The notes beneath the pieces were generated by a model, which did no database searches, was not told where the DNA came from, and saw only the letters and a list, made by a program, of their open reading frames with translations. From Candidatus Leucobacter sulfamidivorax (GTDB taxonomy: Bacteria > Actinomycetota > Actinomycetes > Actinomycetales > Microbacteriaceae), in NCBI GenBank assembly GCA_016771945.1, contig QZLF01000001.1, forward strand, positions 763,447 through 827,446: a stretch of DNA of 64,000 nucleotides, given 5' to 3'. Shown here piece after piece: positions 1-64,000 of the stretch (positions within the stretch are counted from its first letter, which is position 1; each line of letters begins with the position of its first letter). The position numbers and the translations under genes were made by a program.

Positions 1-1080
1 CTCCGAGTAGTCGATCCAGTTGACCGCCGCGCCGGTGATCCCGGCGTCCTTGAACCCCTGGATCTTCTCGACGACCTGCTCGGGGGTGCCCACGAGGGGC
101 GCCGAGTAGTGCCCCATGGCGACGCGCATCTCCTTCGAGTCGAAGGAGAAGTCGGGGGCGGTCTTGAGGTTCATGTCGCTGAACCTCCGCACCGCGTCCC
201 ACTCGCCGAGCTCCTTGATGTAGTGGTCCAGCCTCCGGTGCGCGTCCGCCTCGGTGTCGCCGAGGACGATGCCGATCTGGGTCATCACGTTGATGTCGCG
301 CCCGTAGTCCTCGCGGGCGATCCGCTTCACGCTCTTCACGTAGGCGGCCATGTTCTCGGGGTCGTCGGCGACCATGAAGTTGATGTCGGCGAAGCGCGCG
401 GCGAAGCGCCGCCCGGTCTCGCTGATGGCGGCGTTCATCACGAGGGGCCGGGGCGACTGGATCGCGTGCGGTCTCGAGATCGCGCCCTGCGCGGAGAAGA
501 ACTCGCCGGCGTAGTCGAACTCCTCGTCTTCGGTCCAGAGCCGCTCGACCAGGTCCATCCACTCGGTCGCGAAGGCGTAGCGGTCCGGATGGGCCTTGAC
601 CTCGCGGTCGAACATGGCCATCTCGGCGGCGTTCCAGCCCGCGACGACGTTGAGGCCGAAGCGACCTCCGGAGATGTGGTCGATGGTCGCCGCCTCCTTC
701 GCCATCCGCACGGGGTGGATGGTGGGGGCGTGCACCGTGGCGAAGATGTGGATCCTCGAGGTGATCGCGGCGAGGCCAGCGGCCCAGGGGATCGCCTCGA
801 GGCCCCACTCGTTGTAGCGGGTCCTGCCGCCGAAGCCCTTCCAGCGCGCATTCGGCACCACGGCCTCGAAGCCCGCGGCCTCGGCGGCGAGCGCGATATC
901 GCGCGTCTCCTCCCAGGTCGCGCGCGGGGCGTCCTCGGAGGAGGTGAACCACATGCCGCCCCGGTTGTTGAAGCCGAAGGCGGCCAGGGTGAAGTGGTCC
1001 TCGGCGGAGACCAGCGGGCTCTCGCTCATCGGTCGTCGCTGCGGATCGGGATAGGTGGCGGGCACGTTCGTACTCCTCAT
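1..1080 (-). CDS. RutA/DszA-type LLM flavin monooxygenase (3' end cut by window)
   Basis: Flavin-dependent monooxygenase of the luciferase-like (LLM) superfamily; about 360 codons are present and the C-terminus lies beyond the window edge. The stretches WKGFGGRTRYNEW, AGLAAITSRIHIFA and ISGGRFGLNVVAGWN resemble RutA (pyrimidine ring opening) and the DszA group, which use reduced FMN and oxygen on heterocycles or sulfones. ATG at 1080 gives MRSTNVPATYP; an in-frame ATG at 1029 (MSESPLVS) is an alternative, and neither has a strong ribosome site. It lies 28 bp downstream of the PuuE-like gene and is the last visible gene of the island. RutA-like membership is inferred by eye; the substrate is unknown. 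Confidence 0.82.
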   Translation of the reverse strand, partial: MRSTNVPATYPDPQRRPMSESPLVSAEDHFTLAAFGFNNRGGMWFTSSEDAPRATWEETRDIALAAEAAGFEAVVPNARWKGFGGRTRYNEWGLEAIPWAAGLAAITSRIHIFATVHAPTIHPVRMAKEAATIDHISGGRFGLNVVAGWNAAEMAMFDREVKAHPDRYAFATEWMDLVERLWTEDEEFDYAGEFFSAQGAISRPHAIQSPRPLVMNAAISETGRRFAARFADINFMVADDPENMAAYVKSVKRIAREDYGRDINVMTQIGIVLGDTEADAHRRLDHYIKELGEWDAVRRFSDMNLKTAPDFSFDSKEMRVAMGHYSAPLVGTPEQVVEKIQGFKDAGITGAAVNWIDYSE

Positions 1081-1108
1081 GATTCTCGGTGTCGGCTCGG
1101 CAGGCGGG

Positions 1109-2023
1109 TCAGCGGTCGGATCCGCCGGCGTTCATCGCCTCGACCGCCGCCTCGTAGTGGTGCTGCAGGTACCAGTCGGCGATGTCGTCGCTGGTCGTGT
1201 ACCAGACGTCGTCGCGGCCCGCGATGTGCTCGAGCGCCTCCGCGAGGTAGCGGTGACGGCTCGGCTGGTTGATCAGGAACGGATGCAGCGAGAGCCCGAA
1301 GACCGCGCCGGGGCGCCGCGCGCTCTCCTCGTGCAGCAGGTCGAAGTGGTCCTCGATCATCCGCCCGAAGTCGGGAGCGGTCATGTCGTGGTCGAGGAAC
1401 GCGGGGATGTCGTTGACCTCGATCGAGTAGGGCACCGAGATCATCCGGGCCCCGCCGTCCAGGGCGAGGGGGAACGGCTGGTCGTCGGCGACCCAGTCGA
1501 GCGTGTAGGTGTAGCCGAGCTCGGCCAGCAGCTCGGGGGTGTTCTCCGTCTCGGTCAGCGCCGGACCCAGCCAGCCCCGCGGCGACCTGCCCGTGGCCGC
1601 GGCGATGGTCTCGGTGAGCTCGCGGAGGCCCGCGCGCTCCTCCTCGAGCTCCAGGCCCGTCCACATCTTGGAGTTCGTGGCGCCGTGGCCGAGCCAGGCC
1701 CAGTCGCGGGCGACTCCCGCTTCGACGATCTGCGGGTACTCGGCGCAGACCTCGGCGTTGAGCAGGACGCTCGCACGCATCTCGAAGCGGTCGAGCAGCT
1801 CGATCATGCGCCAGATGCCGACCCGGGTCGAGTAGTCGCGCCAGCCGTGGTTCGCGGGATCGACCGGGAGGTGCGCGGTGAGCGGCAGCACGCTCGTGGA
1901 GGGCGAACCGGCTCGGAAGTGCTCGATGTTCAGGCCGATGTAGAAGGCGAAGCGCTTGCCGTCGGGCCACTCGATCGCGGGCCGCTCGGTGATGGGCCAG
2001 TAGGCGTAGGGAGGGTTCTTCAT
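1109..2023 (-). CDS. PuuE-like polysaccharide-deacetylase-fold hydrolase (copy 1)
   Basis: A 304-residue NodB/polysaccharide-deacetylase-fold protein of the PuuE (cofactor-free allantoinase) and cyclic-imide-hydrolase type rather than a sugar deacetylase. Visible marks are LNIEHF near residue 34, GHGATNSKMW, RSPRGWLGPALTET, a DDQPFPL segment, PYSIEVND and a late GLSLHPFLIN. The same order of motifs is what I recall for PuuE. ATG at 2023 has the ribosome site AAGGAGAT about 6 nt upstream. It starts downstream of the LysR gene after a 108-bp gap, so it may have its own promoter, and it precedes the RutA-like gene. Likely role: hydrolysis of a cyclic amide, imide or ureide; substrate not determinable here. 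Confidence 0.82.
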   Translation of the reverse strand: MKNPPYAYWPITERPAIEWPDGKRFAFYIGLNIEHFRAGSPSTSVLPLTAHLPVDPANHGWRDYSTRVGIWRMIELLDRFEMRASVLLNAEVCAEYPQIVEAGVARDWAWLGHGATNSKMWTGLELEEERAGLRELTETIAAATGRSPRGWLGPALTETENTPELLAELGYTYTLDWVADDQPFPLALDGGARMISVPYSIEVNDIPAFLDHDMTAPDFGRMIEDHFDLLHEESARRPGAVFGLSLHPFLINQPSRHRYLAEALEHIAGRDDVWYTTSDDIADWYLQHHYEAAVEAMNAGGSDR

Positions 2024-2131
2024 GATGATCTCCTTGTCGTTCTCCGGATTGGTCGTGTCGTCGGTCGGTGGGAATGCTCCCCGTGCAAGTCACCATATGG
2101 AGGGGGAGGATCCAGCGGAAACGAATTGCTC

Positions 2132-3103
2132 TCATGCATCCGCATCGATCTCATTCATGTGTTCGGGTCGCGCGTGGCCGAACCGGACGGCGTCCTGCGC
2201 GACCTCGCGCAGGCGCGCGCGCAGCCACTGGTGCCCGGGGTCGGCGTGGGTGCGTCCGGTCCATGCCATGACGGTCGACAGGGGCGGCAACTCCACCGGC
2301 GCCTCGGCGAGCTTCAGCCCGACCGAGCGCGACAGCCGGTGCGCGAGCAGGCGGGAGGTGACCGTGATGAGCGACGTCCCCTTGAGCAGGAACGGGGCGA
2401 GCAGGAAGCCCGCCGTGACCTGGACGTCGCGCGCGACGCCGAGGCGCTCGAGATGGGCGTCGACCAGCGAGGGATGGAGATCGAGGTGCGTGACCACGTG
2501 CGGCATCGTGCAGAACTCCTCGAGCGAGAGGGACTCGCCGAACCGCGCGTTGTCGGCGTCGGCGGCGACCACATGGTGATCCGTGTAGAGGATCTCGTGA
2601 TGGAACCCGCCGACGCCGGGCAGCACCTCCTTCGGGGCGAGGAGGAGGTCCACCTGATCGCGCTCGAGCCCGCCGCCGACGTCGTGGTCGGGAGGCTGGA
2701 TGCGCAGCTGGATCCCCGGCGCCTCCGTCGCGAGCCGTGCGAGCAGCGGGTGGAGGATCGCGGTGGCCTCGTAGTCGCTCGCGGTGACCGTGTAGCTCCG
2801 GCGATCCCTCGCCGGGTCGAAGCCGCTCCTCGCCGCGAGCACCGACCGGACCTCGTCGAGTATCTCCCGGACGCGTCCGGTCATCGCCTCGGCGAGCGGG
2901 GTCACCAGCATCCTCCGGCCGCTGCGCTCGAGGACGGGGTCGTCGAGCAGCGCGCGCAACCGCGCGAGCGAGGCGCTCATCGCGGACTGGGTGACCGACA
3001 TCCGGATCGCCGCGCCGGTGACGCTGCGCTCCGCCATGAGGGCGTCGAACGCCACCAGGAGGTTGAGGTCCACTCTCCTGAGGTCGAACGACTCCGCGGT
3101 CAA
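2132..3103 (-). CDS. LysR-family transcriptional regulator
   Basis: A 323-residue LysR-type regulator. The N-terminal winged helix-turn-helix is plain (DLNLLVAFDALMAERSVTGA, then MSVTQSAMSASLARLR) and is followed by an effector domain of the usual length. The reading frame stays open far upstream, but homology begins at LTAESFDLRRVDLN. The TTG at 3103 overlaps the TGA of the upstream amidohydrolase gene (TTGA), so translational coupling is likely. A regulator embedded in the catabolic operon suggests local control. The 108-bp gap at 2024-2131 in front of the PuuE-like gene is the likeliest place for its operator, although I could not assign a clear T-N11-A site there. Confidence 0.87.
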   Translation of the reverse strand: MTAESFDLRRVDLNLLVAFDALMAERSVTGAAIRMSVTQSAMSASLARLRALLDDPVLERSGRRMLVTPLAEAMTGRVREILDEVRSVLAARSGFDPARDRRSYTVTASDYEATAILHPLLARLATEAPGIQLRIQPPDHDVGGGLERDQVDLLLAPKEVLPGVGGFHHEILYTDHHVVAADADNARFGESLSLEEFCTMPHVVTHLDLHPSLVDAHLERLGVARDVQVTAGFLLAPFLLKGTSLITVTSRLLAHRLSRSVGLKLAEAPVELPPLSTVMAWTGRTHADPGHQWLRARLREVAQDAVRFGHARPEHMNEIDADA

Positions 3104-3753
3104 GAGGCGACCGTGCCCTGCCCGGCGAGGTATGCGACGGTCTCCTCGAGCGAGACGACGTCGGCGTACTTCTGCTCGAGGTCGAACAGCGCCTGCTCGT
3201 GGGCCTGGGGGGAGCGGTCTCCGACCGCCTCCCTCACGACCATCGGACGGAAGCCGTTCTGCACCGCGTCCACCGCGCTCGCACGCACGCAGCCGCTGGT
3301 CGTGCAGCCGACCATGATCAGGGTGTCGATCCCCCGACTCACCAGCCCGGGCACGAGATCGGTGCCGAAGAACACGGACGCGTACTTCTTGGCCAGGACC
3401 TGCTCGCCCGGACGCGCGCCGAGCCGCTCGTCCACCTCCACCTCCCGGGTCCCGGCGCGCAGGGTCGCCAGGCCGGCCTGCTTGAGCGCCCATATCCCGG
3501 CGTCGGCGAGCCCGCCGTCCTGGTACGCCACGGTGGTGTGCACGATCGGCACGCCCGCGGTGCGGGCGGCATCGAGCACCGACCGGGCCGCCGCGATCTC
3601 CGCGGAGAGATCGGAGCCGAGCGGCATCCCGGGATCGGTGAACGCGTTGATGATGTCGATCGACAGGACGGCCGGCCTGGCGCCGAATCCGATCCTCATG
3701 CCGAAGCCCCTGCTGCGGAAGAAGTCCTCACTGCCGCGCTCGTCATCGCTCAT
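3100..3753 (-). CDS. Isochorismatase-fold cysteine amidohydrolase (N-carbamoylsarcosine amidase / maleamate amidase type)
   Basis: A 217-residue cysteine hydrolase of the isochorismatase fold. The Asp-Lys-Cys triad is visible: D33 in VLSIDIINAF, K122 or K123 in KKYASVFFGT, and C155 in GCTTSGCVRAS, preceded by the usual cis-peptide region. The TTSGCVRA motif is the one I associate with N-carbamoylsarcosine amidohydrolase and NicF-type maleamate amidase, which release ammonia from a linear amide or carbamoyl group. It starts 15 bp after the stop of the upstream hydrolase gene and overlaps the LysR start. In context it could process the half-amide formed by the PuuE-like enzymes. Family is secure; the substrate is inferred. 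Confidence 0.88.
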   Translation of the reverse strand: MSDDERGSEDFFRSRGFGMRIGFGARPAVLSIDIINAFTDPGMPLGSDLSAEIAAARSVLDAARTAGVPIVHTTVAYQDGGLADAGIWALKQAGLATLRAGTREVEVDERLGARPGEQVLAKKYASVFFGTDLVPGLVSRGIDTLIMVGCTTSGCVRASAVDAVQNGFRPMVVREAVGDRSPQAHEQALFDLEQKYADVVSLEETVAYLAGQGTVAS

Positions 3754-3768
3754 GTCCGTGATCCCTCT

Positions 3769-4704
3769 CTATTCCGGAGTCGATGCCGAGGTGCGCCTGA
3801 CCAGCTGCTCGACCGCTCGCTCGAACTGGAAGGCCCGGTCGAACTGCACGAGATGGGCCGCCTGGTTGATCAGGTTGAAATCGAGGTGCCCCGTCCCGCC
3901 CGACAGGATCTCGGCGAGCACCGAGCCGCGCGCGACCGAGACGGTCGGATCGCCCGCGCCCCAGACGAGCGAGATCGGCACCGTGTACCCCTCGTTCCTG
4001 CAGTAGGCGTAGAGACGATCCTGCTCCCGCAGCTCGTCCCCGACGAGCGCGGACACGGCGATCGGATCGGCCATCGCGGCCTCGGCCGCGCGATGCGGCG
4101 CGCCCGAGGCGTTGCCGACCATCGCGTCGACGATCTCATCGGGAACCAGCGCCGGCACGTAGGCGAGCCGCCGCACCGCCCAGTTGTGGAAGCGGTGATC
4201 CCAGAACGGCCGCGGCGGGTTCAGCAGCGACACGTTCTGGATGCTGTCGCCGGTCGGCGCCGCCGTATTGGCGCCGATGAGCATGAGCGAGGTCACCGTG
4301 ATGCCCGCGACCCCCTCGCGGGCCATCTTCAGCGCGGCCAGACCCGGTGCGCCCTGGGCGACCACGTGCAGTTCGGTCACCGGGCCGAGCTCTTCGAGCA
4401 GGCGGGCGACGAAGGCGATCGTGCCGTCGACCCTGAGCTCGTCGGCGCTCAGCAGCCCGGTGCCGCCCGCGCCGGGCAGATCGGGGGCGAGCAGACGATA
4501 GCCGTCGAGATCGACGCCCGCGAGCGTCGACGCGAACAGGTCCGAGGACCCGGCGAACGGCGGGCGGCCCGGCGCACCGGGATGCAGGAACAGCACGACC
4601 CGCGATCCCGACCCCCGGCTGTGCAGGCGCACCTGTCGCGTCCCGTCCGAACCGGCGGGCAGCTCCACCGTCGATACCGCGACATCCGTCATCGACTCAG
4701 ACAT
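3769..4704 (-). CDS. Alpha/beta-hydrolase-fold protein lacking the nucleophile serine
   Basis: A 311-residue alpha/beta-hydrolase-fold protein with LFLHPGAPG, APDLPGAGGTG, the acid D252 in WGAGDPTV and the histidine H284 in NQAAHLVQF. The nucleophile elbow, normally GxSxGG, reads AQGAPG at residues 116-121, so glycine 118 occupies the serine position. Either the enzyme works without a serine nucleophile (as in cofactor-independent dioxygenases and some lyases of this fold) or it has a non-catalytic role. Its start overlaps the end of the next hydrolase gene by 8 bp. A canonical family member lies immediately upstream, so the pair may descend from a duplication. Confidence 0.8.
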   Translation of the reverse strand: MSESMTDVAVSTVELPAGSDGTRQVRLHSRGSGSRVVLFLHPGAPGRPPFAGSSDLFASTLAGVDLDGYRLLAPDLPGAGGTGLLSADELRVDGTIAFVARLLEELGPVTELHVVAQGAPGLAALKMAREGVAGITVTSLMLIGANTAAPTGDSIQNVSLLNPPRPFWDHRFHNWAVRRLAYVPALVPDEIVDAMVGNASGAPHRAAEAAMADPIAVSALVGDELREQDRLYAYCRNEGYTVPISLVWGAGDPTVSVARGSVLAEILSGGTGHLDFNLINQAAHLVQFDRAFQFERAVEQLVRRTSASTPE

Positions 4705-5650
4705 CCGAGTCCACCTCCTCCAGGAACGATTCCACGACGCCCCGGAACCACTCCGGGTGCTCGCGGTAGGGAAAATGGCCGCTCTTGTCGACCACGCTCA
4801 GCGTGACCCGCGCCTCGTGCCGGGCCAGCATGTCGTAGAGGTCGTAGCCGAGTCGCACCGGCACGGTGCGATCGCTCAGGCCCCACACGATGTGGACGGG
4901 CCGCTGCAGGCGGCCCTCCTCGAGCCACCTCAGCGTCTCGCGCTTGTCGCGCTGGAGCTCCGGGATGAAGAAGCGCTCGAGCAGCCGGTTCGACTCGATG
5001 CGCTCGAGCATCGTCTGATACTGCTCCTCGTGCAGCAGGTCGACGAAGGGCCTCATCCACTCCTCGGTGACGTGCTCGGTCTTGTGGCTGTAGCCCTGGT
5101 GCACCCAGGTCATGCCCTCGAGCGAGGTCGGCTCGTAGGGGTTGCCCGCGAGCGCCACCGCGTTCATCCCGACGCCGGGGCCGAGGGTGCCCGAGGTCAC
5201 GATCGTGACCGAGCGGACGAGATCCTGCCGCAGCAGCGCCATGCGCGCCACGATGAACCCGCCGCGCGAATGGCCGAGGAGATGCACCGGACCGCAGCCG
5301 AGCTGCTCGAGGAACGCGATCAGGTGATCGATCACGAACTCCATCGTGTAGTCGTCGTCCTCGACCGGCGGCTCGGTGAAGCCGTTGCCGGGCCGGTCGT
5401 AGGTGATGACGCGGGTGCTCCGGGCGAGACCCTCGAAGGTGTCGGCCCAGACCATGGCGCAGTTGCCGCCGCCGAAGGTGGGCGGACCGAAGTTGCCGCC
5501 GTAGACGAGCACCAGCGGAGCGCCGTCCGTCTCGCCGGACTCCGTCCACCAGGTGCGCAGCCCCATCACGTCCATCCAGCGGCCCTCGGCGAGTGCCGGA
5601 TAGCGCGGCACCGCCTCGGTGCCCGCTGCGGGGTCGGTTGCGGTCGTCAT
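4697..5650 (-). CDS. Alpha/beta hydrolase (MhpC-like, canonical triad)
   Basis: A 317-residue alpha/beta hydrolase with an intact triad: the serine of GHSRGG, the aspartate of WGLSDRTVP and the histidine of DKSGHFPYREHPEWF. An N-terminal oxyanion segment (LVYGGNFGPP) and the YDRPGNGFTE strand are also plain. Such proteins cleave esters, amides or C-C bonds in ring-cleavage products. The upstream frame is open, but ATG at 5650 has a GGAGGGG ribosome site 8-9 nt away and overlaps the TGA of the preceding gene (ATGA). It is translationally coupled within the island. The exact reaction cannot be told from sequence. Confidence 0.87.
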   Translation of the reverse strand: MTTATDPAAGTEAVPRYPALAEGRWMDVMGLRTWWTESGETDGAPLVLVYGGNFGPPTFGGGNCAMVWADTFEGLARSTRVITYDRPGNGFTEPPVEDDDYTMEFVIDHLIAFLEQLGCGPVHLLGHSRGGFIVARMALLRQDLVRSVTIVTSGTLGPGVGMNAVALAGNPYEPTSLEGMTWVHQGYSHKTEHVTEEWMRPFVDLLHEEQYQTMLERIESNRLLERFFIPELQRDKRETLRWLEEGRLQRPVHIVWGLSDRTVPVRLGYDLYDMLARHEARVTLSVVDKSGHFPYREHPEWFRGVVESFLEEVDSDV

Positions 5651-6489
5651 CGGGTGATCCCCTCCCTCAGTGCGAACTCGGCGATCTCGTCGCCGCGGGC
5701 GAACCAGACGCCGTCGTGGCTCTGGCAGTACTGGATGAGCTCGCGCACGCGCGGCACGAGCGTCGGGCGGCCGGCCGCGTGGCAGTGCAGCACCAGGCCG
5801 ACCGCGCCGGGCCTGCCGGCCTCGGCCTCGGCGTAGACCGCGTCGAAGGTCGCCTTGAAGCCCTCGACGATGACGTCGGGGGACTTGCCGCCGAACACCC
5901 ACTGCAGCAGGTCGTTCGAGGCCAGGTCGACCGTCGGCACGACGGCGAAATCGCGATCGCCCACCTTCTTCACGAACGGCAGATCGTCGCTCGCGTCGTC
6001 GCCGGTGTAGCGGATGCCCGCGTCGAGCAGGAACTCCTCGGTGTCGACGGAGCCCATCTTGCCGGGGCTCACCCAGCCGGTGGGCCGCTCGCCGCCGGCC
6101 GCCTCGATCGCGTCGAGCGTGCGCCGGATCACCTCGCGCTCCTCCTCGCCGCCGGGCATCAGCTTGTCGTTCACCCAGCCGTGGCCGACGAGCTCGTGGC
6201 CGTGCTCGGCGAGCGCCTGCACGACGTGCGGATGCTGCTCCGCGGCGCGGCCGTTGATCGCCACGGAGGAGACCACGCCGAGGTCGTCCATCAGTTCGAT
6301 CAGCCGCCAGGCGCCGACGTGGGCGCCGTACTCCCCGTAGGAGATCGAGAACGGATTGATCCCCGAGGAGGCCTCGGTGGTGAACTGCGAATGCTCGTCG
6401 AAGGCCTCGAAGGCCGTGATGATCTGCACCGCCACCTTCGCCTGATCCGGCCATTCGATGGTGCGCCAGTGCGGCAGTCTGCTGGTCAT
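5647..6489 (-). CDS. PuuE-like polysaccharide-deacetylase-fold hydrolase (copy 2)
   Basis: A 280-residue NodB-fold protein of the PuuE/imide-hydrolase type, the second such gene in the island and clearly divergent from the one at 1109. Marks include INGRAAEQHPHVVQAL, GHELVGHGWVNDK, GERPTGWVSPGKM, ASDDLPF and the late GLVLHCHAAGRPTLVPRV, close to the PuuE ending GLHC..GRPGR as I remember it. ATG at 6489 follows AGAGGAAC; an upstream in-frame ATG at 6507 is less well placed. A 77-bp gap separates it from the SDR gene, the longest gap between 3100 and 12238. It probably hydrolyses a cyclic amide bond that differs from the substrate of copy 1. Confidence 0.83.
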   Translation of the reverse strand: MTSRLPHWRTIEWPDQAKVAVQIITAFEAFDEHSQFTTEASSGINPFSISYGEYGAHVGAWRLIELMDDLGVVSSVAINGRAAEQHPHVVQALAEHGHELVGHGWVNDKLMPGGEEEREVIRRTLDAIEAAGGERPTGWVSPGKMGSVDTEEFLLDAGIRYTGDDASDDLPFVKKVGDRDFAVVPTVDLASNDLLQWVFGGKSPDVIVEGFKATFDAVYAEAEAGRPGAVGLVLHCHAAGRPTLVPRVRELIQYCQSHDGVWFARGDEIAEFALREGITR

Positions 6490-6566
6490 GCTCTCTGTTC
6501 CTCTCATTGTGCGATCCGGACGCTCCGGACGGGGCGCCCGCGGGTGTCGTCGGGGCGGCGCGCGGC

Positions 6567-7394
6567 TCAGCCCTCCTCGCGCAGGCTGTGAACGCCGCCG
6601 TCGATGGTGAGCGTCTCGCCCGTCATCCACTCCGATTCGTCCGAGGCGAGGTACACGGCCGCCATGGCGATGTCGGACGGGCGCCCGATGCGCCGCAGCG
6701 GGATCGACGCGGTGATCTGCTCGCGGGCGCCCGGCTCCGCGATGATCGGTGCGGTCACGGGGGCCTCGATGAATCCGGGCAGGATGGCGTTGGAGCGGAT
6801 GCGGTGCGGTGCGCCCTCCGCCGCCGCCTGTCGTGTCAGGCCCAGGATCCCCGCCTTCGCCGCGCTGTGACCGGCGCTCGAGCCGGGGGTGCGCACCGGA
6901 ACGGGCATGCCCTGCACCGCCGCGGTCGAGGAGGTGGAGACGATGCTGCCGCCGCCGCCGCGCACGAAGTGCGGCCAGGCGGCCCGGATCGTATCGAAGA
7001 CCATGACGAGCTCCCCGCGGATGGTGAACTCGAAGGCCTCGAGCGCATCGGGGTCCTCGATGCGCCGCATCCGCACGGCCGCGGCGTTGTTGTAGAGCAC
7101 GTCGATACGGCCGTGACGGCCGATGCCCTCCTCGATCCAGGCCTCGGGCGCGCCCGGGGCCATCAGGTCGACGGGGTGCTGCGAGGTCACCGTGCCGTGG
7201 CCGGGCTCGTGGGCCGCGGCCGCGAGCGCGAGGGTCTCCTCGGCTCCCGCCGCGTCGAGGTCGCAGCCGAACACCGTGGCGCCCTGGCGGGCGAACTCGA
7301 GGGCGGCCTCCCTGCCCTGGCCGCCGGCGATGCCCGTGATGAAGGCGACCTTTCCGGCCAGGCGGCCGGTGCCGGGCCGAGTCGTGCCGTTCAT
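6567..7394 (-). CDS. Short-chain dehydrogenase/reductase with His in place of the catalytic Tyr
   Basis: A 275-residue classical SDR: nucleotide-binding TGIAGGQG near residues 20-27, D74-D76-type acidic strand end (HPVDLM), YNNAA at 101-105, catalytic serine region STSS at 153-156 and PGFIE at 206-210. The YxxxK motif reads HSAAK at 176-180, so histidine replaces tyrosine, and about seven extra residues lie between the serine and this site. I recall SDR subgroups with such a change, so it need not be inactive. ATG at 7394 overlaps the stop of the upstream monooxygenase gene (ATGA). It probably oxidises or reduces an alcohol or carbonyl intermediate of the island pathway. Confidence 0.87.
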   Translation of the reverse strand: MNGTTRPGTGRLAGKVAFITGIAGGQGREAALEFARQGATVFGCDLDAAGAEETLALAAAAHEPGHGTVTSQHPVDLMAPGAPEAWIEEGIGRHGRIDVLYNNAAAVRMRRIEDPDALEAFEFTIRGELVMVFDTIRAAWPHFVRGGGGSIVSTSSTAAVQGMPVPVRTPGSSAGHSAAKAGILGLTRQAAAEGAPHRIRSNAILPGFIEAPVTAPIIAEPGAREQITASIPLRRIGRPSDIAMAAVYLASDESEWMTGETLTIDGGVHSLREEG

Positions 7395-8584
7395 GCGATG
7401 CCTCCGATCGGTGCGAGGGGATGGGGTCGGGCGCGGAGCGCAGGCCCCGGCGGGGCGAGTTCCGAGCGGAGGTCGAGCAGAGGGAGCAGCAGGTCCGCGA
7501 CGCGATACGCCTCCTCGAGGAAGGGCGGCGCCCAGAGGATGAATCGGTCGATGCCGGCGAGCTCCTGGATCTCCCGCATGCGCTCCGCGACCTGCTCGGC
7601 CGAGCCGATCAGCATCGCCCCCGGCAGGGGGAGTGCGCGGATGAGGTCGAGGCCGAGGCGCTCGATGGGACCGTTCCAGAGGTTGGGATAGAACTCGAGG
7701 TCCCGCGGCTCGGGCAGCCGCCCCTCGGTGACCGCGTCCAGGCAGCGCCGCTGGCGGTCGTCGAGCTCGGACCGGTCGACCTCGAGCGCCGCCCGGTAGC
7801 CGATGTTGGAGCGGACGGTCTCGAGGGGCATGCGGGCCAGGCGCCGACGGGCCGCCTCCCACGCCTCCTCCTCCGTTTCGCGGACCAGCACGCCGAGCGA
7901 CACCCCGAAGTGGGGCACCCGCAGGCCGTTCGCCACCGCGAAGTCGCGCGCGGCCCGGGTGCGCTCGGCCATCTCCTGGGGAGTGCCCGCCGCGGGGAGG
8001 TAGGTGTCCACCAGCGGGACCACCGCGCTCAGGCCCGCGGGCGATCCGCCGGCGCCCCACAGCGGCGGATGGGGCGTCTGCATCGGCTCGATCCCGAGGA
8101 GGTGCTCGGGGTGGTCGATATCGAAGTACCTGCCGTTCGCGGGGCTTCCGCCCGCGTAGAGCTCGGCGAACGAACGCCAGTACTCCTCCAGCATGGCGTA
8201 GCGCTCCTCCTTGTCGAAGTGCAGCCCGTGAGCGGCCATCGTCAGAGGATTGCTGCCGACGATGTTGAGCATCAGCCGGCCCTCCGAGAGATGGTCGAGC
8301 GTGAGCGCCTGGAGCGCGAGCTGGGTCGGAGTGACGACCCCCGGGTAGGTGGCGATGAGGAAGCGCATCCGCCGGGTCCTGGTCGCCGCAGCCGCGGCGA
8401 TGGCCCAGGGATCGTAGGCGCCGGGCACGCCGATGGCCATCAGGGCGCCCGAGAACGGCAGATTGTCGATCGCGCTCGCCACCTGCAGCAGCCGCTGCGG
8501 ATCCCAGCGCCAGCGGCGCGCGGGATCCCAGGGAAACTCTCCGTCGGTCTCGCCGCCGAGGGTCCAGAAGACGTCCATGCTCAT
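7391..8584 (-). CDS. SsuD-like LLM flavin-dependent monooxygenase
   Basis: A 397-residue LLM monooxygenase. The opening MSMDVFWTLGGETDG, the central LDHLSEGRLMLNIVGSNP and the late IDRFILWAPPFLEEAYRVADLLLPLL match FMNH2-dependent alkanesulfonate monooxygenase SsuD position for position by eye ([26 protein letters not shown]). ATG at 8584 overlaps the stop of the permease gene (ATGA); a second ATG lies at 8578. No flavin reductase gene is seen nearby, so reduced FMN must come from elsewhere. It could desulfonate or hydroxylate an imported compound; SsuD-family members are diverse, so the substrate is open. Confidence 0.88.
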   Translation of the reverse strand: MSMDVFWTLGGETDGEFPWDPARRWRWDPQRLLQVASAIDNLPFSGALMAIGVPGAYDPWAIAAAAATRTRRMRFLIATYPGVVTPTQLALQALTLDHLSEGRLMLNIVGSNPLTMAAHGLHFDKEERYAMLEEYWRSFAELYAGGSPANGRYFDIDHPEHLLGIEPMQTPHPPLWGAGGSPAGLSAVVPLVDTYLPAAGTPQEMAERTRAARDFAVANGLRVPHFGVSLGVLVRETEEEAWEAARRRLARMPLETVRSNIGYRAALEVDRSELDDRQRRCLDAVTEGRLPEPRDLEFYPNLWNGPIERLGLDLIRALPLPGAMLIGSAEQVAERMREIQELAGIDRFILWAPPFLEEAYRVADLLLPLLDLRSELAPPGPALRARPHPLAPIGGIA

Positions 8585-9636
8585 GATCCGGCGCCCTCCT
8601 TCGCGGTGCTCTGAGCCGGCGGCGCGATGACCGCGGAGTCGCCGTCGAGATGCTGCCGCAGCATCCGGCGGCGGCGACGACGGCCGAAGACCTGATCGCC
8701 GAGCACCGCGGCGACGAGGATGACGCCGGTCACGACCTGCTGCCAGAAGCTCTGCACGCCGGCGAGGCTGAGGCCGTTCTGCAGGATGCCGATAAAGAGC
8801 ACGCCGAGCGCGGTGCCGCCGACGCCGCCGACGCCGCCCGCCAGTGCGGTGCCGCCGAGCAGCACGGCCGCGGCGGCCTGGAGCGGCAGTTCGACGTTGA
8901 CCTGCGGCGAGGCCGCTCCGATGCGGCCCGCTGCGATGATGCCGGCGAGGGCGGCGCATCCGCCCACGATCGCGTAGACCGCCACGATCGTACGGGTCGT
9001 GCGGATGCCCGAGAGGCGCGCCGCAGTGACGCTGCCGCCGACGGCGTACATGTCGCGTCCGAAGAAGGTGCGCGACTGCACGATCAGGGCGATCAGGAAG
9101 ATGATCAGCATGATCCAGACCGGCGTGGGGACGCCCAGGGTGAAGGTGACGCCGATCCAGCGGATCAGCGGATCGGCGATATTGATCGTCTCTGTCTCCG
9201 ACCAGAGGTTCACGATGCCCGTGTACGCCGTCATTGTCGCGAGCGTGACCACGAAGAACGAGAGCCCCAGTTTGCCGATCAGCATGCCGTTGACCAGGCC
9301 GCCCACGACGACACCGCCCACGACGCAGACGATCACCGCCGCCCAGGCCGGCAGACCCGCGGTGAGCATCTTGCCGAGGGCGATGGCGGAGAGCGCCGCG
9401 ACGGCCCCCACGGAGAGGTCGAAGCCGCCGACGATCGTCACGAAGGTCATGCCCATGGCCACGATCCAGACCACTGCGATCGAGGTGAGCAGGTTGGTGA
9501 GGTTGCGAGCCAGGAAGAAATTGGGCAGCAGGAACGAGAAGGCGGTGAACATCACCACGACGAGTACGAGCACCGGGCGGAAGTTGCCCGTCATGCCCCA
9601 GATCCGGGCGAGGGGCGAACTAGTCTTCGCGGTCAT
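8581..9636 (-). CDS. ABC transporter permease, RbsC/carbohydrate-type
   Basis: A 351-residue integral membrane protein of the RbsC/XylH-type permease family, with about eight to ten hydrophobic segments and the typical GGFDLSVGAVAALSAI segment plus GGTALAGGVGGVGGT near the C-terminus. ATG at 9636 has AGGAGGA 8-10 nt upstream and lies 17 nt inside the ATPase gene, ahead of the ATPase stop at 9620. The C-terminal tail is arginine-rich (GRRRRRR) and cytoplasmic. With the ATPase and lipoprotein it forms an importer; such systems carry sugars but also autoinducer-2, nucleosides and purine-like compounds, which suits a heterocycle island. Confidence 0.9.
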   Translation of the reverse strand: MTAKTSSPLARIWGMTGNFRPVLVLVVVMFTAFSFLLPNFFLARNLTNLLTSIAVVWIVAMGMTFVTIVGGFDLSVGAVAALSAIALGKMLTAGLPAWAAVIVCVVGGVVVGGLVNGMLIGKLGLSFFVVTLATMTAYTGIVNLWSETETINIADPLIRWIGVTFTLGVPTPVWIMLIIFLIALIVQSRTFFGRDMYAVGGSVTAARLSGIRTTRTIVAVYAIVGGCAALAGIIAAGRIGAASPQVNVELPLQAAAAVLLGGTALAGGVGGVGGTALGVLFIGILQNGLSLAGVQSFWQQVVTGVILVAAVLGDQVFGRRRRRRMLRQHLDGDSAVIAPPAQSTAKEGAGS

Positions 9637-11164
9637 AGAGGGCTCCTCCTGTGTAGAGTCCGAGTTGGAATTCGTCGGTGGTCGAGGCGTCGAGATCGGC
9701 GACCACACGACCGCTCGCCAGCACGACGATGCGGTCGCAGAGCTCGAGCAGTTCGGGGTTCTCCGACGACGAGACGAGAATGGTCGTTCCGGCCGCGGCC
9801 GCCGCCTTGAGCAGGGTGTAGATCTCGCGCTTCGCCGAGACGTCGACGCCCCGGGTCGGTTCGTCGAGCAGCAGCACGGTCGAGCCGGCGACCGTCCATT
9901 TGCCGAGCGCCACCTTCTGCTGCCCGCCGCCGCTCAGGGTGCTCACTGGCACGTCGGGGCCGTCGGCCTTGACCTGCATGGCCGCCATCGCCTCCTCCAC
10001 CAGGGTGCGCACGCGCGCGATGCGCGGGGAGCGTAGGCGCGGCATCGTCATCGTGGCCGCCATCGCCATGTTGTCGCCGATCGAGCGCTTGAGCACGAGT
10101 CCCTGGGTCTTGCGATCGGGCGGCAGATAGCCGATCCCGCTCGCGATCGCGGTGCGCGGGTCGCGCGGCGCGTACGGCTCCCCGTCGAGCAGCATGGTGC
10201 CCGAATCGGCGTGGCCGACGCCGAAGAGGGTCTCGAGCAGCTCGGAGCGGCCGGATCCGGTGAGGCCTGCGAGTCCGACGATCTGCCCGGGGGAGACCTG
10301 GAGGCTGATGCCCTCGAAGACGCCGGTCAGAGTGAGAGCCCGGACCTCCAGCGCGTGGTGGCCCGTCTCGGCCGCGGCGGGCCGGGGCATCGCCTCGGCC
10401 ACGACGGCGTTGACCGGATGGCCGACCATGGCGTCGACCAGCGTCTCCGCGGTGAAGTCCGCGGCCGGGCCGGCGGCCACGGTGCGTCCCTCGCGCAGCA
10501 CGGTGATCTCGTCGGCGATCTCGAACATCTCGGGCATCCGGTGGGAGACGAAGATCACCGAGACGCCCTGGGCGGTGACCGCGCGCACCGCGGCGAAGAG
10601 GCCCTCGACCTCGCGCCGCCCGAGCGAGCTGGTGGGCTCGTCGAGGATGAGGATGCGCGCGTCCATCGACAGCGCCCGCGCCACCTCGACCATCTGCTGG
10701 CGGTCGGGGCTGAGCGTGCCGACGAGCACGGCCGGGTCGATGTCGACTCCGAGGCCGGCCAGGATCTCCGCGGCGGCCCGCTCGGTGCGTCGCCAGTCGA
10801 TCCCGAAGGGGCCGCGTACGAGCCGGCGCCCCATGAGCACGTTCTCGGCCACGGTGAGCTGGGGCGCGAGCGCGGTCTCCTGGGAGACCATCACGATGCC
10901 GCGGGCGATCGCCTCCGACGGCGAGCCGAGTTCGATCGGCCCGCCGTCGAGGAGGATCTCTCCGGCGTCGGGCCGCTGCTGCCCGGAGAGGATCCCGAGC
11001 AGCGTGGACTTGCCGCAGCCGTTCTGCCCGATCAATCCGAGCACCTGCCCCGGGCGGCCGATCGTGAGATCGGCCCCCCGGAGCGCGTGGACCCCGCCGA
11101 AGCGCTTCTCGATGCCGCGCAGTTCGAGCAGTGGCCGCTCGCCGCGATCATGAGTCGAGGTCAT
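9620..11164 (-). CDS. ABC transporter ATPase with two nucleotide-binding domains (RbsA/MglA type)
   Basis: A 514-residue ATPase with tandem ABC domains. Domain 1 has Walker A GQNGCGKST at 46-54, the signature LSPDRQQ and Walker B LILDEPTSSL. Domain 2 has the degenerate Walker A GLTGSGRSE usual for this family, then LSGGGQQKVALGKW and LLLDEPTRGVD. Two fused domains are typical of ribose/galactose-type importers. Its start is 6 bp downstream of the binding-protein stop. It powers import of the island substrate together with the permease. Confidence 0.93.
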   Translation of the reverse strand: MTSTHDRGERPLLELRGIEKRFGGVHALRGADLTIGRPGQVLGLIGQNGCGKSTLLGILSGQQRPDAGEILLDGGPIELGSPSEAIARGIVMVSQETALAPQLTVAENVLMGRRLVRGPFGIDWRRTERAAAEILAGLGVDIDPAVLVGTLSPDRQQMVEVARALSMDARILILDEPTSSLGRREVEGLFAAVRAVTAQGVSVIFVSHRMPEMFEIADEITVLREGRTVAAGPAADFTAETLVDAMVGHPVNAVVAEAMPRPAAAETGHHALEVRALTLTGVFEGISLQVSPGQIVGLAGLTGSGRSELLETLFGVGHADSGTMLLDGEPYAPRDPRTAIASGIGYLPPDRKTQGLVLKRSIGDNMAMAATMTMPRLRSPRIARVRTLVEEAMAAMQVKADGPDVPVSTLSGGGQQKVALGKWTVAGSTVLLLDEPTRGVDVSAKREIYTLLKAAAAAGTTILVSSSENPELLELCDRIVVLASGRVVADLDASTTDEFQLGLYTGGALYDRED

Positions 11165-11170
11165 CGACGA

Positions 11171-12238
11171 TCAGCCTGCGATGCCGACCACGGAATCGGC
11201 GTTCTCGGCGGTGACGAGCGTCGGTGCCGGGACGATCTGCTTCGGCAGCGGCAGGTTCTGCTCGGTGAGGAGGTTGTAGAGCCCCCACACCTGCTGGATG
11301 CCGATCTGCTCGGTGTCCAGCAGAACGGTGCCGGTCACGCCGCCTTCCTTGATGAGGTCGATCGTCGTCTGGTGGCCGCTGATGCCGTAGACGAGGACGT
11401 CGTCGATGCCGGCTGCGGCCAGCGTGTTCGCGGCCGCCGAGGCTGCAGCGTCGTTGTAGGTGATGATGACCTTGACATCCGGGTTGCGGGTGATGATGGT
11501 GTTCGTCGCGTCGGCCGAGGCCTCGGAGGTGTCGCCCTGCGCGTCGACCCGCTCGGTGAACTCCAGGCCGAACTCGCCGGCCCAGTGCTCGGCACGACCG
11601 ATCGAGTACTGCAGCAGCGGCACAGGGATGTTCACGCCGATCGTCGCGAACTTGGTGCCGGGAGCCAGGGAGGCCGCGTTCTGAGCGGTCAGGTAGCGCG
11701 GGTAGTCGACGCCCTGGAGCACCGCGGAGGTGTAGCTCGGCAGCAGCTCCTCGCCGGCCTGCGGCGGCGTGTCCTGTCCGACGATCGGGATGCCCAGGCT
11801 CGCGGCCTCCTCGAGGCAGGGGCCGAGAGCGGAGGGATCGACGCCGTAGACGGCGATCGCATCGACGCCCTGCGCGATCAGCTGGTTGCACTGGCTGACC
11901 TGGTTGTCGACGTTCAGACCGGCATCGAGCCCGATGAACTCGCCGCCGAGGCGCTCGGTCTCGGCCTTGCCCGCGTCGTAGACGGCCTTCACGAAGGCGT
12001 TCGCCAGCGTCGGGGTGAGCCAGCCGATGGTGAAGGAGTAGCCCTCCTGGATCTCGGGTTCGCCGTAGGAGGATTCGAGCCCGCCCTCCGCGCCGTCGAA
12101 GGCGACATCGGGCGCCTCGGCCGAGTTGCCGCCGCCGGTCTCGGGTGCGGTGCTCTCGCCTCCGCCGGAGGCGCAGCCGGTGAGCGCCAGGGCCGCGATG
12201 GCCACCATGGCGGCGAGCGCGGAAGTGGTGTGCTTCAT
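11171..12238 (-). CDS. Substrate-binding lipoprotein of the ABC importer
   Basis: A 355-residue periplasmic-binding-type lipoprotein. The signal peptide ends in the lipobox ALTGC with the lipidated cysteine at residue 22, followed by a glycine/serine linker and a sugar-binding-protein-like domain of the Peripla_BP_4 type (IGWLTPTLANAFVKAVYDAG, QLIAQGVDAIAVYGVDPSAL, IVGQDTPP). ATG at 12238 follows AAGGAA. It is the first gene of the island operon and is divergent from the TetR gene, so the intergenic palindrome at 12376-12392 is likely to control both. The ligand is unknown. Confidence 0.9.
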   Translation of the reverse strand: MKHTTSALAAMVAIAALALTGCASGGGESTAPETGGGNSAEAPDVAFDGAEGGLESSYGEPEIQEGYSFTIGWLTPTLANAFVKAVYDAGKAETERLGGEFIGLDAGLNVDNQVSQCNQLIAQGVDAIAVYGVDPSALGPCLEEAASLGIPIVGQDTPPQAGEELLPSYTSAVLQGVDYPRYLTAQNAASLAPGTKFATIGVNIPVPLLQYSIGRAEHWAGEFGLEFTERVDAQGDTSEASADATNTIITRNPDVKVIITYNDAAASAAANTLAAAGIDDVLVYGISGHQTTIDLIKEGGVTGTVLLDTEQIGIQQVWGLYNLLTEQNLPLPKQIVPAPTLVTAENADSVVGIAG

Positions 12239-12375
12239 GGTTTCGGTTCCTTATCGTCTGGGCGGTGAGCCGGTTCGGTACGGAGCGCCTGAGGCGAGCA
12301 AGCCGGTGATGCAGGGGGACGGCGCAGAGGAGGGTGGCGGCTTGCCGCAGAGATCTATCACTGTCAACATTGAAG

Positions 12376-12392
12376 TGTTAGCACCTCTAACA
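12376..12392. promoter_or_regulatory. Candidate TetR operator between the importer and TetR genes
   Basis: A perfect palindrome TGTTAGCACCTCTAACA (6-bp arms, 5-bp spacer) lies in the AT-richer part of the 278-bp divergent region 12239-12516. TATAAC at 12399-12404 and TTGACA on the minus strand (12367-12362) flank it, so it overlaps plausible promoter elements. Size and symmetry fit a TetR-family operator; assignment to the adjacent TetR gene is inferred. The rest of the gap shows no gene. Confidence 0.5.
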
Positions 12393-12516
12393 GAGATTTA
12401 TAACACACGCCGTTGGGGTGCGGAAGATCCATTTCCCGAGTTGTTACTCGACCGACACACGGCCGTCGCACTGCCACGGCGGAAAGGCCCCCGTGCCGCG
12501 CAACTATGATTCGTAT

Positions 12517-13245
12517 GTGAGCAGCAGCGAGAAGATCAGCACCGCGGACCGGATCGTTCGGGCGGCCGCGGCGTTGCTCGCCGAGGGCGGACGGGACGCC
12601 GTCTCCACGCGCACGGTCTCGCAGGCGGCCGGGGTGCAGACCCCGACGATCTACCGCCTGTTCGGCGATATGCGGGGTCTCTTCGACGCGGTGGCGACCT
12701 ACGGCTTCTCCGAGTACCTCGCCAGCACGCTGCTCCCGGAGGGGCCGGTCGACCCGCTCGACGAGCTGCGCCGCGGCTACGACATGCACGTCGAGTTCGG
12801 TCTCACCAACCCGGGCATCTACAAGCTCATGTACGGCTCCCCGACCCCCGGGGTGCAGGCCGAGTTCATGCGCGATACGCTGCGCACCCTGGAGCAGCGG
12901 GTGGAGAACGTCGCCCGGGCGGGGCTGCTGCGGGTCAGCATGGAGGAGGCGGTGCTGATGATGCACTCCGTGGCCTCCGGGGTGACGATGACGCTGCTCG
13001 GCCTGTTCCCCGAGCAGCGCGATCTGAGCATCGTCGCGACATGCCGGGAGGCGACGATCGCGGCGATGACCGTGCCCGAGGCCGAGGTGCTGCAGAGCCC
13101 TCGGGACCCGGTGGCCGAGGGCGCGATCACCATCGACGCGCATCTCGACGGGCTGCAGGACGTGCTGTCGGACGGCGAGCGGGCGCTGCTCGGAGAGCTG
13201 CTCGCCCGCATCGCCCGCAGAGCGCCCCGCGCCGCCGCGGAGTGA
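12517..13245 (+). CDS. TetR-family transcriptional regulator
   Basis: A 242-residue TetR/AcrR regulator with the helix-turn-helix ARIVRAAAALLAEGG-type helix 1 region and VSTRTVSQAAGVQTPTIYRLF recognition helices near residues 25-50, followed by an all-helical ligand domain. The frame is open upstream to 12418, but GTG at 12517 (VSSSEKISTADR) is preferred. TATGAT at 12505-12510 lies 6 nt before it, matching the leaderless promoters seen at many genes of this window. It is divergent from the importer operon and probably represses it until a pathway compound binds. Confidence 0.87.
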   Translation: MSSSEKISTADRIVRAAAALLAEGGRDAVSTRTVSQAAGVQTPTIYRLFGDMRGLFDAVATYGFSEYLASTLLPEGPVDPLDELRRGYDMHVEFGLTNPGIYKLMYGSPTPGVQAEFMRDTLRTLEQRVENVARAGLLRVSMEEAVLMMHSVASGVTMTLLGLFPEQRDLSIVATCREATIAAMTVPEAEVLQSPRDPVAEGAITIDAHLDGLQDVLSDGERALLGELLARIARRAPRAAAE

Positions 13246-13287
13246 CGCTCCGCCATCGGACTCTCGCCCGGAGGCCGGGCGGCCTGC

Positions 13288-13293
13288 TAGGCT
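13288..13293 (+). promoter_or_regulatory. Putative -10 box for the glycine-riboswitch transcript
   Basis: TAGGCT lies about 30 bp upstream of the first glycine aptamer and matches the TANNNT form used elsewhere in the window. No convincing -35 is visible. Transcription would start near 13300 and run through the riboswitch into gcvP. A small GC hairpin at 13266-13280 (GCCCGG/CCGGGC) just upstream may end the TetR transcript. Confidence 0.4.
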
Positions 13294-13319
13294 GAGCGCA
13301 TTCGTGAATATCGGCTGAC

Positions 13320-13540
13320 ACGTCGCAGCGGGAGAGTCCGGCACAGGCCGGCGCCGTAGGAGCAATCCCTCCCCGGGAATCTCTCAGGCACCCGTACCGC
13401 TGCGATCGGCTCCCCGCCCTGTGCGACGGAGCCACGGCAACTCTGGAAAGCTGCGGGCATCGCCCGCACACCGACGGTGCAAGGAGCGGCGCGCAGGCGC
13501 GGCTCCGAATCTCTCAGGTCACGTACAGAGCGGGGAGGAT
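13320..13540 (+). ncRNA. Tandem glycine riboswitch (gcvT motif, two aptamers)
   Basis: Two aptamer-like segments follow each other. The first is about 13322-13406, with GGGAGAGTCCGGC, GCCGTAGGAGCAA and GGAATCTCTCAGGCACC. The second is about 13438-13535, with CTCTGGAAAGC, GGTGCAAGGAGC and CCGAATCTCTCAGGTCAC. These conserved blocks, the roughly 30-nt linker and the position ahead of gcvP are characteristic of cooperative glycine riboswitches, which turn on glycine-cleavage genes when glycine is high. The leader fills most of the 338-bp gap between the TetR gene and gcvP. The expression platform just before the TTG start was not resolved. Confidence 0.93.
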
Positions 13541-13583
13541 CCCTCGCCCGGTCGCGCCCGCGACCACGACCCCGGAGATCCCC

Positions 13584-16517
<2,934 letters not shown>

Positions 16518-16524
16518 ACCGCTG

Positions 16525-16571
16525 ATCGAGCTTGTCGAGATCAAGGTCATCTCGACAAGCTCGATGACCGG
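16525..16571. repeat. REP-like inverted repeat after gcvP
   Basis: ATCGAGCTTGTCGAGAT (16525-16541) and its exact complement (16549-16565) form a perfect 17-bp hairpin with a 7-bp loop, 8 bp after the gcvP stop. The flank TCGATGACCGG is echoed by TCGTTGACCGG 20 bp later. It belongs to the same family as the copy inside gcvP. It could act as a transcript-stabilising or terminating hairpin between gcvP and gcvT. Confidence 0.8.
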
Positions 16572-16618
16572 CCTGACGAGCTCGTTGACCGGTGAGAATC
16601 CAGAGACGGAGAATGAGA

Positions 16619-16744
16619 ATGACCGATCCGAAGCACACCGCCCTCCACGAGGAGCATGCACCAAGGTGCTCAAGGCGACGCATCGCGTCGCGCGCCGTAT
16701 GTGCCGAGGCCGGCGCGGCCTCGGTCAAGGGGGGAGCCGCATGA
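16619..16744 (+). CDS. 41-codon leader ORF made from a duplicated gcvT start
   Basis: An ATG at 16619 has a good ribosome site (GGAG, 7 nt away) and opens [15 protein letters not shown], almost the same as the GcvT start [14 protein letters not shown]. After the shared stretch the frame runs into unrelated sequence and stops at 16744, its TGA overlapping the gcvT ATG (ATGA). It may be the original gcvT start displaced by a duplication or insertion, now acting as a translationally coupled leader. There is no evidence that the peptide has a function of its own. Confidence 0.45.
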
Positions 16745-16772
16745 CTCGACACACCGCCCTCCACGAGGAGCA
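16634..16772 (+). repeat. 23-bp direct repeats flanking a hairpin-rich insert at the gcvT start
   Basis: A 23-bp sequence beginning CACACCGCCCTCCACGAGG occurs at 16634-16656 and again at 16750-16772, 116 bp apart, which is not a multiple of three. The DNA between holds three small perfect hairpins in a row: GCACC/GGTGC, GCGACGC/GCGTCGC and CCGAGGCC/GGCCTCGG. This suggests either a local duplication or insertion of a small structured element. Confidence 0.7.
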
Positions 16773-17886
16773 CGAGAAGCTCGGCGCCTCCTTCACCGAC
16801 TTCGGCGGCTGGGACATGCCGCTGAAGTACGGCAGCGAGCTCGCCGAGCACCGCGCCGTGCGCGAGGCCGCCGGCCTCTTCGATCTCTCGCACATGGGCG
16901 AGGTCTGGGTCTCGGGACCCGACGCGGCGACGTTCCTCAACACCGCTCTCGCGGGCAACCTGGCCGTCGTCAAGGCCGGCAAGGCCAAGTACTCGTTCAT
17001 CCTCGCGGAGGACGGCGGCATCATCGACGACCTCATCGTGTACCGGATCGCGGGGGAGGAGCGGGCGGAGTCCCGCTACCTCGTCGTGCCGAACGCGGGG
17101 AACGCGCCGACAGTTGCCGCGGCTCTCGCCGAGCGCGCCGCCGGCTTCGACGTCGAGGTCGTCGACGCCTCGGCCGAGACGAGCCTCATCGCCGTGCAGG
17201 GGCCCGCCGCCGAGGGGATCCTGCTCGACGTGGTGCGGAACGAGGATCGCGGTGCGGTCACCGAGCTGCCCTACTACGCCTGGGCGGCGGTGCGCATCGG
17301 CGACGTCGACGCCATCGACGTGCTGCTCGCCCGCACCGGCTACACCGGCGAGGACGGCTTCGAGCTCTTCATCCCCGACGAGCGCGCCGCCGAGCTGTGG
17401 CGGCTGCTGCTCGCGACCGGGGAGCCCGAGGGACTGATCCCCTGCGGCCTCGCCGCCCGCGACTCGCTGCGCCTCGAAGCCGGCATGCCGCTCTACGGCA
17501 ACGAGCTCGGCCTCGACACGACGCCCTTCGAGGCGGGTCTCGGCCCCGTCGTCTCCCTGAAGAAGGAGGAGGACTTCGTCGGCCGCGCCGCGCTCGAGGC
17601 CGCGAAGGAGGCGGGCCCCTCGCGCGTGCTCGTCGGTCTCAAGGGGCTCGGACGCCGCGCCGGCCGCGGCGGCTACCCGGTGTTCGCCCCCCACGAGGGC
17701 GGCACCGACCGCGAGATCGGGGTCGTCACGAGCGGCCAGCCCAGCCCGACGCTCGGCTACCCGGTGGCGATCGCCTACGTCGAGCCCGCCTTCGCGGAGC
17801 CGGGCACCGCGCTCGAGATCGACCTGCGCGGCAAGCGCGAACCCTTCGAGGTCGTGCCCCTGCCCTTCTACCGCCGCAAGGACTGA
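16741..17886 (+). CDS. gcvT: Aminomethyltransferase, T-protein of glycine cleavage
   Basis: A 381-residue T-protein with the usual start [40 protein letters not shown] and the folate-site run [13 protein letters not shown], then [19 protein letters not shown]. It moves the methylene group from the aminomethyl-GcvH arm to tetrahydrofolate and releases ammonia. ATG at 16741 follows AAGGGGGGAG and overlaps the stop of the leader ORF. It lies 223 bp after gcvP and 110 bp before gcvH, and shares the riboswitch-led unit. Confidence 0.97.
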
Positions 17887-17996
17887 ATCGGCACGAACCG
17901 TCGCACAGTCGGCAACACCCGGGGCCGGACGGCCCGACACCCACCAGTATGGATCCTGCGCCCGGCCGGATCCGAGCGAATGCGAAGGAATCGAAC

Positions 17997-18374
17997 ATGA
18001 GCAAGATCAACACCAGTCTCCGCTACTCGTCTGAGCACGAGTGGATCGACGACCAGACCCCCGCGACCGTCGGCGTGAGCCAGGTGGCGGCCGACGCGCT
18101 GGGCGACGTCGTCTACCTCGAGCTGCCCCAGGTGGGCGCGAGCCTCACCGCGGGCGAGGTCTGCGGCGAGATCGAGTCGACCAAGTCGGTCTCCGAGCTC
18201 TTCAGCCCCGTGAGCGGCACGGTCGTCGAGGTCAACGATGCCGTCGTGGCCGATCCCGCGCTCGTCAACTCCGATCCCTACGGCGAGGCGTGGCTCTTCC
18301 GCGTCGAGGTCTCGGAGGAGGGCCCGCTGCTCTCGGCCGAGGAGTACGCCGCTGCCAACGGGGAATCGGTGTGA
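17997..18374 (+). CDS. gcvH: Glycine cleavage system H protein
   Basis: A 125-residue lipoyl carrier. The lipoylated lysine is K63 in [12 protein letters not shown], inside the typical [10 protein letters not shown]...G fold; the C-terminus has [14 protein letters not shown]. It shuttles the aminomethyl intermediate between GcvP, GcvT and lipoamide dehydrogenase. ATG at 17997 follows AAGGA. Its TGA overlaps the glyA GTG (GTGA). The 110-bp stretch between gcvT and gcvH shows no further gene. Confidence 0.97.
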
Positions 18375-19696
18375 GCGCCGCCATCGCCCAAATCGTCGCG
18401 CCCTCGCTGACGCAGCCGATCGGCGAGCTCGACCCCGAGGTGGCCGAGCGCATCGACGCGGAGCTCGACCGTCAGCGCCGCGGCCTGGAGATGATCGCGT
18501 CGGAGAACCACACCGCCGAGGCCGTCATGCAGGCGCAGGGCTCCGTGCTCACCAACAAGTACGCCGAGGGATACCCCGGGCGCCGCTACTACGGCGGCTG
18601 CGAGGAGGTCGACGTCATCGAGACCCTCGCGATCGAGCGGGTGAAGTCGCTCTTCGGGGCGGCGTTCGCGAACGTGCAGCCGCACTCGGGCGCGCAGGCG
18701 AACGCTTCGGTGATGCACGCGCTGATCCGCCCGGGCGACACGATCCTGGGCCTGAACCTCGCGCACGGCGGGCATCTCACGCACGGCATGAAGATCAACT
18801 TCTCGGGCCGGCTCTACGAGGTCGTCGCCTACGGCGTCGACGAGTCGACGCATCGCATCGACATGGACGAGGTCGAGCGGCTCGCGCACGAGCACCGCCC
18901 GAAGCTCATCGTCGCCGGCTGGTCGGCCTATCCGCGCGTGCTCGACTTCGAGCGCTTCCGCGCGATCGCCGACGCGGTGGGCGCCGTCCTTATGGTCGAC
19001 ATGGCGCATTTCGCCGGCCTCGTGGCCGCGGGGCTCCACCCGAGCCCCGTGCCCCACGCCCACGTCACGACCTCGACGACGCACAAGACGCTCGCCGGCC
19101 CGCGCGGCGGGCTCATCCTCACGAACGACGCCGAGATCGCGAAGAAGATCAATTCCGCGGTGTTCCCCGGCCAGCAGGGCGGGCCGCTGGAGCATGTGAT
19201 CGCCGGCAAGGCCGTGGCGTTCAAGATCGCCGCCGGCGAGGAGTTCGTGGAGCGCCAGCGGCGCACGGTCATCGGAGCCCGCCTGCTCGCGGAGCGGCTC
19301 AGCCGTGCAGACGTCACCGAGCGCGGCATCAGCGTGCTGACCGGCGGCACCGACGTGCACCTGGTACTCGTCGACCTGCGGAATTCGTCGCTCGACGGGC
19401 AGACGGCGGAGGATCTGCTCGCGGCGATCGAGATCACCGTCAACCGCAACGCGGTGCCCTTCGACCCGCGGCCGCCGATGGTGACGAGCGGGCTCAGGAT
19501 CGGCACGCCGGCTCTCGCCACCCGCGGCTTCGGCGACGCCGCTTTCGCGGCCGTGGCCGACATCATCGCCGAGGCGCTCATCGCGGGCACCGAGGAGGGC
19601 GGGCCCGACCCCGCCGTGCTCGCCTCGCTGAAGCATCGCGTGCACGAGTTGGCGCATCTGCATCCGCTCTACCCGGACCTCGCTCCGCTCGGCTAG
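18371..19696 (+). CDS. glyA: Serine hydroxymethyltransferase
   Basis: A 441-residue SHMT that interconverts glycine and serine with tetrahydrofolate. PLP lysine K239 lies in [16 protein letters not shown]; other marks are [11 protein letters not shown] near the start, [15 protein letters not shown] and HSGAQAN. The open frame extends further upstream, but GTG at 18371 ([11 protein letters not shown]) overlaps the gcvH stop and gives the normal length. Placement after gcvH under glycine control couples glycine cleavage to serine synthesis. Confidence 0.97.
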
Positions 19697-19705
19697 GTTC
19701 CCGTC

Positions 19706-21130
<1,425 letters not shown>

Positions 21131-21149
21131 ACGGGGGCGGATCCGCCGC

Positions 21150-21168
21150 TGTCGCCCATTGTGCAACA
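21150..21168. promoter_or_regulatory. IclR-type operator candidate, copy 1
   Basis: TGTCGCCCATTGTGCAACA fits TGTYGC-N7-GMAACA. It lies 20 bp after sdaA and about 140-150 bp before the DapA-like gene, the first gene of the second catabolic island. The motif recurs at 22179 and 27982. The IclR gene at 24795 is the likely cognate regulator, an inference from position and symmetry. Confidence 0.55.
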
Positions 21169-21303
21169 TCCGCCGTGCGCGGGTCTCCGCTCGGCTTCAC
21201 TGGTGTCTGACCGATCCGGGTGAGGTCCGGCGCGGGCGGCATGCGGCGCCCCGCCGTCTCGGGCCCCCGGCGACACCGGGAGGACACCGTGGAAGAGACA
21301 GTC

Positions 21304-22161
21304 ATGCCAGTTCGGATCGTCGGCTTCATGCCCACGCCCTTCGACGACCGGGGAGGCGTCGACGCGGCCGCGCTCGCGGCGCTGGCCGGGGCGATCGCGG
21401 CGGAGGGGATCCACCCGGCGGTGCTCGGAGGGATGGGCGAGTACTACGCGCTGGATCGCGCGGAGTCGCGCGACTGCATGGTCGCGGCGATCGACGGCGC
21501 GGGCGGCGCGCCCGTGGTCGCCGGCATCGGCTGGTCGACGCGTGAGGCCGCGCTGCTCGCGGCGGACGCGGGCGAGGCGGGCGTCGACACGCTCGTGCTG
21601 AACCCGCCCTACTACGCCGCGCCCTCGCCCGAGGCCTACGCCGAGCACGTCCGGCGGGTCACCGAGGCCGGCGGCGTTGGGGCGATCGTCTATAGCAGCA
21701 AGGGCTACCCCATGACGGAGGCGCACCTCGAGCGTCTCGTCGAGGTTCCGGGCTTCCTGGGCGTCAAGGAGGAGCACTACGGGGTCGAGGAGACCGCCGG
21801 GCGCATCGCCCGCTGGGGCGACCGCGTCGAGTGGTGGGGCGTCGGCGAGGCCGGCGGATCCGCCTACGCCCGCGTCGGGGCGGGCACCGTGACGAGCTCG
21901 CTCTGCAACGTGCGTCCCGACCTCGTCGTGCGCGCGGTCGCGGCGCTCGTGAGCGGGGGAGAGGATCCCGAGGCCGTGCAGGCCGTCGAGGACTGGCTGG
22001 CGGCGCTCGCCGCCGACCGCCAGGGCGCACCGGCCTTCCTCACGGAGGCGATGCACCGCACGGCAGGCTGGAACCGCACCGTGCGGCTCCCGCTGCTGCC
22101 GAGCGACGCCGAGGGCCAGCGCGCCGTGCAGGCCTTCCTCGACGCCTGGGCGCGGCCGTAG
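21304..22161 (+). CDS. DapA-family aldolase/lyase (not dihydrodipicolinate synthase proper)
   Basis: A 285-residue class I aldolase of the DHDPS/N-acetylneuraminate-lyase family. The Schiff-base lysine is K155 in LGVKEEHYG and the tyrosine of VYSSKGYP takes the usual place. The GGxGE motif is GGMGEYYAL. Such enzymes make or break bonds to pyruvate or dehydrate 2-keto sugars. ATG at 21304 has GGAAGAG upstream; GTG at 21289 with GGGAGG is an equally good alternative. As first gene of the second island it may release pyruvate from a pathway intermediate. The loose match to true DapA argues against lysine biosynthesis. Confidence 0.85.
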   Translation: MPVRIVGFMPTPFDDRGGVDAAALAALAGAIAAEGIHPAVLGGMGEYYALDRAESRDCMVAAIDGAGGAPVVAGIGWSTREAALLAADAGEAGVDTLVLNPPYYAAPSPEAYAEHVRRVTEAGGVGAIVYSSKGYPMTEAHLERLVEVPGFLGVKEEHYGVEETAGRIARWGDRVEWWGVGEAGGSAYARVGAGTVTSSLCNVRPDLVVRAVAALVSGGEDPEAVQAVEDWLAALAADRQGAPAFLTEAMHRTAGWNRTVRLPLLPSDAEGQRAVQAFLDAWARP

Positions 22162-22178
22162 CGGATCGCGCGAACAAC

Positions 22179-22197
22179 TGTTGCCCAAAGCGCAACA
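22179..22197. promoter_or_regulatory. IclR-type operator candidate, copy 2
   Basis: TGTTGCCCAAAGCGCAACA is a perfect TGTTGC/GCAACA palindrome with a 7-bp centre. It lies 17 bp after the DapA-like gene and 75 bp before the monooxygenase ATG, the right place to control the monooxygenase-amidase-iclR run. Confidence 0.6.
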
Positions 22198-22272
22198 TGC
22201 GGAGTGGCCCGCCGGCGCCTGCTGAAACATGGAAGACGTCAGCCGAATTACCGATACGAAGGAGTGCAATCG

Positions 22273-23334
22273 ATGAGGATTGGCGCATTCACCCAGGGTT
22301 ATGTCCGCGCGGATTCCACCCCGCAGCGGCGCATCAGCGAGGTCGTCGTCGAGGCGATCGCGGCGGAGGAGGCCGGTCTCGCGTCGTTCGGCGTCTCGGA
22401 GCAGCATTTCCGCTTCCCCACCAACTCGACGGGCCCGATCGACTCGATCATGGCCGCCGTCGCGCAGGCCACCGAGCGGATCGACATCATGCCCGGCACG
22501 GTGATCCTGCCGCTGCACCACCCGCTGCACACCGCCGAGCGATGGGCGGCCATCGACATCATCAGCAACGGGCGCGTCTACTTCGGCGTGGGCAAGGGCA
22601 ACAACCCGCGCACCATCGACGTCTTCGGCGTCTCCTCCGATCACGCCGAGGCGATGACGCGCGAGGCGCTGCAGATCATCGTCAACGCGTGGACCCAGGA
22701 GTCGTTCGCCTTCGACGGCGAGTTCTGGCAGTTCCAGGAGATCGGCCTGTGCCCCCGGCCGGTCCAGCAGCCGCACCCGCCGATCGCCTGGTCGGGCCTG
22801 ACCCCGGACACCGCGCGCGTCGCGGGCGAGATGCAGGTCGGCCTCATGGCCGGCGCACTCGCCAACGACTGGGCGACGGTCGAGACGGTCATCGACACCT
22901 ACCGCGAGAACTGGAAGACGGGCACCCCGCTCGACAACGCCACTCCCTCCAAGAAGATCAACATGCTGATCAACGGTCACATCGGCAACTCCTTCGACGA
23001 GGTGAAGGAGCAGGTCGAGGACGGGCTCATGAACTACGTGCGCCGGATCGTGACCTTCAAGCGCGAGCTGCTCGCGCGCAACGGCACCCCCGATCCCGAC
23101 TACGGCTCCGAGTTCCTCGACAACTTCGAGGCCGCCGTGAGCAAGACCCCGAGCCTCTACGGCACGCCCGACGCCGCCCTCGAGGTGCTGCAGCAGTTCA
23201 AGGCGCTCGGCGTCGATCAGGTCGACGTGACCTTCGACTACGCCACGCACGAGGACATGGTGAAGAGCATCGGACTGCTCGGCGAGCTGGCGAAGGAAGT
23301 CGCGGAAGAGCCGCTGACCGCGGCCGTCGCCTAG
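22273..23334 (+). CDS. Luciferase-like (LLM) flavin monooxygenase
   Basis: A 353-residue LLM-class protein: MRIGAFTQGYV, FGVSEQHFRFP, the FMN-site run MPGTVILPLHHPLHTAERWAAIDIISNGR, and GVGKGNNPRTIDVFG. It differs clearly from the SsuD-like and RutA-like proteins of the first island and is nearer to bacterial-luciferase alpha-type monooxygenases. ATG at 22273 follows AAGGAG; the longer open frame upstream is ignored. It is preceded by operator copy 2 and followed by an amidase. It probably hydroxylates or cleaves an amide-bearing substrate; no flavin reductase is nearby. Confidence 0.87.
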   Translation: MRIGAFTQGYVRADSTPQRRISEVVVEAIAAEEAGLASFGVSEQHFRFPTNSTGPIDSIMAAVAQATERIDIMPGTVILPLHHPLHTAERWAAIDIISNGRVYFGVGKGNNPRTIDVFGVSSDHAEAMTREALQIIVNAWTQESFAFDGEFWQFQEIGLCPRPVQQPHPPIAWSGLTPDTARVAGEMQVGLMAGALANDWATVETVIDTYRENWKTGTPLDNATPSKKINMLINGHIGNSFDEVKEQVEDGLMNYVRRIVTFKRELLARNGTPDPDYGSEFLDNFEAAVSKTPSLYGTPDAALEVLQQFKALGVDQVDVTFDYATHEDMVKSIGLLGELAKEVAEEPLTAAVA

Positions 23335-23361
23335 GCAGCCGCGGAGACCGGGAACACCGCC

Positions 23362-24798
23362 ATGGCCGGACCGGGGGTGCGGATCGACGAGCTCGGCGAG
23401 CGCTCGCTGCGCGAGCTCCTGGGACTGCTCGAGCGCGGAGAGCTGAGCGCTCTGGAGCTCTTCGAGCGCACCCTCGCGGCCGCCGAGGCCCATCGGGATC
23501 TCGAGGCGTTCGTGACCATCGACCCCGAGATGGGGGTCGCGCAGGCGCAGGCCTCGGACGAGCGCCGGGGCCGTGGCGACGCCCGGCTCCTCGAGGGCAT
23601 CCCGATGCCCATCAAGGACATGGAGGCGACCCGGGGCCTGCGCACGACGCACGGCAGCCGGGCCTTCGCCCACTGGGTGCCGGAAGCGGACGGCGGGGCG
23701 GCTCGCGCCGCCCGCCGCGCCGGCGCGAACCTGTTCATGAAGAGCAGCACCACCGAGATGGCGCTCTCCGAGCTGAGCGGCAACCCGCTCGGCATCGTGA
23801 CCCGCAACCCGCTCGACCCGCGGCTCACCACCGGCGGCTCGAGCGCCGGGGCGGCGGCGGCGGTGGCGGCGGGGATCGTGCCGGCGGCGCACGGCTCGGA
23901 CGGCGCGGGATCGGTGCGGCTGCCCGCGGCCCTGTGCGGCATCGTAGGGTTCAAGCCCTCCTTCGGGGTGATCCCACGGTACCCGATCAGCGATCAGTGG
24001 GGCGGCCGATCCCACCACGGCGTGCTCGGCCGCACCGTCGACGACGTGCGGCTCGCTATGGGGGCCTTCGCCGCGGTCGACCCCATGGATCCGCTCACGA
24101 TGCGCGTCGACCTCGCCCGCGACCCCGGCGACGACCGCGTGGGCGGCGGCGCAGGCGGCAATGACGACCGCCATCGGCGGACGCCGCCGCTCGCGCGGCT
24201 GCGCTTCGCGGCGCTCGAGACCTGGGGGAGTTGCCGGGTCGATCCGGAGGTGGCGCGCGCGATCCTCGCCTTCGCGGAGCGGCTCCAGGGCCTCGGGCTC
24301 GAGCGTCTCGAGACGGGCCCCACGCCCGAGGTCGGAGGGGTGTTCGAGAGTCTCTACCTGCCGCAGCTCGCCTACGACGTCGCGCAGCTCGGTGCGGCCG
24401 AGCGGGAGCTGCTCGGCGACGAGGCGAAGCACTGGACGGACCGCGCCTCGGAGGTCGACCTCGCGCGGTTCATGGTCGCACGCGACGAGCGTGGCCGCCT
24501 GAACCGCTGGTGCTGCGAGGCCTTCGCCGACGCGGACTTCCTCCTGCTCCCCGCGCAGCACCGGCTCGCGTGGCCCGCGCACGAGGCCTGGGACGACGGA
24601 CCCGGCCCGCTCCTCTCCATCGGGTACCGCCTCGAACCCCTCGCGGTGTTCAACCTGCTCGGCTGGCCCGCGATCTCCCTGCCGCTCGGCACCTCGGACG
24701 ACGGGCGGGCGATCGGCGTGCAGCTGGTGTGCCGCCGGGGCGAGGACGCGAAGCTCCTTGACATCGCCGCGATGATCGAGCAGGTTCTGGGAATATGA
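23362..24798 (+). CDS. Amidase-signature hydrolase
   Basis: A 478-residue amidase-signature enzyme. The Ser-cisSer-Lys triad is visible: K85 in IPMPIKDM, the cis-serine in GGSSAGAAAAVAAG (about 158-171) and the nucleophile serine in GSDGAGSVRLPAAL (about 178-191). It hydrolyses an amide to acid and ammonia. ATG at 23362 opens MAGPGVRIDELG. Its stop overlaps the IclR ATG (ATGA at 24795-24798). Following the monooxygenase it suggests stepwise oxidation and deamidation of the island substrate. Confidence 0.9.
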   Translation: MAGPGVRIDELGERSLRELLGLLERGELSALELFERTLAAAEAHRDLEAFVTIDPEMGVAQAQASDERRGRGDARLLEGIPMPIKDMEATRGLRTTHGSRAFAHWVPEADGGAARAARRAGANLFMKSSTTEMALSELSGNPLGIVTRNPLDPRLTTGGSSAGAAAAVAAGIVPAAHGSDGAGSVRLPAALCGIVGFKPSFGVIPRYPISDQWGGRSHHGVLGRTVDDVRLAMGAFAAVDPMDPLTMRVDLARDPGDDRVGGGAGGNDDRHRRTPPLARLRFAALETWGSCRVDPEVARAILAFAERLQGLGLERLETGPTPEVGGVFESLYLPQLAYDVAQLGAAERELLGDEAKHWTDRASEVDLARFMVARDERGRLNRWCCEAFADADFLLLPAQHRLAWPAHEAWDDGPGPLLSIGYRLEPLAVFNLLGWPAISLPLGTSDDGRAIGVQLVCRRGEDAKLLDIAAMIEQVLGI

Positions 24799-25673
24799 CA
24801 CCTGAAGAGGGCCCCGAGCCCAGAGAACGAGACGGCGGCTCTCGCGCCGCAACCCTGCGCCGCGGCATCCGGCTGCTCGAAGTGCTCTCGACCGTCGACG
24901 GCAGCCGCATCTGCTGCACCCGGGTCACCGACCTCACCCGCATGCTCGACACGCACAAGAGCCAGATCTCACGCAATCTCGCCGTGCTCGCCGATCTCGG
25001 CATCGTCGAGCAGTGCGCCGAGCACCGCGGCTACCGGCTCACCTGGGAGCTGTACCGGCTCGGAGTCCGCAGCCACCACCGTCTGATCGTCACGACCGCG
25101 ATGGAGGCGCTGGAATGGCTGGCGCGCCACCTGAAGCTCTCCTCGTATCTGGTCATCCGGTCCGGCCTCGGCGTCTACCCGCTCTGGTCGGTGGCGCCCA
25201 GCGACGACGTGCCGCTTTCGCCGCCGGGCCTGGGGTGGAGTCTGCACGCCTCGGCGGCGGGCACGGCGCTGCTCATGGACTACGACCGCGACACCTTCTT
25301 CGCGGAGTTCGGAGACGTCTCGTTCGAGCGCTTCACCGAGCGGACGCCCACGACCGCGACCGAGGTCTGGGAGAAGATCACCATGGCGAAGCGGCTCGGC
25401 TACGCGATCCAGATCGGTGACTTCGACCCCGAGCTCTGCGCGATCGCCGTGCCGGTCGTGAACCCCTTCGAGCGCTTCGTGTTCGCGGTGTCGGGCAGTC
25501 CCGCGGCCATGACCGACCGCGTGGTGGAGATCAGCGATGCTCTCATCTTCGCCGCGGGCCGCATGCGCAAGAAGTTCACCCTGCTGCACGGGCGCCAGAG
25601 CGCCGATCAGGACGTGCCCCGATGGCTGTCGCATCTCTCGATGGCGGAACGGAGAAGAGGAAAGAATGAGTGA
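24795..25673 (+). CDS. IclR-family transcriptional regulator
   Basis: A 292-residue IclR regulator with an N-terminal winged helix (LRRGIRLLEVLSTVDG, then DLTRMLDTHKSQISRNLAVLADLGIVEQ) and a ligand domain ending in SDALIFAAGRMRKKF. It is translationally coupled to the amidase by ATGA and its 3' end overlaps the next gene by 8 nt. It is the only regulator gene in the second island, so the three TGTYGC-N7-GMAACA palindromes are best assigned to it. The effector is probably a pathway intermediate. Confidence 0.9.
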   Translation: MTPEEGPEPRERDGGSRAATLRRGIRLLEVLSTVDGSRICCTRVTDLTRMLDTHKSQISRNLAVLADLGIVEQCAEHRGYRLTWELYRLGVRSHHRLIVTTAMEALEWLARHLKLSSYLVIRSGLGVYPLWSVAPSDDVPLSPPGLGWSLHASAAGTALLMDYDRDTFFAEFGDVSFERFTERTPTTATEVWEKITMAKRLGYAIQIGDFDPELCAIAVPVVNPFERFVFAVSGSPAAMTDRVVEISDALIFAAGRMRKKFTLLHGRQSADQDVPRWLSHLSMAERRRGKNE

Positions 25674-26781
25674 GAGCACCCTGGTGCTGGTCGGGCCGCA
25701 GTCCACGCGGATACGGGACGCCTCCGGGCGCGAGCTCGTGAACTTCGCGTCGAACGACTACCTGCAGCTCGCGAACCACCCCGCGCTCGCCGAGGCCGGC
25801 ATCGCATGCCTGCGCGAGAACGGCGCCGGCATGGCCTCGGTCGCCTTCATCTCCGGGTTCCACCGCGCCCACGAGGAGCTGGAGCAACTGACCGTGGAGA
25901 TGCTCGGGGCCGAGGCCTGCATCCTGTTCTCGTCGTGCTACGCCGCGAACGTCGGACTGTTCGGCTCGCTCTACGGCGAGGGCGACCTGATCGTCTCCGA
26001 TGCGCTGAACCACGCGAGCCTCATCGACGGCATCCGGCTCGCCAAGGCGAAGCGCTCGCTCTTCCCCCACGGCGACCTCGCGAGGCTCGAGGAGATCCTC
26101 GCGGATCGCCGCGACTACGGCCGCTGCGCGATCGTCGCCGACACCGTGTTCTCGATGGAGGGCGACTACGCCGACGTCGAGGAGTTCAGGCGCATCGCCG
26201 CGGAGCACTCCTGCGACCTGATCCTCGACCACTCGCATCTGACGGGCACCGCGCCTCCCGACGGCATCGGGCCCTACAGCTGGTCCCCGCTGCCCGATGG
26301 CGAGTTCATCATCACGGGCACCTACGGCAAGGCGCTCGGCGGATCCGCCGGAGGCTTCGTCGCGGGATCGGAGGCCGTCGTCGCGCAGCTGCGGAAACAG
26401 GCGCGTCCCTACATCTTCTCGAACCTCATGCCCCCGGTCGCGGCGGCCATCGCCGCGGAGGCGATCCGGGTCATGCGGCGGGAGCCGGAGCGGAACGCGC
26501 AGCTGCAGCGCAACGTCGAGGCCTTCGCACGGATCGCCGCCGAGCTCGGCGTGCCCGTGCCCGAGGGGCAGCGGCACCCGATCGTGCCGCTCAAGGCGTC
26601 CGACGACGAGGCGGTGGCGCGGGCGAGCGTCCTGCTCGGGGAGCGCGACATCCACGCGGTGGCCATGTCCTACCCGGTCGTGCCGAAGAACGAGGGGCGG
26701 ATCCGCGTGCAGCTCACCAGCGGGCACACCGAGGAGGAGATGCGCGGCCTACTGTCGGCGTGGTCGGAGTGCGTGCGCTGA
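25666..26781 (+). CDS. Kbl-like PLP enzyme (alpha-oxoamine synthase family)
   Basis: A 371-residue fold-type I PLP enzyme very like 2-amino-3-ketobutyrate CoA ligase (Kbl): NFASNDYLQLANHP, GMASVAFISG, HEELEQ, SDALNHASLIDGIRLAKAK and the PLP lysine in GTYGKALGGSAGG. The DDSHAVG motif of Kbl is altered to LDHSHLTG, keeping the Asp and His that contact PLP. It lacks about 20 N-terminal residues relative to Kbl. ATG at 25666 overlaps the IclR stop. It may join or split glycine and an acyl-CoA, or act on a related amino ketone; the changed motif advises caution. Confidence 0.85.
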   Translation: MSESTLVLVGPQSTRIRDASGRELVNFASNDYLQLANHPALAEAGIACLRENGAGMASVAFISGFHRAHEELEQLTVEMLGAEACILFSSCYAANVGLFGSLYGEGDLIVSDALNHASLIDGIRLAKAKRSLFPHGDLARLEEILADRRDYGRCAIVADTVFSMEGDYADVEEFRRIAAEHSCDLILDHSHLTGTAPPDGIGPYSWSPLPDGEFIITGTYGKALGGSAGGFVAGSEAVVAQLRKQARPYIFSNLMPPVAAAIAAEAIRVMRREPERNAQLQRNVEAFARIAAELGVPVPEGQRHPIVPLKASDDEAVARASVLLGERDIHAVAMSYPVVPKNEGRIRVQLTSGHTEEEMRGLLSAWSECVR

Positions 26782-26830
26782 GCCGTCGGCTGAACCCCGA
26801 CGACCGCATGCAGGCGAGAAGGAGGAACGG

Positions 26831-28027
26831 ATGATCGACATCGAGAGGGCCCGGAGCCTGGTCGAGCCGCGGATGGCGGCGGGCGTCCGGATCAGCGACT
26901 TCCTCTCCGCCAACCCCGAGCTCGGCTTCGAGGAGGTGCGGAGCTCGGCCCGGATCGTCGAGGAGCTCCGGGACGGCGGCGCGACCGTGCGCACGGCGCT
27001 CTGGGAGCTGCCGACCGCCTTCGCGGCGGAGACCGGCTCGGGGGAGCGGTGCCTGGCGCTGTTCTCGGAGTTCGACGCGCTGCCCGACGTCGGGCACGCC
27101 TGCGGGCACAACCTGATCGCCGCGTGGTCGGTCGTCGCCTTCCTCGCGCTGCAGGACCTGGGCGACGAGCTCGGCAACCGCATCCGCCTGATCGGCAGCC
27201 CCTCCGAGGAGTCGGGGGCCGGCAAGCAGCTCATCATCGATCGCGGCGGGCTCGACGGGGTCGACTGGGGCGCGATGGTGCACGCCGCGCCGAGCGATGT
27301 GCTGCTGCCGGACATCCTGGCGATGAGCCACTTCTCCGCGGAGTACCGGGGCCTCGAGGCCCACGCGGCGGCCTTCCCGTGGAAGGGCCGCAACGCCGGC
27401 GACGCCGTGACGCTGGCGCAGACGGGCATCGGCCTGCTCCGGCAGCAGCTCCCGCCCGGCGACCGGGTGCACACCGCCCACCGGGGCGAGGGCGGCGCGG
27501 TCAATGTGATCACCGAGCGCGCCTCGCTCGAGTGCATGGTGCGCTCGCACGACGTGGAGGCGCTCGCGGTGCTGAAGGAGCGGGTCGAGAACTGCCTCCG
27601 CGGCGGCGCGCTCGCCACGGACACCTCGCTGACGCTGGAGCCCGCGGCGCCGGACTACGCGAACATGCGGCACGATCTCGCCCTGGCCGGGGCGTTCCGT
27701 ACGGCGGGGCGGGAGGCGGGGATCCCGTTCCCCGAGGACGAGGCGCTGCTCGAGGGCGGATCGGGTCTCGTCACCATCTCGACGGACATGGGCAACGTCT
27801 CGCACCGGGTGCCGTCGATCCACCCGATGGTCCGCATTCCGACCTCGGCGGTGAACCATCAGCAGGCCTTCGCCGACGCGTGCACGGGGGAGGCGGCGGA
27901 GAGCTGGATCCGGCGCACCGCCGTCGCGACGGTCCTCTTCGCGGCTCGCCTCGCGGCCGGACGAGCCGGGCGGACGGGAACTGTTGCACAAAGTGAAACA
28001 CCCTCCGCCGCGGTTCCCGATCTCTGA
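26831..28027 (+). CDS. M20-family amidohydrolase (AbgB-like)
   Basis: A 398-residue M20D-type metal-dependent amidohydrolase. Metal-site features are SEFDALPDVGHACGHN, then GSPSEESGAGKQ, and the dimerisation domain region LEAHAAAFPWKGRNAGDA resembles p-aminobenzoyl-glutamate hydrolase subunit B. ATG at 26831 has AGGAGGAA. It follows the Kbl-like gene by 49 bp. It probably removes an acyl or amide group from a pathway compound. The 3' end contains operator copy 3. Confidence 0.87.
   Translation: MIDIERARSLVEPRMAAGVRISDFLSANPELGFEEVRSSARIVEELRDGGATVRTALWELPTAFAAETGSGERCLALFSEFDALPDVGHACGHNLIAAWSVVAFLALQDLGDELGNRIRLIGSPSEESGAGKQLIIDRGGLDGVDWGAMVHAAPSDVLLPDILAMSHFSAEYRGLEAHAAAFPWKGRNAGDAVTLAQTGIGLLRQQLPPGDRVHTAHRGEGGAVNVITERASLECMVRSHDVEALAVLKERVENCLRGGALATDTSLTLEPAAPDYANMRHDLALAGAFRTAGREAGIPFPEDEALLEGGSGLVTISTDMGNVSHRVPSIHPMVRIPTSAVNHQQAFADACTGEAAESWIRRTAVATVLFAARLAAGRAGRTGTVAQSETPSAAVPDL
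27982..28000. promoter_or_regulatory. IclR-type operator candidate, copy 3
   Basis: TGTTGCACAAAGTGAAACA matches the TGTYGC-N7-GMAACA motif. It lies inside the last codons of the M20 gene and 175 bp before the MHS symporter ATG. The 147-bp gap 28028-28174 probably holds the symporter promoter and shows no gene. Confidence 0.55.
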
Positions 28028-28174
28028 AAACGTACCTTTCACAAGTGCTCTTCCGGTCCGGTCGAGGCGAGCTTCGAGCGGCCCGCGAACGGCGCTTGGC
28101 TCAATGGCGAGTACACAACCCGCAACGGCGGGCGGCTCGCAAACTCGAATGCACACCTGAGGAGTTTTGCGAAT

Positions 28175-29491
28175 ATGGCGAATAACAAGAAGAACGCGCG
28201 GCGTGCGGTACTCGCCGCCACGATCGGTACCTCGCTCGAGTGGTACGATTACTTCCTGTACGGCACGATGTCGATCATCGTCTTCCCGACGGTCTTCTTC
28301 TCGACCGGCGACGCGCTCGTGAGCACCCTGGTCTCGGTGTCGAGCTTCGGCCTCGGCTTCGTCGTGCGGCCGCTCGGCGCGTTCATCTTCGGCCGGGTCG
28401 GCGACCGCTACGGTCGGCGCAACGTCCTCATGATCACGCTCATCCTCATGGGCGTCTCGACGCTCATCATCGCGTTCACGCCGGCAGCGGCGACGATCGG
28501 CATCGCGGCGCCCATCATCGTGGTCTTCGCGCGCATGCTGCAGGGCCTCAGCGCCGGCGGCGAGTGGGGCGGCGCCATCCTCACCACGGTCGAGTCCTCG
28601 CCCGACGAGGCCTCGCTCGGCCAGCACCAGGAGGACAAGGCCGGCTTCTTCAGCAGCTTCGTGCAGGCGGCGTCGCCCATCGGCCTGGCGCTCTCGAACG
28701 CGGCCATCCTCCTGACGAGCCTGATGGGTCCCGAGGTCTTCATGGAATGGGGCTGGCGCATCCCCTTCGCCATCGGCGGCGTCATCGCCATCGTCGGCAT
28801 ATGGATCCGCCTCACCCTGGAGGAGACGGCCGTCTTCGAGGTGATGCGCGACACGGGCACGCTCGAAGCGGCGCCGATCGCCTCGGCCTTCCGCAAGGAT
28901 CTCGTCTCGATGATCCTCGTCGCGCTCGCCTACACCGGCGTCGGGACGATCTTCTACGTCGCCGTGATCTTCGGACAGAGCTTCGCGCTCAGCACGGGCC
29001 TCGTCCAGGCCGACGTCTCGCTCATCATCGTGGTCTTCGCCGTCGCCCTGGCGATCGCCACGATCCTGGTCGGCAAGCACTCCGACCGCATCGGGCATCG
29101 CCGGGCCATGCTCATCGGCCTGGGCGGCTGCGCGATCTACACCCCGTTCTGGATCCTCATGTTCATGACCGGCAACCTCCCGGTCGTGCTGCTCGCCTTC
29201 GTGATCCTCGCGGTCATCTTCGCCTACTGCTGGGCGCCGATGGGAGCGTTCTTCGCCCGGGCGATGAGCCTGTCGTCCCGCTCCAGCAGCCTGTCGATCG
29301 GCTACCAGGTCGGCACGATCCTGGGCGGGGCGATCCCCCCGATCCTCGCGGTCTGGATCTTCGGCGTCACCGGATCGATCTGGTTCATCGTCGCGTACAT
29401 CGTCGTGACGCTCATCATCTCCTTCATCGCGTCGGTGTTCCTCGCGCAGCGCACCGTGGCCGCAGAGGCCCGCGAGATGGAGCTCGTGTGA
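28175..29491 (+). CDS. MHS-family (metabolite:H+ symporter) transporter
   Basis: A 438-residue 12-helix MFS transporter of the MHS subfamily. It opens with the family hallmark ATIGTSLEWYDYFLYG, has the loop motif GRVGDRYGRRN and RMLQGLSAGGEWGGA. MHS members carry organic acids such as shikimate, proline/betaine or citrate with protons. ATG at 28175 follows GAGGAG. Its TGA overlaps the next GTG (GTGA). It is the likely uptake system of the second island, in contrast to the ABC importer of the first. Confidence 0.93.
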   Translation: MANNKKNARRAVLAATIGTSLEWYDYFLYGTMSIIVFPTVFFSTGDALVSTLVSVSSFGLGFVVRPLGAFIFGRVGDRYGRRNVLMITLILMGVSTLIIAFTPAAATIGIAAPIIVVFARMLQGLSAGGEWGGAILTTVESSPDEASLGQHQEDKAGFFSSFVQAASPIGLALSNAAILLTSLMGPEVFMEWGWRIPFAIGGVIAIVGIWIRLTLEETAVFEVMRDTGTLEAAPIASAFRKDLVSMILVALAYTGVGTIFYVAVIFGQSFALSTGLVQADVSLIIVVFAVALAIATILVGKHSDRIGHRRAMLIGLGGCAIYTPFWILMFMTGNLPVVLLAFVILAVIFAYCWAPMGAFFARAMSLSSRSSSLSIGYQVGTILGGAIPPILAVWIFGVTGSIWFIVAYIVVTLIISFIASVFLAQRTVAAEAREMELV

Positions 29492-30429
29492 TCGCCGCGC
29501 CGCCGCCCGCGCCCGCCTCCCAGGCGGGGGCCGTCGGAGTCATCGGTCTCGGAGCCATGGGGGCCGGCATGGCCGAAGTGCTGCTGCGAGCCGGATACGA
29601 GCTCCACGTGCTCGAAGGCCGGGCGGCGGCGCAGATCCGGCGACTCGGCGAGATCGGGCCGGTCGTCGCGCACCCGCGGCTCGCGGATCTGCTCGACCGG
29701 GCCGAGCACGTGCTCACCTGCCTGCCGGCGGGCCCGGATGTCGTCGCGGTCGCGCGGGAGCTCCCCGTCGACCCCTCGCGCAGCCGGGCGCTCATCGACT
29801 GCTCGACGATCGGCGTGAGCGCCGCCGCCGAGGTCTGGGAGCTCGCGCGGGCCGCCGGCTGGCAGTACGTCGACGCCCCGCTCACCGGCGGCCCCGCGCG
29901 TGCCGCGACGGGCGAGCTGCTCTGCTACCTCTCGTCGGACGGCGAGCCCCGCCCCGGGGTCATGGACATCGCGGATGCCTTCAGTGCGCGGGTCGTGCGG
30001 CTCGGAGAGCCGGGGAGCGGCCAGACGATCAAGCTGGCGAACAACTCGATCGTGCTCGGCCTCGTCGCGCTCAACGGCTACGCGCTCTCCCTCGCGGAGT
30101 CGGCGGGCGTGGGCGTCGACGAGTTCGCGGAGATCGTCCGCGGCGGGGCCGCCGACAACTGGCAGCTGCAGAACTACCTGCCGGCGGCGCTGGCGCCCGG
30201 CGCCCGGCCCGGCTTCGCGCTGCGGCTGGCGCACAAGGATCTCGGGCTCGTCATCGACGCCGCTCGGGGCCGGGACCTCGACCTCGGCGTGCTGGAGGCC
30301 GTCGACGCCGTGTACCGGCGGGCCTCCGCGCGCGAGGGGGATGAGGGCCGGCGACTCGACTTCAGCGCCGTGATCGGAGAGCTCGCCTCCGGTGCGCCCT
30401 CGATCTCCGGAGACCGCAGCTCAGACTGA
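29488..30429 (+). CDS. NAD(P)-dependent beta-hydroxyacid dehydrogenase-like protein
   Basis: A 313-residue 3-hydroxyisobutyrate-dehydrogenase-like oxidoreductase. The Rossmann motif VGVIGLGAMGAGMA begins near residue 17, the substrate region is DAPLTGGPARAATGEL, and the catalytic lysine lies in GQTIKLANNSIV. The start GTG at 29488 overlaps the symporter stop, so the two are translationally coupled. Substrates in this family are small 3-hydroxyacids or tartronate-like acids; the exact one is unknown. Confidence 0.88.
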   Translation: MIAAPPPAPASQAGAVGVIGLGAMGAGMAEVLLRAGYELHVLEGRAAAQIRRLGEIGPVVAHPRLADLLDRAEHVLTCLPAGPDVVAVARELPVDPSRSRALIDCSTIGVSAAAEVWELARAAGWQYVDAPLTGGPARAATGELLCYLSSDGEPRPGVMDIADAFSARVVRLGEPGSGQTIKLANNSIVLGLVALNGYALSLAESAGVGVDEFAEIVRGGAADNWQLQNYLPAALAPGARPGFALRLAHKDLGLVIDAARGRDLDLGVLEAVDAVYRRASAREGDEGRRLDFSAVIGELASGAPSISGDRSSD

Positions 30430-30473
30430 CCGCAACGCAGAAACCGACCGCAACCCAGAACGAAGGAGCAGCC

Positions 30474-30857
30474 ATGCCCAAGACCGTCGTCAGCACTCCG
30501 AACGCGCCGCAGTGGAAGGGGCTGCCCTACCCGCAGGCGCTGAAGGCCGGGGGATTCCTCTTCATCTCGGGCCAGCTCGGCGTCGATCTCGCCACCGGCG
30601 AGCCCGTCGAGGGCGCTCAGGCCCAGACGCGGCTCATCTTCGAGTACATCGGCGAGATCCTGGAGGCCGCCGGCCTCGGGTACGACAGCATCGTCAAGAC
30701 CAGCTGCTTCCTCACGAACCGCGAGCGGGACTACGAGGCGTTCAACGAGGTGTACCGCACCTATCTCGACACCGCGCCCCGCTTCACGGTGGAGGTCAAG
30801 GGGCTCGCCCCCGGGTGCTTCGTGGAGATCGAGGCCATCGCGCTGCTCGACGAGTAG
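30474..30857 (+). CDS. RidA-family enamine/imine deaminase
   Basis: A 127-residue RidA (YjgF/YER057c/UK114) protein with GGFLFISGQLGVD, KTSCFLTN and the C-terminal FTVEVKGLAPGCFVEIEAIA. RidA-like proteins hydrolyse reactive enamines or imines and RutC of the pyrimidine pathway belongs here. ATG at 30474 follows AAGGAGCAGCC. It ends the second island, 44 bp after the dehydrogenase gene, and may clear an imine made by the PLP enzyme or after ring opening. Confidence 0.92.
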   Translation: MPKTVVSTPNAPQWKGLPYPQALKAGGFLFISGQLGVDLATGEPVEGAQAQTRLIFEYIGEILEAAGLGYDSIVKTSCFLTNRERDYEAFNEVYRTYLDTAPRFTVEVKGLAPGCFVEIEAIALLDE

Positions 30858-30920
30858 CGGCTCGGCCGCCTCCCAGCCGTTCGCGGCTCCGCTCACAGCC
30901 GTGAGGGCTAGCCTGAGCGG

Positions 30921-32375
30921 GTGACCGAAGTGCTCCTCTACCTGCTGGGCATCCTGATCATGGTCGTCGGCCTCGCCGTCTCGATCGGGCTGCACGAGAT
31001 CGGCCACCTCCTGCCCGCGAAGCTCTTCGGGGTGAAGGTCACCCAGTACATGATCGGCTTCGGCAAGACCCTGTGGTCGCGCCGCAGGGGCGAGACCGAG
31101 TACGGCGTCAAGATGATCCCGCTCGGCGGCTACGTCGCGATGACCGGCATGTACCCGCCGCAGAAGCCGGGGGAGAAGCCGCGGGCGAGCACGACCGGCT
31201 TCCTGAACACCGTCGTGCAAGAAGGCTCGACGGTGAGGACGAGGGAGGCTCCGACGGACCTCGTCGCCGAGCTCGAACGGATCGGGGACCCCCCGCCGGA
31301 TGACGCCGACGTCCCCCGCCGCGGCCTCGCCGGCATGGTCGACGACGCGCGCTCGGCCAGCGCCGAGACCATCGCCGAGGGGGAGGACCACCGCACCTTC
31401 TACCGCCTGCCGATGTGGAAGAAGATCGTCGTGATGCTCGGCGGGCCCTTCATGAACCTCGTGCTGGCGTTCGTCTTCTTCGGCATCGTGCTCGTCGGCT
31501 TCGGCATCCCGCAGTACACGACGACCGTCGCGGCGGTGAACCAGTGCCTGATCCCGGCGACGAGCGAGGCGACCGAGTGCTCCTCGGGCGATCCCGTCGC
31601 CCCCGCCGCGGCCGCGGGGCTTGAGCCCGGCGATCGCGTCCTCGCCGTCGACGGAGCGGAGCTGAGCGGCTGGGACGAGTTCCGCCGGATCATCAGCGAG
31701 TCGCCCGGGAAGGCGCTGACGCTGACCGTGCTGCGCGACGGCGAGCAGCGGACGACGACCCTCACCCCGGCGTCGAACGAGCGGCTCGTCACCGATGACC
31801 GGGGACGGGTCGTCGAGGGGCCCGACGGCGAGCCGCTGACCGAGACGGTCGGCATGGTCGGCCTGTCTCCCGCCCAGGAGATGGTGCAGCAGCCCATCAC
31901 CGCCGTGCCCGGCTTCGTCGGCGAGAACGTCGCGGCCGTGGCCGGCATCGTCATCCGCCTGCCCGAGCGCATGGTCGGGGTATGGAACGCCGCCTTCGGC
32001 GGCGAGGAGCGCGACCCGAACGGCCCCGTCGGCGTCGTCGGCGTGGGCCGCCTCGCCGGCGAGATCGCCAGCATGGACGAGGCCCCCGTCTCCGCCCGCG
32101 CGCAGACCATGTTCGGCCTGCTGGGCTCGCTCAACGTGGCGCTCTTCGTCTTCAACCTCGTCCCGCTCATGCCGCTCGACGGCGGCCACATCGCGGGCGC
32201 CCTCTACGAGGGGGCGAAACGGGGCTGGGCCCGGATCCGTCGCAAGCCGGATCCGGGGCCCGTCGACACCGCGAAGATGGTGCCGGTGACCTTCGCGGTC
32301 GTGATCGTGCTGGGCGCGATGAGCCTGCTGCTGGCCTACGCCGACATTGTGAAGCCGCTGACGCTGAGCGGGTAG
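30921..32375 (+). CDS. Membrane zinc metalloprotease, Rip1/RseP site-2 protease type
   Basis: A 484-residue M50 intramembrane protease. HEIGH at residues 25-29 gives the zinc ligands, a PDZ-like domain covers roughly 215-290, and PLMPLDGGH near the C-terminus supplies the third ligand. It cleaves anti-sigma factors or membrane signal peptides. GTG at 30921 lies 6 nt after TAGCCT (30909-30914), indicating a leaderless message. In many actinobacteria it sits next to ispG; here three genes lie between them. Confidence 0.93.
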   Translation: MTEVLLYLLGILIMVVGLAVSIGLHEIGHLLPAKLFGVKVTQYMIGFGKTLWSRRRGETEYGVKMIPLGGYVAMTGMYPPQKPGEKPRASTTGFLNTVVQEGSTVRTREAPTDLVAELERIGDPPPDDADVPRRGLAGMVDDARSASAETIAEGEDHRTFYRLPMWKKIVVMLGGPFMNLVLAFVFFGIVLVGFGIPQYTTTVAAVNQCLIPATSEATECSSGDPVAPAAAAGLEPGDRVLAVDGAELSGWDEFRRIISESPGKALTLTVLRDGEQRTTTLTPASNERLVTDDRGRVVEGPDGEPLTETVGMVGLSPAQEMVQQPITAVPGFVGENVAAVAGIVIRLPERMVGVWNAAFGGEERDPNGPVGVVGVGRLAGEIASMDEAPVSARAQTMFGLLGSLNVALFVFNLVPLMPLDGGHIAGALYEGAKRGWARIRRKPDPGPVDTAKMVPVTFAVVIVLGAMSLLLAYADIVKPLTLSG

Positions 32376-32470
32376 AGTGAACTGATCGACCGCCCCGGAC
32401 GGTCCGGGCCCTCCTCGTTCCGGCACGGGCGGCCGGCCACGTCCGCCGCGTCGATCCGCGAAGGAGCGCC

Positions 32471-33691
32471 ATGCTGAGCACCCGACTCTCCGAGGCGGAG
32501 ACCGCCGTCCTGCACGATACCTACCGGCACCTCCACCGCACGCCGGAGCTGTCGATGCAGGAGCACCGCACGGCGGAGTTCATCGAGCGCCGGCTCGACG
32601 AGCTCGGGATCGAGCACTTCCGCTGCGGCGGCACGGGCGTCGTCGGCATCCTGCGCAACGGCGACGGTCCGATCGTCGCGTTCCGGGCCGACACCGACGG
32701 TCTGCCCATCGCGGAGGACACGGGTGCGGAGTACGCTTCGACGGCCACCGGCACGCTGCCGGACGGCACCGTCGTGCCCGTCATGCACGGCTGCGGCCAC
32801 GACACCCACGTCGCCGCGGCGCTCGGAGCGGTCGCGGCCATCGTCGGACAGCCCGAAGCCTGGTCGGGAACGATCATCTGGCTGTTCCAGCCGGGGGAGG
32901 AGACCGCCGCGGGCGCCGCCGCGATGGTGGCAGACGGGCTGTGGGACCGGGTGCCCCGGCCCGAGGTCGTGCTCGGCCAGCACGTGATCCCCTTCGTGCC
33001 GGCGGGGAGCGCCGGGATCGCCGTCGGCGACGCGATGGCGATGGCCGATTCGCTGCGCGTCACCGTGTTCGGCAGGCAGTCGCACGGCTCGCAGCCGCAG
33101 GACTCGATCGACCCCATCGTGATCGGCGCCCACATGGTGACCCGGCTGCAGACGATCGTCTCCCGCGAGCTGCCGCCGCAATCGCCCGCGGTGGTCACCT
33201 GCGGCACCTTCCACGCCGGGCTCAAGGAGAACATCATCCCCGACCGGGCCGAGTTCACCCTCAACATCCGGACGCTGAGCGAGGAGACGCGCGGCAGGGT
33301 GCTCGCCGCCGTCACCCGGATCGTGAAAGCGGAGGCCGACGCGGCGGGCGCGCCGCGGCCGTCGATCGAAGAGCTCTACCGTTTCCCGCTGCTCCACAAC
33401 GATCCGGGGCACAGCGCGCGGGTGGGGGCGGCGCTGCGGGCGGAGCTGGGCGAGGACGGGGTCATGACCATTCCGCCGGCCATGGGCTCCGAGGATTTCG
33501 GATGGCTGGCGCAGGCCATCGGCGTGCCGAACGTCTACTGGGTGTTCGGCGCCTATTCGCCGGAGGCGGATCCGGATGCAAAGCCGCGGGCGATGAACCA
33601 CTCGCCGTTCTTCCTGCCGGAGATCGAGCCGACGCTCGGCACTGGGGTGCGCGCCGCGATCGCCGCCATCGGCGCCTACGTCGCCGTCTGA
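32471..33691 (+). CDS. M20-family amidohydrolase
   Basis: A 406-residue M20D amidohydrolase of the hippurate/N-acyl-amino-acid hydrolase type: HRTPELSMQEHRTAEF, FRADTDGLPIAEDTG, MHGCGHDTHVA (metal site), LFQPGEETAAGA and the late MGSEDFGWL. It splits N-acyl amino acids or similar amides. ATG at 32471 has AAGGAGCGCC upstream. It is unrelated in detail to the M20 protein at 26831. A short GC palindrome near 32392-32410 separates it from the protease gene. Confidence 0.92.
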   Translation: MLSTRLSEAETAVLHDTYRHLHRTPELSMQEHRTAEFIERRLDELGIEHFRCGGTGVVGILRNGDGPIVAFRADTDGLPIAEDTGAEYASTATGTLPDGTVVPVMHGCGHDTHVAAALGAVAAIVGQPEAWSGTIIWLFQPGEETAAGAAAMVADGLWDRVPRPEVVLGQHVIPFVPAGSAGIAVGDAMAMADSLRVTVFGRQSHGSQPQDSIDPIVIGAHMVTRLQTIVSRELPPQSPAVVTCGTFHAGLKENIIPDRAEFTLNIRTLSEETRGRVLAAVTRIVKAEADAAGAPRPSIEELYRFPLLHNDPGHSARVGAALRAELGEDGVMTIPPAMGSEDFGWLAQAIGVPNVYWVFGAYSPEADPDAKPRAMNHSPFFLPEIEPTLGTGVRAAIAAIGAYVAV

Positions 33692-33737
33692 TCCGCCGGG
33701 ACAGCCTCCGCGGGGGCGACCCCGCCGAGGCGGGGCG

Positions 33738-34952
33738 CTACCGCTGCAGCACGGTCACCTCGGGGCCGAGGATCGCCGCCGAGGCCTCCGCCTGCTGCGC
33801 GGCCGTCACCCCGAAGCGGGTGCGCGCCAGCAGCTCGTCCGAATCGGCGAGCGGGGTGATGCTCAGGTTCGTCCGCGCCAGGAGGTCGCCCGCGGCCTCC
33901 TGCTCGGGGGACCAGTCGTAGTGCATGTAGGTGAGGATCGCGGTCGGGTTCTCGACCCGCACCGTGCCGCTCGCCTCGTCGCGCACCAGCTCGAAGCCCG
34001 CTATCACCCCGGTCAGCTGGTCGAGGGCGAGCTGCGAGCTCAGCATGTTGCCGATCGAGTACCACACGAGCGTGCGGCCGCCGTCCGGTCGATCGAGCCA
34101 GGTCACCGGCTGCAGCACGTGCGGACCGGTGCCGACGACGACATCCGCGCCCAGGTCGGCGAGCTGCTGCGCGAAGGCCGCCTGCTGCCCGTTCACCTCG
34201 TGGGAGTCCTCCGTGCCCCAGTGGGTCGAGACGATCACGATGTCGGCTTGCGCGCGCGCCTGCGCCATCAGGTCCTGCACGAGCTGGGCGTCGCCGATGA
34301 AGTTGAGGGAGACGCCGTCGATCCCGGCGTTCGAGTACTCCGCCAGGGCGACGAGCGCGATCCGCACCCCGTCGGCCTCGAACACGGGTACGGTGCGCTG
34401 CTCCTCGGCGGTGCGGTTCGCGCCGGCGACGGCGCTCGGCACGAGCCCGTCCCAGGCCGCCCGCGTCGCCGCGATCCCGGCCGGTCCCTTGTCGGCGGCG
34501 TGGTTCGTCGCGAGGTTGACGAGATCGCAGCCGACCGAGGCGTGCAGATCGCGTGCGAACTCGGTCGGCGCGTTGAACACCGGGTAGCCGCTGACGCCGA
34601 AGTCGACGCCGGCGCTCGGCACCTCCTGGTTGCAGAAGGTGACGTCGGCGGCGTCGAGCTGCGGGCGGATGCCGTCGAAGAAGCGGCCGTAGTCCCAGCC
34701 GCCGTCGATCTGCGCGTTCAGGTTCACCGTGTCGTGGGGGAGCATGTCGCCCATCGCGATCACGCGGATCGGCTGCGGCTGCTCGGGCTCCGGCTCCGCG
34801 GTGGGCGGGGGAGGCGTCTGCCGCGGCTGCGCGGTCGGGGCGGGCTCGGCCGCGGGACGCTGCATGAGCGCGAAGGCGGCCGCGCCGCCGCCGAGCACGA
34901 CGACCGCCGCGATCGAGATCGTGGCGATGAGACGGGTGCGACGAGTCGGCAT
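33738..34952 (-). CDS. CapA-family protein (poly-gamma-glutamate capsule-type metallophosphatase fold)
   Basis: A 404-residue exported or membrane-anchored CapA-family protein. One N-terminal membrane segment (residues about 9-30) precedes a proline/glutamate-rich linker, then a calcineurin-like CapA domain with VIAMGDMLPHD, NLATNHAADKG, STHWGTED and GTGPHVLQP. CapA proteins take part in poly-gamma-glutamate capsule formation, but many actinobacterial members stand alone. TAGTCT 6 nt before the ATG suggests a leaderless message. It is divergent from the VanY-like gene. Confidence 0.87.
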   Translation of the reverse strand: MPTRRTRLIATISIAAVVVLGGGAAAFALMQRPAAEPAPTAQPRQTPPPPTAEPEPEQPQPIRVIAMGDMLPHDTVNLNAQIDGGWDYGRFFDGIRPQLDAADVTFCNQEVPSAGVDFGVSGYPVFNAPTEFARDLHASVGCDLVNLATNHAADKGPAGIAATRAAWDGLVPSAVAGANRTAEEQRTVPVFEADGVRIALVALAEYSNAGIDGVSLNFIGDAQLVQDLMAQARAQADIVIVSTHWGTEDSHEVNGQQAAFAQQLADLGADVVVGTGPHVLQPVTWLDRPDGGRTLVWYSIGNMLSSQLALDQLTGVIAGFELVRDEASGTVRVENPTAILTYMHYDWSPEQEAAGDLLARTNLSITPLADSDELLARTRFGVTAAQQAEASAAILGPEVTVLQR

Positions 34953-34976
34953 GCAGCCAGACTAGCCGCAGTGGCT

Positions 34977-35009
34977 CGGACGAGTCGCAGCGGCCCGGAC
35001 GAGTCGCAG
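34977..35009. repeat. Two 14-bp direct repeats in the capA/vanY divergent promoter
   Basis: CGGACGAGTCGCAG occurs at 34977-34990 and 34996-35009, 19 bp apart. The second copy abuts the TAGCAT -10 box (35010-35015) of the VanY-like gene. Two direct repeats about two helical turns apart next to a -10 could be a regulator binding site. Confidence 0.5.
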
Positions 35010-35022
35010 TAGCATTGACGGC

Positions 35023-35808
35023 ATGCAGAAGCGCCGTGCACTGAAAGCCGTGGCCGCGCTCCTCGTGTGCGCGGCCTGCGGGCTCGGGTCGATCGGCTGC
35101 ACCGCTGAGTCCGAGCCGGCCCCGACCACCTCCGCGCCCACGACGACGACGCCTTCGCCCGAGCCGACGCCCGAACCGGAGCCCGAGCCCGAGCCGGTGT
35201 TCGACCGCGGCGCGCACTCGGTCGACGACCCGATGTCGCTCTGGGTGGTCAGCAACAAGCGGCGACCGCTGAACCCCATCGACTTCGCGCCGAGCGACCT
35301 CGTGATGCCCCAGGGCGTCGAGAACGAGTGGGCGCAGCCGTTGCGCGAGCCCACGGCGCGGGCCGTCGAGGCGCTGATCGGCGCCGCGGCCGCGGCCGGC
35401 CACCAGGTGTGGATCATCAGCGCCTACCGCGACTACGGCACCCAGGTGTCCCTCTACAACCGCTATGTCGCCCGCGACGGCCAGGCCCTGGCCGACACCT
35501 ACTCGGCGAGGCCCGGTCACTCCGAGCACCAGACCGGTCTGGTCGTCGATCTCGACGACCACGGCGGCTGCTACCTGAACGCCTGCTTCGGCGACACCCC
35601 CGCCGGGGTCTGGCTGGCCGAGAACGCCGCGGACTACGGCTTCATCATGCGCTACCCGCCCGGTATGGACCACATCACCGGCTTCACGTACGAGCCCTGG
35701 CACTTCCGCTACGTCGGCGTCGAGCTCGCGCAGGAGATGCGCCGCACCGGCATCCTCACCCTCGAGGAGTTCTTCGGACTCGAGCCCGCGCCCGACTACG
35801 GGGTCTGA
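35023..35808 (+). CDS. D-alanyl-D-alanine carboxypeptidase lipoprotein (VanY/M15 family)
   Basis: A 261-residue M15B carboxypeptidase. It has a lipoprotein signal peptide (GSIGC, lipidated C26), a Pro/Glu-rich stalk to about residue 58, and the zinc site H169 and D176 in SEHQTGLVVD with H227 in EPWHFRYVG; E224 is the likely catalytic base. It trims the terminal D-Ala of peptidoglycan stems outside the cell. TAGCAT (35010-35015) lies 7 nt before the ATG, again a leaderless arrangement. Confidence 0.93.
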   Translation: MQKRRALKAVAALLVCAACGLGSIGCTAESEPAPTTSAPTTTTPSPEPTPEPEPEPEPVFDRGAHSVDDPMSLWVVSNKRRPLNPIDFAPSDLVMPQGVENEWAQPLREPTARAVEALIGAAAAAGHQVWIISAYRDYGTQVSLYNRYVARDGQALADTYSARPGHSEHQTGLVVDLDDHGGCYLNACFGDTPAGVWLAENAADYGFIMRYPPGMDHITGFTYEPWHFRYVGVELAQEMRRTGILTLEEFFGLEPAPDYGV

Positions 35809-35889
35809 GGCACGGGCCGATGCCCGGCGGGCGGCCCGGTCCGGGCTCGCACTCGGGTTCGGCGGACGCCCCGGCGGTAGACTCGACCC

Positions 35890-37041
35890 GTGGCAGCTAT
35901 CAATCTGGGAATGCCGAAGATACCCGAGGTTCTCGCCCCGCGGCGGGTCTCGCGGCAGATCAAAGTCGGCTCCGTCCTGGTCGGCGGCGACGCCCCGGTC
36001 TCCGTGCAGTCGATGACCACGACGCCGACGACCGATATCAACGCCACGCTGCAGCAGATCGCCGAGCTCACGGCCTCCGGCTGCGACATCGTGCGCGTCG
36101 CCTGCCCCTCGCGGGACGATGCCGAGGCGCTGCCCATCATCGCGAAGAAGAGCCAGATCCCGGTCATCGCGGATATCCACTTCCAGCCCAACTACGTCTT
36201 CGCGGCGATCGACGCCGGCTGCGCCGCGGTGCGCGTGAACCCGGGCAACATCCGCAAGTTCGACGATCAGGTCGGCGAGATCGCCCGGCGGGCGAAGGCG
36301 GCAGGCGTCTCGATCCGCATCGGCGTGAACGCGGGATCCCTCGATCCGCGCCTGCTCGAGAAGTACGGCAAGGCGACCCCGGAGGCGCTCGTGGAGAGCG
36401 CGGTCTGGGAGGCCTCGCTCTTCGAGGAGCACGACTTCCACGACTTCAAGATCTCGGTCAAGCACAACGACCCCATCGTCATGGTCAAGGCCTACCGGCA
36501 GCTCGCCGAGCGCGGCGACTGGCCGCTGCACCTCGGTGTGACCGAGGCGGGGCCGGCGTTCCAGGGCACGATCAAGAGCGCGACCGCCTTCGGGATCCTG
36601 CTCTCGGAGGGCATCGGCGACACGATCCGGGTCTCGCTCTCGGCGCCTCCGGTGGAGGAGGTGAAGGTCGGCCTGCAGATCCTGCAATCGCTGAACCTGC
36701 GCGAGCGCAAGCTCGAGATCGTCTCGTGCCCCTCGTGCGGGCGCGCCCAGGTCGACGTCTACACCCTCGCCGACGAGGTCACGGCCGGCCTCGAGGGCAT
36801 GAGCGTGCCGCTGCGCGTGGCCGTCATGGGCTGCGTCGTGAACGGTCCCGGCGAGGCCCGGGAGGCCGACCTGGGCGTGGCGAGCGGCAACGGCAAGGGG
36901 CAGATCTTCGTGAAGGGCGAGGTCATCAAGACCGTGCCCGAGTCGGAGATCGTCGCGACCCTCATCGAGGAGGCGAACCGCATCGCCGACGAGATGGGGC
37001 ACGAGCGCGGATCGGGCGCCCCCGAGGTCGTCGCCGTCTGA
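35890..37041 (+). CDS. ispG: 4-hydroxy-3-methylbut-2-enyl-diphosphate synthase
   Basis: A 383-residue IspG of the non-mevalonate isoprenoid pathway, converting MEcPP to HMBPP with a [4Fe-4S] cluster. Visible are [33 protein letters not shown] and the cluster cysteines in SCPSCGRAQ and [14 protein letters not shown] at 35890 follows TAGACT (35878-35883) by 6 nt, so the message is probably leaderless. A large inverted repeat follows the gene. Confidence 0.97.
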
Positions 37042-37065
37042 GTTCCTCTGCGCAAGGTTCCTCCG

Positions 37066-37126
37066 CGCAAGGGGACGCGAATTGCCGTCTCTCCGCGGTC
37101 GAGACGGCAATTCGCGTCCCCTTGCG
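37066..37126. repeat. Perfect 26-bp inverted repeat after ispG
   Basis: The arms 37066-37091 (beginning CGCAAGGGGACGCGAATTG) and 37101-37126 are exact complements with a 9-bp loop. There is no U-run after it, and the sequence recurs in degenerate form at 60239-60297, so it is better seen as a dispersed REP-like element that may also end transcription between the convergent ispG and ABC permease genes. Confidence 0.8.
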
Positions 37127-37175
37127 GGAGCGGGCCCGGTCCGGTCATCCGGCCCGGCCATCCGGGTGATCCGGC

Positions 37176-38045
37176 TCAGCGCAGCTTCGGGAACCTCCAC
37201 GCGATCACGGCCGCGGCGACGAGGACGATGCCGAGGCACCAGGCGAGTGCGATGAGCGGCTGCGCGCCGGGGTCGCCGCCGAGCAGGAGCGCCCGCAGCG
37301 CATCGGTGAGCGGCGTGACGGGCTGGCCCGCCGCGATGGGCTGCAGCCACGCGGGCATCGTCTCGATCGGCACGAAGGCGCTCGACAGGTACGGCAGGAA
37401 GAGCACGGCGAAGCCGTAGCCGTTCGCGGCCTCGGGGCTCGTGGAGATCAGGCCGATGGCGGCGAAGATCGCGGTCACCGCGGCGATCCAGGCGAGGACC
37501 AGCAGGATCGCGGCGAGCCACTCGGCGGGACCCGCGACGGGCCGGAAGCCGAGCGCCAGGCCGACCGCGACGACGAGCGCCGTCGCGAGCAGATTGCGCA
37601 GGATGCTCGCCGCGGCGTGGCCGATGAGGCAGGTCGCGGCGGGGATGGGGAGGCTGCGGAAGCGCCGCATCGCCCCGCCCGTGAGATCCCGGTTGACCGA
37701 CACGGCCACCGAGGAGGCGCCGAATCCGGAGCAGAGGATGACGGTCCCCGGCAGCACGAAGTCCACGTAGTGCCCGCTCGGGTCGATGGCGCCGCCGAAG
37801 ACGATGGTGAACATCAGCATCAGCAGGATCGGCAGCGCGATCGCGAGCACGAGCGACTCCCCGTCGCGCAGGCCGTGCCGCATCGAGCGGCCGATGAAGA
37901 TGCGGCTCGCCCGCACCGGGCCGACGCCGGCGTGCGGCGGGATCCGCGCCGCCGGCACCGCCGGAGCCTCTGCGACGGCCGGGGCCGCCTGAGCCGGCTG
38001 AGTCGCCTGAGTCGCCTGGGCCGCCGGGCTCGCCGCCGCGCTCAT
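37176..38045 (-). CDS. ABC-2 type transporter permease (drug-exporter type)
   Basis: A 289-residue ABC-2 membrane protein with about six hydrophobic segments and the family region NRDLTGGAMRRFRSLPIPA. The first 35 residues are an Ala/Gln/Thr-rich tail (ATQATQPAQAA). ATG at 38045 overlaps the stop of the ATPase gene (ATGA). With the ATPase it forms a DrrAB-like exporter, probably for a toxic or hydrophobic compound. Confidence 0.9.
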   Translation of the reverse strand: MSAAASPAAQATQATQPAQAAPAVAEAPAVPAARIPPHAGVGPVRASRIFIGRSMRHGLRDGESLVLAIALPILLMLMFTIVFGGAIDPSGHYVDFVLPGTVILCSGFGASSVAVSVNRDLTGGAMRRFRSLPIPAATCLIGHAAASILRNLLATALVVAVGLALGFRPVAGPAEWLAAILLVLAWIAAVTAIFAAIGLISTSPEAANGYGFAVLFLPYLSSAFVPIETMPAWLQPIAAGQPVTPLTDALRALLLGGDPGAQPLIALAWCLGIVLVAAAVIAWRFPKLR

Positions 38046-38920
38046 GCCGCCACCGCCTCGGTGCCGCGCCGGGTGAGCGCAGCGAAGGCGTCGTCCAGGG
38101 TCGGGCGCCGCAGCTCCACCCGCAGCCCGCGCTCCTGCTCTCCGAGTCCCGCCAGCGCCCGGGCCAGCCCCGCCGCGGTGCCGTCGACGTCGAGCGCGCG
38201 CACTTCCTCGCCGTTCGCGTCGCACAGCACCGCGGTCTCCCCGCCGACCAGCGCGGTGAGCGAGGCGGCCGTGCCGTCCGCGACGATGCGCCCGTCGTGC
38301 AGGATGGCGATGCGCTCGGCCAGCGCCTCGGCCTCGTCGAGCATCTGCGTGGTGAGGAAGACGCAGCTGCCCGCGCGGGCGAGCGCCGCCACTCCCGCCC
38401 AGAGGGACTGCCGGCTCACGGGGTCGAGGCCGGTCGTCGGCTCGTCGAGGAAGAGCACGGCGGGGCGCTCCACGAGCGAGGCGGCGAGATCGATCCTGCG
38501 CCTCATGCCCCCGGAGTAGCCGGAGACGCGACGATCGGCGGCCTCCTCCAGCTCGAACTCGCCGAGCAGCTCCGCCGCCCGCGTCCGGGCGTCCGCGGGG
38601 GAGAGGCCCAGCAGCCGCGCGACCATGACCAGGTTCTCGCGGCCGGTGAGCTGCTCGTCGACCGTGGCGTACTGCCCGGTGGCGCTGATGCGGCGCCGCA
38701 CCTCGCGCTGCTCGGCGAGGATGTCGTGACCGAGCACCCGCGCGGTGCCGCCGTCGGGGCGCAGCAGCGTGGTGAGGATGGAGACGAGGGTGGTCTTGCC
38801 CGAGCCGTTGGGGCCCAGCAGCGCGAAGACGCCGCCGTCGATGTCGAGCGAGACGCCCGAGAGCACCGTGCGCTCGCCGTAGTGCTTCACGAGACCGTCG
38901 ATCTCGATCGTGGGAATCAT
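38042..38920 (-). CDS. ABC transporter ATPase (DrrA-like)
   Basis: A 292-residue ABC ATPase with Walker A GPNGSGKTT, the Q-loop region, signature SGYSGGMRRRIDLA and Walker B VLFLDEPTTGLDP, followed by the C-terminal extension usual in daunorubicin-type exporters. ATG at 38920 has AGGAGGAAGC. It is divergent from a TetR gene and probably repressed by it. Confidence 0.93.
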   Translation of the reverse strand: MIPTIEIDGLVKHYGERTVLSGVSLDIDGGVFALLGPNGSGKTTLVSILTTLLRPDGGTARVLGHDILAEQREVRRRISATGQYATVDEQLTGRENLVMVARLLGLSPADARTRAAELLGEFELEEAADRRVSGYSGGMRRRIDLAASLVERPAVLFLDEPTTGLDPVSRQSLWAGVAALARAGSCVFLTTQMLDEAEALAERIAILHDGRIVADGTAASLTALVGGETAVLCDANGEEVRALDVDGTAAGLARALAGLGEQERGLRVELRRPTLDDAFAALTRRGTEAVAA

Positions 38921-38954
38921 GCTTCCTCCTGGGTCGTAGTTGCGTGTTCGTTAA

Positions 38955-38975
38955 ACAGTATGCATCATAAACTGT
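38955..38975. promoter_or_regulatory. Candidate TetR operator in the ABC exporter/TetR divergent region
   Basis: ACAGT (38955-38959) and ACTGT (38971-38975) with inner TAT and ATA form an imperfect palindrome in the only AT-rich stretch of the 110-bp divergent gap. It overlaps plausible -10 elements for both directions. Operator function is inferred. Confidence 0.45.
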
Positions 38976-39030
38976 AGATGTGTCACGCAGTAATGATTCG
39001 CTACGGTGGTGATGACCGGGAGGAGGCGTC

Positions 39031-39987
39031 ATGGCCGAACGTCAGGCGGCGCGCACCGTCGCACTCGCGTGGGGCCTCGCGGCCGCACCGCAGCGCGGCC
39101 CGAAGCGGGAGCTGAGCCTCGAGCGCATCGTCGAGGCCGCCATCGCCATCGCCGACGCGGAGGGGCTCGCCGCGGTCACTATGCAGCGCGTCGCGCAGAG
39201 CTTCGACTTCACCACCATGGCGCTCTACCGCTACGTCGCGACCAAGGACGAGCTGCACCAGCTGATGCTCGACGCGGCCTTCGGCGACACGATCCGGCCG
39301 GTGGCCGCCCCGGACTGGCGGGCCGGCCTCGACGGTTTCATCCGGGCGCTGCTGGAGGGCTACCGCTCCCATCCCTGGGCCCTCGACATCCCCCTCGAAG
39401 CCCATGTGCACCTCATGCCGGGGCAGCTGCGGGCCGCCGACAGCGCGCTGCGCGCGATGCGGTCCCTCGAGGTCCCGGCCGAGACGAAGCTGGCCCTGCT
39501 CATCGTCCTCTCCTCCTTCGTGCGGGGCTTCGCCGCGGTCGCGCGCGAGGTGCTCTCCGAGGAGGAGCCGGAGGAGGCCACCCGGGAGCTGCTCCGCGAG
39601 GCCGTGACCCCGGGCGAGTTCCCCGACATCGCGCCGCTCGTGCGCGACGGGCGCTACTTCGGCGAGGCGCCGGACGGGGCGCCCGTCGCCGCGCCCGAAT
39701 CCGCCGGCGACGATGCGGAGATCCTCCTCGACTTCGCGATCGGCGTGCTGCTCGGCGGCGTCGACGCGATGGCGGCGGCCCCGGACGGCGCGGAGGGAGC
39801 GGCATCCCCCTCGGACGGACCGCCGCGCACGCCGCAGGAGGACTACGAGGCGGCGGAGGCCGAGCTGCGGGCCCACATCGAGCTGCGCAAGGCGACGCAG
39901 CGCCGGGTGCGCGAGCTCGAGCGCCGGGAGAACGCGCTGCGGCGGGTCCGGGACAAGGCCAAGGAGATCGCCAAGGCCAGTCGCTGA
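39031..39987 (+). CDS. TetR-family regulator
   Basis: A 318-residue TetR/AcrR regulator, long for the family. The DNA-binding part is LSLERIVEAAIAIADAEG and VTMQRVAQSFDFTTMALYRYVATKDEL; a TetR_C-type ligand domain follows. The last 60 residues form a charged, probably coiled-coil tail (RAHIELRKATQRRVRELERRE). ATG at 39031 has GGGAGGAGG. It probably represses the divergent ABC exporter until a drug-like ligand binds. Confidence 0.9.
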   Translation: MAERQAARTVALAWGLAAAPQRGPKRELSLERIVEAAIAIADAEGLAAVTMQRVAQSFDFTTMALYRYVATKDELHQLMLDAAFGDTIRPVAAPDWRAGLDGFIRALLEGYRSHPWALDIPLEAHVHLMPGQLRAADSALRAMRSLEVPAETKLALLIVLSSFVRGFAAVAREVLSEEEPEEATRELLREAVTPGEFPDIAPLVRDGRYFGEAPDGAPVAAPESAGDDAEILLDFAIGVLLGGVDAMAAAPDGAEGAASPSDGPPRTPQEDYEAAEAELRAHIELRKATQRRVRELERRENALRRVRDKAKEIAKASR

Positions 39988-40001
39988 GGCGCGAGCGGCG
40001 C

Positions 40002-41432
40002 TCAGGCGATCGCGAGCTCGATCTCGCCCGTGGGGACATCGGCGCGCAGCACGCGCAGACGCACCTGCTCGCCCGCCGCGAGTCCGACCGCCGGGCAGTG
40101 CGCGGTGACCGGCGGATCCTGCAGCTGCACCCGCGCCCGGTCGCCCCGCACCTCGAGCACGAAGGCGGGGAAGGCCTCGCCGACGCGGTCGCGCAGCAGC
40201 GCGGCCTCCACCCGATCGAGCGCGGCGGAGGCGAGTCGGCCGGCGCGGGCCGAGGAGGCGCGCATGAGCGCGGGGAGCTCGGGCAGGCTCTCCCGCGCCC
40301 AGCCGGGCACGGCGCGCCCGGCGCAGAGCGCCTCGCAGACGACGAGGCCCCAGCGATCGACCAATCGGCGCAGGGGCGCGGTGACGTGGGCGTACGGCGC
40401 GGCGATGGCCGCCTGCACGGACTGCTCGGGAGGCGCGCCGTCGAAGACCGCGTAGTCGGCGCCGCGGAAGAGGCTCCCCGCGGCCTGCAGCACGGCGGGG
40501 GCCTGAGGCGCGTCCCGCGGCACGGCCCGCAGGTACTCGCCGTAGGGGAGGCCGGCGGGCCACGGCAGGCCGAGCGCGGCGACGCGATCGCGGAAGAACC
40601 GCAGCTCAGGCTCCTCGGGTGCCGGCATGGTGCGCAGCACGCCGATCCCGGCCGCGAGCATCAGCTCGCCCGCGGCCATGCCGACCAGCAGGGAGAGCTG
40701 CGCGTTCCACTCCTCGACGGGCAGCGGGAGCCGGCTCACGATGCGGTACCCGTCCGGCGCGCGCACGATCTCCTCGTCGGGCAGGTTGAGGCTCGCCCCG
40801 CCGCGCAGCCGCTCCTGTTCGAGGCGCAGCCCGCCGAGCTCGGGGAGCAGGGCGAGCGGGCCCTCGGCCGCGCCCGCATCGAGCGCGCGCTGCGCCGAGG
40901 GGTAATCGAGCCGGGCGCGGGAGCGGATCAACGCGCGCTCCACGCGCGGCGCCCCGGCGGCTCCCGCCTCGTCGAGCTCCACCGTCCAGACGTAGGCCGT
41001 GCGATCGACATCGGGGAGCAGCGACGCGCGATCCTCGCTCAGCACGGTGGGATGCAGCGGCACCGCGCCGTCTGGCAGATAGAGCGTCTGGCCCCGAACG
41101 CGGGCCTCGGCGTCGACCAGTCCGCCCGGGCGCACGAAGCCGGGCAGATCGGCGATCGCATAGCGCACCGTGAAGCCCCCGCTGCCGCCACGGCCCCGCC
41201 GCTCCAGGTGGAACGCCTGGTCGAGATCGCGGGATCCCGGCGGGTCGAGGGTCGCGAAGGGGATCTCGCGCAGATCGAGCTCGGCGCCGGGAGCGCTCGC
41301 GCGATCCGCCTCCGCCTCGACGGCGGGAGGGAACGCCGCGGGCACGCCCTCCTCCTCGCGCAGCTCGGCGAGTGCCGCGGTGAGCTGCCCGTGGGGGGAC
41401 TGCGCGGCGAGGTGCGCGCGGCGGATCGGCAT
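40002..41432 (-). CDS. RNB-domain ribonuclease (RNase II/R family)
   Basis: A 476-residue 3'-5' exoribonuclease of the RNB type. The metal site is in the run TLDPPGSRDLDQAFHLE, and YAHVTAPLRRLVDRW is the classical late motif. It is shorter than RNase R or RNase II and lacks an obvious N-terminal cold-shock domain; the C-terminal 70 residues may form an S1-like barrel. TAGGGT 6 nt before the ATG at 41432 points to a leaderless message. Confidence 0.9.
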   Translation of the reverse strand: MPIRRAHLAAQSPHGQLTAALAELREEEGVPAAFPPAVEAEADRASAPGAELDLREIPFATLDPPGSRDLDQAFHLERRGRGGSGGFTVRYAIADLPGFVRPGGLVDAEARVRGQTLYLPDGAVPLHPTVLSEDRASLLPDVDRTAYVWTVELDEAGAAGAPRVERALIRSRARLDYPSAQRALDAGAAEGPLALLPELGGLRLEQERLRGGASLNLPDEEIVRAPDGYRIVSRLPLPVEEWNAQLSLLVGMAAGELMLAAGIGVLRTMPAPEEPELRFFRDRVAALGLPWPAGLPYGEYLRAVPRDAPQAPAVLQAAGSLFRGADYAVFDGAPPEQSVQAAIAAPYAHVTAPLRRLVDRWGLVVCEALCAGRAVPGWARESLPELPALMRASSARAGRLASAALDRVEAALLRDRVGEAFPAFVLEVRGDRARVQLQDPPVTAHCPAVGLAAGEQVRLRVLRADVPTGEIELAIA

Positions 41433-41441
41433 GACCGGACC

Positions 41442-42113
41442 CTATCGGATCGGACCCGGCGCCGGAACCGGTCGGCGTGAGCGAACGTAGGCGTTGGAGG
41501 CGGGCAGCCAGACGAGCACGAGGCCGAGCACGTGCAGCGCGATCAGCGCGAGGCCGGCGTAGTTCGCCCGGAGCGCGTCGAGCGGCACCCACTCGAATCC
41601 CGCGAAGAAGAGCCAGACCGCGAACACCAGGGGCGTCGAGAGCCCGCAGAGCACCGTCCCCGTAATGCGGGCCCAGTTCGCGCCGCGAACCGTCCAGATG
41701 CCGAACACGAGGTAGCAGGTGAGCGAGGCGAGCGCGAGGCAGGCGTAGAGGATGAGCAGGGGAACGAGGATCCAGCCCGCCGCATCGACGACGATGGCCT
41801 CGATGCGGTCGAACTCCGCGAGGTACTGCTCGACCTCGAGCAGCTCCGTCGGGTCGACCGTGTCGGCGAGACCCGCGAGCCGGAACGCCTGCCGCTTCAG
41901 CGAGGCGTACTGGAGCTGCAGCAGCAGCGCGACGAGGGCCGGGCCCAGGGAGAAGACGAAGCCGGCGAGAATCCATGCGATGCCGGCGATCCGCAGCGAC
42001 AGCGGTGGCCGGATCCGCTGCGGGCCCGGCGGCGCGACCGCTGCGGCGGCCTGCTGCACTGCGGCTTGCTGCACTGCGGCCTGCTGCCCGGTGGCCCGCG
42101 GCTCCATGCTCAT
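41442..42113 (-). CDS. Uncharacterised membrane protein with Gln/Ala repeat
   Basis: I do not recognise this 223-residue protein. After a short N-terminal part with VQQAAVQQAAAAV (encoded by a 15-bp tandem repeat) there are four hydrophobic segments (about 44-68, 106-135, 142-165 and 177-200), so it is probably a four-helix membrane protein. The chosen ATG at 42113 has GGGAGAG nearby; ATG at 42107 and 42179 are alternatives. It is divergent from the LOG gene. Confidence 0.65.
   Translation of the reverse strand: MSMEPRATGQQAAVQQAAVQQAAAAVAPPGPQRIRPPLSLRIAGIAWILAGFVFSLGPALVALLLQLQYASLKRQAFRLAGLADTVDPTELLEVEQYLAEFDRIEAIVVDAAGWILVPLLILYACLALASLTCYLVFGIWTVRGANWARITGTVLCGLSTPLVFAVWLFFAGFEWVPLDALRANYAGLALIALHVLGLVLVWLPASNAYVRSRRPVPAPGPIR
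42046..42089. repeat. 15-bp tandem repeat in a membrane-protein gene
   Basis: GCGGCCTGCTGCACT at 42046 is followed by GCGGCTTGCTGCACT at 42061 and a partial third unit to 42089. It keeps frame and encodes the QQAAV repeat of the protein at 41442-42113. Copy number may vary between strains. Confidence 0.6.
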
Positions 42114-42194
42114 GCGCTCTCCCGACGATCCGATTCGGACGCCATCCACCCTATCCAGCGACGGCGCGTCCTCGTGCATCCCTAGACTGGAGAT

Positions 42195-43472
42195 GTGAAA
42201 GCCGATGCGAGCGAAGCCTCACCGAGCACGGATCTGCGGGCGGAGATCGAGGTTCTGCTCGATGCGGCCGGCGTCGACTGGCAGCGGAAGCTCATCACCC
42301 GCATCATCGAGTCGGGGATCGACCTGGGCCTCGACGGCACGAGCCGGCTCGACCTGAAGATCTCGGCGGCTGCGCTCGAGGAGATGCACTCGGCGTTCCG
42401 GCTCTTCGCGCCCTTCGCGGGCACGCCCAAGGCGACGATCTTCGGCTCCGCCCGCACGCAGGCGCACGATCCGCTCTCGCTTCAGGCCGAGCGCGTCTCG
42501 CGCAGCCTGGCCGGGCTCGGCTGGATGGTGGTCACCGGGGCGGGGCCCGGCATCATGGAGGCCGCGGCGATCGGCGCGGGTCCCGAGCACTCGCTGGGCG
42601 TGTCGATACGCCTGCCCTTCGAGGAGCTGCCCCAGCACGCGATCGCCCACAACGACCGCCTGGTCTCCATGAAGTACTTTTTCACCCGCAAGCTCATGCT
42701 GGTGAAGGAGTCGCTCGGCTTCGTCTGCCTGCCCGGCGGCTTCGGCACCATGGACGAGACCTTCGAGCTGCTCACCCTGCAGCAGACGGGCAAGATGGTG
42801 CCCGTGCCCATCGTGTTGCTCGATCGGCCGGGCGGCGACTTCTGGCGCGGTTTCGAACGCTTCGCCACCCAGCACCTCGAGGGCACCGGCATGATCTCGC
42901 CCGGCGATCTCGATCGGGTGCTCGTGACGGACTCCGCCGATGCCGCGGTGGCCGAGATCACGGGCTTCTGGCGCAACTACGACTCGCTGCGCTGGGTACC
43001 CGATCGCGGCGGAAGCGAAGCTTCCGACGCATCGGGTAGCGCGGCCACTGCCGCGGCCTACGGAGCGAAGCGAGAGGTCCCCGATCGCGGCGGCAACGGG
43101 CGCAACGGCGGCACGAGCGGCGCCGGGGGCGCCGGAGGCGACGCGCCGCCGCAGGATCCGGTGGTCGTCGCGGGCGGCGGCACGCAGGATCCGGCGGGGG
43201 ATCAGCTGGTGATGCGGCTGCGATCCGCCCCCACCGACGAGGAGATCGAGTCGCTGAACGAGCGCTTCGGCGATCTGCTGCTCAGCGGCAGGATCGAGCG
43301 CAGCGAGCCGCTCGCGCCCGAACGGGCCGATCGGGACCGCCTCGAACTGCCGAGGATCGTGCTCACGCCCAGGCGGCGCGCGGTGGGGGAGCTCTTCCGC
43401 ATCATCCGCGCGCTGAACGAGCTGCCGAGCGCCCCGGCGCTGGCGACCGCGCCGCCCGAACCGCGGGACTGA
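42195..43472 (+). CDS. LOG-family (TIGR00730-like) nucleotide-binding protein
   Basis: A 425-residue Rossmann-fold protein of the LOG/lysine-decarboxylase-like family: GSARTQAHDP, VTGAGPGIMEAA and CLPGGFGTMDETFELLTLQQTGK. Members cleave nucleoside monophosphates such as cytokinin ribotides. It has a long C-terminal extension: residues about 268-335 are low-complexity (EVPDRGG and GGAGG stretches) and are partly encoded by a REP-like palindrome, after which a conserved-looking domain resumes. GTG at 42195 lies 6 nt after TAGACT, so the message is probably leaderless. Confidence 0.85.
   Translation: MKADASEASPSTDLRAEIEVLLDAAGVDWQRKLITRIIESGIDLGLDGTSRLDLKISAAALEEMHSAFRLFAPFAGTPKATIFGSARTQAHDPLSLQAERVSRSLAGLGWMVVTGAGPGIMEAAAIGAGPEHSLGVSIRLPFEELPQHAIAHNDRLVSMKYFFTRKLMLVKESLGFVCLPGGFGTMDETFELLTLQQTGKMVPVPIVLLDRPGGDFWRGFERFATQHLEGTGMISPGDLDRVLVTDSADAAVAEITGFWRNYDSLRWVPDRGGSEASDASGSAATAAAYGAKREVPDRGGNGRNGGTSGAGGAGGDAPPQDPVVVAGGGTQDPAGDQLVMRLRSAPTDEEIESLNERFGDLLLSGRIERSEPLAPERADRDRLELPRIVLTPRRRAVGELFRIIRALNELPSAPALATAPPEPRD
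42997..43038. repeat. REP-like palindrome inside the LOG-family gene
   Basis: TACCCGAT (42997-43004) and ATCGGGTA (43031-43038) enclose an inner hairpin GGAAGC/GCTTCC, making a 42-bp stem-loop. The frame passes through it as VPDRGGSEASDASGS. The string CCCGATCGCGGCGG appears again at about 43080. It looks like an in-frame repeat insertion in a linker. Confidence 0.6.
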
Positions 43473-43475
43473 GCG

Positions 43476-43916
43476 CTAGCCGGAGACCTTCGCCACGCAG
43501 GCCGCGACGCGGCGCTCGCGGGTCTCGGGCTTCTTCGCCTCGAGGACCGCCCGCACGTGCTCCTTGCGATGCGACGGTGCCAGCGCGTCGAAGGCCTCGC
43601 GCACCCCGGGCACCGCCGCGAGGGCCGCGGCGAGATCGTCGGGAACCTCGATCTCGCGGGGCGCGTCGTCGAGCTCGATGAGGGCCTCGACCTCGTCGCC
43701 GATCTCGACCCCGAGCTCGGCGCGCGCCGCCTTCGACAAGCCGATGAGGTTCTGCCCGCCCATGACGGCGAGGCGCAGGCGCGCAGAGCGCCCGCCGATC
43801 GTGACGCGCACCGCGGCGCGCTTGCCGCCGCCGAGCTCGTCCACCTGGGCGTCGGTCAGCTCGATGGCGGTCGCCGGACCGCTCGGCTCGAGTACGGTTC
43901 GAATGGTCAGCGCCAT
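43476..43916 (-). CDS. YdeI/OmpD-associated-family protein with DUF1905-like domain
   Basis: A 146-residue protein with an N-terminal DUF1905-like beta domain (TAIELTDAQVDELGG) and a C-terminal YdeI/OmpD-associated segment (PGVREAFDALAPSHRKEHV, then EAKKPETRERR). Function unknown in general; such proteins are often small cytosolic accessory proteins. ATG at 43916 follows GGGAGACCCC. An 18-bp tandem repeat lies just upstream. It runs with the UvrA-like gene, 59 bp behind it. Confidence 0.78.
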   Translation of the reverse strand: MALTIRTVLEPSGPATAIELTDAQVDELGGGKRAAVRVTIGGRSARLRLAVMGGQNLIGLSKAARAELGVEIGDEVEALIELDDAPREIEVPDDLAAALAAVPGVREAFDALAPSHRKEHVRAVLEAKKPETRERRVAACVAKVSG

Positions 43917-43935
43917 GGGGTCTCCCTCGTCTGCA

Positions 43936-43971
43936 TCACCTGCTTCGCCTGCGTCACCTGCTTCGCCTGCG
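43936..43971. repeat. 18-bp perfect tandem repeat
   Basis: TCACCTGCTTCGCCTGCG occurs twice in direct succession (43936-43953 and 43954-43971) between the UvrA-like gene and the YdeI-like gene. It probably arose by slippage. No function is evident. Confidence 0.7.
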
Positions 43972-43975
43972 GGGC

Positions 43976-46348
43976 TCAGGCCCCGACGTACTCGGCCAGA
44001 TGCTCGCCCGTGAGCGTCGATCGTGCCGCGACGAGCTCCGCGGGCGTTCCCTCGAAGACTACCCGGCCGCCCTCGTGGCCCGCACCCGGTCCGATGTCGA
44101 TGATGCGGTCGGCGTGGGCCATGACCGCCTGGTGGTGCTCGATCACGATGACGCTCTTGCCCGAGTCGACGATGCGGTCGAGCACGCCGAGCAGCTGCTC
44201 GACGTCGGCGAGGTGCAGGCCCGTGGTCGGCTCGTCGAGCACGTACACGCCGCCCTCCTCGGACATGGCGATCGCGAGCTTCACCCGCTGGCGCTCGCCG
44301 CCCGAGAGCGTCGAGAGCGGCTGCCCGAGCGTGAGGTACCCCACGCCCACGTCGACGAGGCGGTCCAGGATCTTCGCCGCCTTGGGCACCTTCGCCTCGG
44401 GCTGCTCGCCGCCCGAGAGGAACTCGCGCGCGTCCTCGATCGAGAGCTCCAGCACCTCGGCGATGTTCTTGCCGCCGAGCCGGTACTCGAGCACCTCGGC
44501 CTGGTAGCGGCGGCCCTCGCACTCGTCGCAGGGCGTCGAGACCCCGGCCATCATCACGAGGTCGGTGTAGATGACGCCCGCGCCCTTGCAGGCCTGGCAG
44601 GCTCCCTCGGAGTTCGCGCTGAAGAGGGCCGGCTTCACTCCGTTCGCCTTCGCGAACGCCGTGCGCACGGGGTCGAGGATGCCGGTGTAGGTCGCGGGGT
44701 TCGAACGGCGGGAGCCCTTGATCGCCGACTGGTCGACGGTGACGACGCCCTCGCGCCCCGACACCGAGCCGTGGATCAGCGAGCTCTTGCCGCTGCCCGC
44801 GACCCCCGTCACGACGGTGAGCACGCCGAGCGGCACGTCGACGTCGACGCCCTGCAGGTTGTGGGTGCTCGCGCCGCGCACCTCGATCGCGCCCGCCGGC
44901 TGCCGCACCGCCTCCTTCAGCCGGGCCCGGTCGTCGAGGTGCCGTCCGGTGACCGTGCCGCTCGCGCGCAGCCCCTCGAGCTCGCCCTCGAAGCAGATCT
45001 CGCCGCCGTGCGATCCCGCACCCGGGCCGAGGTCGATGACGCGGTCGGCGATCGCGATCATCTCGGGCTTGTGCTCGACCACGAGCACGGTGTTGCCCTT
45101 GTCCCGCAGCTGCAGCAGCAGGCGGTTCATGCGCTGGATGTCGTGCGGATGCAGCCCGATCGACGGCTCGTCGAAGACGTAGGTCACGTCGGTGAGGCTC
45201 GACCCCAGGTGCCGGATCATCTTCGTGCGCTGCGACTCGCCGCCCGACAGGGTGCCCGCCGGCCGGTCGAGCGAGAGGTAGCCGAGGCCGATCTCGACGA
45301 AGGAGTCGAGGGTCTCGCGCAGGTTCTCGAGCAGCGGGGCCACCGAGGGCTCGTCGAGCTCGCGGACCCACTCGGCGAGATCGCTGATCTGCATGGCGCA
45401 CGCGTCGGCGATGCTGATCCCCTCGATCTTCGACGAGCGCGCGAGCTCCGTGAGGCGGGTGCCCTCGCAGTCGGGGCAGGTGTGGAAGGCGATCGCCCGG
45501 TCCACGAAGGCGCGGATGTGGGGCTGCATCGCCTCCCGGTCCTTCGACAGCATCGACTTCTGGATGCGCGGGATCAGCCCCTCGTAGGTGACGTTGATGC
45601 CTTCGGCCTTCACCTTCGTCGGCTCCTTGTAGAGCAGGTCGTCGAGCTCCTCCGCGGTGAAATCGCGGATCGGCTTGTCCATCGGCACGACGGCTCCGAA
45701 CACGCGCCCGTACCAGCCGTCCATGCTGAAACCCGGAACCATGAGCGCGCCCTCGTTCAGGGTCTTCGAGTCGTCGTAGAGGGCGGTGAGGTCGAAGTCG
45801 CTCACCTGGCCCCGCCCCTCGCAGCGCGGGCACATGCCGCCGACGACCTTGAACTCCCGTCGCTCCTTGACCGTCTTGCCGCCCTTCTCCGCGGTGAGCA
45901 TGCCGACGCCCGACGCGGAGGCCACGTTGAACGAGAACGCCTTCGCGGGCCCGATGTGCGGCTGCCCCAGGCGGCTGAAGAGGATGCGCAGCATCGCGTT
46001 CGCGTCGGTGGCGGTGCCGACGGTGGAGCGCGGATCCGCCCCCATGCGCTGCTGGTCGACGATGATCGCGGTCGTGATGCCGTCGAGCACGTCGACGTCG
46101 GGCCGCGCGAGGTTCGGCATGAAGCCCTGCACGAAGGTCGAATAGGTCTCGTTGATGAGGCGCTGCGACTCGGCGGCGATCGTGGCGAAGACGAGCGAGC
46201 TCTTGCCCGAGCCGGACACGCCGGTGAAGACGGTGAGGCGTCGCTTCGGGATCTCGATGCTCACGTCCTTGAGGTTGTTCTCGCGCGCGCCGTGCACGCG
46301 GATGAGGTCGTGGGAGTCGGCGGGGTGGGCGGTGCTGGTTGCAGGCAT
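43976..46348 (-). CDS. UvrA-like ABC ATPase (short UvrA paralogue, DrrC type)
   Basis: A 790-residue UvrA paralogue, about 150 residues shorter than true UvrA. It has GVSGSGKSS and GVAGSGKSS Walker A motifs, zinc-finger cysteine pairs (CPRCEGRGQ, CPDCEGTRL, CQACKGAG, CDECEGRR), two signatures (LSGGESQR and LSGGERQR) and Walker B segments. Paralogues of this kind are linked to drug resistance rather than core excision repair. TACGCT lies 6 nt before ATG 46348, consistent with a leaderless message. Confidence 0.92.
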   Translation of the reverse strand: MPATSTAHPADSHDLIRVHGARENNLKDVSIEIPKRRLTVFTGVSGSGKSSLVFATIAAESQRLINETYSTFVQGFMPNLARPDVDVLDGITTAIIVDQQRMGADPRSTVGTATDANAMLRILFSRLGQPHIGPAKAFSFNVASASGVGMLTAEKGGKTVKERREFKVVGGMCPRCEGRGQVSDFDLTALYDDSKTLNEGALMVPGFSMDGWYGRVFGAVVPMDKPIRDFTAEELDDLLYKEPTKVKAEGINVTYEGLIPRIQKSMLSKDREAMQPHIRAFVDRAIAFHTCPDCEGTRLTELARSSKIEGISIADACAMQISDLAEWVRELDEPSVAPLLENLRETLDSFVEIGLGYLSLDRPAGTLSGGESQRTKMIRHLGSSLTDVTYVFDEPSIGLHPHDIQRMNRLLLQLRDKGNTVLVVEHKPEMIAIADRVIDLGPGAGSHGGEICFEGELEGLRASGTVTGRHLDDRARLKEAVRQPAGAIEVRGASTHNLQGVDVDVPLGVLTVVTGVAGSGKSSLIHGSVSGREGVVTVDQSAIKGSRRSNPATYTGILDPVRTAFAKANGVKPALFSANSEGACQACKGAGVIYTDLVMMAGVSTPCDECEGRRYQAEVLEYRLGGKNIAEVLELSIEDAREFLSGGEQPEAKVPKAAKILDRLVDVGVGYLTLGQPLSTLSGGERQRVKLAIAMSEEGGVYVLDEPTTGLHLADVEQLLGVLDRIVDSGKSVIVIEHHQAVMAHADRIIDIGPGAGHEGGRVVFEGTPAELVAARSTLTGEHLAEYVGA

Positions 46349-46434
46349 GCGGAAAGCGTACCGCCGGCCTCCGACGCGCGGCTTCTTCGATCCTGATCGT
46401 CTTCCGGCTGCGCGCCCGCCGCTAGCCTGGATCC

Positions 46435-47283
46435 GTGGAGTTCGAACGGCGGGAGAGGATCGGCGTGAAGCCGTGGCCGCTCGTCGCGGCCCTGCTCACC
46501 GTGCTCGCCGCCCCCGCGTTCTTCGTGTTCGAGAGCCTGCCGGCGGGCATCGCGCTGCTCGCGCTCGGCCTCGTCGCCGCGTGGCTCGCGGATCGGCCGG
46601 AAGGCGGGCTGTCGGCGCGGCCGTCGCTGCTGCGGGATCTCTCCCTCATCGCGATCGGCCTCGCGATCGTGAGGCTGATCCCGCTGGCCGCCGAGCTCGA
46701 CGACTGGGCGATGGTGCGCTTCGCGCTCGCGCTCGGAGGGGCGGTCGCGGTGCCGTACCTGATCTCGCGCTTCGTCTACCGGGATCGCGCGACGGGGTTC
46801 CCGTGGCGCGGGGGTCTGCCGTGGCGGGCGCTGCACTGGAGCTGGCTCGCCGGCGTGCTGGTGCTCGGCTGGCTGATCCTGCCCTTCTACTTCATATCGT
46901 CCGGGGTGTACGAGAACTGGCCCGTGGTGGACAGCCCGGAGCTCATCGCGCGGCTCTTCGTCGGCGTCGGCGCGGTCGGCATCTGGGACGAGCTCTTCTT
47001 CATCTGCACCGTCTTCGCGGTGCTGCTGCGGCACTTCCCCGCCTGGCTCGCGAACCTCATGCAGGCGGTCGTGTTCGTTTCGTTCCTCTGGGAGCTCGGC
47101 TATCGCGCTTGGGGGCCGCTACTCACGATCCCCTTCGCCCTCGTGCAGGGCGTCATCTTTCTCCGCACGAGGTCCCTCGGCTACGTCGTGACCGTGCACC
47201 TGCTCTTCGACGCGGTGGTGTTCGCGGTGCTGGTGCACGCGCACAACCCCGCGCTGTTCGACATCTTCCCGACGGCGCCGTGA
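46435..47283 (+). CDS. CPBP-family intramembrane protein (CAAX-protease-like)
   Basis: A 282-residue membrane protein with about eight hydrophobic segments. WDELFFICTVF and HLLFDAVVF take the places of the EExxxR and HxxxN/D motifs of CPBP/CAAX proteases; the first motif is degenerate (DE instead of EE, no Arg), so proteolysis is uncertain. GTG at 46435 follows TAGCCT by 6 nt (leaderless). It is divergent from the UvrA-like gene and convergent with mhuD. Confidence 0.72.
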   Translation: MEFERRERIGVKPWPLVAALLTVLAAPAFFVFESLPAGIALLALGLVAAWLADRPEGGLSARPSLLRDLSLIAIGLAIVRLIPLAAELDDWAMVRFALALGGAVAVPYLISRFVYRDRATGFPWRGGLPWRALHWSWLAGVLVLGWLILPFYFISSGVYENWPVVDSPELIARLFVGVGAVGIWDELFFICTVFAVLLRHFPAWLANLMQAVVFVSFLWELGYRAWGPLLTIPFALVQGVIFLRTRSLGYVVTVHLLFDAVVFAVLVHAHNPALFDIFPTAP

Positions 47284-47293
47284 GGCGGTCCGG

Positions 47294-47596
47294 TCAGAGC
47301 TCGACCACCTCGAACTCGAGCAGCGTCGCCCCGGTCGCCACGGGCTTCCGCGCCTCGCCCGCGTCGCCCGCGTGGGCCTCCTGGGCGCGGCCGTCGCGCC
47401 ATGCGGCGAAGTCCTCCTCGCTCGCCCAGGTCGTGACCACGAAGTAGCGATCCTCGCCGGCGGTGGGGCGCAGCAGCTGGAAGCCCTCGAAGCCCGGCGC
47501 CCGATCCACCGCGTGCTTGCGCGCCGCGAAACGGGCCTCGAGCTCCGGACCGGCCCCTTCGGGCACCGAGAGGGCGTTGACCTTCACGACGGACAC
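47294..47596 (-). CDS. mhuD: Heme-degrading monooxygenase, MhuD type
   Basis: A 100-residue antibiotic-biosynthesis-monooxygenase-fold protein matching mycobacterial MhuD by eye along its length (VVKVNAL, AGPELEARFAARKHAV, PGFEGFQLLRP, RYFVVTTW, PVATGATLLEFEVV). The catalytic residues fall at the same numbers: N7, W66 and H75. It opens heme and frees iron in the cytosol. GTG at 47596 has AAGGAG 5 nt upstream; a longer frame exists but is not supported. Confidence 0.93.
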   Translation of the reverse strand: MSVVKVNALSVPEGAGPELEARFAARKHAVDRAPGFEGFQLLRPTAGEDRYFVVTTWASEEDFAAWRDGRAQEAHAGDAGEARKPVATGATLLEFEVVEL

Positions 47597-47661
47597 GGGG
47601 TCTCCTTCATCCGATGAACGGTGCATCCATCGTAACCCGGCCCGCCGCGCTGCGAGGCGGC

Positions 47662-48099
47662 TCAGCCGAGCAGGGTCGCGAGCCGGCGCAGCGCGAAGTC
47701 GTAGCCCTGCATGCCCGCGCCGGCGATCACGACGGAGGCGATCGGGGAGATGTAGGAGTGCCGGCGGAACTCCTCGCGCGCGTGCACGTTGCTGAGGTGC
47801 ACCTCGGCGACCGGCAGCGAGACCCCCGACAGCGCGTCGCGCAGGGCGATCGAGGTGTGGGTGAAGGCGCCCGGGTTGATCACGACGGCCTCGCAGTCGC
47901 CTCGGGCCTCGTGGATCGCGTCGATGAGCACGCCCTCGTGATTCGACTGCACCGCGCGCAGCTCGAAGCCGAGCTCGGCGGCGGTCGCGGTCGCGAGCTC
48001 GATCACGTCCTCGAGCGTGTCGCTGCCGTAGATCTCCGGCTCGCGCGTGCCGAGCAGGTTGAGGTTCGGGCCGTTCACCAGCAGGATGCGTCGGGTCAT
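47662..48099 (-). CDS. aroQ: 3-dehydroquinate dehydratase, type II
   Basis: A 145-residue type II dehydroquinase of the shikimate pathway. The start [20 protein letters not shown] carries the catalytic tyrosine and arginine region; [11 protein letters not shown] and [14 protein letters not shown] complete the active site. ATG at 48099 is preceded by TAGCAT with a 6-nt gap, favouring this start (leaderless) over GTG at 48105. The following membrane gene is upstream on the same strand. Confidence 0.96.
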
Positions 48100-48108
48100 G
48101 CCCACATG

Positions 48109-48747
48109 CTACTCGGGCGGGATCCGCGAGAGGCGCAGCACGCGCAGCCGGCTCAGCGCGTAGGCCAGCGCGCCGGCCGCCAGGATCGTGGCCGCGATGC
48201 CGAGGCAGACGACCGCGATCGAGCCCGCGCCGTTCTCAGGGTTCAGGAAGGGGTAGGGCACCCAGCCGTCGGTGACTCCGCGGATCAGCACCACCGTGAG
48301 CCACAGGGCGGGGTAGATCAGCACGAGCCACAGCCATCGCCAGGCGAGGGCGGGCCGGTCGGCGACGAGCAGCCAGTCGACCGGCAGCACGATGGGGGCG
48401 ACCACGTGCAGCACGATGTTCGCCCAGGGGACGGGCACGCCGCCCTCGACGCCGAGCGGTGCGAGGAGCACCGCGTACACGAGCCCGACCACGATGAGAT
48501 AGCCGACCACCGCACCGCGGAAGTAGGGGAGCCAGCGCGGCCCCTGTCGTCCGCGCAGCAGCAGGAGCCCCGAGACGGCGAGAGCCGCGACCCCCATCAC
48601 GTTGCTCTGGATGGTGAAGTACCCGAAGAAGTTGAACGGGTTCGGGAGCCCGCCGACGCGGGCGGCCGTCTCCGCGTATGTCGCCGCGATCGCGACGATC
48701 ACGAGGAGGGCGAGGGCGAGCCTGATCGAGCCGATCGTGATCCTCAT
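48109..48747 (-). CDS. Pr6Pr-family membrane protein
   Basis: A 212-residue protein with about six membrane segments and the features YFTIQSNVMG, VLHVVAPIVLPVDWLL and VPYPFLNP, typical of the Pr6Pr/FAR-17a-like family of unknown function. TACGCT lies 6 nt before ATG 48747. It is divergent from trmB and ends just before aroQ. Confidence 0.8.
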   Translation of the reverse strand: MRITIGSIRLALALLVIVAIAATYAETAARVGGLPNPFNFFGYFTIQSNVMGVAALAVSGLLLLRGRQGPRWLPYFRGAVVGYLIVVGLVYAVLLAPLGVEGGVPVPWANIVLHVVAPIVLPVDWLLVADRPALAWRWLWLVLIYPALWLTVVLIRGVTDGWVPYPFLNPENGAGSIAVVCLGIAATILAAGALAYALSRLRVLRLSRIPPE

Positions 48748-48808
48748 GGGCTCAGCGTAGCGGGCCGCGCCGTTCGGAGGGTTGGGGCGGGCCGGTTAGG
48801 CTGTCCGG

Positions 48809-49570
48809 GTGACAGAGACGCCCCAGCCGCTGCCGCCCAAGAGCTTCGATCCGCGCACCTTCCGCGACAAGCCGGTCTCGTTCGTACGCCGCAGCGGCCG
48901 CATGACCCCCTCGCAGGAGCGCGCCTGGGAGGAGCACCGCGCCAAGTACCTGCTCGACATCCCGCACGGTCACGCGGCGACGAGCGTGGCCGACGGGGCG
49001 AGCGGCGACCCCGCCGAGATCTTCGGGCGCAGCGCCCCGCTCGTCGTCGAGGTCGGCTCCGGGCAGGGGCACGCGATCCTGCACGCCGCCGAGCGCCGCC
49101 GCGACACGGACTTCCTCGCCGTCGAGGTGTTCCGCGCCGGACTCGCGCGCACCATGATCCGCGCCGAGCTCGCGGGCCTCGAGAACCTGCGCCTCGCCGA
49201 GGTGAACGCGCCCGAGCTGCTCGAGACCTACCTGCCTGCCGGCTCCGTGGACGAGCTGTGGGTGTTCTTCCCCGACCCGTGGAAGAAGGCGCGGCACACC
49301 AAGCGGCGGCTCGTCTCCGAGGACTTCATGCGGATCGCGGCGCGCGCCCTGCGCCCCGGCGGCGTGCTGCGCCTCGCGACCGACTGGGAGGACTACGCCG
49401 AGCAGATGCGCGAGGTCGGCGACGCGGCCTGCGGTTTCGAGGGCGGCTTCGCGCGCGGCTTCGAGGGGGAGTGGGCGCCGCGCTACGAGGGGCGGGTGCT
49501 CACCGCCTTCGAGCAGAAGGGGATGGATCGGGGGCGCGCGATCCGTGACCTCTGCTATCGGCGGGTGTGA
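48809..49570 (+). CDS. trmB: tRNA (guanine-N7-)-methyltransferase
   Basis: A 253-residue SAM-dependent enzyme that makes m7G46 in tRNA. SAM-binding VVEVGSGQGHAILHAA and the family motif FFPDPWKKARHTKRRLV are plain. The N-terminal 55 residues (PQPLPPKSFDPRTFRDKPV) precede the catalytic domain as in other actinobacteria. GTG at 48809 follows TAGGCT by 6 nt (leaderless). Confidence 0.96.
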   Translation: MTETPQPLPPKSFDPRTFRDKPVSFVRRSGRMTPSQERAWEEHRAKYLLDIPHGHAATSVADGASGDPAEIFGRSAPLVVEVGSGQGHAILHAAERRRDTDFLAVEVFRAGLARTMIRAELAGLENLRLAEVNAPELLETYLPAGSVDELWVFFPDPWKKARHTKRRLVSEDFMRIAARALRPGGVLRLATDWEDYAEQMREVGDAACGFEGGFARGFEGEWAPRYEGRVLTAFEQKGMDRGRAIRDLCYRRV

Positions 49571-49573
49571 CGG

Positions 49574-50125
49574 TCAGTGCTCCGCGCCCTCGTGGCGCAG
49601 CAGCCGCTCCTTGATGTCGGTGCCGAAGAGGTAGCCGCCGAGCCCGCCGTCGGTGCGCACGATGCGGTGGCAGGGCACGACGAGCGCCACGAGGTTGTTC
49701 GCGCAGCCCGAGGCCGCCGCGCGCACCGCCGAGGGGCGGCCGGCGAGCGCCGCGAGCTCGGTGTAGGTGACGGCCGAGCCCGCGTGCACGCGGCGCAGCG
49801 CGCGCCACACCTCGCCGCGGAACGGGGTCTGCGGCTGCACGACGGTCAGCGCATCGATCGCCTCGAGCTGCCCCGCGGCATAGGCGCGCAGGGCCTCGGC
49901 GACGGGCCCGTCCTCGCGGGACTCTGGGTCCACGCCGCGGGCCGCGAGTGCGGGGTCGAGCCTCGCGAGCCGCTCGTCGAGGCTCAGCGCTCCGGGGTCG
50001 TCGGCGGTCGCGAAGCCGCCCGCGCGGATCGTCCCGTCCTCCGGCGTGACGATCGCGTGGAAGGGCGCGCCGACGACCTCGACGACGATGCGGGTGAGGG
50101 GTGCGGTGCTGGGGGTTGCGGTCAT
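49574..50125 (-). CDS. ogt: Methylated-DNA-protein-cysteine methyltransferase
   Basis: A 183-residue O6-alkylguanine-DNA alkyltransferase. The acceptor cysteine is C152 in VVPCHRIV; TPFRGEVWRALRRV, AVTYTELAALAGRP and the N-loop ASGCANN are all present. The frame is open upstream but ATG at 50125 overlaps the stop of the Ada-AlkA frame (ATGA). It thus lies in a DNA-alkylation repair operon. It is convergent with trmB, 3 bp apart. Confidence 0.94.
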   Translation of the reverse strand: MTATPSTAPLTRIVVEVVGAPFHAIVTPEDGTIRAGGFATADDPGALSLDERLARLDPALAARGVDPESREDGPVAEALRAYAAGQLEAIDALTVVQPQTPFRGEVWRALRRVHAGSAVTYTELAALAGRPSAVRAAASGCANNLVALVVPCHRIVRTDGGLGGYLFGTDIKERLLRHEGAEH

Positions 50126-51818
50126 GTTCGGTCCTCGGCTGTTCGGGTTGTCGTGGTCGTTCGGGGAATCGCGGTGGTCCTGCGCAGCGACGCGTCGGCC
50201 TGCGCCGCGAGGAACTCGGCCCAGAGATGCTGGGTCGCGTAGCCGCGGAAGGGGCGCCAGCGCTCGGCGATCGCTCGGGTCTCGCGGTCGCCGCGCGTGC
50301 CGAGGGAGCGGCGCAGCACCAGGTCGCCCGCGGGGAAGGCGTCGGGATCCCCGAGCGCCCGCATGGCGATGAGCTCGACCGACCACGGGCCGATGCCGCG
50401 CAGAGCGGCGAGCTCGGTCCGGGCCCGGGCGCGATCAGCCCCTGATCCGAGGTCCAGCCCGCCGGCGAGCGCGACCGCGACGGCGCGCAGCGTCTCGGCG
50501 CGGGCGCCGTTCAGGCCTAGCTCGCGCAGCTCCTCCACGGAGGTCCCGGCGATGCGGGCGATATCCGGTGCCCCCGCGAAGCCCGGCGCCGCAGCCCGCG
50601 GAGAGGCGGGTGCCGTCGCGAAGCGCGCGGCGAGCCGGCCCTGCAGCGTGCGCGCCCGCCGCGAGCGACACCTGCTGCCCGAGCACCGTGCCGAGGGCGA
50701 ACTCCTGCGGGTTGCGGGCGCCGGGCAGCCTGAGGCCGGGCCGGCGTCCGAGCAACGGGCCGAGCAGGGCGTCGTGGCCGAGCGCCTCGGCGAGCTGCGC
50801 CGGGTCGGCATCGAGATCGAGCAGGCGCCGCAGCGTGGCGATCGCGGGCATGGTGTCGGCCAGGCTCGGCAGCGAGAGCGTCACCGGGATGCTCGCGAAG
50901 CCGCCTGGCTCGGCATCGTCGGCGGCCGCGACCCCCGCCCAGTCGACGCGCGCGACGGCCGTGCCGCCCGGCACGTCGATGGCGTGGGCGGTCGAGGCCC
51001 CCGCCGAGACCTCGTCGCGGCCGGGGATCGCGTGCGCGACGAGGAAGGCGTGCATCCCCGCCGCGTCGTAGGGCGCCCGCGCGCGCAGTCGCAGTGCGAG
51101 GCGCGGGCGTTCGTCGGAGTCGGGGCCCGAGCCGGGGCCCGAGCCGGATCCGGGAGCGTCGGAGGAGTCCGCCCTGCCGCGCGCGCCCCGCCGGCCGCCG
51201 GGATCCGCCCCGATGGCCGGTCGCGGCAGCTGCGAGGGGGCGACGCCGAACTCCTCGCGCATGGTGTCGCCGAACTGGCGCAGGCTGCCGAAGCCGGCCG
51301 CGAAGGCGATGTCGGCGAGCGGCAGCTCGGTCTGCTCGATCAGCGTGCGCGCGGCGTGCGCCCGGCGGCTGCGGGCGAGCTGCAGCGGGCTCGCGCCCAC
51401 CTCCTCGATGAGCACCCGCCGCAGGTGCCGCTCGCTGACCGAGAGCTCGCGCGCGAGTCCCGACACGCCCGCTGAGTCGACCGCACCGTCGCGGATGCGG
51501 CGCACGGCTCGGGCGGTGAGGTCGCCGCGCGCGTCCCAGTCGCGGCTGCCCGGCAGCGAGTCGGGGCGGCAGCGCTTGCACGCGCGGAAACCCGCGGCGA
51601 CGCATGCGGCCGCGCTCGCGAAGAAGCGGCAGTTCTCGGGTCGGGGCTTGCGCGCGGGGCACGAGGGCCGGCAGTAGATCCCCGTGCTCGCGACGCCCAG
51701 GTAGATGCGCCCGTCCCAGCGGGAGTCCCGCCCCGAGATCGCTCGGTAGCAGGCGTCGAAGCCGAGCGTCAGCGCCGGGCCGTCGGGTACGGCGTGCGGG
51801 GAAGCTGGTGGGGTCACA
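50122..51818 (-). pseudogene. Ada-AlkA fusion (DNA alkylation repair), interrupted by a frameshift
   Basis: The 5' part encodes an Ada-type domain (GIYCRPSCPARKP, CRFFASAAACVAAGFRACKRCRPD: methyl-phosphotriester acceptor and zinc cysteines), an AraC-type helix-turn-helix and the start of an AlkA glycosylase up to LGTVLGQQVSLAA. The AlkA part then continues in another frame (ARTLQGRLAARF, LRGIGPWSVELIAMRALGDPD, WRPFRGYATQHLW). One extra base near 50655-50661 in a G/C run separates the frames. Either the gene is broken, the frame is shifted in translation, or the base is a sequencing error. GTG at 51818 is the chosen start. Confidence 0.83.
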
Positions 51819-51882
51819 CGCCCATTCTGTCCGGCTCGACCGCCGCGCGCACGCGGATTTCGGACATCGCAGTGCGGGCCCC

Positions 51883-52860
51883 TCAGCGCGTGCCCAGCGT
51901 GCGCGAGGGCGTCTCTCCGTATTTCTCCCGGTATGCTGCGGCGAACCTCGGCAGATGCGCGAAGCCCCAGCGCGAGGCGACCTCGCTCACCGTGGTCTTC
52001 TCGTCGGGCTCGGCCTGCACCAGCTCCTCGTGCACCCGGGCGAGCCTGGCCTGACGCAGGTACTCGGTCGGGGTGATCCCGAGCCGTTCGGAGAACGCGG
52101 CCTGCAGGGCGCGCACGCTCGTACCCGCGATCCGCGCCATGTCGGCTACGGTCAGCGGTGCGGCCGGATCCGCGTCGACCAGCTCCATGACGCGGGAGAG
52201 CGAACGCAGGCGCGGAGGGGGCGGGTCGCCCTCCATGAGGCCCCTGAAGGAATGGTTGTTGCCGGTGAGCAGCTGCGCCACGGCGAGCTCCTCGAGAGGC
52301 CGCACCACGATGGCGGGCGCCCCCGATGCGAGCGACTCCCGCAGCAGTTCGATCGTGCGCACCCAGGCCTCTCCGACGCCGCGAGTGAGATCCCAGCCCG
52401 TGTCGAACACCACCGCGCGATCGACCGGCCGCCCGAGGACCGCCTCGAGGGAGCGGTCGATCAGCCGTCGATCGATCTTGACCGCGAGCTGCTCGCAATC
52501 GGAGCTCCAGCTCATCACGGTGTCGAAGGTCGGGTTGAGCACGGCGCCCCGACCGCGGTGCGACTCGACCACGGTCTCGCCGTTGCGCGTCGTCGAACAG
52601 CCCCGCAGCGGGACGTTGATGTTGTAGTAGGAGTGCAGGCGGCCCGGGGTCACCTCGACGGCGCATCCGTGGCGCACCCGCGCGACGGTCAGCTCCTCGG
52701 ACTTCCAAGCGATGACCTGCACGTCGAGGGTCCCGCCACGGCCGTCGACCGTGAGTCCGTGGGGGCTGAACAACCTCGACAGACGCACGCGGGCATCATC
52801 GAGGTCTCGCGACCGTATGACCTCCGGTGCGGTGCTCCGAGTGCTCTCGGCCGTCTCCAT
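51883..52860 (-). CDS. AraC-family transcriptional regulator
   Basis: A 325-residue regulator with an N-terminal AraC_binding_2-type ligand domain and a C-terminal double helix-turn-helix (LTVADMARIAGTSVRALQAAFSERLGITPTEYLRQARLARVH, shown here only in part: VADMARIAGTSVRALQ and VASRWGFAHLPRFAAAYREK). It is divergent from the aromatic meta-cleavage operon across a 280-bp gap and is its probable activator. ATG at 52860 opens METAESTRST. Confidence 0.9.
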   Translation of the reverse strand: METAESTRSTAPEVIRSRDLDDARVRLSRLFSPHGLTVDGRGGTLDVQVIAWKSEELTVARVRHGCAVEVTPGRLHSYYNINVPLRGCSTTRNGETVVESHRGRGAVLNPTFDTVMSWSSDCEQLAVKIDRRLIDRSLEAVLGRPVDRAVVFDTGWDLTRGVGEAWVRTIELLRESLASGAPAIVVRPLEELAVAQLLTGNNHSFRGLMEGDPPPPRLRSLSRVMELVDADPAAPLTVADMARIAGTSVRALQAAFSERLGITPTEYLRQARLARVHEELVQAEPDEKTTVSEVASRWGFAHLPRFAAAYREKYGETPSRTLGTR

Positions 52861-52974
52861 CGTCGGCTGCTCTCCTTACCCGGAACCTCTTCGGCTCCGG
52901 TCGGTGGCCCCGAGCATAACACTCCGGATCGTGAGGCCTCCAGGGTCTGCGGGAGCTCTGACAGCCGCCGAGCG

Positions 52975-52998
52975 CGATCCGTTGCGCGAAGCGGATCG
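52975..52998. promoter_or_regulatory. Inverted repeat in the AraC/meta-cleavage divergent region
   Basis: CGATCCG (52975-52981) and CGGATCG (52992-52998) form a perfect inverted repeat with a 10-bp spacer, within the 280-bp gap 52861-53140 that otherwise shows no gene. It lies about 115 bp from the AraC gene and 143 bp from the monooxygenase gene. It could be a regulator site. Confidence 0.35.
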
Positions 52999-53140
52999 TC
53001 GCATCGTCTTGCGGCTAGTGGGCGTCTCGACGGCGCGAATACCTTCGTGGTGCCGGCCGGGACGGGGCGAGCAGGAAACGGATCTCCGCCGCCCGGCGAA
53101 CGCATCATCCGGCAGACAACGACGTAGTGGAGGATCGGCA

Positions 53141-54394
53141 ATGAAGGTCACGTATTTCCAGCAGGTGCCCTACCGCACCCTGCCCGACGACTTCGAGAAG
53201 CGCTATGCGGAATCGGTCGTCACCACGCCGTACTTCGAGACCACCGGGCCCGAGGGCGTGCGCGACGCGTTCCGTCAGGCCCTCGACGAGTGCATGCATG
53301 CGGCGCGGTCGGGCTTCGAGGCGCTCGCCATCACCGAGCACGGCCAGAGCTCGTACGATATGGCGCCCAATCCGAACATCCTCGAGTCCGCGCTCGCATA
53401 CGCGACCGAGGCCGAGGGGATCGCCACCGGCATCTACCCCCTCGGCCGCTCGCTCGGCAAGAGCCGGGAGCCGCTGCGCGCCGCCGAGGAGCTCGCGATG
53501 ATCGACAACATCTCGAGCGGCCGTCTCATCGCGGGCTTCCCGGTCGGGCTTCCCTACGACGCCAATGTCAACAACGGCGTGCCGCCGGCCGAGACCAGGC
53601 TGCGCTTCGACGAGAACCTCGAACTGGTGCTCCGAGCGTGGAAGGATCCTGAGCCCTTCGCCTGGAACGGCCGCTTCCACCAGCATCCGGTCGTCAACCT
53701 GTGGCCGCGCCCGATGCAGCAGAGCCCCCGGCCTCCGATCTTCATCACCGGTGTGGGCACCCCGCGCACGATGGAGTTCTGCCTCGAGCGCGACTTCGGG
53801 TTCAACTACTTCGGATGGTTCGGCGTGAAGCTCACCGGCCAGCGCATCTTCGACCGCTTCTGGGAGACCGCGGAGCGTCTCGGCAAGCCGCAGAACCCGT
53901 TCCAGATGGGCTTCATGCAGACCATCTGCGTCGCGGACACCGATGAGCAGGCCGAGACGCTGTTCGCGAAGCACGTCGAGTACTTCTACCAGAAGGGGAT
54001 CGGCTCCATTCCGATGGAGCGGATGGCCATTCCGGGCGGCACCGACATCCGCGGGCTCGAGTCCCTGTTCCGGGATCCGGGGGATTTCGGCATCTTCTCG
54101 CGGATGCGCGAGTCCAGCTTCGCCGAGCTCGTGGACGCGGGTTCGGTCATCTGCGGCAGCCCGGCCACGGTGCGCGACCAGCTCTCCGAGCTGGTGAAGA
54201 AGTTCCGCATCGGCAACCTGCACGCGATGCTGCAGTTCGGCTCGATGCCGCACGAGGTCGCCAAGGACAACATCAGCCTGTTCAGCCAGGACGTGATGCC
54301 CCACCTGCAGCGCATCTGGAGCGACGAGGGCTTCGAGCACCACTGGTGGCCCGAGGCGCTCGGCGGGGCCCCGAAGAACGAATCCGCTCACTGA
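53141..54394 (+). CDS. LLM flavin-dependent monooxygenase of the meta-cleavage operon
   Basis: A 417-residue LLM-class monooxygenase (MKVTYFQQVPYRTLP, FEALAITEHGQSSYDM, AAEELAMIDNISSGRLIAGFPVG-type FMN region, ending in PHLQRIWSDEGFEHHWWPE). The C-terminal SSFAELVDAGSVICGSPATV is typical of the group. ATG at 53141 has GGAGG 8 nt upstream; the frame open upstream is ignored. First gene of the operon, it may hydroxylate the aromatic or heteroaromatic substrate before ring cleavage; no flavin reductase is seen. Confidence 0.88.
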   Translation: MKVTYFQQVPYRTLPDDFEKRYAESVVTTPYFETTGPEGVRDAFRQALDECMHAARSGFEALAITEHGQSSYDMAPNPNILESALAYATEAEGIATGIYPLGRSLGKSREPLRAAEELAMIDNISSGRLIAGFPVGLPYDANVNNGVPPAETRLRFDENLELVLRAWKDPEPFAWNGRFHQHPVVNLWPRPMQQSPRPPIFITGVGTPRTMEFCLERDFGFNYFGWFGVKLTGQRIFDRFWETAERLGKPQNPFQMGFMQTICVADTDEQAETLFAKHVEYFYQKGIGSIPMERMAIPGGTDIRGLESLFRDPGDFGIFSRMRESSFAELVDAGSVICGSPATVRDQLSELVKKFRIGNLHAMLQFGSMPHEVAKDNISLFSQDVMPHLQRIWSDEGFEHHWWPEALGGAPKNESAH

Positions 54395-54408
54395 AAGGAG
54401 ACGAAGCG

Positions 54409-55212
54409 ATGACCACTCGAACGACCGACCGCACCGTCAGCACCTGGAACGGGGAAGTGACGCTGACCTTCCGCGTCGCCGGCAGCGGCCCCGCGCTCGT
54501 CTACCTGCACCCCGCGGCAGGGCCCGGATGGGATCCCTTCCTCGATCTGCTCGCCGGGCACTACACCGTCTACGCGCCGGAGTTCCCCGGTACGACCCCG
54601 GGCGATCCTCACGCGATACACAGGATCGACACCCTGTGGGACGCGGTGCTCATCTACGAGCAGGCGCTGCGCGAGCTCGGCGTCGAGGGCGCGGTGCTCG
54701 TCGGGCAGTCGTTCGGAGGCATGCTCGCCGCCGAACTCGCCGCCGCCTACCCGGGAATGTTCTCGCGCGTCGTCCTGCTGGACCCGATCGGGCTCTGGGA
54801 CGACGAGCACCCCGTGGCGAACTGGATGACGACTCCCGCCCCCGCCTTGCCCGCGCTGCTCTTCGCGGACCCCGCGGGACCCGCCGCGCAGGCGATGCTC
54901 GCGATGCCGGATGATCCCGAGGCGGTGATCCTCGCCCAGGCGCAGCTGGTGTGGAACATGGGCGCGACGGGCAAGCTCTGCTGGCCGATCCCCGACCGCG
55001 GATTGCGGAAGCGACTGCATCGCATCTCCGCCCCCACGCTCATCGTCTGGGGCGAGGACGACGCGCTCGTCTCGAGCTTCTACGCCGACGAGTTCGTGCG
55101 CGGCATCGCGGACAGCCGTGCCGTGATCATCCCCGACTGCGGTCACATTCCGCAGGTCGAGCAGACCGAGGCGACGTGGGACGTCGTCAGTTCGTTCCTC
55201 GGTATCGGCTGA
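54409..55212 (+). CDS. Alpha/beta hydrolase
   Basis: A 267-residue alpha/beta hydrolase with serine in GQSFGG, aspartate in WGEDDALV and histidine in PDCGHIPQVEQ. ATG at 54409 has AAAGGAG 8 nt upstream, 14 bp after the monooxygenase stop. Its lid region is unlike that of the next gene, so it probably acts at another step, such as ester or lactone hydrolysis. Confidence 0.88.
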   Translation: MTTRTTDRTVSTWNGEVTLTFRVAGSGPALVYLHPAAGPGWDPFLDLLAGHYTVYAPEFPGTTPGDPHAIHRIDTLWDAVLIYEQALRELGVEGAVLVGQSFGGMLAAELAAAYPGMFSRVVLLDPIGLWDDEHPVANWMTTPAPALPALLFADPAGPAAQAMLAMPDDPEAVILAQAQLVWNMGATGKLCWPIPDRGLRKRLHRISAPTLIVWGEDDALVSSFYADEFVRGIADSRAVIIPDCGHIPQVEQTEATWDVVSSFLGIG

Positions 55213-55225
55213 GGGGGTGACAGCG

Positions 55226-56059
55226 GTGAGCGGTGACCCCGAGGTCGGATCGGTCATCGATGTGGGCGGCGTTCACACGAATGTGCATGATGTGCTCGCG
55301 GCCGCCGATGATGCCGGAGTGCCGGTGCTGCTGCTCCACGGCTCAGGGCCGGGGGTCTCGGCATGGGCGAATTGGAGAGGTGTGATCCCGGCCCTGTCGA
55401 AGCGGCGTCGGGTGATCGCGCCGGACATCGTCGGGTTCGGGTACACCCCGGCGCCTGCCGGGTTCGTCTTCAGCCGGGAGAACTGGGTGGCGCATGTGGT
55501 TGACCTGCTCGACACGCTGGGTGTGCAGAAGGTGGCCGTGGTGGGGAACAGCTTCGGGGGCGCGCTCGCGCTGTGGCTGGCGCATGCGCATCCGGATCGT
55601 GTGGAACGGATGGTCCTGATGGGATCGGTCGGGGTGCCGTTCCTGATCACGGAGGGTCTGGACACCGTCTGGGGGTACACCCCGTCGGTGGAGCGCATGG
55701 AGGAGGTGATGGGGTTCTTCGCGTACGACCGGTCCCGGATCACGCCGGAGCTGGTGCAGCTGCGCTACGAGGCTTCGATACGGCCCGGAGTCGCGGAGGC
55801 GTTCTCGGCGATGTTCCCCGAACCTCGGCAGACGGGGGTGGATGCCCTCTCGCTGCCGTACGCCGATATCGAGGCGATCGCGCAGCCGACCCTGGTGCTG
55901 CACGGAAGGGACGACCGGGTGATCCCGCTCGAGGCATCTTTGCGGCTGCACGAGCTGCTGCCGACGAGCGAACTGCACGTGTTCGGGCGGTGCGGGCACT
56001 GGGTGCAGATCGAGGCCGGCGACCGCTTCGTGAATGTGGTCGAGGGCTTCCTGGGCTGA
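55226..56059 (+). CDS. 2-hydroxymuconate-semialdehyde-type hydrolase (XylF/DmpD-like)
   Basis: A 277-residue C-C hydrolase that matches XylF/DmpD/TodF by eye over its whole length: LLLHGSGPGVSAWANWR, RRVIAPDIVGFGYT, the nucleophile in VVGNSFGG, MGSVGVPFLITEGLDTVWGY, YEASIRPG, HGRDDRVIPL (Asp) and FGRCGHWVQIE (His). These enzymes split meta-cleavage products into a carboxylate and a 2-hydroxydienoate. GTG at 55226 has GAGGGGG 8 nt upstream and is preferred to GTG at 55217. Confidence 0.92.
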   Translation: MSGDPEVGSVIDVGGVHTNVHDVLAAADDAGVPVLLLHGSGPGVSAWANWRGVIPALSKRRRVIAPDIVGFGYTPAPAGFVFSRENWVAHVVDLLDTLGVQKVAVVGNSFGGALALWLAHAHPDRVERMVLMGSVGVPFLITEGLDTVWGYTPSVERMEEVMGFFAYDRSRITPELVQLRYEASIRPGVAEAFSAMFPEPRQTGVDALSLPYADIEAIAQPTLVLHGRDDRVIPLEASLRLHELLPTSELHVFGRCGHWVQIEAGDRFVNVVEGFLG

Positions 56060-56131
56060 GCGTCCGCTCCGCCGGTGAGCCCGAGGTTCCTGAATTCAAT
56101 ACTCACTGTCGATCCGATGAAGGAGAAGGAA

Positions 56132-57082
56132 ATGTCTGAACAGATTCGCGAGGTATCGATGCCGCGGGTGCACAACCTGCATCACGTCGAGATCTTCACG
56201 CCGAAGCCGGAGGAATCGCTGGATTTCTTCACCCGGGTCCTCGGACTCGAGGAATCGCACAGGGAAGGACAGTCGGTGTACCTGCGGGCATCGAATGAGT
56301 GGGCGGAGTACTCCACGATCCTGACCGAGGGCCCGAACCCGGGCCTGGGGCATATGGCGTGGCAGGTGGCCGAGCCCGAGCATGTCGACGGGTGGGCGCG
56401 CCGCTTCAACGACGCCGGGGTGGACTATCGGCGCGAAGCGGGCGGGGCCTCGTTCGGACAGGGCGACACGGTGAGCTTCGAGGGCCCGTTCGGGCACCGC
56501 ACCGAGCTGTTCTACGATTTCCAGCGGCACGTCCCCGCGAACCCGTCATTGCTGCGGTCGCGGCCGTCGAAGTTCCCAGCGGCAGGGATCGGGGTGTCGA
56601 GGCTCGATCATCTGAATGTCACGGCGCAGAACGTGGACGCGGCCCGGGACTGGTATTCGGATGTGCTGGGGTTCAAGCTGCGGGAGGCGGCCCGCACCCC
56701 GGAGGGCGACATCGGGGTGTGGATGTCGGTGAGTTCGCAGGTGCACGATCTCGCGATCATGCGCGACGGCCTGGGCGAGCGGGGGCGTCTGCATCACATC
56801 GCGTACTACCTGGAGACGCCCCAGGATCTCCTGAACGCGACGGACATCTTCGTCGACGAGGGAACCCCGATCGATGCGGGACCGGGCAAGCACGGACTGA
56901 CGCAGGCGTTCTTCCTGTACGTGTTCGAGCCGGGCGGAAACCGGGTCGAGCTGTTCTCGGGCGGGTACCCGATCCACGCGCCGGACTGGGAACCGGTGAT
57001 CTGGGACGGCGCCGCGATCGAGAAGGCGATCATCTGGTACGGAGGGAACCTCCCCGACACGTTCTTCACCCAGGCCACCTGA
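56132..57082 (+). CDS. Catechol 2,3-dioxygenase-like extradiol dioxygenase (XylE type)
   Basis: A 316-residue two-domain VOC extradiol dioxygenase. Iron ligands fit H160 (RLDHLNV), H221/H222 (RLHHIAYYLET) and E273 (GGNRVELFSGG); the XylE second-shell residues have counterparts at H205, H254 (KHGLT) and Y263. It opens a catechol-type ring next to the hydroxyls. ATG at 56132 follows AGGAGAAGGAA. With the XylF-like gene upstream it defines a meta-cleavage pathway. Confidence 0.93.
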   Translation: MSEQIREVSMPRVHNLHHVEIFTPKPEESLDFFTRVLGLEESHREGQSVYLRASNEWAEYSTILTEGPNPGLGHMAWQVAEPEHVDGWARRFNDAGVDYRREAGGASFGQGDTVSFEGPFGHRTELFYDFQRHVPANPSLLRSRPSKFPAAGIGVSRLDHLNVTAQNVDAARDWYSDVLGFKLREAARTPEGDIGVWMSVSSQVHDLAIMRDGLGERGRLHHIAYYLETPQDLLNATDIFVDEGTPIDAGPGKHGLTQAFFLYVFEPGGNRVELFSGGYPIHAPDWEPVIWDGAAIEKAIIWYGGNLPDTFFTQAT

Positions 57083-57113
57083 ACGCGCAATCCGAGAAAT
57101 GGAGCATTTCGAG

Positions 57114-57857
57114 ATGACTGGAACACATGCAGGCCGCGTCGCGATCGTCACCGGAGCGGCGCTGGGCATCGGGCAGGAGACGGCCATCCGTCTCGCCGAG
57201 CGTGGGGCACGGCTCGTGCTGATGGATCTCGCCGGCAGCGCCGAAACAGCGAAGCGGATCACCGAACTCGGCGGAGAGGCGCTCGATCTCACGGCCGATG
57301 TCTCGTCGCCCGATGACTGGCAGCGGGTCGCGCAGGAGACGGTGCGGCGTTTCGGCCGCGCCGACATCCTCGTGAACAACGCGGGCATCTATCCCTTCGC
57401 GACGATCGACGACCTGGACTACGAGCTCTGGTCCCGGGTGCAGCGGATCAACCTCGACGGTCCGTTCCTCGGGGCGAAGACCTTCGCGCCGATCATGGCC
57501 GAGAACGGCTGGGGGCGCATCGTGAATCTCTCCTCGAACTCGATCGCGACCAACCTCGCCGGGCTCAGCCACTACATGGCGGCGAAGATGGGAGTCATCG
57601 GACTCACTCGAGGCCTCGCGAACGACCTCGCCGATCGCGGGATCACCGTGAACGCGGTCGCCCCCGCGATCACGAGGACACCGGGGACCAGCATCATGCC
57701 GCAGGAGCTGCTCGATTTCGTCTGGAACCTTCAGGCCATCAAGCGCTTCGCGGATCCGACCGACATCGTCGGGCCGATCCTGTTCCTCACGAGCGACGAC
57801 GGGCAGTTCGTCACCGGTCAGACCCTCGCCGTCGACGGCGGGTACATGAAGCTGTAG
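57114..57857 (+). CDS. Short-chain dehydrogenase/reductase
   Basis: A 247-residue classical SDR: VTGAALGIGQETA, DILVNNAG, NLSSNS, the catalytic SHYMAAK (Tyr and Lys present) and VDGGYMKL at the end. ATG at 57114 has GGAG 9 nt upstream; ATG at 57099 is an in-frame alternative. Last gene of the meta-cleavage operon, it could oxidise a dihydrodiol or an alcohol intermediate to the catechol or ketone. Confidence 0.9.
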   Translation: MTGTHAGRVAIVTGAALGIGQETAIRLAERGARLVLMDLAGSAETAKRITELGGEALDLTADVSSPDDWQRVAQETVRRFGRADILVNNAGIYPFATIDDLDYELWSRVQRINLDGPFLGAKTFAPIMAENGWGRIVNLSSNSIATNLAGLSHYMAAKMGVIGLTRGLANDLADRGITVNAVAPAITRTPGTSIMPQELLDFVWNLQAIKRFADPTDIVGPILFLTSDDGQFVTGQTLAVDGGYMKL

Positions 57858-57876
57858 CGGGCTCGCGCGAAGAGGC

Positions 57877-57912
57877 GATCCGCTGCTCGCTCTCAGGGCC
57901 GAGCAGCGGATC
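57877..57912. terminator. Strong hairpin after the meta-cleavage operon
   Basis: GATCCGCTGCTCG (57877-57889) and its exact complement (57900-57912) form a 13-bp stem with a 10-nt loop, 20 bp after the SDR stop. There is little U-run after it. A likely terminator or transcript end for convergent genes. Confidence 0.6.
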
Positions 57913-57933
57913 ACTTCCCCACGCGTCCGGATA

Positions 57934-57957
57934 CGGAGCGGCGGATCCGCCGCTCCG
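57934..57957. repeat. 24-bp perfect palindrome centred on GGATCC
   Basis: CGGAGCGGCGGATC is followed by its mirror complement, giving a 24-bp perfect palindrome a few bases before the stop of the minus-strand IMPase-like gene at 57960. It may end that transcript. Confidence 0.6.
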
Positions 57958-57959
57958 CG

Positions 57960-58817
57960 TCACAGCTCGGCGTACGCCGCCTCGATCTCCGCCAGCAGCT
58001 CGCGGGCCAGGGCGGGAGCCGCCGCGATCAGCATCGACTCGCCCGGCAGCGCGCCTTCGCGGCCGAGCAGGAGCGCACCGGACTCGCGGGCGATCAGCGC
58101 ACCGGCCGCGTAATCCCAGGGCTGCAGCCCGCGCTCGTAGTACGCGTCGAGGCGGCCGGCCGCGAGCAGGCACAGATCGGTCGCGGCAGAGCCCATGCGG
58201 CGGATATCGCGCACCTGCGGGATCAGCCGGCGCACGACCTCCGCCTGCTCGGTGCGCCGCTCGACCGTGTAGCCGAAGCCGGTAGCGACGAGCGCGGTGC
58301 CGAGCCCGGTCTCCGCGGGCCCGGCGAGCGCCGCGCCGTTCAGCCGGGCGCCGCCGCCCTCGAACGCGGTGAAGAGCTCGTCGGTCACGGGCAGGTAGAC
58401 GGCCCCGGCGACGGCCCGCCGCCCGTCCTCGGTGTTGCCGGCGCGCGCGTCCGCGGGGGAGTCGTCGGCGATCGTCGCGGCCACGCTCACCGCGTAGGCG
58501 GGCAGCTGGTAGAGGTAGTTCACCGTGCCGTCGATGGGGTCGACCACCCAGGTGATGCCGCTGGAGCCCGCGACGCTCGCGCCCTCCTCGCCGAGCACCC
58601 CGTCATCGGGGCGCAGCGCGGCGAGGCCCTCGGCGAGCAGGCGCTCGGCCTCCCGGTCGGCGGCGGTCACGACGTCCACCGCGCTCGACTTCGTCGCCGC
58701 GACGTCGACCCCCGCGTCGCGCAGCGAGCGGACCACCCCGCCCACGCTGCGCGCGAGCGACCCCGCCGTCTCTGCCAGTGAGGAGAGGACGGCGGGGTCG
58801 ATCGGTGCGAGGCTCAT
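57960..58817 (-). CDS. Inositol-monophosphatase-family protein
   Basis: A 285-residue member of the IMPase/Li-sensitive phosphatase superfamily. Metal-binding motifs are LGEEGAS, the DPIDGTVNYLYQLP box and QPWDYAAGALIARESG. It could dephosphorylate inositol phosphate, histidinol phosphate or a similar sugar phosphate. TAGGCT lies 6 nt before ATG 58817 (leaderless). Confidence 0.92.
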   Translation of the reverse strand: MSLAPIDPAVLSSLAETAGSLARSVGGVVRSLRDAGVDVAATKSSAVDVVTAADREAERLLAEGLAALRPDDGVLGEEGASVAGSSGITWVVDPIDGTVNYLYQLPAYAVSVAATIADDSPADARAGNTEDGRRAVAGAVYLPVTDELFTAFEGGGARLNGAALAGPAETGLGTALVATGFGYTVERRTEQAEVVRRLIPQVRDIRRMGSAATDLCLLAAGRLDAYYERGLQPWDYAAGALIARESGALLLGREGALPGESMLIAAAPALARELLAEIEAAYAEL

Positions 58818-58833
58818 GATCCGAGCCTAGCGA

Positions 58834-60072
58834 TCAGCGGGCGGCGGCTGCCTCCGCAGCGGCGACCTCGGTCTCGTCGAGGGCGTACGCCTCCTCGCCG
58901 TGGGCGATGGTGTCGATGCCGGCCTCCTCGACCTCCGCGGGAACGCGGAGCCCGGTGACGAGCTTCACGCCGAGGGCGATGAGGAGCGATACGACGAAGG
59001 AGTAGATCGCGACTCCCACCACGGCGATCGCCTGGACCAGCAGCAGCCCGCCGTTGCCACCCGTGAACAGGCCGTCGTCGAAGGCGAAGAAGCCGAGGTA
59101 GAGCGAGCCGATCACGCCGGCGACCAGGTGCAGGCCGACCACGTCGAGCGAGTCGTCGTAGCCGAGGCGGTACTTCCAGTCGATCGCGAAGGCGCAGGCG
59201 GCGCCCGCGATGAGGCCCAGCAGCAGTGCCCACATCGGCGAGATGTTGAGCGCGGAGGGGGTGATCGCGACGAGGCCGGCGATCGCGCCCGAGGCGGCGC
59301 CGACGACACTCGGCTTCTTGCCGCGCAGGGCGTCGATGATGAGCCAGCCGATGATGCCCGCCGCCGGTGCGCCGAGGGTGTTCACCAGGATCAGGCCGGC
59401 TTCGCCCACCTCGGTCGAGAGGCCCGCGTTGAAGCCGATCCAGCCGAACCACAGCAGGGCGGCGCCGATCGTGACGAGCGGCACGCTGTGAGGCTTGTGC
59501 GATCCGGGTGCGAAGCCGCGGCGCTTGCCGGCGACGATCGCGAGGGCCAGAGCCGCCGCACCCGCGTTGATGTGGATCGCCGTGCCGCCCGCGAGGTCGA
59601 TCACGTCGGGGGTGCCGAGCCAGGTGCCGAGCTGCATGATCCAGCCTCCGCCCCAGACCCACGCCGCGACCGGGAAGTAGACGAGCGTCGCCCAGACGCC
59701 CGCGAAGAGCACCCAGGACCCGAGGCCGACGCGATCGGCGATGGCGCCCGAGATGAGGGCGGTCGTGATCATGGCGAAGACCGCGCCGAAGCCGACGCCG
59801 ATGAAGGTGCCGGGATCGGTCTCGATCAGGCCGAAGTCCTTGAAGGGGCTGCCGGCGAAGCCGGACTCCCCGTCTGCGAAGTAGCTCATGCTGTAGCCGA
59901 AGAGGATCCACAGCATCCCGACGACGCCCATGGCGCTGACGCTGAAGAGCATCATGTTGACGACCGAGCGCACGCGCACGAGCCCTCCGTAGAAGAGCGC
60001 GAGGCCGGGGGTCATGATGAGCACGAGTGCGGCACTCGCGAGTGTCCAGACATCTGTGGCTGCCAGTTCCAT
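58834..60072 (-). CDS. amtB: Ammonium transporter
   Basis: A 412-residue Amt/MEP/Rh channel with about 11 membrane segments: SAALVLIMTPGLALFYGGLV near the start, DLAGGTAIHINAG, and GYDDSLDVVGLHLVAG, where the conserved pore histidines lie. It takes up ammonia. ATG at 60072 has AAAGGAT upstream. No glnK gene follows it. A GlnR-like box lies about 140 bp upstream. Confidence 0.95.
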   Translation of the reverse strand: MELAATDVWTLASAALVLIMTPGLALFYGGLVRVRSVVNMMLFSVSAMGVVGMLWILFGYSMSYFADGESGFAGSPFKDFGLIETDPGTFIGVGFGAVFAMITTALISGAIADRVGLGSWVLFAGVWATLVYFPVAAWVWGGGWIMQLGTWLGTPDVIDLAGGTAIHINAGAAALALAIVAGKRRGFAPGSHKPHSVPLVTIGAALLWFGWIGFNAGLSTEVGEAGLILVNTLGAPAAGIIGWLIIDALRGKKPSVVGAASGAIAGLVAITPSALNISPMWALLLGLIAGAACAFAIDWKYRLGYDDSLDVVGLHLVAGVIGSLYLGFFAFDDGLFTGGNGGLLLVQAIAVVGVAIYSFVVSLLIALGVKLVTGLRVPAEVEEAGIDTIAHGEEAYALDETEVAAAEAAAAR

Positions 60073-60212
60073 CCGGCACCATCCTTTCTCTCGGATCGGC
60101 TCCGAGGTGATCGGTCGCCTCGCCCGGGGGGACGAGACCCTGGGAACAGTCTGTGCTGCGGCTGTTTCGCGACCGTCTCCGCAGGGTGAAGGCCGCATCA
60201 CGAGTGTGTTTC

Positions 60213-60228
60213 GTTCCGATTTCGTGAG
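60213..60228 (-). promoter_or_regulatory. Weak GlnR-like box upstream of amtB
   Basis: On the minus strand CTCAC-n6-GGAAC resembles the actinobacterial GlnR pattern gTnAC-n6-GaAAC with two differences. It lies in the 354-bp gap 60073-60426, which also holds a degenerate REP-like repeat and the rpsO promoter but no gene. Nitrogen control of amtB would be expected; the match is weak. Confidence 0.28.
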
Positions 60229-60238
60229 CCGCCGCCCC

Positions 60239-60297
60239 GCAAGGGGACGCGATCTGCTGTCCCGCCGGCCTGTTCAGAACGATTCGTGTCCCATTGC
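60239..60297. repeat. Degenerate copy of the ispG-type repeat
   Basis: GCAAGGGGACGCGATC (60239-60254) and GATTCGTGTCCCATTGC (60281-60297) are imperfect complements and share GCAAGGGGACGCGA with the perfect repeat after ispG. This shows that the element is dispersed in the genome. Confidence 0.55.
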
Positions 60298-60334
60298 CGG
60301 CCATCGGCGCGGGGTGAGGCGCCGGGAGAGGTGC

Positions 60335-60340
60335 TAGGAT
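60335..60340 (+). promoter_or_regulatory. Probable -10 box of rpsO
   Basis: TAGGAT lies 86 bp before the rpsO ATG, leaving a leader of about 80 nt. Unlike most genes here, rpsO therefore has a long 5' untranslated region, which is where S15 autoregulation acts in other bacteria. No clear -35 box is seen. Confidence 0.45.
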
Positions 60341-60426
60341 ATGAAGGTTGCCGTCGAACGGCCGCGGATCGAGAGAGCCCCAGCACCCCGCTGGCGGCGC
60401 CGCGCAGCAACAGGAAGGGGATCCCC

Positions 60427-60696
60427 ATGGCACTGGAAGCACAGGTCAAGAAGGCGATCATCGAAGAGTACGCGACGACCCCCGGTGATACCGGGTCCCC
60501 CGAGGTGCAGGTCGCGCTGCTCACCCAGCGGATCAAGGACCTCACCGAGCACCTGAAGACCCACAAGCACGATCACCACTCGCGCCGCGGTCTGCTGCTG
60601 CTCGTCGGTCAGCGCCGCCGCCTGCTCGGCTACCTGCAGGAAGTCGACATCGCGCGGTACCGCTCGCTCATCGAGCGTTTGGGACTTCGCCGCTAG
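60427..60696 (+). CDS. rpsO: 30S ribosomal protein S15
   Basis: An 89-residue S15 with [48 protein letters not shown] and the end [12 protein letters not shown]. It binds 16S rRNA in the 30S subunit. ATG at 60427 has AGGAAGGGG. The stop codon lies at the centre of a perfect palindrome (60682-60707). Confidence 0.98.
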
Positions 60697-60707
60697 CGGC
60701 GAAGTCC
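60682..60707. repeat. Perfect palindrome centred on the rpsO stop codon
   Basis: GGACTTCGCCGC (60682-60693) and GCGGCGAAGTCC (60696-60707) are exact complements around a TA centre, so the last four codons of rpsO and its TAG form the stem. A second perfect stem, CGCGGAAGCC/GGCTTCCGCG, follows at 60725-60746. Confidence 0.7.
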
Positions 60708-60724
60708 TCGGGCAGCGCATCTGT

Positions 60725-60746
60725 CGCGGAAGCCGAGGCTTCCGCG
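60725..60746. repeat. 10-bp-arm hairpin after rpsO (REP-like)
   Basis: CGCGGAAGCC (60725-60734) and GGCTTCCGCG (60737-60746) are exact complements with a 2-nt centre. The core GGAAGC/GCTTCC is shared with the element inside the LOG gene. Confidence 0.6.
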
Positions 60747-60780
60747 GGCGCCGCTGGGCGAATCGCCTCGAGACCTCGAA

Positions 60781-60812
60781 GCGCCCCCGATCCCGAAAGG
60801 GAACGGGGGCGC
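60781..60812. terminator. Rho-independent-type terminator after rpsO
   Basis: GCGCCCCCGATCCC, a GAAA loop and GGGAACGGGGGCGC form a strong stem with one internal mismatch, followed by TTCT and preceded by AA. It can end rpsO transcription and, read the other way, transcription from the convergent aminotransferase gene. Confidence 0.75.
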
Positions 60813-60848
60813 TTCTGCGTGCACCCGCGCCTCGCCCTCGCCCGACGC

Positions 60849-60913
60849 ATACGGCGGTGGCGAGTGTGACGCCCGGAGAGGCTCTCCGGAGTGTACGCTC
60901 GCCACCGCCGTAT
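60849..60913. repeat. Nested inverted repeat between rpsO and the aminotransferase gene
   Basis: ATACGGCGGTGGCGAG (60849-60864) and its exact complement (60898-60913) enclose a second palindrome, CCGGAGAG/CTCTCCGG. The 65-bp nested structure lies in the 239-bp convergent gap 60697-60935, which holds no gene. Confidence 0.7.
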
Positions 60914-60935
60914 ACGTTCAGCGGAAAGCGGGGCC

Positions 60936-62330
60936 TCAGATCCTTGCCGAGGCGTCCTTCAGCACGCTGCGCAGGATCCCGCCGATCTCCGCGAACTCCG
61001 CCGGGCCGATGGTCAGCGGCGGGGCGAGCTGGATCACGGGGTCTCCCCGGTCGTCGGCGCGGCAGTAGAGGCCGGCCTCCCAGAGCGCGGGGGAGAGGTA
61101 GTCGCGCAGCAGGCGATCCGACTCCTCGGCGTTGAAGGTCTCCCGGGTGGCCTTGTCCTTCACGAGCTCGATGCCGAAGAAGTAGCCCTCGCCGCGCACG
61201 TCGCCGACGATGTCGATGTCGAGCAGCTGCTCGAGCTCGGCGCGGAACTGCGGGCTCAGCTCGCGCACCCGCCCGTTGAGGTCCTCCTCCTCGAAGATGT
61301 CGAGGTTCGCGAGCGCGGCGGCCGCGGCGGCCGGGTGGCCGGCGAAGGTGAAGCCGTGGTAGAAGGTGTTCTCCGTCGACTCGAAGGGCTCGGAGATGCG
61401 ATCCGCCACGAGCATCGCGCCCATCGGCACGTAGCCCGAGGTGATGCCCTTCGCCGAGGTGATGATGTCGGGCTCGTAGCCGAGCACCCGCGAGGCGAAG
61501 AAGTCGCCGACGCGGCCGTAGGCGCAGATGACCTCGTCGCTGACGAGCAGGACGTCGTACTCGTCGCAGATCTCGCGCACCCGCTTGAAGTAGCCGGGGG
61601 GCGGGGGGAAGCAGCCGCCCGAGTTCTGCACGGGCTCGAGGAACACCGCCGCCACGGTCTCGGGGCCCTCGAAGAGGATCGCCTCCTCGATGCGGTTCGC
61701 CGCCCACAGGCCGAAGGCCTCGAGGTCGTCGGCCGGCGCGCCCATCTCGGCGGCGCGGTAGAAGTTCGTGTTCGGCACGCGGTGGCCGCCGGGGGTCAGC
61801 GGCTCGTAGAACTTCTTCATGTCGGGGATGCCGGTGATGGCGAGGGCCCCCTGCGGGGTGCCGTGATAGGCGACCGCGCGCGAGATCACCTTGTGCTTCA
61901 TCGGCTGGCCCTTGATCTTGAAGTAGTGCTTCGCCAGCTTGAACGCCGACTCCACGGCCTCGCCGCCGCCCGTCGTGAAGAACACCTTGTTCATCTGACC
62001 GGGGGCGTACGAGGCGAGCCGCTCGGCGAGCTCGACCGCCGCCGGGTGGGCGTACGACCAGATGGGCATGAAGTCGAGCTGCCGCATCTGCTTCGCCGCG
62101 GCCTCGACGATGCGCTCCCGGCCGTGGCCGGCGTTCACCACGAAGAGGCCCGCGAGCCCGTCGATGTAGGCCTTGCCGGAGGCGTCGTAGATGTGGTGGC
62201 CCTCCGCGCGGGTGATGACGGGGATGCCGTCGTTCAGCACCTTGCGGTTCGTGAAGTGCGGCCAGAGATGGCGCTTGGCCTTGGCCTGGGTGCCGGCGGT
62301 GTCGACGGCGGCGGTCGGATCGTAGGACAT
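60936..62330 (-). CDS. Class III aminotransferase (putrescine/beta-alanine/GABA type)
   Basis: A 464-residue PLP-dependent class III aminotransferase. TTGGGEAVESAFKLAKHYF, EPVQNSGGCFPPP, VSDEVICAYGRVG and the PLP lysine in TSAKGITSGYVPMG are plain. The set resembles omega-aminotransferases that use pyruvate with putrescine, beta-alanine or similar amines. It is followed upstream by an Lrp-type regulator and, across one gene, by an aldehyde dehydrogenase, so a route from amine to aldehyde to acid is likely. Confidence 0.92.
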   Translation of the reverse strand: MSYDPTAAVDTAGTQAKAKRHLWPHFTNRKVLNDGIPVITRAEGHHIYDASGKAYIDGLAGLFVVNAGHGRERIVEAAAKQMRQLDFMPIWSYAHPAAVELAERLASYAPGQMNKVFFTTGGGEAVESAFKLAKHYFKIKGQPMKHKVISRAVAYHGTPQGALAITGIPDMKKFYEPLTPGGHRVPNTNFYRAAEMGAPADDLEAFGLWAANRIEEAILFEGPETVAAVFLEPVQNSGGCFPPPPGYFKRVREICDEYDVLLVSDEVICAYGRVGDFFASRVLGYEPDIITSAKGITSGYVPMGAMLVADRISEPFESTENTFYHGFTFAGHPAAAAAALANLDIFEEEDLNGRVRELSPQFRAELEQLLDIDIVGDVRGEGYFFGIELVKDKATRETFNAEESDRLLRDYLSPALWEAGLYCRADDRGDPVIQLAPPLTIGPAEFAEIGGILRSVLKDASARI

Positions 62331-62332
62331 GG

Positions 62333-62800
62333 TTATCGTGTTCCCCAGTCGTATTTCTGTTTCTTGAGTTGCAGGTAGAGGAAGGTCTCGGTGGAGGAGA
62401 CGCCCTCGATCCCGCGGATCTCGCGGTTCAGCAGATCGATGAGGGCGTCGTCGTCCTCGCAGACGATCTCCGCGAGGATGTCGAAGCTGCCGGCGCTGAG
62501 CACCACGTAGTCGACCTCGGGTATCTCGACGAGCCGGTCTGCGACGGCCCGCATGTCGCCCTTGACGCGGATGCCGATCATCGCCTGGCGCTTGAAGCCG
62601 AGGCTGAGGGGATCGGTCACCGCGACGATCTGCATGACGCCGGACTCGGTGAGCTTCTGCACCCGCTGGCGCGCCGCGGCCTCGCTGAGGCCCACCGCCT
62701 TGCCGATCTCGGCATAGGAGCGGCGACCGTCGCGCTGCAACTGCTCGATGATCGCCTTCGAGATGTCGTCGAGCGCGGGAGTGCTCTTCTTGGTGCTCAC
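62333..62800 (-). CDS. Lrp/AsnC-family regulator
   Basis: A 155-residue Lrp/AsnC regulator: helix-turn-helix LDDISKAIIEQLQRDGRRSYAEIGKAVGLSEAAARQRV in part (GRRSYAEIGKAVGLSEAAAR) and an AsnC ligand domain with YVVLSAGSFDILAEI. GTG at 62800 with AGGA 8 nt upstream is preferred to the longer ATG frame. It lies 2 bp before the aminotransferase gene and probably controls it and the aldehyde dehydrogenase gene. Confidence 0.9.
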   Translation of the reverse strand: MSTKKSTPALDDISKAIIEQLQRDGRRSYAEIGKAVGLSEAAARQRVQKLTESGVMQIVAVTDPLSLGFKRQAMIGIRVKGDMRAVADRLVEIPEVDYVVLSAGSFDILAEIVCEDDDALIDLLNREIRGIEGVSSTETFLYLQLKKQKYDWGTR

Positions 62801-62943
62801 GCTATCGATCCTGACAGCAGATCGCAGAAAAAGCAAAGGAATTCGGCTTATTCCCGGTGTTATGCAACTGATTCCGGTGTTTCAGGATCCGAAACGGGCC
62901 GCGGAGCGGGACGGGCCGGGGCGGACTGCCCGAGCGGAAGCCC

Positions 62944-63444
62944 TCAGTAGAGGAGATTGACGATGAGGCCGCCGAGGAGGCCGGTCACCATGGCGACGAG
63001 GCTCAGGCAGACCGCGACGAGGGAGCCGATCGCCGTCCAGCGCAGGCGCGGCGCGCTCTTCTGCAGCACCCCCGCGAGCGCGAGCGCTCCGGCGATCAGC
63101 AGCACGAAGACGTTGATGCCCGTCTGGATCAGGGAGACGAGCGAGAAGTCCAGGCCGATCTGGATGGCCAGGAAGAACTGGAAGGCCGGGGCGAAGAGCG
63201 TGCCGAGCGCCTGCAGCAGCAGGATCACGAGGGCGATGACGCCGAGGATGTTCACGCGCCCGCCGGCCGCGTGCGGCGCCTGGGGCTGCGGCGCCGGCTG
63301 CCACGCTGGCGGCTGCGGCTGCGGCTGCGGCGCGTAGGTCGGGGGCACCTGGTACTGCGGAGCCGTGTGACCCTGGGGCGGGGCGTAGCCCGGCTGGGCC
63401 TGGGAAGGGGACTGCGGCTGCTGCGGGATTCCGGGGGTGCTCAT
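62944..63444 (-). CDS. Small Pro/Gln-rich membrane protein
   Basis: A 166-residue protein with a Pro/Gln-rich cytoplasmic or exposed N-terminus (residues 1-62, many PQPQ repeats) and three hydrophobic segments (about 66-95, 105-125 and 137-165). I recognise no family. TAGGGT lies 7 nt before ATG 63444 (leaderless). It separates the Lrp gene from the divergent aldehyde dehydrogenase gene. Confidence 0.7.
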   Translation of the reverse strand: MSTPGIPQQPQSPSQAQPGYAPPQGHTAPQYQVPPTYAPQPQPQPPAWQPAPQPQAPHAAGGRVNILGVIALVILLLQALGTLFAPAFQFFLAIQIGLDFSLVSLIQTGINVFVLLIAGALALAGVLQKSAPRLRWTAIGSLVAVCLSLVAMVTGLLGGLIVNLLY

Positions 63445-63624
63445 GCGATCCACCCTATGCCCGCGTGCGCGCTCGCCGCGGGGAGCCCGAGCCGCCGTGC
63501 GCAACGATACGGGCGTACAGTAGCGATAAAAACAAGTGATTCAGCGGCGTTGCGCGAAGATTTCGACGGATTCAATCGAAACAAAGTGTTTTCTCCGAGG
63601 GTGAATCTCCTCTAGCATTGCGCC

Positions 63625-64000
63625 ATGCGCACACTCGAGAACTACATCGACGGCGAATTCGTGCCGTCCCTGTCAAAGCAGAGCTTCGACGTCGTCGATC
63701 CGGTGACGGAGCAGGTGATCGCCCGCTCACCCGTGTCGACGGCGGAGGACGTGGATCGCGCCTACCGTGCGGCGGAGGCGGCCTTCCGGGGCGAAGAGGG
63801 AGCGGGGGGCGGCGAGTGGGGTGAGACGACCCCGCAGGAGCGCTCGCTCGCGCTGTGGCGCATCGCCGAGGAGATGGAGCGGCGCGTCGAGGAGTTCGCC
63901 GACGCCGAGTCGCTCGACTGCGGAAAGCCCAGGCACAGCATCGTCGCCGACGAGATCTCGCAGTCGATCGACCAGCTGCGCTTCTTCGCGGGCGCCGCCC
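63625..64000 (+). CDS. Aldehyde dehydrogenase, N-terminal part (cut by window)
   Basis: The first 125 codons of an aldehyde dehydrogenase: MRTLENYIDGEFVPS, FDVVDPVTEQVIARSPVSTAEDVDRAY and ADAESLDCGKP. The last run resembles gamma-aminobutyraldehyde or betaine-aldehyde dehydrogenases. TAGCAT (63613-63618) lies 6 nt before the ATG (leaderless). The 180-bp gap before it is AT-richer than the surroundings. It probably takes the aldehyde made by the class III aminotransferase. Confidence 0.88.
   Translation, partial: MRTLENYIDGEFVPSLSKQSFDVVDPVTEQVIARSPVSTAEDVDRAYRAAEAAFRGEEGAGGGEWGETTPQERSLALWRIAEEMERRVEEFADAESLDCGKPRHSIVADEISQSIDQLRFFAGAA

Follow-up and report, generated by a model that had tools for sequence, protein, structure and literature searches.

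A Leucobacter gene island possibly serving the catabolism of an N-bearing derivative of an aromatic ortho-dicarboxylic acid

The window analysed here, 64,000 nt of contig QZLF01000001.1 of Candidatus Leucobacter sulfamidivorax, begins inside a run of closely spaced genes for an importer, oxygenases and hydrolases of several folds, and this raises the question of which compound such an assembly might degrade. The run belongs to an island of 15.8 kb, from window position -2547 (negative positions precede the window) to 13245, made up of 15 genes on the minus strand (A to O) and a divergent gene on the plus strand. The genes are listed in the 5' to 3' order of the run, with the matches behind each assignment.

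12493..13245, plus strand: divergent TetR-family regulator at the right end of the island (PF00440)
11171..12238, minus strand: A, CUT2-type binding protein of an ABC importer (PF13407, 108.8 bits)
9620..11164, minus strand: B, importer ATPase, AraG/RbsA-like (PF00005)
8581..9636, minus strand: C, importer permease (PF02653, 122.6 bits)
7391..8584, minus strand: D, flavin monooxygenase of the LLM type, distantly related to SsuD (PF00296, 149.8)
6567..7394, minus strand: E, short-chain dehydrogenase, SDR (PF13561, 159.7 bits)
5647..6489, minus strand: F, NodB/PuuE-type protein of a rare clade, presumed cyclic amide or imide hydrolase (TIGR03212, 130.6)
4697..5650, minus strand: G, alpha/beta hydrolase related to MehpH (PDB 8hgv, 112.6 bits)
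3769..4704, minus strand: H, alpha/beta-hydrolase-fold protein without the nucleophile serine (alignment and AF2 model)
3100..3753, minus strand: I, isochorismatase-fold amidohydrolase of the PatE/N-carbamoylsarcosine clade (PDB 26st, 214.8 bits)
2132..3073, minus strand: J, LysR-type regulator inside the run (PF00126, PF03466)
1109..2023, minus strand: K, second NodB protein (TIGR03212, 102.2)
1..1029, the gene running on to -65, minus strand: L, LLM monooxygenase, RutA/SfnG-like (profile and homologue matches)
-829..-83, minus strand: M, SDR outside the window (best NCBIfam model, pyridoxal 4-dehydrogenase SDR)
-1532..-822, minus strand: N, class II aldolase-type protein outside the window (profile and homologue matches)
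-2547..-1558, minus strand: O, 4,5-dihydroxyphthalate decarboxylase homologue outside the window (9jp7)

The family matches bear out the components named in the original prediction, namely an importer, an SDR, a carbamoylsarcosine-type protein and one pair each of LLM oxygenases, PuuE-like NodB proteins and alpha/beta-hydrolase-fold proteins, and also their chaining by overlaps and small gaps. Six junctions of the 15-gene run are overlaps (17, 4, 4, 4, 8 and 8 nt) and five are gaps of 6, 15, 26, 17 and 25 nt; three are wider (77 nt between E and F, 108 nt between J and K, 79 nt between K and L). Such spacing suggests that the genes are co-transcribed, and they may also be co-regulated. The predicted extent, 1..12238, was too short, as the run continues past the window edge through M, N and O to -2547 (L005:15453) and the TetR gene reaches 13245. 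Window positions 1-13000 contain two terminator-like sites (shuffle mean 2.1) and yielded no hit in a promoter scan; one hit was obtained in L005:12500-20000 (shuffle mean 0.3). Genes were called with a purpose-written codon-usage script, which missed a paralogue of N at G000:C1:379803; for H, the called start is 4596, and an ATG at 4704 better fits the homologues, giving 311 aa and an 8-nt overlap with G.

The island is accessory. Its place, between a glutamine-synthetase-like gene and gcvP and gcvT, is occupied by one gene of 514-524 aa in all four congeners fetched (from 25 others matching the left neighbour, the sister MAG G632 left out of the count), and this gene is ethanolamine-permease-like in the one congener scanned. 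The TetR gene is absent from the corresponding gap in the same four genomes and is 94% identical in the sister MAG, where both outer borders of the island are present on two contigs, the middle (the rest of F to J) lying outside the view. Homologues of D occur in two of 54 genomes of the genus (E 1e-60) and in one of 394 of the class (E 1e-70), the own genome included in both counts, and plasmids gave no match to D at 1e-45. No repeat of at least 12 bases is common to the two border stretches compared. We presume that this lineage acquired the island, as opposed to a loss in the congeners. Genes to its left (glutamine-synthetase-like, PuuD-like, aldehyde dehydrogenase, SDR and GntR) were initially read as operon members; they were excluded because 27 of the 54 genomes of the genus carry the glutamine-synthetase-like gene (E 1e-150), presumably of GlnA4 type, and its neighbours are kept in the congeners fetched.

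Both NodB proteins can be placed in the superfamily of NodB/PuuE-type cyclic amide hydrolases by fold and conserved positions, F with the help of a model and K from its alignment. The AF2 model of F (pLDDT 81.7) has 1z7a, 3s6o and 3cl6 as top Foldseek matches, and its residues Glu28, His103-Gly104, Asp164 and His235 are invariant in 10 aligned rows, K among them. Identification of either as PuuE allantoinase was rejected, as the scores fall far short of the TIGR03212 cut-off of 424.6. In the tree, from which the K-like rows of Gordonia and Rhodococcus were omitted, F falls in a clade of five rows (support 99/98) and K groups with six plasmid NodB proteins (support 99/98); the NodB of a Microbacterium sediminis plasmid is 58% identical to K. 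Three of the six clade members come from phthalate clusters; the others (Aminobacter, Streptomyces, Embleya) lie outside such clusters as far as seen. No homologue of I or O was seen in the F-clade loci of Micromonospora and Nocardioidaceae.

The assignment of I to the PatE/N-carbamoylsarcosine clade is based on the match to 26st and on aligned Asp, Lys and Cys positions, which we take to be the catalytic triad. Its sequence is 55% identical to an RHA1 protein adjoining the phthalate-region ABC transporter. We consider this protein to be PatE, on the basis of its site beside that transporter, a passage on phthalate hydrolases and an 'N.A.' class entry; Hara et al. 2010 reportedly support the identification. 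Among phthalate hydrolases, the passage (PMC6362181) names domains of N-carbamoylsarcosine amidohydrolase, and a hydrolase classification lists PatE as 'N.A.' (PMC13040137); the alignment of PatE with serine hydrolases in PMC6164851 is a poorer fit. A creatinine pathway, suggested via I only, was dropped, as nothing else in the 20 scanned proteins speaks for it.

In G, the GHSRG motif, Asp and His are in place, the motifs being retained in all seven rows, one of which is a plasmid MehpH-like protein; two plasmid records hold homologues of G (34.6%). H does not qualify as a serine alpha/beta hydrolase, since the nucleophile position holds Gly in four of the seven rows, Ala in two and Asp in one, and never Ser, two rows having a Ser two places beyond. 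The Asp and His are retained in the five full-length rows of the alignment, and the AF2 model (pLDDT 80.4) has MehpH (8hgv) as top Foldseek match. Genes for a NodB protein, G and H overlap in five loci with differing importers and oxygenases, and two loci (L038, L040) again combine LLM, SDR, NodB, G and H, with no I or O, and have flavin reductase genes as well.

The importer A-C is CUT2-type and RbsBAC-like, B scoring 440.6 bits with the NCBIfam AraG model, under its cut-off of 689. The original prediction of an SsuD-like oxygenase holds for D as a distant relationship, but not as function: D reaches 222.1 bits with the SsuD model TIGR03565 (cut-off 518.2). Of the residues that we assume to form the sulfonate site of SsuD (Cys54, Arg226, His228, Trp196, Tyr331 and Arg297), the first five are Ala, Ser, Gly, Ala and Pro in D and only Arg297 is retained, so that an alkanesulfonate monooxygenase was rejected. 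A gene for GTP cyclohydrolase II is present in another locus, L037. It could be taken as a pyrimidine signal, presumably of URC type; this was rejected, as in Variovorax and R. etli such a gene also has genes for an LLM and a flavin reductase beside it, which makes FMN supply an equally good reading.

The most specific match is that of O to the solved 4,5-dihydroxyphthalate decarboxylase 9jp7 (271.6 bits, E 9e-80; runner-up 14.8). A role as transporter part was excluded by the specificity of this match, and inspection by eye revealed no export signal. N scores 105.9 with the 3,4-dihydroxyphthalate decarboxylase model, under the cut-off of 200. The island has no Rieske dioxygenase, the classical mark of phthalate degradation; the sole Ring_hydroxyl_A match of the genome is on another contig and is 40-41% identical to phthalate dioxygenase alpha, and three intradiol and three LigB-type matches are candidates for later ring cleavage. 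Around the three N paralogues called in the own genome, no phthalate reference protein other than class II aldolase-type was matched.

Homologues of K, I, N and O (58%, 53%, 60% and 51% identical, respectively) occur on one 7.6-kb segment of the M. sediminis plasmid, beside a dioxygenase alpha subunit (73%), hcaB (69%) and a PatE-like protein (73%), each identical to that extent to its RHA1 counterpart. N-like and O-like genes are also close together in S. chiapasense (38% and 42%) and again in G207 (56% and 44%), where Rieske-type genes accompany them. Plasmid annotations were incomplete; an I-like gene lies within about 6 kb in 8 of 11 plasmid records with a K-like NodB (at least 50%), and 9 of the 11 K-family neighbourhoods opened contain, no more than 6 kb away, a gene of amidase type, whatever its fold. 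In Gordonia and R. ruber the order is MehpH-like, K-like, I-like, with about 0.8 kb free of listed genes before the last. RHA1 and Arthrobacter FB24 have the I-like gene and no K-like gene within 12 kb, and the K-like NodB was matched as two pieces in three Rhodococcus plasmids; K is therefore dispensable for phthalate itself.

Of several possible explanations, we tentatively favour an accessory catabolic unit for an N-bearing compound derived from an ortho-dicarboxylic acid, aromatic or heteroaromatic, for example a substituted phthalimide or phthalamate, a reading that is plausible though far from assured. O points to a phthalate-like ortho-diacid as intermediate, while the two NodB proteins, amidase I and the K-like/I-like pairing on plasmids fit imide and half-amide chemistry. 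We infer the substrate, every reaction and the order of steps as follows. The compound would enter by A-C; the SDRs E and M and the FMNH2-dependent LLMs D and L would oxidise a side chain or the ring, the flavin enzymes standing in for a Rieske dioxygenase; K, F or both may open a cyclic imide to the half-amide; G would cleave an ester or amide side arm; and I could hydrolyse the half-amide or half-ester, yielding the diacid. Decarboxylation of the hydroxylated, phthalate-like diacid would be the task of N and O, ring cleavage falling to genes elsewhere in the genome, and H may act as a non-hydrolytic partner or lyase.

This phthalate-type reading is supported by the match of O, the resemblance of I to the RHA1 protein, MehpH as nearest structure to G and to the model of H, the M. 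sediminis segment, the N-/O-like pairs, the K-/I-like pairing and the ring-cleavage matches. Weighing against it are the lack of an island Rieske dioxygenase, the sub-cut-off score of N, the N paralogues sited away from phthalate genes, the dispensability of K, the K-clade NodB proteins from outside phthalate clusters, the F-clade loci that show no I or O, and the lack of any test of a NodB protein on phthalimide in the open-licence PMC papers searched. These papers had nothing on point for bacterial phthalimide genes. Nor did they contain a published pathway or characterised cluster with the gene combination or order of the island, in keeping with the original prediction that a cyclic amide, imide or N-heterocycle may be degraded here by a route not yet described. 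That general idea survives, although the branch towards an ortho-diacid, marked by O, lay outside the window; overall, the observation was partly confirmed and its interpretation partly supported. More speculatively, NodB-G-H may form an undescribed, translationally coupled trio of imide opener, active MehpH-like hydrolase and nucleophile-less twin (as lyase or partner), paired with interchangeable importers and flavin LLMs; joined here to a phthalate-like branch, with LLMs in place of a Rieske dioxygenase, it would allow N-substituted aromatic imides to be degraded aerobically by a new route.

Catabolism of an N-heterocycle, pyridine or B6-like, is a rather doubtful alternative, in which an LLM opens the ring, acid and ammonia come from the joint action of the alpha/beta hydrolase and a NicF-like amidase, and the substrate of the aldolase-type decarboxylase is a hydroxypyridine dicarboxylate. 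M has the pyridoxal 4-dehydrogenase SDR as top model (246 bits), N matches Mlr6791 (83.5 bits), which we take to be the 3-hydroxy-2-methylpyridine-4,5-dicarboxylate decarboxylase of the B6 pathway, and I matches 3ot4 (147.6 bits), presumably a NicF-type amidase. A cyclic imidase related to NodB-fold proteins is moreover known, with a ketoreductase, from a fungal nicotinate pathway (PMC9304392). Yet neither M (cut-off 325) nor N attains its family cut-off, O matches the dihydroxyphthalate decarboxylase group specifically, and no Asp/Glu racemase-type (maleate isomerase) gene was among the 20 proteins scanned. The Rut pyrimidine pathway, echoed in the original prediction, is extremely improbable: it likewise pairs an LLM with an isochorismatase-fold hydrolase, and L, I and G give weak RutA, RutB and RutD-family matches, but the resemblance is superficial, all matches being far under cut-offs (RutA, 498.3 bits: L 156.6, D 35.5; RutB, 377.95: I 46.8) and no RutC-, RutE-, RutF- or RutG-type Pfam match occurring among the 20 proteins.

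The recurrence of LLM, SDR, NodB, G and H without I or O, flavin reductase genes included, would suit a non-aromatic imide or amide of glutarimide type with an oxygenated side chain, where the SDR yields a ketone, the LLM acts as Baeyer-Villiger oxygenase (an activity that we assume to occur in the LLM superfamily), G cuts the ester and NodB opens the imide, N and O serving another step. We consider this unlikely, as it leaves O, I, K and their phthalate-plasmid kin unexplained. Equally unlikely are two unrelated adjoining operons, A-I and K-O, dedicated to different substrates. LysR gene J and the gaps of 108 and 79 nt separate the halves, the F-G-H core is found elsewhere without K-O, and only the window genome shows the halves joined, the island ends being on separate contigs in the sister MAG; both halves nevertheless occupy one gap, with a single gene there in the four congeners, both outer borders recur in that MAG, and homologues of I from the first half and of K, N and O from the second are together on the M. 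sediminis plasmid.

If our favoured reading of an N-bearing ortho-diacid derivative is true, the island holds genes for the breakdown of an aromatic cyclic imide and half-amide, not found described in the papers searched. It would also suggest a job for the 'polysaccharide deacetylase' genes of several phthalate plasmids. Some proteins annotated as ABC substrate-binding are dihydroxyphthalate decarboxylase homologues, and the conserved H is a subject for mechanistic study.

Among known systems, PuuE allantoinase and the NodB-type cyclic imidase HxnM have the fold of F, whose His positions align with PuuE-type proteins, whereas the two PuuE rows of the tree fall in clades apart from the island NodB proteins. 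The own-genome cluster G000:C2:464044-474517 and its kin in Micromonospora sp. MA102 and Nocardioidaceae BIN47 (the latter also with an N homologue) share the overlapping NodB-G-H core, LLM and SDR, but have a branched-chain-type importer, IclR and an NtaA-like LLM, with I, K and O not seen. The plasmid phthalate and phthalate-ester clusters of actinobacteria (RHA1 pRHL2, Arthrobacter FB24, Gordonia rubripertincta SD5, Microbacterium sediminis YLB-01) have in common with the island the PatE/carbamoylsarcosine-type hydrolase and class II aldolase-type genes, a K-like NodB except in RHA1 and FB24, the MehpH-like hydrolase in Gordonia and the O homologue in M. sediminis. They differ in possessing Rieske dioxygenase genes and other transporters, where the island instead has LLMs, a CUT2 importer, F and H.

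The original prediction had joined an ABC importer (A–C), two LLM monooxygenases (D, L), two NodB hydrolases (F, K), two alpha/beta hydrolases (G, H), a carbamoylsarcosine-type amidase (I) and an SDR (E), and these genes are borne out by our own gene calls and by Pfam and NCBIfam scans of 20 proteins. Additional members are the LysR gene J and, past the window edge, a second SDR (M), a class II aldolase-type gene (N) and gene O. The source genome has a size of 3.84 Mb (window: G000:C1:763447-827446). A further SDR, 46% identical to M, lies at 57099–57857 of the window, within a plus-strand gene run at 53–58 kb.

In all four congeners fetched, a glutamine-synthetase-like gene is followed by a single 514–524-aa gene and then by gcvP-gcvT, while the same place in the window is occupied by 15 genes and a TetR gene. 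The one such congener gene scanned (L130:5712-7277) scored 338.6 to ethanolamine permease (cut-off 381.75); this permease-like gene adjoins a glutamine-synthetase-like cluster at the island's position. An uncultured Leucobacter MAG holds, on two contigs, parts of the island and of a paralogous cluster with 87–99% protein identity, which points to a Leucobacter-like source. In the sister MAG G632, one contig carries the glutamine-synthetase-like gene with O, N, M, L and K, and another carries E, D, C, B, A, TetR and gcvP, so that these data represent the two island ends only. D was found in two of the 54 genomes of the genus and in one of the 394 of the class, the source genome being counted both times. 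From this rarity we infer that the island was gained here rather than lost by the congeners; its GC content (0.703) is like that of the flanks (0.698 and 0.713) and hence does not fix age or donor. No cluster with its gene order was found in the open-licence PMC papers searched.

At E 1e-45 or better, the F-clade NodB occurs in 1 of 396 phylum genomes, the source genome itself, which has a second copy on contig C2; at 1e-20, relatives of some kind are present in 18 of 199 family genomes. A search of genome contigs gave 32 loci, all compared by tblastn with the 15 island proteins, and F and G were both present in four (L037–L040). Genes were called in 12 loci (11 of the 32 and one plasmid locus). 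NodB, G and H are consecutive in five loci, namely the window, the C2 copy, L037, L038 and L040, with a NodB-G overlap of 4 nt in all and G-H overlaps of 8, 14, 8, 11 and 11 nt, respectively. L039, the sister of the C2 copy, is truncated by a contig end and is consistent with this arrangement. Importers and LLMs are not alike across the five loci. The GHSRG motif, the Asp and the His of G are intact in all seven aligned rows, one of which is a Gordonia MehpH-like protein. H lacks Ser at the nucleophile position in seven of seven rows (Gly in four, Asp in one, Ala in two), two rows having a Ser two positions later; the top Foldseek match of its model (pLDDT 80.4) is MehpH, with C-C hydrolases close behind. 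The paralogous C2 cluster (G000:C2:464044-474517; L032:6045-16518) reads IclR-LLM-Liv importer-NodB-hydrolase-H-type-SDR, and its H-type gene is split across two reading frames, which is either genuine or an assembly error. On a Roseateles sp. XES5 plasmid (L035:5224-9903), a NodB gene directly follows sugar-type ABC importer genes in an annotated stretch without an LLM gene.

Alkanesulfonate monooxygenases are relatives of D (180.7 bits against 7jv3), which lacks five of six residues assigned to the sulfonate site; by our own count its Asn107 aligns with pocket Asn104 of MsuD. The MsuD paper states that the substrate site is not conserved beyond SsuD and that conserved residues serve chiefly flavin and dioxygen binding (PMC8234197). 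L is closest to SfnG and RutA, under both cut-offs. No flavin reductase was found among the 20 proteins scanned; FMNH2 would be supplied from elsewhere, unless these enzymes use another cofactor. Across the whole 3.8-Mb genome, the LLM family has 33 matches at or below E 1e-20. At two other loci (L081:8903-16248 and L082:9962-17986), L-like LLM genes share their neighbourhood with genes for flavin reductase and GTP cyclohydrolase II, which suggests a local FMN supply there.

The island may serve imide or phthalate-type catabolism, and pyridine-type catabolism, with an N-heterocycle as substrate, is a serious alternative. Several points count against a phthalate-type substrate: the island has no Rieske enzyme, the phthalate plasmid loci of RHA1 and FB24 are without K, and the K-like genes of three Rhodococcus were matched in pieces. 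These three plasmid genes, each matched as two pieces (L086:7001-7838), are possibly broken. Among the other F-G-H loci, tblastn of the 32 loci revealed no I, and O in L037 only (44%). N alone is no phthalate marker, as it has four paralogues in its own genome (49–81%), one of which lies in a CUT2 importer-IclR-TPP enzyme-LLM-aldehyde dehydrogenase island (L111:8785-18757, on contig C1; 83% for the N-type gene at this locus).

Kinship with phthalate systems is seen in O, K and I. Pfam gives O weak binding-protein matches and nothing else; among solved structures it matches 4,5-dihydroxyphthalate decarboxylase over the full length with 271.6 bits, the second-best match reaching 14.8. Its plasmid homologues (193 records at 1e-15, identity up to 56%) include Novosphingobium proteins annotated as this decarboxylase (55%); the plasmid homologues at L069:15693-16682 and L078:16001-16993 bear the annotation ABC transporter substrate-binding protein. 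In a NodB tree of 33 rows, three with long branches, F falls within a 5-row clade and K in another together with six NodBs from plasmids, each clade having support 99/98; three of those six come from phthalate clusters. Both F and K are separate from the two PuuE rows.

K-like NodBs of at least 50% identity occur in 11 plasmid records, and, judged from match positions and from five regions examined in detail, an I-like gene lies within about 6 kb in eight of these (M. sediminis, M. paraoxydans, Kocuria, Citricoccus, three Rhodococcus and Gordonia). An amidase-type gene of some kind was present within 6 kb in 9 of 11 K-family neighbourhoods opened; in Aminobacter it adjoins NodB in the one record opened, of two, and in Embleya, where the record's annotation is unusable, no I-like gene was seen. 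Apart from a single residue, the I-like protein of RHA1 is identical to PDB 26st, which was deposited as an N-carbamoylsarcosine amidohydrolase. In M. sediminis, homologues of K, I, N and O occur together on one segment, and the neighbouring genes are 57–73% identical to genes of the phthalate region of RHA1.
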